A DNA stretch of 21,212 nt, taken from positions 1 to 21,212 of the IMG/VR virus record IMGVR_UViG_3300044695_003290; one strand, written 5' to 3'. A program made the position numbers and the translations under genes. This stretch comes from a virus. Of this stretch, positions 1 through 21,212 are shown one piece after another. How positions within the stretch are numbered: the stretch's first letter is position 1; each line of letters begins with the position of its first letter. Under the pieces are notes generated by a model that saw only the letters and a list, made by a program, of their open reading frames with translations, searched no databases and was not told where the DNA came from.

Positions 1-1671
1 ATCAAATGTATATTCTAATTGTCCATAGATTTCGTTTGTAGCTTGAAAAAAAACTTTGTTAGGAGTGTCTTCGTCTTGTTTGTATGTTAGCTTTAATTTT
101 TTCTTTGTTAAATCAGGTAAAAATATAAGTTGTTGTTCTACATTTTTAGCAAGTTTAGTTGACCAATCTTTTTCAATTCCGTTATCATACCATTCATCAC
201 GTTGAACTAATATAAGTTCATTAGGTTGGTTCGTGTTCGGATATGCGTAAAGATTGTACATCTGAAATATTGCTTTAACAAAATCAGATTGTTTAATCTT
301 TTGTGGTATGTATTCATTCACCACTTGAACCCCATTAAGAACTTGAATATTATTTGTGGGTACAATTGACACTTGAAGCGAAGTAAAATCTACTTGTGGG
401 TTAACTTGAACTGCTGACAAACCTGTATTTAGCCATCTTGGTGGATTTGTTATTCCGTTAGCTTGTTGTTGTGCAATTGGAATTGTAGCCAACACGCCTA
501 CTTGTATTTCTAAAATATCAGTTGATGTAACACTTTCTGGAAAAGGTAAAGAAGAAGTACCCGAAGCATTTAATAAACTCGTTGTGCCTGTTCCTAATGG
601 ATTCATTGTAGAACCTACATAAGTTACAATATCTGCTCCAAAAGCATAAGCACCCGCTGAAACACCATTTTTTATTACTCTAAAAATAACACGATATTCT
701 AAATTCGCGTCAACATAACTTTGAATAAATTGATTAAATACAAGTAATTCAGCATTTGCACCACTTGTATTATCTAAATAGATTTCATATTCATATGTAA
801 AATTGAATATATACGTTTGACTTTGATTTACATCCGTGTTAAATGGTACGTCATAAACTCCCGTTGCAGGATTGAATATATTTTGTACATCAAGCGTTTC
901 TGTCCAAGTAGTAATTGTTTGTAAAAACCAACTATTTAAACCCGCTATAGGTTGAACGTAACTTGTTGTATAAGTTGTTTCGGCTTTTACTTCATAATCG
1001 CTATAATCAAAGTTATTTACATCGCCATTATAAGGAATTAATAACTTATTGAATTGTGCAGATTGCAATCCACTCCATTGATATGTAAATCCTGCGTTTT
1101 GGAATATCCTATCAAAATAAGACTTTGCATAAATAGCAGGTTTAAAATGGTTAATTGTATAATTTGCCGTGTCATTATACGGCATTAAATATTTATAATG
1201 GTCACTTTGTGTGTGCGCCCAACTATCGGTTATTGCAGTAATGCTAAAATCGTGATTACAATCACTGAAATCTAAATTAGTTAATTCTAAGTTCGTAATC
1301 TTTGTGTAAAACTCCGCTTGTGAATCACGAATTAAAACTTCATATTCTACGCCTTGTTCATAAGCATCGGTTAATTGCGTCTTTTTAACATTTACTAATT
1401 GAAGTAAAGCATCCGTGACAATAGGAATTCCATTTTGTAGAATCGTGCATTTTGTCAACTTGTTAATGTCAAAAGTTCCCGCACCTATATTAACATCATA
1501 GTAGTTGTTTAAAAGAAGATTATTGTTCTTTGTACCACTTAGTGTTATCGTCTTTGAGAAAGTTCCTTTACGCTGCGTTAAATCGCGTATATCACCAACT
1601 TGAAAGTTAAGCGGTAAGTTCGTGCCTTCTTTTACGTCTAAATAACCTGTTTCAATTTGTATTCTAACCAT
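1..1671 (-). CDS. Tail-type structural protein, C-terminus cut by window edge
   Basis: An open frame of 557 codons starts at ATG 1671 and is still open at base 1, so the C-terminus is missing. The protein begins MVRIQIETGYLDVKEG and continues with a beta-rich, Asn/Thr-rich chain typical of phage tail or baseplate proteins. The N-terminal stretch with DIRDLTQRKGTFSKTI resembles a conserved segment that I recall from large structural proteins of Bacteroidota phages, but I cannot name a characterised member. The start overlaps the stop (TAG, 1664-1666) of the upstream structural gene by 8 bases, which suggests translational coupling. No signal peptide, membrane segment or enzymatic motif is visible. 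The position after terminase, fibre and two other structural genes supports a tail or host-contact role; the exact role is unknown. Confidence 0.8.
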   Translation of the reverse strand, partial: MVRIQIETGYLDVKEGTNLPLNFQVGDIRDLTQRKGTFSKTITLSGTKNNNLLLNNYYDVNIGAGTFDINKLTKCTILQNGIPIVTDALLQLVNVKKTQLTDAYEQGVEYEVLIRDSQAEFYTKITNLELTNLDFSDCNHDFSITAITDSWAHTQSDHYKYLMPYNDTANYTINHFKPAIYAKSYFDRIFQNAGFTYQWSGLQSAQFNKLLIPYNGDVNNFDYSDYEVKAETTYTTSYVQPIAGLNSWFLQTITTWTETLDVQNIFNPATGVYDVPFNTDVNQSQTYIFNFTYEYEIYLDNTSGANAELLVFNQFIQSYVDANLEYRVIFRVIKNGVSAGAYAFGADIVTYVGSTMNPLGTGTTSLLNASGTSSLPFPESVTSTDILEIQVGVLATIPIAQQQANGITNPPRWLNTGLSAVQVNPQVDFTSLQVSIVPTNNIQVLNGVQVVNEYIPQKIKQSDFVKAIFQMYNLYAYPNTNQPNELILVQRDEWYDNGIEKDWSTKLAKNVEQQLIFLPDLTKKKLKLTYKQDEDTPNKVFFQATNEIYGQLEYTFD

Positions 1672-3154
1672 TTACGTTATCTTGATTTGCTAATCTTACC
1701 GAAATAGAATGCTTAATTAAATTCTTGTTTCTTTGTTGGAATACTTCGTAGTTCGTGTTTGTGATAATTACGGGTTGGTATTGCGTACTTTCGGGAATTC
1801 TTAAAGGACAACCGCTTTCATCTTCAGGATAAAGCCAGTTTTCCGTATTCGTATAAGATGCTAATTTTAAGTAAACTTGTGGCGATGTAATTAATTCTTC
1901 GAAATATCGGTTCATTTCTTCAGACATCCAATTCGTGTTTAAATCAATCGTCTTTTTGATATTAATATTAAACGATTTAAATCCGTCTTCTATTGTGTCA
2001 TACGTCCATTGGTCACTTTCACTAACATATCCTGTAACGTCTTTATTATACTCATCACGTGATACTTCACCACGTTCGTAGTTTTTAAGTTGAAAAGCAA
2101 ATGAACTAAACGAACCTAACCTATCTAAAAATAAACAATGATACTCAGATATTTGAACTCTCGTATCTAAGTTAATACGATAAGTTAATGACCTTTCAGC
2201 AGGTGTTCCCGTGTTTGCATTTGAATAGTAAATTTCATAGTACGTTGTGTCAGTTTTTATCATTGGCAACGTTGCTGCACCTATTGGAGTTAACACCCCG
2301 TAGTTATTTGCACCTACTGCAATTTGATTTATTATATCAGTTCCCGAAATTGTTTTGTAAAAATATTCTCCGTTTGAATTCTTGAAGATTAAATAATCGG
2401 GTGAACCACTTGGATTTAATGCGTTTAGATAAATGTCTTGACCTAACGTACTATAAAACGTTGTAGGTTGATTTGTTAGTAATCGTTTCGTGTTTGCGTT
2501 TAAAGTGAAATCAAGATAGTTATATGTCGGAAAATCTAACCATCGAAACACCCCATTAAAAACACCTTTGGTTAATATGATTAATGAATTGTAAGTTTTT
2601 CTATTGTCAGCATATGTAATAACTCCATCTATAGCTGCATTCGTTACTAAAGACCAAAGAGAATTAACTACGAGATATGTACTCGTTGCACTTAACACGG
2701 TAAACAAACCTTCTAAGTATGGATTTGCTACTCCATTATCCGCTTGTTTAATGTTTATTTTATCACCCGCTACAAATGTATTTGTTACATTGATTCGAAC
2801 ATTACCCGAACTATCGACTAAAGTAGATGTATATGGTACACGTGTCGTGTATTCTTCGCCCATATCTACCTTATAAGTAAACACGGAATTAGGCGCGTTA
2901 TAAAAATTTGTTGAAGTAGTATCTAAATCAAAAGACACATAATTACTTAATAGCTTCGATAAATCTTGTTCACCATAACCCGTTCCGTAATTTGGTAAAA
3001 CACGATATTCAGCGATAACATTATCTGCTACATCTTTGATTATAAAGACGTATCGAAAGCCATCGTAGTTTTTAATATCAGAATCTATAATCCATTTTAT
3101 AGGATTGTATGCAGGTGTTAGATTTTGCGTTCCCGCTATTATTGTTATCGCCAT
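1664..3154 (-). CDS. Tail/baseplate-type structural protein, 496 residues
   Basis: The protein is 496 residues long, beta-rich and polar, with no membrane segment and no catalytic motif that I can see. The N-terminal part (about residues 1-110) looks like a small beta domain. The C-terminal third contains YRINLDTRVQ and LDRLGSFSSFAF, a stretch that I recognise from uncharacterised structural proteins of Bacteroidota phages. The ATG at 3154 directly follows the stop of the 103-residue gene (TAA ATG) and its end overlaps the next start by 8 bases, so these genes are read as one unit. A copy of AAACACGAA lies in frame at 1752-1760, 1932-1940 and 2487-2495. A tail or baseplate role is inferred from neighbours; no specific function is claimed. 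Confidence 0.82.
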   Translation of the reverse strand: MAITIIAGTQNLTPAYNPIKWIIDSDIKNYDGFRYVFIIKDVADNVIAEYRVLPNYGTGYGEQDLSKLLSNYVSFDLDTTSTNFYNAPNSVFTYKVDMGEEYTTRVPYTSTLVDSSGNVRINVTNTFVAGDKINIKQADNGVANPYLEGLFTVLSATSTYLVVNSLWSLVTNAAIDGVITYADNRKTYNSLIILTKGVFNGVFRWLDFPTYNYLDFTLNANTKRLLTNQPTTFYSTLGQDIYLNALNPSGSPDYLIFKNSNGEYFYKTISGTDIINQIAVGANNYGVLTPIGAATLPMIKTDTTYYEIYYSNANTGTPAERSLTYRINLDTRVQISEYHCLFLDRLGSFSSFAFQLKNYERGEVSRDEYNKDVTGYVSESDQWTYDTIEDGFKSFNINIKKTIDLNTNWMSEEMNRYFEELITSPQVYLKLASYTNTENWLYPEDESGCPLRIPESTQYQPVIITNTNYEVFQQRNKNLIKHSISVRLANQDNVNG

Positions 3155-3466
3155 TTATTCTAAGTCAATTACTACTTCATAACCTTCTTGTTCATATGCT
3201 AATTTTGCGTATTTGTGCGCAGTGTCTAAACTTTGTTCTTCACTCGGTTCAATCGTTGCGTTTATGTTTCCACTTGGAATGTCAGTAAATACTGGTTTAC
3301 CTTCTTCAAACGTTGCTCTACTTACAAATGTTGTTGTAGCAATTTCTAATGTAGTTCCGTTTGCACGACCTACAAACTCAATACGCCCATAAACTTCTGA
3401 AAGTTTTAAATCAGTTCCTGAAATTGTAATTGTTTTGTCTTGTTTTGCTTTAATAATTAGTGCCAT
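3155..3466 (-). CDS. Small structural protein, 103 residues, unknown
   Basis: The protein has 103 residues and starts MALIIKAKQDKTITISGT. It alternates hydrophobic and polar residues as in a small beta-sandwich and ends in an acidic, mixed helix/strand tail. I recognise the general type (a small protein between fibre and large tail genes in Bacteroidota phages) but no function. Its ATG at 3466 is preceded by an A-rich leader (AAAAATAAAAAAG) and no Shine-Dalgarno sequence, as usual in this host group. The stop abuts the next ATG. Its place inside the tail module makes a virion protein, chaperone or connector between larger tail parts plausible. Confidence 0.78.
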   Translation of the reverse strand: MALIIKAKQDKTITISGTDLKLSEVYGRIEFVGRANGTTLEIATTTFVSRATFEEGKPVFTDIPSGNINATIEPSEEQSLDTAHKYAKLAYEQEGYEVVIDLE

Positions 3467-3477
3467 CTTTTTTATTT

Positions 3478-5079
3478 TTATGCTAATAATCCTGTATTCC
3501 TTAATGCTTTTACTATCTGTTGTAAAGTGTAACCATCAAATGTATCGGTTGCCGTTATTGTAGTTCCTCCACCACCTACCAATGTTGCTGCTGCAACTGC
3601 TGTTGTTGGTTGTACTATTGGTGTTGCATTCCAAAATGCAAACTTTTGATTTGTTGCACTTGCTATTTTAGTACCTCCTCCCGTTCCAAAAAGAATATTA
3701 CGAGAATCAGCTAATGTAATTGCATTTGAAAATATACCATTTAAAGTTACACCAGGACTTCCTGCGGCATCATTTAACTGCATTTCACAACCATTACCTG
3801 TCGTTCTAATATTTAAAAATGAAAGTCCTGACGTATTGAAAAACCTTGCTGCAAAATCACTACTATTACCTGCGTAAACGTGCAATGCTCCACCTGTGGA
3901 TGTCATTCCCGAAAACCCACACACCATTCTTGTTCTAACATTAGCAACTCCATCACCTTGAACATCAAACAAGTTAGCAGTATTTGCAGAATTCCTAACT
4001 CTAAAACCTACATCAGTTGATAATGTTCCTTGTGACCTTACATCCAATGGAACACTTGTTGAAGGTGTTGCACCTATTCCAAGTCTTTTATTTGTATTGT
4101 CCCAAAATAAATTTGAATCTTGTTGCAATACATTACCCGCACCTTGAAATAATACGCGTCCAATTGTTCCTGAACTTATCGGACTTGTTCCTACTGCTAA
4201 ACTACTTGTAACAACTTTATTTTTCCATAGTTGTGTTGCACTTTCATAAACAAGCGCATCATTATTAGCTAATGTCGCAGGGTCAATATAAACATTATGA
4301 AGTTCGTCTAACTCCCACCCGTTCATTATCTTAACATAGATTTTTCCGTGTACCGCGTGTGCGTATTCAACGTACCCGATTATTACGATGTGTGCGGTTG
4401 CTGCAGTTGGTTTAATGTTTGTAATTGCTCCCGCTACCGTAGAAGATAAATAAAGAACGTCACCATCTGCCCAAGTTTCGCTTTGTAAACTTCCCGTTGT
4501 ATTTATGTCTTCGATTTGTCCAACCGTGATTATGAAACCTTCTTGATTCGTTGCAATTGTTTCAGTTACTAATCCTATCGTGTCGGCTGAATTATTATCA
4601 TTATTAGCTTGTGCGTATGCAACGGCTAATCTTTGACCCTGTGCGCCCGAAACACGAACCGCAGTATAATTAGCTTTTGTTAATGTAGCATTCGGAGTGA
4701 CCTTGTTAACCACACGAGCAACTAAATCAACACCATTTTTAAGAATTACCGAACCACCTTTTAAAGTTGTTTCAGAACTCCCAATCGTGTCATTCCATCG
4801 TGTCGTTCCTACTGCAGCCGTTCCCGTTGGTGAAACATCTAAAGTTAATTGACCTGCTTTTAATTCGTATTCTCCTAAATCTACATTTTGATTTGCGCCA
4901 GTGTATGGAACATAACCCGAACCACCACCACCCGTAGCGTTTATTATTTCTTGACCCGTGATTGATTTTGTTACGTAAGAACCACTTTGTAAAACGCTAA
5001 CTTCTACTAAATCCGTAGCTTCTAAATCAGACCCTTTAGGGGTCATTTGACTAATCTTTTGTCTTTCTCGATATGCCAT
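3478..5079 (-). CDS. Tail-fibre-like virion protein, 533 residues
   Basis: The protein has 533 residues. The N-terminus (MAYRERQKISQMTPKGSDLE) and the nearby VPYTGANQNVDLGEYELKAG motif at about residues 76-95 are typical of fibre or appendage proteins in Bacteroidota phages. The middle holds repeated short beta segments such as NKRLGIGATPSTSVPLDVRS and FRVRNSANTANLFDVQGDG, common in trimeric fibre shafts. The Gly/Ala/Thr-rich C-terminus has VGGGGTTITATDTFDGYTLQ and may be a trimerisation or tip part. There are no membrane or catalytic motifs. It follows large terminase after 29 bases, and the leader contains AAACACGAA at 5096-5104. Host recognition is inferred from type and position; the receptor is unknown. 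Confidence 0.82.
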   Translation of the reverse strand: MAYRERQKISQMTPKGSDLEATDLVEVSVLQSGSYVTKSITGQEIINATGGGGSGYVPYTGANQNVDLGEYELKAGQLTLDVSPTGTAAVGTTRWNDTIGSSETTLKGGSVILKNGVDLVARVVNKVTPNATLTKANYTAVRVSGAQGQRLAVAYAQANNDNNSADTIGLVTETIATNQEGFIITVGQIEDINTTGSLQSETWADGDVLYLSSTVAGAITNIKPTAATAHIVIIGYVEYAHAVHGKIYVKIMNGWELDELHNVYIDPATLANNDALVYESATQLWKNKVVTSSLAVGTSPISSGTIGRVLFQGAGNVLQQDSNLFWDNTNKRLGIGATPSTSVPLDVRSQGTLSTDVGFRVRNSANTANLFDVQGDGVANVRTRMVCGFSGMTSTGGALHVYAGNSSDFAARFFNTSGLSFLNIRTTGNGCEMQLNDAAGSPGVTLNGIFSNAITLADSRNILFGTGGGTKIASATNQKFAFWNATPIVQPTTAVAAATLVGGGGTTITATDTFDGYTLQQIVKALRNTGLLA

Positions 5080-5108
5080 AACAATATTAAGTTTTTTCGT
5101 GTTTATGT

Positions 5109-6260
5109 TTAGAAGGCGAAGTAACTATCGTCAGTGTAATATTCTTGTCTAATATGAGTAACTGCGTAACGAATTGCATCCATAGCATCGTCAAATAATT
5201 TGATAGGTTCATCCGTGATTATATCGCCTACCTTTTTCCATTTGTAGTTATCGTATTCCTTTTTAATTTCTTTTGAATCTTCACAAAATACACCGAACGT
5301 TTTAATGTTATCTATTCCTTTTTTAACTACCTTATTCGCGTTTTGAACGTCAAACCCTGCGTTATTCATTTCTGCTATTATTTCGGGGCGTGAATAGTCG
5401 GCTAATATCGTTACGCTTTTTTCTACTCCTAACTGATTCATCTTGTCGATTAAGTTCGTTGTAGTTAAATAGCTTTCGTAAATTACCTTTTCTATGAAGA
5501 TGTCATTGTCAACCCAATAAACCCGAACCAATGCAGTAGGGTGATTATATCCGAAGTCTAATCCGTAAACGTAGTTAACGAACTTTGAAGGTCTATGATT
5601 CAAGAAATGCCAGTTCGAGTAAATATTAGATTTGCTAATCGCTTTTTCACCAAGTGCATAAATTTGATAAAGTGATTCATCGGTTCGTTTTAAATCTTCG
5701 ATTTGTTTTTTAATGCTTTCAGGTAAAAACGGATTGTCTTTGTAAGTAGATTTAATTAACGTGCTTTCGTCTTTTGGTAACTCATATAACCAACTTGAAC
5801 TTTCAGACGGGTTATAATCAAATATCAATTTAAACTCAGTACGCATATTCAATTGCGTAAAGTCATCGTAATAAAGTTCATTCGCTTCATTACACCAAGC
5901 GACATCCCTTTTACGTCCACGAATCTTTTGTTCGTCATCTACAGAAAAGAATTCAACTATCGAACCATTTTCAAACGTGTAGATATGTTCTGACTTGTTA
6001 TGGCGTTCCTGTGAATAGATTTCTAAGTCTTTGAGTATTTCGAAGAAGTCACGCATTACCGTAGCACGTAACGCAGGAAAAGTTTTTCTAATTATCGAAA
6101 CTACCTTGTTCGGGTTTTGTAAACTATAAACGATTAGTAATTGGCAAAGCGAATAAGTCTTACTTGAACGTGAACCACCTTCATTAATGACAAAACGCAC
6201 TCCATTATTTTGAAGCGCGTTAAAGTTCTTTTCAAAGATAATTGTACTATTTAACTCCAT
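5109..6260 (-). CDS. terL: Terminase large subunit
   Basis: This is the DNA-packaging motor: an ATPase that pumps DNA into the prohead through the portal, plus a nuclease that cuts the concatemer. The Walker A motif GGSRSSKT lies near residues 28-35. A Walker B-like region, RDVAWCNEANE, lies near residues 118-128, with the catalytic Glu and an Asn where many families have Asp. The RNase H-like nuclease shows acidic motifs GLDFGYNHPT (about 231), ILADYSRPEI (about 283) and DDAMDAIRYA (near the end). The length of 383 residues fits the PBSX-type family. I chose ATG 6260; a GTG two codons upstream is also in frame. It lies 53 bases after the small subunit and just before the fibre gene. Confidence 0.95.
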   Translation of the reverse strand: MELNSTIIFEKNFNALQNNGVRFVINEGGSRSSKTYSLCQLLIVYSLQNPNKVVSIIRKTFPALRATVMRDFFEILKDLEIYSQERHNKSEHIYTFENGSIVEFFSVDDEQKIRGRKRDVAWCNEANELYYDDFTQLNMRTEFKLIFDYNPSESSSWLYELPKDESTLIKSTYKDNPFLPESIKKQIEDLKRTDESLYQIYALGEKAISKSNIYSNWHFLNHRPSKFVNYVYGLDFGYNHPTALVRVYWVDNDIFIEKVIYESYLTTTNLIDKMNQLGVEKSVTILADYSRPEIIAEMNNAGFDVQNANKVVKKGIDNIKTFGVFCEDSKEIKKEYDNYKWKKVGDIITDEPIKLFDDAMDAIRYAVTHIRQEYYTDDSYFAF

Positions 6261-6313
6261 TTGCACACATTTTTCACGTTTTGGTTATACTTACCCTATA
6301 TAGTGCTTTATAA

Positions 6314-6742
6314 TTAGTTTACATTTGTGTCACTTGGTTTTATAATATTAACCTTGATTTCATTGATTCCTTTACCATCGGTTGTAATGTCAGTCTTTTC
6401 AGTAAGGTTGTTTAAACGCTGCGTGATTGAAGGATTGTATTGTCCAACCATACCACCTTCGATTTGGTCTGCGCGTATTTCTTTCTTTATTATAGAGCAG
6501 ATACCGCAATATTCCCCATACGAATCATTACTATTTCTAAAATAATGTTCAATTGTAAACCCTTTTTGAAATCCAAATATTTCGAAACCATCCATTGTTA
6601 ATGGAACTCTTAATGTTTCTTTAGCTATCTTACCACTTTGTAGTGCTTTATCAATTGTTCTTGGATTCGTCTTTAGGTATTCTTTATATTCTTCAAATAG
6701 TGAATATAGCTTTTCGGGTGTTTCTATTAGTTTAGGTTTCAT
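6314..6742 (-). CDS. terS: Terminase small subunit (gp3-type DNA-packaging protein)
   Basis: The protein has 142 residues. The segment VPLTMDGFEIFGFQKG followed by an acidic/Cys region and RADQIEGGMVGQYNPSITQR is characteristic of the GP3-type DNA-packaging family, which selects viral DNA and presents it to the large subunit. The conserved end LNNLTEKTDI also fits. Its place directly before the large subunit supports the call. The start ATG at 6742 is odd: the word AAACACGAA (6742-6750) overlaps the stop of the preceding gene and supplies the A of the start codon, and no Shine-Dalgarno sequence is present. The C-terminus is polar and may contact the large subunit. Confidence 0.9.
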   Translation of the reverse strand: MKPKLIETPEKLYSLFEEYKEYLKTNPRTIDKALQSGKIAKETLRVPLTMDGFEIFGFQKGFTIEHYFRNSNDSYGEYCGICSIIKKEIRADQIEGGMVGQYNPSITQRLNNLTEKTDITTDGKGINEIKVNIIKPSDTNVN

Positions 6743-6749
6743 TCGTGTT

Positions 6750-6950
6750 TTAGTTAGAATTATATTGATAGGTTTTAAAATCTTCTTTTGTTACTGCGTG
6801 TATTTCTAAAGAATAAATCTTGTAGTCTATAAATATACAATAGTTTATTTCAGCTACTTTCATTATTAATCTAAGTGTATTCCATTCGCGTTTATGTTTG
6901 GATGGATTCATAAATACGATATAGTAATCACTCGTTAGCACAATGCTCAT
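6750..6950 (-). CDS. Hypothetical protein, 66 residues
   Basis: The protein has 66 residues and is rich in Tyr and Ile, with MSIVLTSDYYIVFMNPSKHK at the start. I recognise no family. No membrane helix, zinc site or HTH is obvious. The ATG at 6950 overlaps the stop of the preceding gene (ATGA), and its own stop is only 7 bases before the terminase small subunit, so it is translated as part of the packaging operon. It could be a small packaging accessory protein or simply a spacer gene. Confidence in being a gene rests on tight packing and coupling rather than on recognised sequence. Confidence 0.65.
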   Translation of the reverse strand: MSIVLTSDYYIVFMNPSKHKREWNTLRLIMKVAEINYCIFIDYKIYSLEIHAVTKEDFKTYQYNSN

Positions 6951-7189
6951 TCAGATTTCTTTCTTCGTCTTTTTGGCTTTTCTTCAACACTTTCTATTTC
7001 GGAAATAGTTTCTTCTTGTTCAATACCCGTGTAATTGATTGGTTCGGGTTCAAACAAGTAACCTAATCCGATTGATTGATAGTAACTAAATCTTTTTGGG
7101 TCTAACTTATTTACTTCAATTCGTTTTTGTCCTAATACACTATCGTATTTTACTATCACTTTTCCTTTAAATTCGTCTTTAATTTTCAT
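6947..7189 (-). CDS. Hypothetical protein with basic C-terminus, 80 residues
   Basis: The protein starts MKIKDEFKGKVIVKYDSVLG, a small beta-type domain of about 50 residues, followed by an acidic linker and a basic tail (KPKRRRKKSE). The first domain resembles small proteins that I recall near head or packaging genes of Bacteroidota phages, without known function. The basic tail could bind nucleic acid or packaged DNA. I use ATG 7189; an in-frame TTG two codons upstream is less likely. The start overlaps the end of the regulator gene by 11 bases and its stop overlaps the next start (ATGA), so expression is coupled to both neighbours. Confidence 0.72.
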   Translation of the reverse strand: MKIKDEFKGKVIVKYDSVLGQKRIEVNKLDPKRFSYYQSIGLGYLFEPEPINYTGIEQEETISEIESVEEKPKRRRKKSE

Positions 7190-7709
7190 TTTCAAGTTTT
7201 ATTCGTTTTAAATCTTCTTTTATTTCTCTTATCCAGTAATGTGCAGTTACATACGGAAGGTTAAAATATTTGCCCATTGCCCGTGCCGTAGTGTAACCTT
7301 TATCGTAATATGCTTCAAATATAATTAACTTAATCCTGTCTTCAATCGTGTTTCTGTAAATCTCAATACAAGATTTATATAACTGATATTTTCGTTCCTG
7401 CTCTATCTTATATATTAAATCGCTATCATCGTTTGTTTCGTTGTTCGTGTATTCGATAGCCGTGATTGATTCGTCTTTGTTAGATTGCGAAGTATTCCAA
7501 AGAATTTGTTTTTTGATAGTGTTTAGTAGATAACTTTTGACTTCGTTTTCCGTTTTTAAGTCGGGGTTTAATTCTACTAAGTAAACATAACTATTATTGA
7601 TTACTACATCTGCCGTAATAGTGCTATTCATTCGCACCAAAAAATAGTTAGTGTATTTTCGAATCTCGGAATAGTTCGTGTTTACGTATTTGTCAAGAAT
7701 TGCTTTCAA
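7179..7709 (-). CDS. Sigma-70 region-4-like / late regulator with C-terminal HTH
   Basis: The C-terminal 60 residues (RNTIEDRIKLIIFEAYYDKG, then YTTARAMGKYFNLPYVTAHY, then WIREIKEDLKR) form a helix-turn-helix of the sigma-70 region 4 / RinA-ArpU kind, which binds promoter DNA or bridges to RNA polymerase. The N-terminal part is helical and charged. Such proteins often sit just before terminase genes and turn on late transcription; that position is seen here, but the role is inferred. The start is uncertain: ATG 7769 gives 196 residues but overlaps the upstream gene by 77 bases, and its first 20 residues merely re-read that gene's conserved Cys-rich end in another frame. TTG 7709 (176 residues, 17-base overlap) is preferred; ATG 7631 is also possible. 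Confidence 0.75.
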   Translation of the reverse strand: MKAILDKYVNTNYSEIRKYTNYFLVRMNSTITADVVINNSYVYLVELNPDLKTENEVKSYLLNTIKKQILWNTSQSNKDESITAIEYTNNETNDDSDLIYKIEQERKYQLYKSCIEIYRNTIEDRIKLIIFEAYYDKGYTTARAMGKYFNLPYVTAHYWIREIKEDLKRIKLENEN

Positions 7710-7896
7710 ACCATTGCATAAAATCCTTGAACCATACACGCCTACGGACGTTTGAACAAAAACATTCATTTTCCTTTTTACCCGTTTTAAGTTCTTTAAT
7801 CTTTTTTAACTTATTCAAACTAACTTTTGAATATTTAACAACGTCTTGTGAAGCGTTTATTTCATTTACTACTTCGTGTTCAGCTTGTTCAAACAT
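7693..7896 (-). CDS. Small protein with CxC and basic C-terminus, 67 residues
   Basis: The protein has 67 residues and starts MFEQAEHEVVNEINASQD. It ends with ENECFCSNVRRRVWFKDFMQ and a short tail. The pattern Cys-x-Cys followed by basic and aromatic residues is shared, as I recall, with small proteins of other Bacteroidota phages, which is why I trust this frame over the one that overlaps it. Function is unknown; the basic end might bind nucleic acid. ATG 7896 is chosen over an upstream in-frame start because the extension would lie deep inside the membrane-protein gene; even so it overlaps that gene by 28 bases. It is the gene immediately before the sigma-like regulator. Confidence 0.68.
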   Translation of the reverse strand: MFEQAEHEVVNEINASQDVVKYSKVSLNKLKKIKELKTGKKENECFCSNVRRRVWFKDFMQWFESNS

Positions 7897-8123
7897 ATAT
7901 CTAAAATAAAAGCAATTAACGCACCTAAACAAGCTAATTTAAAGCTACCTGTGTAAATTAAAGTTGTCCAAAAACTCCAACATTTCCAACACCCTAAAGA
8001 AGAATGAATGTAATTAGATAAATGACTTACTTTAATTTGATTAAATATATAATCAAAAAGCAGCTGCAAGGGTTCGAAGTTAACAAACCACCAAGCAACT
8101 GCCACAATCAGTATTAAACTCAT
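7869..8123 (-). CDS. Small membrane protein with CWKCWSFW motif
   Basis: The protein has 84 residues with two likely membrane segments: residues 1-16 (MSLILIVAVAWWFVNF) and about 58-78 (FKLACLGALIAFILDICL). Between them lies LGCWKCWSFWTTLI. The Cys-x-x-Cys-x-x-Phe-Trp pattern resembles small membrane proteins of the DUF1360 kind, but I would not assign that family without a search. It begins 4 bases after the zinc-protein gene and its end overlaps the next gene by 28 bases. The role is unknown; possibilities include a superinfection-exclusion protein or a holin-like protein, although a better holin candidate lies next to the endolysin. Confidence 0.7.
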   Translation of the reverse strand: MSLILIVAVAWWFVNFEPLQLLFDYIFNQIKVSHLSNYIHSSLGCWKCWSFWTTLIYTGSFKLACLGALIAFILDICLNKLNTK

Positions 8124-8127
8124 AGTC

Positions 8128-8487
8128 TTAATTTTCGACTAAGTTATTTAATTTTTTTCTATAATTAATTAAACGCCCTAATCCACGTGCGCAAATATCT
8201 AATCTATAAACGTATTTTTCTGCTAATTCGTGCAACATTCCTTTCTTTAACTTCATTATGAAATCAGAATGTAATCTCATTCGTGTTTCCATACCTTCAA
8301 TCATATCGTTAACTTCGTCTATGCGTTCTTTGATTAGTTCGGGGTCTAATTCTTCCCCCGTTCCAGTACACGACATACACTCGTAGTCAACTATATCTTG
8401 TAAATACGGAATATCTGTATCGTTGTGGTCTATTGTTATTTTACCCCAACCTAAACACTCGCTGCAATCTCTTGATAAATCTTTCAT
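8128..8487 (-). CDS. DnaJ-type zinc-finger protein with coiled coil, 119 residues
   Basis: Two CxxCxGxG motifs are present, CSECLGWG at residues 8-15 and CMSCTGTG at 37-44. This is half of the DnaJ cysteine-rich zinc domain; no J domain is present. The rest (about 47-119) is charged, helical and probably a coiled coil. Such short proteins occur in phages and may hold unfolded proteins or nucleic acid, but the function is not known. It is the first gene after a strong promoter (8518-8548) and starts the transcription unit that contains the regulator and terminase. The ATG at 8487 follows the A-rich leader found behind the other promoters here (AAACAATTAAAA-like), without Shine-Dalgarno sequence. 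Confidence 0.8.
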   Translation of the reverse strand: MKDLSRDCSECLGWGKITIDHNDTDIPYLQDIVDYECMSCTGTGEELDPELIKERIDEVNDMIEGMETRMRLHSDFIMKLKKGMLHELAEKYVYRLDICARGLGRLINYRKKLNNLVEN

Positions 8488-8517
8488 AATTTCTAATTTT
8501 TAATTGTTTAACGTCTA

Positions 8518-8548
8518 CAAATATATTAATTAATATAACACTAACAAA
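8518..8548 (-). promoter_or_regulatory. Bacteroidota-type promoter P1
   Basis: On the minus strand TTTG (8545-8548) is followed by 19 bases and TATATTTG (8518-8525), matching the Bacteroidota primary sigma consensus (TTTG, 19-21 bases, TAnnTTTG). It reads into the zinc-protein, regulator and terminase genes. The -33 part overlaps the U-tract of the preceding terminator, so one unit stops exactly where the next begins. Confidence 0.8.
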
Positions 8549-8578
8549 AAAAAGACGGAATTTTTTACGTTCCGCCTT
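8545..8578 (-). terminator. Rho-independent terminator after the HTH gene
   Basis: On the minus strand AAGGCGGAA pairs with UUCCGUCUU (9 base pairs including one G-U) around a 9-base loop and is followed by a run of U (8545-8551). It closes the recombination operon 6 bases after the stop of the HTH gene. Confidence 0.85.
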
Positions 8579-8583
8579 AATAT

Positions 8584-8787
8584 TTATTTACTGAAGAACT
8601 CACCTAACTTTTCAATCGTTTTACTCGATAGGCTTTTGCCATTCATAAACTTATGAAGATTTGGTTGTCTTACTGCTACTAACTTAGAAAAAGCGTTTAA
8701 ACTTAATTCGTGTTTTTGTATGTAATTAGAAACCATTAACCTCGTTAGTTCATTTGCTTTGCTTAAAACTTTTGCTTCTTGCTTCAT
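8584..8787 (-). CDS. Cro/C1-type helix-turn-helix protein, 67 residues
   Basis: The protein has 67 residues, almost all one HTH domain: NYIQKHELSLNAFSKLVAVR, then QPNLHKFMNGKSLSSKTIEK, as in XRE-family DNA-binding proteins. Helices 2 and 3 lie near residues 30-50. It probably binds operator DNA as a dimer and could repress or modulate promoters of this phage; the P1 promoter just downstream is the nearest candidate. It is the last gene of the recombination operon; its start overlaps the previous stop (ATGA) and a terminator follows. No divergent partner promoter is present, so it is not a classic cI/cro switch as seen here. Confidence 0.85.
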   Translation of the reverse strand: MKQEAKVLSKANELTRLMVSNYIQKHELSLNAFSKLVAVRQPNLHKFMNGKSLSSKTIEKLGEFFSK

Positions 8788-9026
8788 AGACTACCTAAAA
8801 AATCGTCAAAATCTTTATTACCGTAGTTAGGTTTTCCACTTTGCGTTTGTTCTTGCACTGGTTTAAAACTTAAACTTAGAAACTTTCCAGTTTTACCTTC
8901 CTTAACCCAACTTGAAACATAATATTCAGTTCCGTTAATTGTAGCTTTGCCATTGTAATGCGGGTGCGTTTCCTTTTCTCGCTTGTTGTTAGTGAATAAC
9001 ACTCCTGAATTGTCTTTCTTTTCCAT
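8784..9026 (-). CDS. Hypothetical phage protein, 80 residues
   Basis: The protein begins MEKKDNSGVLFTNNKREKET and contains INGTEYYVSSWVKEGKTGKF followed by LSLSFKP, a small beta-rich fold; the C-terminus (YGNKDFDDFLGSL) is acidic. I have seen this kind of protein in many phages next to recombination genes, and the first half recalls DUF736-like proteins, but the match is only by eye. The acidic tail resembles the protein-interaction tails of single-stranded DNA-binding proteins, so a DNA-metabolism role is possible but unproven. It starts directly after the stop of a 27-residue gene (TAA ATG) and overlaps the HTH gene start (ATGA). Confidence 0.75.
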   Translation of the reverse strand: MEKKDNSGVLFTNNKREKETHPHYNGKATINGTEYYVSSWVKEGKTGKFLSLSFKPVQEQTQSGKPNYGNKDFDDFLGSL

Positions 9027-9110
9027 TTACTTAATATATTTTATTGGATTTATAACTTGAAGCCATTGTTTTAAGACTTCGATTTTACTTCTTACGCTTG
9101 TTTTACTCAT
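9027..9110 (-). CDS. Very small gene, 27 residues
   Basis: A 28-codon frame encodes MSKTSVRSKIEVLKQWLQVI followed by NPIKYIK. Its ATG overlaps the previous stop as ATGA (9107-9110) and its TAA directly precedes the next ATG (9026), so it exactly fills the gap between two genes. This perfect fit with the coupling style of the operon is the main evidence that it is translated. The peptide is cationic and could form an amphipathic helix. No family is recognised. Confidence 0.6.
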   Translation of the reverse strand: MSKTSVRSKIEVLKQWLQVINPIKYIK

Positions 9111-9292
9111 CTTTTTTCTATATAAAGGTTCTTAAATCTTTCTTGACTGCAACAAAATTCTGATATAGTGTTTTTGTCGTGTTGCCTAATTACTTCGTAC
9201 CAAAGTTTATTTCGTTGTAACGCTTTGATTTGTACTAATTGGTCTTCTCTTGTTACGTTAATGTAATATGCCATTTCTTTTAGTTCTTTCAT
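9107..9292 (-). CDS. Hypothetical protein, 61 residues
   Basis: The protein starts MKELKEMAYYINVTREDQLV and ends FCCSQERFKNLYIEKR. It is charged and mostly helical; no family is recognised. The frame is open 21 codons further upstream, to ATG 9355, but that extension only re-reads the conserved end (EQYYNETFKSE) of the preceding gene in another frame, so ATG 9292, one base after the previous stop, is chosen. It lies in the recombination operon downstream of a member of the triplicated small family, and its end overlaps the next tiny gene (ATGA). Confidence 0.7.
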   Translation of the reverse strand: MKELKEMAYYINVTREDQLVQIKALQRNKLWYEVIRQHDKNTISEFCCSQERFKNLYIEKR

Positions 9293-9293
9293 C

Positions 9294-9509
9294 TTATTCT
9301 GATTTAAAGGTTTCGTTGTAGTATTGTTCAAATCCATATTGACTATTATAAGCATCGGCTAAATAAGATTTTCTTATCTGCTCCTTTTCCATTGCTTTGG
9401 CTTGTTCAAATACACCTTTAGGTAATGTAATATGCATTTCTTCAGTTTCTTTGTTAATTGAAGCGGCTAATATTTGAGATATTAACCATTCTACTGCTGT
9501 TTGTTTCAT
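9294..9509 (-). CDS. Triplicated small family, copy A (71 residues)
   Basis: The protein begins MKQTAVEWLISQILAASIN, has FEQAKAMEKEQIRKSYLADA in the middle and ends EQYYNETFKSE. These three blocks define a small-protein family that I recall from flavobacterial phages; two further members lie at 10179-10403 and 11763-12113. It is helical and acidic, with no catalytic or metal site. The role is unknown. DNA at both ends is almost identical to the other copies (9484-9502 matches 12091-12109; 9295-9329 matches 10180-10214), which points to recent duplication or recombination between copies. The start overlaps the stop of the exonuclease gene (ATGA). Confidence 0.8.
   Translation of the reverse strand: MKQTAVEWLISQILAASINKETEEMHITLPKGVFEQAKAMEKEQIRKSYLADAYNSQYGFEQYYNETFKSE
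9295..9329 (-). repeat. 35-base direct repeat, copy 1
   Basis: These 35 bases differ by a single base from 10180-10214 and encode the last residues (QYYNETFKSE) of two paralogous genes. A shorter, 18-base version with one mismatch remains at 11747-11764, beyond the stop of the third paralog. Confidence 0.85.
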
Positions 9510-10177
9510 AAGTTTTCTATTAAATTATTATAATACTCTCTGCATTCTTCTACTCGTTGTTTAATCTTTTCGATTATTTCTTCGTCTTTTGCTATTTTAA
9601 AGACTTTTACGCGCTTTTCTTTTGGTATGTGGTCAAAGTTATGCTTCTTCTGCACAAAGTCTCTTACATCTAAACTTTCATCTATTAAGTTTTGTTTCCA
9701 ATGTTCACGCCTAACTTCGTCTTCTACTATCTGAAAAGGTGTATTTACAAGGCAATAACAAAGTAATGCTTCGTCTTTTCCTGTTAACCACATATATCCC
9801 TGAAGTTGATAGTAATAATCTTTATTTGGACACTCTGTTTCAAAAAACGGAAACGTTGTAGCATCCCAACTGCATTTTACATCTAAAAGAACTTCGTTCG
9901 TGTTTACGTCTGGCGTTCCTGTTAAATAATCGTTGGTTAAATTCTCTTCATTCTTGTAAATAAAGCCTAAGTTCAACACATCGTTAACCAATTCGATTCC
10001 TTCGTCCTCAACCTCGTTACCTTTGTCCGTGTACCTGCTCCAAAACTCTTTACGAATTCCGTATTTATGTTCGATTGCAAGTTCTTGAATGTAGGTTTTT
10101 GTGGTTTTCGATAAAACCTCCCCTTTTGTTTTAGGGGAAGTCATTAATTTTCCTATTTGTGAGCAACGTATTTTCAT
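9506..10177 (-). CDS. YqaJ-type viral recombinase / PD-(D/E)XK exonuclease
   Basis: This is a lambda-exonuclease-fold nuclease of 223 residues. It should resect double-stranded ends to give 3' single strands for the annealing protein encoded upstream. Visible motifs are GNEVEDEGIE (about 53-62, acidic helix motif), LTGTPDVNTNEVLLDVKCSW (about 85-104, with catalytic Asp, then Asp-x-Lys) and YYYQLQGYMWLTG (about 121-133, the Q-x-x-x-Y helix). ATG 10177 is chosen, one base after the preceding stop (TAG A ATG); an upstream extension to 10270 only re-reads the previous gene in another frame. The end overlaps the next start (ATGA). With ERF it forms a two-component recombination system. Confidence 0.9.
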   Translation of the reverse strand: MKIRCSQIGKLMTSPKTKGEVLSKTTKTYIQELAIEHKYGIRKEFWSRYTDKGNEVEDEGIELVNDVLNLGFIYKNEENLTNDYLTGTPDVNTNEVLLDVKCSWDATTFPFFETECPNKDYYYQLQGYMWLTGKDEALLCYCLVNTPFQIVEDEVRREHWKQNLIDESLDVRDFVQKKHNFDHIPKEKRVKVFKIAKDEEIIEKIKQRVEECREYYNNLIENL

Positions 10178-10178
10178 T

Positions 10179-10403
10179 CTATTCTGATTTAAAGGTTTCA
10201 TTGTAGTATTGTTCTCCACCATCCCCAGCTTCATTACTCCAATCTGATTCGTTTCCCTCATTAAAAGCATTAATTATGTGTTCCTGTTCCATTTTTTCAG
10301 CTTGTTCAATAGTTCTTGTAACTAATATTGTATCAAGACTTATTTCAAGTGACATATAATATTTTATTGTTTCAACCAAATATTTTACTCCTGTCTGTTT
10401 CAT
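10179..10403 (-). CDS. Triplicated small family, copy B (74 residues)
   Basis: The protein begins MKQTGVKYLVETIKYYMSLE, has RTIEQAEKMEQEHIINAFNE in the middle and ends GGEQYYNETFKSE. It is the most diverged of the three copies at the N-terminus, while its last 35 coding bases match copy A with one change. It is helical and acidic; function unknown. The ATG at 10403 is preceded by an AT-rich leader (AAAATTTTAAATT) much like that of copy C. It lies directly before the exonuclease gene, so the family seems tied to recombination genes, though whether by function or by shared DNA repeats is not known. Confidence 0.8.
   Translation of the reverse strand: MKQTGVKYLVETIKYYMSLEISLDTILVTRTIEQAEKMEQEHIINAFNEGNESDWSNEAGDGGEQYYNETFKSE
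10180..10214 (-). repeat. 35-base direct repeat, copy 2
   Basis: This copy matches 9295-9329 at 34 of 35 positions. It covers the C-terminal codons of the second paralog and ends 3 bases before the start codon of the exonuclease gene, so such a repeat marks a gene junction in each case. Confidence 0.85.
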
Positions 10404-10416
10404 AATTTAAAATTTT

Positions 10417-10779
10417 TTAATTTGGGTTATTAGGTTCTATTTGCAAAGTTCCTTCATCATTAATTACTAACCAATAAGGAAAACCACCTAAATCTAATGA
10501 TGGGATTTTTTTAGCTGAATATTCATAATCACAACCTTTAAACCTATATTTTCTTAAATTAATTAACCCATTTAAAACATCCTCTTCTTGCGAAGGGTTC
10601 CAAATTTTAATAGCTTGGCTTTCAAATGAAGATACAATGTCTTTAGGAATAAAAAATTCTGTAAAACTTTTAACAGATAATTCAGCATCTTTAATAGCTC
10701 TTTCTATACTTGCTCCGTTCATTGATTTCAATAAAACATTACAGTATAATTCTTTTATAATTTCTTCATTTGTTTTCAT
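10417..10779 (-). CDS. Hypothetical protein, 120 residues
   Basis: The protein begins MKTNEEIIKELYCNVLLKSM with a helical N-terminal half and ends in a small beta part (GGFPYWLVINDEGTLQIEPN). I do not recognise a family. No membrane segment or metal site is seen. It overlaps the end of the ERF gene (ATGA, 10776-10779) and is 13 bases before copy B of the triplicated family, so it is co-expressed with the recombination genes. Its base composition (more A/T, few C/G-rich codons) looks slightly poorer in GC than the ERF gene, which may mean a separate origin; this is an impression only. Confidence 0.75.
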   Translation of the reverse strand: MKTNEEIIKELYCNVLLKSMNGASIERAIKDAELSVKSFTEFFIPKDIVSSFESQAIKIWNPSQEEDVLNGLINLRKYRFKGCDYEYSAKKIPSLDLGGFPYWLVINDEGTLQIEPNNPN

Positions 10780-11315
10780 ATAAGTAACAATGCTTTTTGT
10801 TGAACTTCATTTAATTCGAACTTCGCTTGTAGCTCTTCGGCTGTAAATTCACCGTTACGGATAGCTTCTACTGCTTTTAAAAATCGTTCACCTTGTATTG
10901 TAGGCTTTTTTGCTTCCGTGTTTTTAGATTCTTCCTTTTTGTTATCTTTTGAATCAGGATCGCTTTCTGTTTCATCAATTAAAAATAAACCATTTAAAGC
11001 GTATTTACGAGCGTAACTTGAAGCAGTACCCGTGCATTGTTCGCTTGACATTCCTTTGTGTTCACCAAGCTCTGCCCATCCTAAAACTTCTGCTATGCCG
11101 TCATCGGTTTTTAAAGTTGCTGTTGCTTTTAAAAATAGCTTGTTACCTACTTGTTCAATACTATCACTAAGGATTAATGTTGCTCCGTGTTTTACTAAGA
11201 TAGGTTTTGCCGATTCTAAAATTTGTTCAGCACTACGATACTTGTAATTACCAAACTTGTTTAAACTTCCTTTTGGACATTTTAATTCTGCCTGAATTTC
11301 TAATAACTTTTTCAT
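10776..11315 (-). CDS. erf: ERF-family single-strand annealing protein
   Basis: This recombinase of 179 residues anneals complementary single strands during phage recombination and concatemer formation. The family signature is clear: KFGNYKYRSAEQILESAKPI near residue 21, TATLKTDDGIAEVLGWAELG in the middle, and SSEQCTGTASSYARKYALNG followed by LFLIDETESDPD near 92-122. The C-terminal 60 residues form a Lys/Glu-rich linker and a small helical tail, as is usual for the less conserved end. It is the first gene after promoter P2, and the paired YqaJ exonuclease lies two genes downstream. It acts in the cytoplasm on replicating phage DNA. Confidence 0.92.
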   Translation of the reverse strand: MKKLLEIQAELKCPKGSLNKFGNYKYRSAEQILESAKPILVKHGATLILSDSIEQVGNKLFLKATATLKTDDGIAEVLGWAELGEHKGMSSEQCTGTASSYARKYALNGLFLIDETESDPDSKDNKKEESKNTEAKKPTIQGERFLKAVEAIRNGEFTAEELQAKFELNEVQQKALLLI

Positions 11316-11337
11316 AATATAAATTTTAATTGTTTGA

Positions 11338-11368
11338 CAAATATAACTATTCTTTTTAATATAACAAT
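11338..11368 (-). promoter_or_regulatory. Bacteroidota-type promoter P2 before ERF
   Basis: On the minus strand ATTG (11365-11368) is followed by 19 bases and TATATTTG (11338-11345). The spacer contains TTATATTAAAAAGAATA, identical to the spacers at 12146-12162 and 16435-16451. The leader continues with AAACAATTAAAA before the ERF start. Confidence 0.78.
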
Positions 11369-11381
11369 GAAATCAAAAAAA

Positions 11382-11744
11382 TTATAAAAATTTTCTTAAT
11401 CCAGCAGCACATCGTTCTATGCTGTTTGCTCGTTCCTGAAGGCTTTGTATTTGCTCTTGGATAGTTTCCTTGCAATCGCTTGTAAAATATCCGTTAGACG
11501 TAGCTATTAAAGGAATGATTCCATTTGTACGTATATAGTTAACCATTTTACGTAAACGCGGACCATTCATTTTAGTTTTATAACCTTTCGTGTTTAGGTA
11601 TTCGTTCATTCGGGTTACTATTAACTCCGACTTTATTGGGTTTTCCTTTTTGTAGTTTCGGAATCCGTGAACCACTACAGGTAAAATCTCTATTTCTTCG
11701 CTTGTAAGTTCGTGTGTGAACTCCTCAAAATTAGTTACGCTCAT
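11382..11744 (-). CDS. Winged-helix-like phage protein, 120 residues
   Basis: The protein has LTSEEIEILPVVVHGFRNYK near the start, YLNTKGYKTKMNGPRLRKMV and NYIRTNGIIPLIATSNGYFT in the middle, then a helical, Gln-rich C-terminus. The middle part, with a helix ending in a basic recognition segment followed by a short beta turn, looks like a winged helix-turn-helix; I recall similar small proteins in phages of several phyla without known function. It might bind DNA. It follows copy C of the triplicated family after 18 bases that still carry a relic of that family's end, and it lies before promoter P2. AAACACGAA occurs in frame at 11587-11595. Confidence 0.8.
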   Translation of the reverse strand: MSVTNFEEFTHELTSEEIEILPVVVHGFRNYKKENPIKSELIVTRMNEYLNTKGYKTKMNGPRLRKMVNYIRTNGIIPLIATSNGYFTSDCKETIQEQIQSLQERANSIERCAAGLRKFL

Positions 11745-11746
11745 TC

Positions 11747-11764
11747 TATTCTAATTTAAAGGTT
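11747..11764 (-). repeat. Truncated copy of the junction repeat
   Basis: These 18 bases match the first 18 bases of the 35-base repeats (9295 and 10180) with one change, but here they lie mostly beyond the stop codon (11763-11765) of the third paralog. They would encode a Phe-Lys-Leu-Glu end that is no longer reached, so they look like a scar left when the gene's end was replaced. Confidence 0.7.
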
Positions 11765-12113
11765 AAACAATGTCATGTTTTAAATTACAATCAACACAAA
11801 TAAAAAACTCTTTATCAGTTTTGCTGCTTTCAAGTTTTCCAATGCAATATCCATTATCAATTATTTTTCTTTTGTTGCACCAATCACATTTTTTAGTTTT
11901 ACTTATTTTATTTGTATAAAATTTTTCTAAATATTCTTTAGAAACCTTTTGTTCATTAAAAGTAAGACCGTTAAAATCAGAAAACTTTTTAGCAAAATCA
12001 ATTACCATATCCTTCTCCATTTCTTTGGCTTGTTCAATTTCTTCATCTGTTACAACTTGTGCAAACCCTTGTTTGTTTAACCGACTAATCAACCATTCTA
12101 CTGCTGTTTTCAT
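11763..12113 (-). CDS. Triplicated small family, copy C with added zinc ribbon (116 residues)
   Basis: The first 40 residues (MKTAVEWLISRLNKQGFAQV, then DEEIEQAKEMEKDMVIDFA) match copies A and B. In place of the usual EQYYNETF end there is a longer part with CDWC (76-79), a Cys at 90 and CVDC (106-109), a probable four-Cys zinc ribbon. The gene thus looks like a fusion of the small family with a zinc-binding module, and the old end remains as a noncoding scar at 11747-11764. Its first 19 shared bases are identical to copy A. A promoter-like site (12136-12143) with the repeated spacer lies in front. Function unknown; nucleic-acid or protein binding is plausible for the ribbon. Confidence 0.8.
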   Translation of the reverse strand: MKTAVEWLISRLNKQGFAQVVTDEEIEQAKEMEKDMVIDFAKKFSDFNGLTFNEQKVSKEYLEKFYTNKISKTKKCDWCNKRKIIDNGYCIGKLESSKTDKEFFICVDCNLKHDIV

Positions 12114-12135
12114 AATTTAAGTTTTAATTGTTTTA

Positions 12136-12163
12136 CAAATATAGTTATTCTTTTTAATATAAT
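12136..12163 (-). promoter_or_regulatory. Promoter-like site P3 with repeated spacer
   Basis: TATATTTG (12136-12143, minus strand) is preceded by the same 17-base spacer TTATATTAAAAAGAATA as P2 and P4, and followed by AAACAATTAAAA. The -33 TTG is not present (GAA instead), so it may be weaker or need an activator. It overlaps the end of the NinG gene. Confidence 0.6.
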
Positions 12164-12675
12164 TCTAATTGTTTAATCTTTTTTTTATAGATGTTAATTA
12201 TTTCCTTTAACTCTTCCTTTGTAAACTTCCGTGTTTTATGACCTTCCGCTTCTAAAAGTGTTAATTGTTCTTCTCCTATCTTGTTAATTAATCCTTTGCG
12301 ATATTCAATTAAATTACCTGAAAGATACGTGTTACAATGTTCGCACTGAAGATGAACATTTAATTCATTAAAACGAACGTTCCAATGGTTGTTAGCGTTG
12401 AAGTAGTGACCTGCGTTTTCTTTTAATGGTTTCTTTTGGCAACTTATACAAACTTGACCTTTATCTCTTAATCTGATATACTTATTAAAAATAATTTGAG
12501 TAGCTTTTATTAGTTCCTGTATAGTCTCAAGATCGTTTTTCATTTTAGCTTTCGTCTTTTTCCAAGTCTTTGCCTTTTCGGATTCTACCCAAACACGAAC
12601 ACACTCATCTTTTAAGCAGTATTTTTGAAGGAATTTAATAGGCTCAAATTTCTCTTTACAATGTTTACACTTCAT
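12154..12675 (-). CDS. ninG: NinG/Rap-type recombination nuclease
   Basis: The protein has 173 residues. The N-terminus holds a small zinc-type site (CKHC at 3-6, Cys 20 and Cys 25). The core CISCQKKP (76-83), AGHYFNANNHWNVRFNELNV (88-107) and CEHCNTYLSGNLIEYRKGLI (111-130) is the NinG family signature, with an HNH-like arrangement of His and Cys. Lambda NinG (Rap) resolves branched recombination intermediates such as Holliday and D-loop junctions, and the same role is inferred here beside ERF and YqaJ genes. Its start overlaps the preceding stop (ATGA), placing it at the end of the replication operon. The + strand copy of AAACACGAA at 12591-12599 lies inside. Confidence 0.93.
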   Translation of the reverse strand: MKCKHCKEKFEPIKFLQKYCLKDECVRVWVESEKAKTWKKTKAKMKNDLETIQELIKATQIIFNKYIRLRDKGQVCISCQKKPLKENAGHYFNANNHWNVRFNELNVHLQCEHCNTYLSGNLIEYRKGLINKIGEEQLTLLEAEGHKTRKFTKEELKEIINIYKKKIKQLELY

Positions 12676-12854
12676 GTTTCAGTATTTTTATCATAATCAA
12701 TCCAATTAATATCTTTTAAATCTTGCAATGCTGTAATTTTTCCTTCACTATCAAAATGAAAAAAACCAAATTTTACTCCTTTCAATAAATCTTGTTCTTT
12801 TTTTTTCATTGCTTTCATTAACTTATCTGTAAACTTTATTTTTTTCTTTTTCAT
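12672..12854 (-). CDS. Small basic protein, 60 residues
   Basis: The protein begins MKKKKIKFTDKLMKAMKKKE, a strongly basic helical start of about 25 residues, then VKFGFFHFDSEGKITALQDL and an acidic end. No family is recognised. The basic helix might bind nucleic acid or a partner protein. It overlaps both neighbours by ATGA, between a coiled-coil protein and NinG, so it is translated together with the replication and recombination genes. Confidence 0.68.
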   Translation of the reverse strand: MKKKKIKFTDKLMKAMKKKEQDLLKGVKFGFFHFDSEGKITALQDLKDINWIDYDKNTET

Positions 12855-13144
12855 AATTCATAATTTTTGGTTGTTAATTGTGTTTGTAAATCTTTATTTT
12901 TAAATTTTTCCTCTTGAAGTAATCTTTCAAGTCTAAAGTTTTGCTGTAAAGCTGCCCTATACTCTTTCTCCATCGTCGCATAAACTAAACTAATTTCTTG
13001 AAGGTCTGATAACGTTCTTTCCATTGAATCGATTATGTCTTTTCGATTAGGGTGGTTCGTCTTTATCTCTTCTAAACTTATTTTAACTTTTAAGAAAGTA
13101 GTTTGTATTCCTACTTTGGCTGATATAATATTCAATTCGTCCAT
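12851..13144 (-). CDS. Coiled-coil protein, 97 residues
   Basis: The protein begins MDELNIISAKVGIQTTFLKV and is almost entirely helical, with a heptad-like run of hydrophobic residues from about 40 to 92 (TMEKEYRAALQQNFRLERLL and onward). It therefore probably forms a coiled-coil dimer. I recall similar small proteins near phage replication genes but no function. The leader is notable: AAACACGAA (13148-13156) ends 3 bases before the ATG at 13144, and there is no Shine-Dalgarno sequence. The end overlaps the next start (ATGA). Confidence 0.75.
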   Translation of the reverse strand: MDELNIISAKVGIQTTFLKVKISLEEIKTNHPNRKDIIDSMERTLSDLQEISLVYATMEKEYRAALQQNFRLERLLQEEKFKNKDLQTQLTTKNYEL

Positions 13145-13172
13145 TTATTCGTGTTTTTGCTTGTTATAATAA

Positions 13173-14117
13173 TCAAAAAGGGTTTTGCTTTAACTTTTCA
13201 GAAAACGAAATTAATTCTTTTCCGTTAACAATGTCAGGTTCAATTAAAGGAAGTTGTTTAGGTTTTATTGGTTCGTGTTTTCGTAATGGGTCAACTGAAT
13301 TAATCTTGAACCCTAAGCCGTTGTTAAATTCACAAAGTACAGGTTCATCCAACCTTGTATGCATTCCGCCCGTGTCCATGTCTTTAATTTTTTCTACATT
13401 AACCATAGTGTAATATTTCATTGTTTCGTGTTTTATTAAACGATGAATAACAAACATATCGTCACATCTATTTAGAAATGCTTTTCCACCTTCAACGTGG
13501 TCTTTTAATGGCGGCTTCAGATGACCTTTCCACATATGATTTTCAGCGTATAAATTACCACTCCTTCCACTTTCAGAATTCGGATGCGTGTTTATGTAAA
13601 TTGTAATTCCTGTTTGGTTTACAAATTGCCGTGCTTCATTTAAGAAATTGTAGTTACCTTCAAAAGTCATCGACCTATCTAAACCTGTAAACGGGTCAAT
13701 TAATGCAGCATCGCATTCGCTTTCCTTAAATAGCTTCAAAAGTTCGGTAGGTTTGTAAAGTTTATCATTCGGGATAAAATCAAAATACTGCTCTAAATAT
13801 GTAGCCGTGCTTAATATCTTTGAATCTTCAATTTCAGTAAACTTTTGCCCTAAATACATTTGAATCATATCACGCAGGATTTGACCTTTTTGGTTTTCAC
13901 CGCTCCAAATACAAAATCGTAGTTCGTGTTTTACTGCTAAAGTCAAAAAATACCAATTTATCCAATATGTTTTCCCGACATTATCGTGACCGAGAATTAT
14001 GTTTAACTGCTTACGTTTAAATCTAAGGTGATTATCTAAGTCACATCCTATAGAATAACCTTTCTTAATCTTTCCGTGTTTATAATCGAGCAGGTATTGT
14101 ATTGAATCTCCTTTCAT
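13173..14117 (-). CDS. RecA/DnaB-fold ATPase, replicative-helicase-like
   Basis: The protein has 314 residues. Walker A GHDNVGKT lies at 43-50. IWSGEN at 70-75 matches the motif with the catalytic Glu of DnaB-type helicases. Walker B is DAALID at 136-141, and ITIYINTHPNSE near 170 is the sensor-like strand after it. DnaB helicases are usually longer because of an N-terminal primase-binding domain, absent here, so this is a core-only or RepA-like helicase ATPase. It probably unwinds DNA at the phage origin together with the initiator encoded just upstream (ATGA overlap at 14114-14117). AAACACGAA occurs three times in this gene (13272, 13425, 13923), each read as Lys-His-Glu. Confidence 0.85.
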   Translation of the reverse strand: MKGDSIQYLLDYKHGKIKKGYSIGCDLDNHLRFKRKQLNIILGHDNVGKTYWINWYFLTLAVKHELRFCIWSGENQKGQILRDMIQMYLGQKFTEIEDSKILSTATYLEQYFDFIPNDKLYKPTELLKLFKESECDAALIDPFTGLDRSMTFEGNYNFLNEARQFVNQTGITIYINTHPNSESGRSGNLYAENHMWKGHLKPPLKDHVEGGKAFLNRCDDMFVIHRLIKHETMKYYTMVNVEKIKDMDTGGMHTRLDEPVLCEFNNGLGFKINSVDPLRKHEPIKPKQLPLIEPDIVNGKELISFSEKLKQNPF

Positions 14118-14767
14118 AATCCTAATTGTTTGTTAACGTATTCTACTAATGGGTCAATAACTTGTTTTTCGTATTGTTTAGGATTTCTACTATACCAAGT
14201 TGATAATCTTTGTTTGATACCAAAAGTTTTTTCCTTTTCAAATCTAAGTTTTTTATCATTTTCTCCGTGTTCACTCCAGTAATTAAAAAAGTCACGTAAC
14301 ATTTGTTTTGGATATTCTTCAACATATTCAGTAAGTGAATCGTAAAACTTGATTTTACGTTCTTCTATTGTTATTTGTTTATTTGTTTCTTGTTTATTTA
14401 TACTACTATTGCTTTCACGTTGCTTTGTTCCGTGCTTTATCATTGCTTTATCAAGTGCTTTATCAGGTGCTTTATCAAAATTTGATAGGGCAACTATATT
14501 ACTTGAATACTGATTTTTACTTTTTTCAATCAAGTTTATAAACCCAAACTCCACTAAATCATTCAGCGTATTTATATAAGTGTTATAACTTCTTATTCCA
14601 ATAGCTTCTTTTGCCATCGTTGTAGGAAGTCCGAATTTTTCCTTCCAACCTAATCGATTACAATGTTCAATTATAAAAAAATAAAGTGCCGTGTGATTTG
14701 GATTGATTCGTTCAGGATTCTCAAAACTCCAATCAAACCATTTCCTACTTAATTCATAACTATTCAT
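14114..14767 (-). CDS. Replication initiator-like protein (winged helix plus DnaD/DnaT-like end)
   Basis: The protein has 217 residues. Residues 1-95 look like a winged-helix DNA-binding domain (SYNTYINTLNDLVEFGFINL, then IEKSKNQYSSNIVALS). A polar linker (about 97-140) includes a repeated Asp-Lys-Ala unit (DKAPDKALDKAMIKHG) and Gln/Asn-rich sequence. The C-terminal part (YPKQMLRDFFNYWSEHGEND, RFEKEKTFGIKQRLSTWYSR) resembles ends of DnaD/DnaT-like helicase-loading proteins. It likely recognises the origin and loads the ATPase encoded next. The linker-coding DNA holds four direct repeats that could be the origin itself, as in lambda O. It overlaps the helicase start (ATGA) and the end of the 56-residue gene. 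Confidence 0.8.
   Translation of the reverse strand: MNSYELSRKWFDWSFENPERINPNHTALYFFIIEHCNRLGWKEKFGLPTTMAKEAIGIRSYNTYINTLNDLVEFGFINLIEKSKNQYSSNIVALSNFDKAPDKALDKAMIKHGTKQRESNSSINKQETNKQITIEERKIKFYDSLTEYVEEYPKQMLRDFFNYWSEHGENDKKLRFEKEKTFGIKQRLSTWYSRNPKQYEKQVIDPLVEYVNKQLGL
14433..14477. repeat. Four direct repeats (iteron-like) inside the initiator gene; candidate origin
   Basis: On the + strand TGCTTTATCA occurs four times, at 14433, 14444, 14456 and 14468, with spacing of 11, 12 and 12 bases, about one helical turn. An AT-rich stretch lies on both sides (14370-14405 and 14477-14500). Placement in the linker-coding part of an initiator gene resembles the lambda O/ori arrangement. The origin role is inference; the repeats are seen directly. 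Confidence 0.65.
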
Positions 14768-14930
14768 TGTTAAATTTTAAAAAATTCATTAACTCTATAA
14801 CATCTTCAGGTTCTAAAACGTAATATGTAGTAGCGTGACCATTTAAAATTGAAACGCCTATTGCATTTCCATCTAAATAAACAAATTCAATTTCCCCATT
14901 TTCATTTTCTCCTTTCAAACAATTTCTCAT
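14760..14930 (-). CDS. Small protein, 56 residues, first gene of replication unit
   Basis: The frame encodes MRNCLKGENENGEIEFVYLD, then GNAIGVSILNGHATTYYVLE and PEDVIELMNFLKFNNE. It looks like a compact beta/helix protein with an acidic surface; no family is recognised. It starts at ATG 14930, 20 bases behind the U-tract of the leader hairpin, and its stop overlaps the initiator gene by 8 bases. Because it is the first gene after the attenuator-like leader, its product or translation might take part in control of the replication genes, but nothing proves this. Confidence 0.75.
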   Translation of the reverse strand: MRNCLKGENENGEIEFVYLDGNAIGVSILNGHATTYYVLEPEDVIELMNFLKFNNE

Positions 14931-14950
14931 ATCTTAAAATTTTAATAAAT

Positions 14951-15043
14951 AAAAAAAACCCTCGCTTTATCCGTAGCCTTCGACCTCTACTTCAAAAACA
15001 AGGGTAATAATACCTTAGCACTTATAATGTCGAAGGAGTGCGT
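14951..15043 (-). ncRNA. Structured leader RNA with terminator hairpin (attenuator-like)
   Basis: About 90 bases between the promoter-like box at 15047 and the first replication gene hold several pairings on the minus strand. CCTTCGAC (15029-15036) pairs perfectly with GTCGAAGG (14977-14984). GCACT (15037-15041) pairs with AGTGC (15018-15022). ACCCTTG (14999-15005) pairs with CGAGGGT (14958-14964, one G-U) and is followed by eight U (14951-14958), a terminator. ACCCTT can instead pair with AAGGTA just upstream (15010-15016), so a terminator and an antiterminator form are both possible, and the 8-base stem crosses the terminator stem as a pseudoknot. Whether it is an attenuator, riboswitch-like element or independent small RNA is open. 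Confidence 0.65.
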
Positions 15044-15046
15044 TTA

Positions 15047-15054
15047 CAAATATA
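15047..15054 (-). promoter_or_regulatory. -7 box of replication-operon promoter
   Basis: TATATTTG matches the Bacteroidota -7 element exactly, 5 to 8 bases before the structured leader. No good TTG is found 19-22 bases upstream, so the promoter may be weak or activated. It lies directly behind the stop of the 63-residue gene. Confidence 0.5.
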
Positions 15055-15065
15055 CAAACTATTTT

Positions 15066-15257
15066 TTAATCTGATTCGAAATTCTTATAATAATTTCTTT
15101 CAATATCAATTCGTCTTTTCCACTTCTTAATCTTTCGAAAGTTTACTTTATCAGTTCCGTTGTATAACTTTCTTTTCTTATCAGGAATATGAAATACAAC
15201 TTTTGAAGGTGTCCAATCACTCAAAAACATTTTGCGTAGTATTTTAATAACGCTCAT
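15066..15257 (-). CDS. Small basic protein, 63 residues
   Basis: The protein begins MSVIKILRKMFLSDWTPSKV and has a high content of Lys and Arg in its second half (KKRKLYNGTDKVNFRKIKKW and onward). No family is recognised. Such a charge suggests nucleic-acid binding, but there is no clear motif. The start overlaps the previous stop (ATGA) and it is the last gene of the early operon before the leader RNA. Confidence 0.68.
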   Translation of the reverse strand: MSVIKILRKMFLSDWTPSKVVFHIPDKKRKLYNGTDKVNFRKIKKWKRRIDIERNYYKNFESD

Positions 15258-15388
15258 AACTTTTCGTATTCTTGAATTACTAATTCTATTGCTTCGCTTA
15301 TTAACTTAGGGTCTAACATATCCGAGTCATCACCTAAACGCCAATTATTATATTGCTTTAAAATTTCAATAGCTTCTTTTAAACTCAC
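15254..15388 (-). CDS. Small conserved-type protein, 44 residues, GTG start
   Basis: The frame encodes MSLKEAIEILKQYNNWRLGD, then DSDMLDPKLISEAIELVIQE and YEKL. The pattern EAIxILKxxNxWRxGxD, then DPKxIxxAI, is one that I recognise from many phage and plasmid small proteins of unknown function, so I trust it despite its size. It starts with GTG at 15388, overlapping the preceding stop as GTGA, and ends by overlapping the next start (ATGA). It is helical and acidic. Confidence 0.75.
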   Translation of the reverse strand: MSLKEAIEILKQYNNWRLGDDSDMLDPKLISEAIELVIQEYEKL

Positions 15389-15567
15389 AATTTTTCTATT
15401 TCGTTGACTACTTCCTTCCAGTGCTTTATTCTAACTATGTCTAATGTTTCCATTATTAACATATGGCATAGATAAATAGCGCAGTGTTTTGCTTTTTCGT
15501 ATTCTTTAACTCCTAACTTAAAACAAAAATGTTGAACTAAGTTTATCGCTTCATTTTTTGGTGTCAT
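15385..15567 (-). CDS. Small helical protein, 60 residues
   Basis: The protein begins MTPKNEAINLVQHFCFKLGV and continues with KAKHCAIYLCHMLIMETLDI and WKEVVNEIEKL at the end. I recall this layout (an AIxLV start, a Cys-Ala helix and a WxEVxxEIEKL end) from small proteins of Bacteroidota phages; the function is not known. It is wholly helical, without membrane segment or metal site beyond three scattered Cys. It is coupled on both sides, by ATGA upstream and GTGA downstream. Confidence 0.75.
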   Translation of the reverse strand: MTPKNEAINLVQHFCFKLGVKEYEKAKHCAIYLCHMLIMETLDIVRIKHWKEVVNEIEKL

Positions 15568-15791
15568 ATATTTGATTTAATAATGATTGAATCTTTATTT
15601 ACTACATAATTACGCTTTGTTTTGTACTCCTGCATAAACTGAAGATAACGTTTAGCACCGTGACAATCGTGTACATCGCTTTCAAAATACTCCTTACCTT
15701 GCATTAATTCAAGTTTTAATCTTTCAATCATTGAATCTAACGTTTTAAAATCCGTATATTCAAAAGTTGCAGTTACTTGCTTTGCTTTCAT
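15564..15791 (-). CDS. Hypothetical protein, 75 residues
   Basis: The protein begins MKAKQVTATFEYTDFKTLDS and has a helix with IERLKLELMQGKEYFESDVH, then a basic aromatic end. No family is recognised. The leader is AAACCTAAACACGATATG: the 8-base word AAACACGA again stands directly against the start codon, with one base between. It overlaps the stop of the preceding gene and the start of the next gene (ATGA in each case). Confidence 0.7.
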   Translation of the reverse strand: MKAKQVTATFEYTDFKTLDSMIERLKLELMQGKEYFESDVHDCHGAKRYLQFMQEYKTKRNYVVNKDSIIIKSNI

Positions 15792-15961
15792 ATCGTGTTT
15801 AGGTTTTTATCAGTTTCACTCCAACGTAAAGTTCGTGCTTTAGCGTGACAAACTCGCATATAATGTTCGATATTCATCCTGCCTAAGTTTTTTTCTTTTT
15901 GGTCTAACCAATAATCAATAATTTCAACTAAAGTCGGTTTTGCTTTTTTAGACGTTCTCAT
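15788..15961 (-). CDS. Small basic protein, 57 residues
   Basis: The protein begins MRTSKKAKPTLVEIIDYWLD, followed by QKEKNLGRMNIEHYMRVCHA, and ends KNLNTI. It is charged and helical. No family is recognised; the basic start may bind nucleic acid. I chose ATG 15961, which overlaps the stop of the 48-residue membrane gene (ATGA). A longer open frame reaches back to 16033, but that part only re-reads the membrane gene in another frame. Confidence 0.68.
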   Translation of the reverse strand: MRTSKKAKPTLVEIIDYWLDQKEKNLGRMNIEHYMRVCHAKARTLRWSETDKNLNTI

Positions 15962-16104
15962 CGCATTAAAATTAAAGTTAATAGAAACCCACCAATAGCA
16001 GATAGAACTAACGGAAAAAAGCCTAAAAAGCACATTAAAATGTCTTTATCTTCTTCGTTGCGTGGTGTAACTTGGTCTAATAAGTCAAAAAAGTAATTTT
16101 TCAT
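15958..16104 (-). CDS. Small membrane protein, 48 residues
   Basis: The frame encodes MKNYFFDLLDQVTPRNEEDK, then DILMCFLGFFPLVLSAIGGF and LLTLILMR. The charged first 20 residues are followed by one strong membrane segment (about 23-47), so the N-terminus probably lies in the cytoplasm or is held at the inner membrane. I recall very similar small proteins in flavobacterial phages, with unknown role; an early anti-host or superinfection function is possible. ATG 16104 stands after the pseudoknot-like element, and its stop overlaps the next start (ATGA). Confidence 0.75.
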   Translation of the reverse strand: MKNYFFDLLDQVTPRNEEDKDILMCFLGFFPLVLSAIGGFLLTLILMR

Positions 16105-16126
16105 AGTATAAAAGTTAATTGTTAAT

Positions 16127-16152
16127 GTGCGTTTACGAGTCGCACCCCTCGT
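16127..16152 (-). promoter_or_regulatory. Compact pseudoknot-like element before the small membrane gene
   Basis: On the minus strand ACGAG (16148-16152), GG, GTGCG (16141-16145), A, CTCGT (16135-16139), AAA, CGCAC (16127-16131) form two interlocked perfect 5-base stems, the layout of an H-type pseudoknot. It lies in the 53-base gap between two early genes. The 10-mer GTAAACGCAC also occurs at the start of the leader RNA at 15037-15046. Confidence 0.45.
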
Positions 16153-16157
16153 TTTTA

Positions 16158-16400
16158 TTATTTTACTATAATTGATTGTCTTGTGCTAAATTTTAAAGTT
16201 AAACCACATTCTGTTGTTACCATTATACTATTCAATCCTGAAAATAGTTGTTGATTGTTACTAACGCTTAAAACTTTTATTATTGGCGAATCTTTTTTTA
16301 TTGAACCACAAAGAACAGATTTCTCATTTTTAGAATTTAATTGATAACCTGTGTATTGTATTATCATCCCTACTTCAATGTTTTTTGCTGTTGTTTTCAT
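16158..16400 (-). CDS. First gene of the early operon, 80 residues, unknown
   Basis: The protein begins MKTTAKNIEVGMIIQYTGYQ, continues SPIIKVLSVSNNQQLFSGLN and ends with SIMVTTECGLTLKFSTRQSI. The mix of short beta strands and turns resembles a small beta barrel; an Ile/Val-rich strand followed by a turn and a second strand recalls Hint-like folds, but no catalytic residues for that are convincing. It directly follows promoter P4. ATG 16400 is chosen; an upstream in-frame TTG lies within the promoter region and is not believable. As the first early gene it might act on the host, but its role is not known. Confidence 0.72.
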   Translation of the reverse strand: MKTTAKNIEVGMIIQYTGYQLNSKNEKSVLCGSIKKDSPIIKVLSVSNNQQLFSGLNSIMVTTECGLTLKFSTRQSIIVK

Positions 16401-16424
16401 AATTGTTTTTCTTAATTGTTTCAA

Positions 16425-16455
16425 CAAAGATATTTATTCTTTTTAATATAACAAC
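16425..16455 (-). promoter_or_regulatory. Bacteroidota-type promoter P4 (early operon)
   Basis: GTTG (16452-16455) is followed by 19 bases and TATCTTTG (16425-16432) on the minus strand. The spacer contains TTATATTAAAAAGAATA as in P2 and P3, and the leader contains AAACAATTAA. It lies behind the terminator of the late operon and starts the early genes. Confidence 0.78.
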
Positions 16456-16493
16456 TATTTTATGAATTATTTTTAAAAATATTTTTTCTAAAA

Positions 16494-16521
16494 CTAAAAA
16501 ACCCCTACCGAAGTAAGGGTT
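16494..16521 (-). terminator. Terminator with UUCG loop closing the lysis operon
   Basis: On the minus strand AACCCTTAC (16513-16521), loop TTCG, GTAGGGGTT (16500-16508) and a run of T form a 9-pair stem with one G-U and a stable UUCG loop. It lies 49 bases behind the last late gene, and promoter P4 follows. A TATATTTG box (16562-16569) between the gene and the hairpin could also start a short RNA that ends here. Confidence 0.88.
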
Positions 16522-16569
16522 TCTCGTTAACAATTAACTACTATTATGAAGAAATCAGGTACAAATATA

Positions 16570-16797
16570 CTATTTTAATCGTTTCGAAATGTATCTACCT
16601 AAAACTTTTCCTACAAAATTCAATAACGGCTTTTGAGCATCGACTTTCACCTCGACTTTGTCATCCGTTTTTGTGACTTCGATGTCTAAGTTCTTAGTAT
16701 CTAATTTCACTTCGCTAATTGTTTCATCTCTTTTAATCTCTAATGATGCATCATTCACTTGGATTTCTACTTCTACATTCTTTTTTTTCTTTGCCAT
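16570..16797 (-). CDS. Small protein with cationic amphipathic tail, next to endolysin
   Basis: The protein has 75 residues. MAKKKKNVEVEIQVNDASLE and TKNLDIEVTKTDDKVEVKVD form repeated beta-strand-like units alternating Val and charge. The last 20 residues (KPLLNFVGKVLGRYISKRLK) form a basic amphipathic helix. I recall this two-part layout from small genes beside endolysins in Bacteroidota phages. A role in lysis, perhaps at the membrane, is inferred from position and tail; there is no signal peptide and no membrane helix. It is the last gene of the late operon: one base separates it from the endolysin gene, and a terminator follows. Confidence 0.75.
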   Translation of the reverse strand: MAKKKKNVEVEIQVNDASLEIKRDETISEVKLDTKNLDIEVTKTDDKVEVKVDAQKPLLNFVGKVLGRYISKRLK

Positions 16798-16798
16798 T

Positions 16799-17317
16799 TT
16801 ATTGTTCGTTTGTTGTTATTACTCCTTTTGCTTCTAAATGAACTTTTCGAACGTTAGCAGGTTGTGCTACCTTCCACGCAGTTCTACGTGCTTTAAATAA
16901 TCTATTCTTTGCTATTCTTGAAACACTAACCGAATTACCTTGATTGCCACCTAAAACGTGAAAATGTGTCACGTCTTCGCCTACATAAATTCCAACGTGT
17001 CCTCCTCCGTTTCTTCTAAACGTAAGAATATCACCTAACATAGGTTCTGTTACAGGATTACCCCAATTAGACCAAGATAACGCCCATAATGGTTTATCTA
17101 TTACGTCTAACCCTGCCATCTTTGCACAATAAGCAATAAACAAACCACACCAAGCAATCTCGTCTGAATTGTAAACACTTGCTAATTTTAGTTCACGCGC
17201 CCAACCTAAAATAATTGGATTGTGTTCTTTACCTACAATCTCTTTAACCCCAAGTTGTTTAATCGCTTGAACTAAAATACGGGGTGCTTTTTCTTCTTTT
17301 AACCAATCGTAACTCAT
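16799..17317 (-). CDS. CHAP/NlpC-P60-like peptidoglycan hydrolase (endolysin)
   Basis: The protein has 172 residues. Cys57 in SDEIAWCGLFIAYC, His107 in RRNGGGHVGIYVGED and the polar Asn region (HVLGGNQGNSVSVS) near 120-132 give the Cys-His-polar catalytic layout of CHAP/NlpC-P60-type amidases or endopeptidases; I would place it with the TIGR02594-type family. It should cut cell-wall cross-bridges at the end of infection. There is no signal peptide, so it depends on the holin-like protein encoded directly upstream (ATGA overlap at 17314-17317). The C-terminal 20 residues are Lys/Ala-rich and probably bind or fold loosely. Confidence 0.88.
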   Translation of the reverse strand: MSYDWLKEEKAPRILVQAIKQLGVKEIVGKEHNPIILGWARELKLASVYNSDEIAWCGLFIAYCAKMAGLDVIDKPLWALSWSNWGNPVTEPMLGDILTFRRNGGGHVGIYVGEDVTHFHVLGGNQGNSVSVSRIAKNRLFKARRTAWKVAQPANVRKVHLEAKGVITTNEQ

Positions 17318-17526
17318 TCTTCGATTAATTCATCTTTTGGTACAATAGCAAAATAATTAGTGTCATTAAATTCTCTTGTAGCCGTGTTATTAGTCTTACC
17401 ATAACAATCATATAAACGATGTTTTAAATCTTGTACATCTGAATGCGTGTACCATAGCCACATTGCAAGAACTCCCGTTGCACCTTGTTTTTTAATTACT
17501 TCTAAAATTTGGTTTAAATTAATCAT
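17314..17526 (-). CDS. Holin-like small membrane protein, 70 residues
   Basis: The protein begins MINLNQILEVIKKQGATGVL and has a membrane segment of about 15 residues (GATGVLAMWLWYTHS) followed by a charged region with HRLYDCYGK. This resembles small phage proteins of the BhlA/holin-like type that I recall beside endolysins, with one membrane segment, a short N-terminal helix and a charged tail. The membrane segment is short, so its role as a pore is not certain; it could also be an anchor or regulator of lysis. It lies directly before the endolysin gene and overlaps it by ATGA, and follows the 84-residue gene after one base. Confidence 0.72.
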   Translation of the reverse strand: MINLNQILEVIKKQGATGVLAMWLWYTHSDVQDLKHRLYDCYGKTNNTATREFNDTNYFAIVPKDELIEE

Positions 17527-17527
17527 T

Positions 17528-17782
17528 TTATCTCGGTCTTGTTTTTTGTACTATTCTTTCTATCCAACTTCCGTTCAATGGTTGTGTACCGCCTAAAGCA
17601 AGTGAAATTTGTTGATATAAATCACCTTCCGTATTTCTTACTTGAAGTTTAATAGCAATGTCTAATAAAATATTATTGCTTTTTATATCCGCGTTATATG
17701 CTTTAGCAATTGATTGAATCCAAGAACCATTAATTGTTTCTGTTTCCCCAAGATTATTTGCCCATTGTTCTATTAAACTCAT
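17528..17782 (-). CDS. Small protein with two internal repeats, 84 residues
   Basis: The protein carries the segment LGETETINGSWIQSIAKAY (about 11-29) and again LGGTQPLNGSWIERIVQKT (about 63-81), so it has an internal duplication around the motif (I/L)NGSWI. I recall such proteins in Bacteroidota phages after the connector gene, without known function. It is helical and neutral, with no membrane segment. It begins by overlapping the connector's stop (ATGA), so it is probably a small virion or assembly component rather than part of the lysis group. Confidence 0.78.
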   Translation of the reverse strand: MSLIEQWANNLGETETINGSWIQSIAKAYNADIKSNNILLDIAIKLQVRNTEGDLYQQISLALGGTQPLNGSWIERIVQKTRPR

Positions 17783-18333
17783 AAGATAAGTATTTGATTA
17801 TTATATCCGTTTCCGTGTTCATAGTTACAAGTTCCGTGACAACATCCAGTACAACCAATACAATCAATCATAGGGCGTAAATCCGTGTCACGATTTTCTT
17901 CAGAAATAAATTCAGGAAAAAGATTCTTGTTTTTGATTAACCATTTAATTAATCGTTGTTCAAAGAATGAAGCCTTTTGTGCGTAGTGTTCCATTCCAAA
18001 AGCTACTTCACGTTGACTTACCGAACTTGAAAAATCACCGCTTTGAGTTTGAAGACCTTTGTTTTTAAGTTGATATGTTAAACCAAAAACCGCATCTTCA
18101 GCAGAACGCCACGCCACGATAGGTTGAATAAACTTAATTAACGTTTCTTCGTCATTCGTAGCCGTTTGTTGGTTATAAACATCGAGCATATAATTAAAGA
18201 AATAAGTTCCTAAAATTGGCATAACCCTAAGTTGTGCTTGTGTTGCTATATATGGAGTAACATCCGTAACGTCTACATTTGCCGTTATAGGTGTATTCGT
18301 CTTTAGGTAGTTTTCAGTTATAAAATAAAGCAT
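17779..18333 (-). CDS. Head-tail connector-like protein with Cys-rich tail, 184 residues
   Basis: The protein has 184 residues and a helical body (TPYIATQAQLRVMPILGTYF, then QPIVAWRSAEDAVFGLTYQL), which I associate with the DUF6712-type head-tail connectors that sit below the portal. It likely forms a ring between portal and tail. Its C-terminus is odd: DCIGCTGCCHGTC around residues 159-171 contains five Cys and one His, which could bind metal or form disulfides. Start and stop are coupled: the ATG shares one base with the portal gene's stop (TAATG), and the stop overlaps the next gene (ATGA). Confidence 0.75.
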   Translation of the reverse strand: MLYFITENYLKTNTPITANVDVTDVTPYIATQAQLRVMPILGTYFFNYMLDVYNQQTATNDEETLIKFIQPIVAWRSAEDAVFGLTYQLKNKGLQTQSGDFSSSVSQREVAFGMEHYAQKASFFEQRLIKWLIKNKNLFPEFISEENRDTDLRPMIDCIGCTGCCHGTCNYEHGNGYNNQILIL

Positions 18334-19649
18334 TATGCAGGAGTTTCAGTTTTTGGAATAGGTACAACGTCACCACCTTCAATCGGTGGCAATGCTGCTA
18401 AAGCACGGATTTCGTTAGGAGTCATCGAACTAAGAACTTTCGTAGCTACTAAAGGTGACATCGCATTTAGTGAATCACTTGTTTTACTTGCGCTTTCTTC
18501 AACTTCAACGATTGTTTCGTTAATAATTTGAAAGTTATTAATAACTAACTCACCTTTTACTTTAGCGATATGCAATAACTCGTTAAATATATCTTGAACG
18601 ATTTCACGTAATGGTTTTACTACGTTCTTTTCAAATATAACATATGCTTGTTTAATATCACTACCCGAACCTAAAGCACCCGTAGTACGAACACCCATTA
18701 ATATAGGGTCTATTGTATGAGCAAAACATATTTGTTCGGTATTTAACGCTGACGCTTCTTGAAATAACTTATCGTTTGAATTCGTAGGTAAACTTTCAAT
18801 CTTTGGCATTTGCTCTGCTGAATTAGCAAAGAATGCAACTGCTTTTCCTGCGTTTTCCGCGCCTTTTAACTTGTCAATGGTTCTTCGTAGCACGTTCTTT
18901 TCTTCTTCGCTTTGCGGTCTTTTAGGGAACATCATAGCAAAAGAAGGAAAAACAGCGTTCTGAATGTTTGATTTCGCTAAATAACTAAGTTCACCACTTA
19001 AAAAAGCAAAGTTTAACGCACTTGAATACTGCGGTAATGGGTAGTAATCTTGACCGATGCAAGGTAATTCGTAAATATATAGCTGTTCGTACTCGTTACT
19101 TAATGGGTGATATGGTTTTATTTCAAAAACATCTATTCTTGATGCCCAATCTTCGCATATAAAGTACGTTTTCCCGTCTTTAGAACGTCTTAATTTTTCG
19201 GGTGAAAGGTTTTCTACTTTGGTAAGTTTTCCACGCTCTGAAAAGCATAATTTAAAGTATACCCGATTATGGATTACTAACTGCTTTGTAACTATCGCAG
19301 CTACCTTTTTTAGTTTTATCTTCTTTTCGAATGCGTAAAGTTCTAATTTTTCTTCGTTTGTTAGCTTTTCAGTTTGAATTGTAAAACCACCACCGATTAC
19401 TGCATTAACTTTATAGTCTACTATTGCCCCGTGTAACGGACTTGAATAGTACATTTGGTTTAAAGTTTCAGGATAAAGATTTTCAACTCCAAATGGCACG
19501 TATCCCGCGACTTGATATCGCCCGTTTACATAAGGTAGCGAAAGATTTCCACCGCCAATTTTAGCAAAAGGTGTACTAAAACTTTGATAGCCTTCAACGA
19601 CTTCAATATTTTGTTTTTCACTTTGTTTAAATATATCGTACCACGCCAT
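18333..19649 (-). CDS. Phage portal protein
   Basis: The protein has 438 residues. A typical portal N-terminal part is seen in YVPFGVENLYPETLNQMYYS, SPLHGAIVDYKVNAVIGGGF and the following helical clip/stem region; LNFAFLSGELSYLAKSNIQN and DPILMGVRTTGALGSGSDIK are conserved features of portal-like proteins in Bacteroidota phages. The length fits the family. It forms the dodecameric ring at one head vertex through which terminase pumps DNA. Its place between capsid and connector genes supports the call, although terminase is about 12 kb away in this gene order. The C-terminal tail is Pro-rich. Confidence 0.87.
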   Translation of the reverse strand: MAWYDIFKQSEKQNIEVVEGYQSFSTPFAKIGGGNLSLPYVNGRYQVAGYVPFGVENLYPETLNQMYYSSPLHGAIVDYKVNAVIGGGFTIQTEKLTNEEKLELYAFEKKIKLKKVAAIVTKQLVIHNRVYFKLCFSERGKLTKVENLSPEKLRRSKDGKTYFICEDWASRIDVFEIKPYHPLSNEYEQLYIYELPCIGQDYYPLPQYSSALNFAFLSGELSYLAKSNIQNAVFPSFAMMFPKRPQSEEEKNVLRRTIDKLKGAENAGKAVAFFANSAEQMPKIESLPTNSNDKLFQEASALNTEQICFAHTIDPILMGVRTTGALGSGSDIKQAYVIFEKNVVKPLREIVQDIFNELLHIAKVKGELVINNFQIINETIVEVEESASKTSDSLNAMSPLVATKVLSSMTPNEIRALAALPPIEGGDVVPIPKTETPA

Positions 19650-19651
19650 AA

Positions 19652-19993
19652 TTAATCGTATATTGAATTTACAATAGCACCCGAAACAACCATTCTACCT
19701 TCTTCGATAACATCACCTGTAGTATCTTCTATTTCAGTTGGTGCAGTGATTGATTCATAAACATAATATGAATATTGACCTTTTACTAATTCTACGTCTA
19801 CTGGTTCATCTAACAAGAATTGATTGTATCTTTCAGGATAAGCAGAAATATCAGTAGTAGTAAATAAAATAGGGTCGCTTTCTGGATTCATTTCATTTTG
19901 AAACACGAATAAATAAAAAGGATTCGTTAACGTACTAACTTCGCTTAACGTCAACACAATATTATTTACTTCGTCTTTATTTATGTATATCAC
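19652..19993 (-). CDS. Small structural-type protein, 113 residues, GTG start
   Basis: The protein contains NNIVLTLSEVSTLTNPFYLF, then a stretch with PERYNQFLLDEPVDVELVKG and QYSYYVYESI, then an acidic turn and VVSGAIVNSIYD. This beta-rich layout is one I recall from small virion proteins of Bacteroidota phages, but the function is not known. GTG 19993 is chosen because no ATG exists near the conserved start. It lies behind the terminator at 20025-20051 and two bases before the portal ATG. A + strand copy of AAACACGAA lies inside at 19901-19909. Confidence 0.75.
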   Translation of the reverse strand: MIYINKDEVNNIVLTLSEVSTLTNPFYLFVFQNEMNPESDPILFTTTDISAYPERYNQFLLDEPVDVELVKGQYSYYVYESITAPTEIEDTTGDVIEEGRMVVSGAIVNSIYD

Positions 19994-20024
19994 AACTATA
20001 TTAATTTAGTTCGTCTTTTTGTTT

Positions 20025-20051
20025 AAAAAAAAAAGCACCCCGAAGGATGCT
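20025..20051 (-). terminator. Terminator with UUCG loop and ten U inside the late operon
   Basis: On the minus strand AGCATCC, loop TTCG, GGGTGCT (7 pairs with one G-U) and a run of ten T follow the 172-residue gene by 24 bases. It should stop most transcripts, so the genes downstream (portal and beyond) need read-through or their own promoter; only a poor box, TATAGTTG, is visible after it. Confidence 0.88.
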
Positions 20052-20075
20052 AATTTTCTATGGAGATATGCAGAA

Positions 20076-20594
20076 TTAAATTACTGATTGAACCGCACTT
20101 TCCAAAACCTCATATGACAAAAACTCGTTTTCCGCAGTTAAAATAATTTGGTATTTACTACCATCCGCACGAGCCGTTCCCGAACCTTCAGAAGAACCTG
20201 TTAATTGCAAATAAGGGAAGTACCAATACTTACCGTTAGCATCTTGAATGATTGCATTCAAGTATTGCTGACCTGCTCCAAGAACTTTAATAGCTTGTGA
20301 CTTAGATTGGTCACGTCTATGGAACATTAAAGTAATTGTTTGAGTGTAGTAAGAAGAACCATTAACAAGGTCAATAGCTGCTTCTTCAGTATAAGAACCC
20401 GTATTGCGACGGATTTCAAATTCTGTATATACGTTTAAAGGGTCATTCAAGGCGATTGAATCAATTGTCCAAGTTAACGTAGAATCAAGACCAATGCTCG
20501 ATATGTTATCTTGTTGATTAATCCATACCTTGTAAATCCCACCGCTGTTGTTATCACAACTTTTTACAATGGATTCCAGTGCTTCACACGACAT
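20076..20594 (-). CDS. Structural protein, 172 residues (tail-tube-like candidate)
   Basis: The protein begins MSCEALESIVKSCDNNSGGI and runs as alternating strands: YTEFEIRRNTGSYTEEAAID, QTITLMFHRRDQSKSQAIKV, YLNAIIQDANGKYWYFPYLQ and GTARADGSKYQIILTAENEF. This arrangement of a beta-barrel with a long loop is what small tail-tube proteins look like, and I recall the family from Bacteroidota phages next to head genes. I would call it a probable major tail or decoration protein, not certain. The strong terminator right behind it and the hairpin before it suggest separate, high expression, as expected for a protein made in many copies. Confidence 0.78.
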   Translation of the reverse strand: MSCEALESIVKSCDNNSGGIYKVWINQQDNISSIGLDSTLTWTIDSIALNDPLNVYTEFEIRRNTGSYTEEAAIDLVNGSSYYTQTITLMFHRRDQSKSQAIKVLGAGQQYLNAIIQDANGKYWYFPYLQLTGSSEGSGTARADGSKYQIILTAENEFLSYEVLESAVQSVI

Positions 20595-20625
20595 AAGATA
20601 TATATTTTTTTTAGTTATTTAAATA

Positions 20626-20643
20626 GGGGGTTTTTACACCCCC
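20626..20643 (-). terminator. GC hairpin after the capsid gene, weak terminator
   Basis: GGGGG (20639-20643 on the minus strand), an 8-base loop and CCCCC (20626-20630) form a strong 5-pair stem, but the following minus-strand sequence is TATTTAAAT, not a clean U-tract. It could be a partial terminator or an RNA 3'-end stabiliser. On the + strand it is followed by GTTATTATTTATTTT, so weak termination in that direction is possible too. Confidence 0.6.
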
Positions 20644-20660
20644 GTTATTATTTATTTTGA

Positions 20661-21212
20661 TTAGTCAAAACAAGCTGCCCAAACTGAAATTTGCTCGGGG
20701 TTTGTATGATAAAAACCTGCTTTAACATTTGCACGTGTACGGATATATGGTTCTGCAACCGTATCAGTTAAGTTAACCGCTTTTAACGCTTTAGAATCAC
20801 CTTCAGCATCGAATGCATAAACTAAATCATCTTTCAAAGAAGCAACGATTGTGTTATCAGGCATACCTTCGCAAACGATTACTTTAATTCCTAAGTAAGT
20901 CATTCCTAATGGAGCAGTAACATAAGTTAATGTGTTACCTGAAGCAGCAGCAAGTTCGTAAGCAGCAGCAACATTAGCAGAAACACGGATTCTTAAATCA
21001 GCTTTCTTGAATCTAACTGAAGCAGGTAAACCACCAACAACTGAATTCAATGTAGTAAGAACGTTACCGCTGTTCACAGCACCACCATTTGAATAAGCTA
21101 AATTAGCACCATCAGAACAAAGTTTAACTAAATGACCATCACACAAAGCTAAAAGCGGGTTTTCGCTTGTTGTGTCACCTTGCCATCTAATCAATTCGAT
21201 ATCTTCTTCGAT
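20661..21212 (-). CDS. Major capsid protein, C-terminal part (N-terminus beyond window)
   Basis: The frame is open to the window edge (184 codons seen; an internal TTG at 21194 is not a real start). The sequence IRWQGDTTSENPLLALCDGH, then SVRFKKADLRIRVSANVAAA, then LGIKVIVCEGMPDNTIVASL, then VAEPYIRTRANVKAGFYHTN fits the P-domain and C-terminal half of HK97-fold capsid proteins of Bacteroidota phages. The Ala-rich helix (VSANVAAAYELAAAS) and the GMPDNT turn are typical. It builds the icosahedral head around portal and scaffold. It is the first gene read in this window; codon use with many GCA and GCT is more even than in early genes, in line with high expression. Confidence 0.82.
   Translation of the reverse strand: MEEDIELIRWQGDTTSENPLLALCDGHLVKLCSDGANLAYSNGGAVNSGNVLTTLNSVVGGLPASVRFKKADLRIRVSANVAAAYELAAASGNTLTYVTAPLGMTYLGIKVIVCEGMPDNTIVASLKDDLVYAFDAEGDSKALKAVNLTDTVAEPYIRTRANVKAGFYHTNPEQISVWAACFD

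Follow-up and report, generated by a model that had tools for sequence, protein, structure and literature searches.

A structured leader RNA with two kissing hairpin loops heads the replication operon of many flavobacterial phages

The window analysed here, a viral stretch of 21,212 nucleotides (IMG/VR record IMGVR_UViG_3300044695_003290), carries a group of replication genes on its minus strand. A preliminary description made from the sequence alone had placed an attenuator-like leader directly before these genes, and this position holds: the leader runs from 15054 to 14951 and the ATG of a 56-codon ORF follows at 14930. The genes concerned are:

14760..14930, minus strand: 56-residue ORF, the first gene after the RNA, with its start codon 20 nt past the T tract; no PHROGs or Pfam match
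14114..14767, minus strand: replication initiator-like protein (phrog_19415; weak match to phrog_18020, 'replication initiation O-like')
13173..14117, minus strand: replicative helicase-like protein (phrog_18375, phrog_239, phrog_19)
12154..12675, minus strand: NinG/Rap junction endonuclease (phrog_171, 9.7e-51)

Read in the direction of transcription, the leader is composed of the following elements:

15047..15054, minus strand: -7 box TATATTTG (Bacteroidetes TAnnTTTG); homologues have the same box at the same spacing
between -7 box and P1, minus strand: 5-nt spacer
15037..15041, minus strand: 5' arm of hairpin P1, GCACT (fold, covariation)
15029..15036, minus strand: kissing word of loop 1, CCTTCGAC
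15023..15028, minus strand: remainder of loop 1, ATTATA (in the close family ANTATA); the search pattern fixed part of these letters, and unselected members vary here
15018..15022, minus strand: 3' arm of P1, AGTGC (fold, covariation)
15006..15017, minus strand: linker of 12 nt, TAAGGTATTATT
14995..15005, minus strand: 5' arm of P2, the terminator stem, ACCCTTGTTTT
14991..14994, minus strand: 5' side of an internal loop, TGAA
14987..14990, minus strand: 5' arm of hairpin P3, GTAG (covariation)
14977..14984, minus strand: kissing word of loop 3, GTCGAAGG, preceded by AG (14986-14985)
14973..14976, minus strand: 3' arm of P3, CTAC (covariation)
14969..14972, minus strand: 3' side of the internal loop, GGAT, where G.A pairs with TGAA are possible
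14958..14968, minus strand: 3' arm of P2, AAAGCGAGGGT, whose final T is the first of the T8
14951..14958, minus strand: U8 tract; a T tract is also found in homologues

The -7 box, the perfect 8-base long-range stem, the short local stem GCACT/AGTGC and the terminator stem with its eight U are all present as first described. The proposed pseudoknotted, attenuator-like leader is supported as well, except that a second small hairpin, GTAG/CTAC, had been missed. This hairpin lies inside the terminator and carries the 3' partner in its loop, so that the 'long stem' is in fact a loop-loop (kissing) helix: the P1 loop contains CCUUCGAC, the P3 loop contains GUCGAAGG, and the kissing words of the two loops form a perfect 8-bp complement. 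The 5' end of the RNA is predicted to lie a few nucleotides past the -7 box, around 15043-15041, and its 3' end would be expected near 14951. P1, P2 and P3 all emerge unprompted in the minimum-energy fold. Plain minimum-free-energy folding of the leader was not significant (z -1.2), since such folding cannot count the kissing helix, which as a duplex amounts to -11.6 kcal/mol.

This leader is a member of a widespread structured RNA family without a counterpart in Rfam 15. None of the 4227 Rfam families scored above its gathering threshold, either in the whole window or in 12 diverse member loci, which bears out the earlier impression that no known RNA family applied; CRISPR-repeat, miRNA, snoRNA and RgsA matches of the leader alone, listed when E was allowed up to 10, had E values of 2-8 and were dismissed as chance. 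Similarly, no description of this RNA was found in open-access full texts (subscription papers and supplements excluded). The 18-mer GTAGAGGTCGAAGGCTAC is found unchanged in 29 further IMG/VR contigs, every one of them with the complete arrangement, and a looser pattern around the window's code matched 59 stretches, a few of them by chance. Scans fixing part or none of the kissing word led to about 155 IMG/VR loci with 17 kissing 8-mers in total, and more than 25 different kissing words are known overall. Element lengths are rigid, the linker measuring 11-13 nt in nearly all members, P1 5-7 bp and P2 about 11-12 bp. In a scan where loop-loop pairing was not a selection criterion, a downstream complement to loop 1 accompanied all 77 distinct pattern matches with a terminator hairpin vs 1 of the 18 without a terminator. 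Searching with a descriptor that covers the full architecture (P1, P3, the terminator and an 8-bp complement between the loops) gave 183 matches in 2.37 Mb of phage DNA, made up of loci fetched partly with patterns of the RNA itself, against 5.6 expected from its 272 matches in 114 Mb of dinucleotide shuffles. The window's kissing code, the one code scanned in bacterial genome contigs, returned two matches there, both chance-looking.

Covariation in homologous leaders, which the preliminary description had set as its own test, is strong for P1, P2, P3 and the kissing helix. In alignment A1 (53 representatives), P1, the kissing helix and P3 together show 97.8% standard pairs vs 70% in column shuffles, 254 cells changed on both sides vs 70, and a covariation score of 0.74 vs 0.19. 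Compensatory changes affect all four pairs of P3 and three of the five pairs of P1, as well as 8 of the 11 pairs of P2, which is 97.6% paired. The kissing helix is 100% paired across the 53 sequences, with compensatory changes in six of its eight pairs; the 100% is inflated by the collection of A1 rows through exact complementarity, but compares with the unselected 77 of 77 mentioned above. The claim left unsupported is that of mutually exclusive forms, in which the 5' arm of the terminator would pair with a segment just upstream: such an antiterminator (AAGG/CCTT) can be drawn in the window, and its covariation score, at 0.015 vs 0.020 in shuffles, does not exceed the background.

The search patterns themselves dictated some of the 'conserved' letters (ANTATAA, ATTATT, the -7 box) and also biased the close family. 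Consequently, we relied on loci retrieved through a protein. Two sets, each of 80 viral contigs, were collected by the initiator protein alone and not by the RNA, set 1 comprising relatives of the window's initiator and set 2 relatives of Cellulophaga phi19:3 gp007, which is DUF6291-type. Covariance model R1 gave clear matches before the gene in 28 contigs of set 1 (of 80, at E<1e-5) and 18 contigs of set 2 (of 80). Divergent members exhibit new words with complementarity kept, namely CGTCTGAC, GCTCTCAC, GTCTTCAC and GCTTCCAC, and also GGCTGGAC and GTGAGACG. A descriptor independent of the kissing sequence asked for a promoter box, a terminator and complementarity over 6 nt or more between the leader and the loop of the terminator. 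Written after examples had been seen, some of them from the second set, it matched 78 of the 160 upstream windows, compared with 1 of 800 shuffled and 0 of 284 downstream ones. Among the flavobacterial phage initiator loci sampled, about half would have this conserved and apparently unannotated regulatory RNA at the head of their replication operon; by the same descriptor about half of the 160 have no such element upstream, which counts against an attenuator explanation. Different-looking leaders upstream of DUF6291-type initiators in loci L338 (CAAAGACA/TGTCTTTG) and L369 (GGCTATGA/TCATAGCC) also match the descriptor and may be either analogous elements of other phage groups or chance matches.

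Seven records of cultured flavophages (11b, tooticki, hemulen, elemoA, phi19:3, phi13:2 and Harreka) contain the RNA in divergent sequence, in the intergenic stretch before the initiator operon, with the same layout and kissing words of their own:

Flavobacterium phage 11b: CGGGCAGG/CCTGCCCG
Flavobacterium phages tooticki6-1 and hemulen9-1: GTGAGACG/CGTCTCAC
Flavobacterium phage elemoA: TGAGAGC/GCTCTCA
Cellulophaga phi19:3 and phi13:2: CTCTCACAA/TTGTGAGAG
Olleya Harreka: GTGGTGG/CCACCAC
Polaribacter Danklef, a weaker case: GGTGGAA/TTCCACC

Loop shuffles gave p values from 0.001 to 0.03 per cultured phage, and the Fisher combined p of 2.6e-13 (cultured phages and four divergent viral contigs) is indicative, the regions having been chosen by eye. 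The RNA is annotated in none of these records. With blastn, three members retrieved only chance-level pieces from INPHARED, so the cultured homologues had to be reached via the initiator gene. The same initiator search also led to Bacteroides LoVEphage and Riemerella CRP5/CRP6, in which no element was seen upstream of the initiator. The cultured carriers (11b, Muminvirus, Lillamyvirus, Elemovirus, phi19:3, Harreka) are open to direct testing.

The distance from the T tract to the start codon is 10-29 nt in 148 of 158 loci, while the first gene varies between DnaD/O-like initiators, DUF6291 proteins, NUMOD4 HNH proteins, ParB_N proteins, BT4734-like/PriCT primases and small ORFs. Such a near-constant distance in front of differing genes fits a cis-acting leader. 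A promoter followed by a folded 90-nt body and a terminator would also constitute a complete small-RNA gene, and nearly all contigs hold one copy per locus, so the element might be an independent phage small RNA acting elsewhere. This we consider very improbable, as the constant short gap to ever-changing first genes ties the RNA to the gene downstream, as do the start-codon copies found in some lineages (see below). A few contigs bear two such RNAs, each preceding a separate operon and using a separate code:

offsets about 5020 and 7394, minus strand: the two RNAs of L273
offsets 7989 and 12193: the two RNAs of L120
offsets 1927 and 6201: the two RNAs of L127

We think it rather probable that the RNA acts in cis as a transcription attenuator of the replication operon, using a kissing-loop terminator mechanism like that of guanidine-IV riboswitches. 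Comparison of the members points to a common plan of promoter box, 5'-terminal P1, P2+P3 terminator, 7-9-bp kiss and a first gene just downstream, in which the promoter, the 5' end and the termination of the leader are predicted features. RNA polymerase would start a few nucleotides before P1; loop 3, on emerging from the enzyme, would be captured by loop 1 during synthesis of the 3' arm of P2. The linker of 11-13 nt would then be too short, a straight P1-kiss-P3-P2 stack leaving the outermost 2-3 G-C-rich pairs of P2 open. With the kiss formed, the terminator would be kept from closing and transcription would continue into the genes (ON); without the kiss, the terminator would close and an RNA of about 90 nt would be released (OFF). 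By a crude rod estimate that assumes straight coaxial stacking, and whose strain any bends would relax, a stack of P1(5-6)+8+4+3+12 layers spans 90-92 Å, which requires 6.9-7.7 Å per linker step (12-nt or 11-nt linker) with P2 complete and 5-6 Å with its outer 2-3 pairs open. This estimated strain would fit the rigid element lengths. Kissing complexes can bend, and the kiss and the full terminator may therefore coexist. Another point against a regulated attenuator is that an 8-bp kiss should be stable without any ligand.

The authors of the guanidine-IV work proposed that the rigidity of the kissing structure puts the linker under tension and prevents the outer terminator pairs from forming (PMC7736828), and there are further precedents for competition between a kissing loop and a terminator (PMC11611296, PMC9788692). 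The guanidine-IV class (GGAM-1/mepA, Gd4v) shares with the phage RNA a pair of hairpins whose loops base-pair, with a Rho-independent terminator as the 3' one, a short linker, a site just before the regulated gene and a proposed strain between kiss and terminator (PMC7736828, PMC9788692, PMC11611296). Compared by description, the phage RNA has start-codon copies in some of its lineages, and its 7-9-bp kiss of many sequences would stand in place of a conserved ligand pocket. Guanidine-IV RNAs precede sugE/mepA-like transporter genes, whereas the phage RNA precedes initiators, DUF6291, HNH, ParB_N and primase genes and small ORFs. The shared architecture raises the question of whether the phage RNA is itself a metabolite riboswitch, with a ligand at the kissing junction (3' side of loop 1, linker and G-A internal loop) setting the terminator. 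The unpaired nucleotides of the close family (ANTATAA, TTATT, GAA/GGA) are highly conserved, which speaks for such a role. However, ANTATAA and ATTATT are partly pattern-imposed and vary in protein-fetched loci and cultured phages, so that it is mainly the helices that are common to all members. Moreover, the downstream genes point to no single metabolite and no Rfam riboswitch matches, and we regard a ligand-sensing role as quite unlikely. If the kissing-loop attenuator operates as outlined above, it would be a naturally occurring terminator switch, programmable by sequence and with over 25 kissing codes, of use for studying tertiary-contact control of intrinsic termination and for building orthogonal attenuators.

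Some lineages carry the loop-1 word once more, as a third copy that abuts the first gene's start codon and varies together with the kissing code. Examples and loci are:

L111 and relatives: ACTTCGACAATG
L336: AGTCGCAGAATG; L301: TGTTGCAGATG; L313: AAGGCAGTAAAATG
L027: ACAACCACAATG; L376: CCACTACACCATG
third copy at the downstream ATG: L111, L112, L114, L115, L119, L122-L124, L128, L138, L139
further loci with a third copy: L012, L017, L027, L301, L313, L315, L321, L336, L337, L376

Agreement between third copy and local code is seen in 9 of 58 dereplicated initiator loci, vs 0.23 (maximum 2) after permuting the words among the loci. A third copy is also found in one sub-lineage with the window's own loop-1 word, while the window and most of its close family have none at the start codon, a further point against the attenuator reading. 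Where the copy is present, loop 3 can pair either with loop 1 or with the translation start. In these lineages, an unkissed loop 3 in a leaked transcript could mask the start codon and act as a second lock. Extending this idea, the RNA alone might form a two-level, code-addressed switch in which loop 3 pairs with loop 1 (read-through) or with the start-codon copy (translation block), and in which the released RNA may feed back in trans on transcripts of the same code, resulting in programmable and mutually orthogonal replication control. We advance this broader scheme as speculation and consider it unlikely.

Plasmids of the pT181 and pIP501 type also place transcription attenuation before the replication initiator gene, through an antisense, counter-transcribed RNA, whereas the phage elements all lie on the same strand of one transcript. 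Another comparison is with the seqA-seqB-seqC immunity of satellite phage P4, where RNA pairing in the leader shuts off the replication genes by premature termination and the CI RNA pairs with one copy upstream (seqA) and one downstream (seqC) (PMC4825925). Complementary copies are seen here in part, the upstream one always and the downstream one in some lineages. Loop 1, loop 3 and the start-codon copy follow the same order and logic. The phage RNA differs in that its antisense word lies within the loop of the terminator itself; the upstream copy occupies the loop of the 5' hairpin, and the downstream copy is at the start codon. By analogy, loop 3 of the released RNA of about 90 nt could pair with loop 1, and with the third copy, of other nascent transcripts and force their termination, giving code-specific copy-number feedback or superinfection immunity. 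The agreement of third copies with the local code and the differing codes of the two RNAs within one contig (L273, L120/L127) speak for such trans control. Against it, most members, the window included, lack the third copy, and the same contigs show no enrichment of kissing words outside the element (10 vs about 18 expected on the sense strand). Nothing tested indicates lysogeny for these phages either. The kissing helix is also not more variable than P1, P2 and P3 among close relatives but less so, hence shows no sign of diversifying selection on the code, an idea that was rejected. On balance, P4-like control in trans appears unlikely.

As a structured RNA of about 70-90 nt near the promoter of a phage operon, the element also invites comparison with the put RNA of HK022, a small structured cis RNA of an early operon that affects termination by acting on RNA polymerase without phage proteins (PMC9378689). 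The folded 5' RNA might likewise bind the elongation complex and suppress its own and later terminators. However, put consists of two stem-loops with neither a built-in terminator nor a kissing helix (PMC9378689), whereas the second hairpin of the phage RNA is the terminator, and we consider antitermination of this kind improbable.

The first gene in many loci is a very divergent ORF of 54-71 aa whose sequences align weakly, and it is conceivable that this small ORF is an autoregulator. In L027, L289, L313, L337, L343 and L376, a short reading frame begins at an ATG immediately behind loop 1 and runs through the RNA (MKQRIFILTLVLKTPRG... in L027, for instance); it may encode a leader peptide. 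Elsewhere in the window, the ORFs 9294-9509, 10179-10403 and 11763-12113 start similarly (MKQTAVEWL, MKQTGVKYL and MKTAVEWL), and two of the three end in YYNETFKSE and overlap the next gene. Similar ORFs are present in L127 and L273, which suggests a repeated small-gene module.
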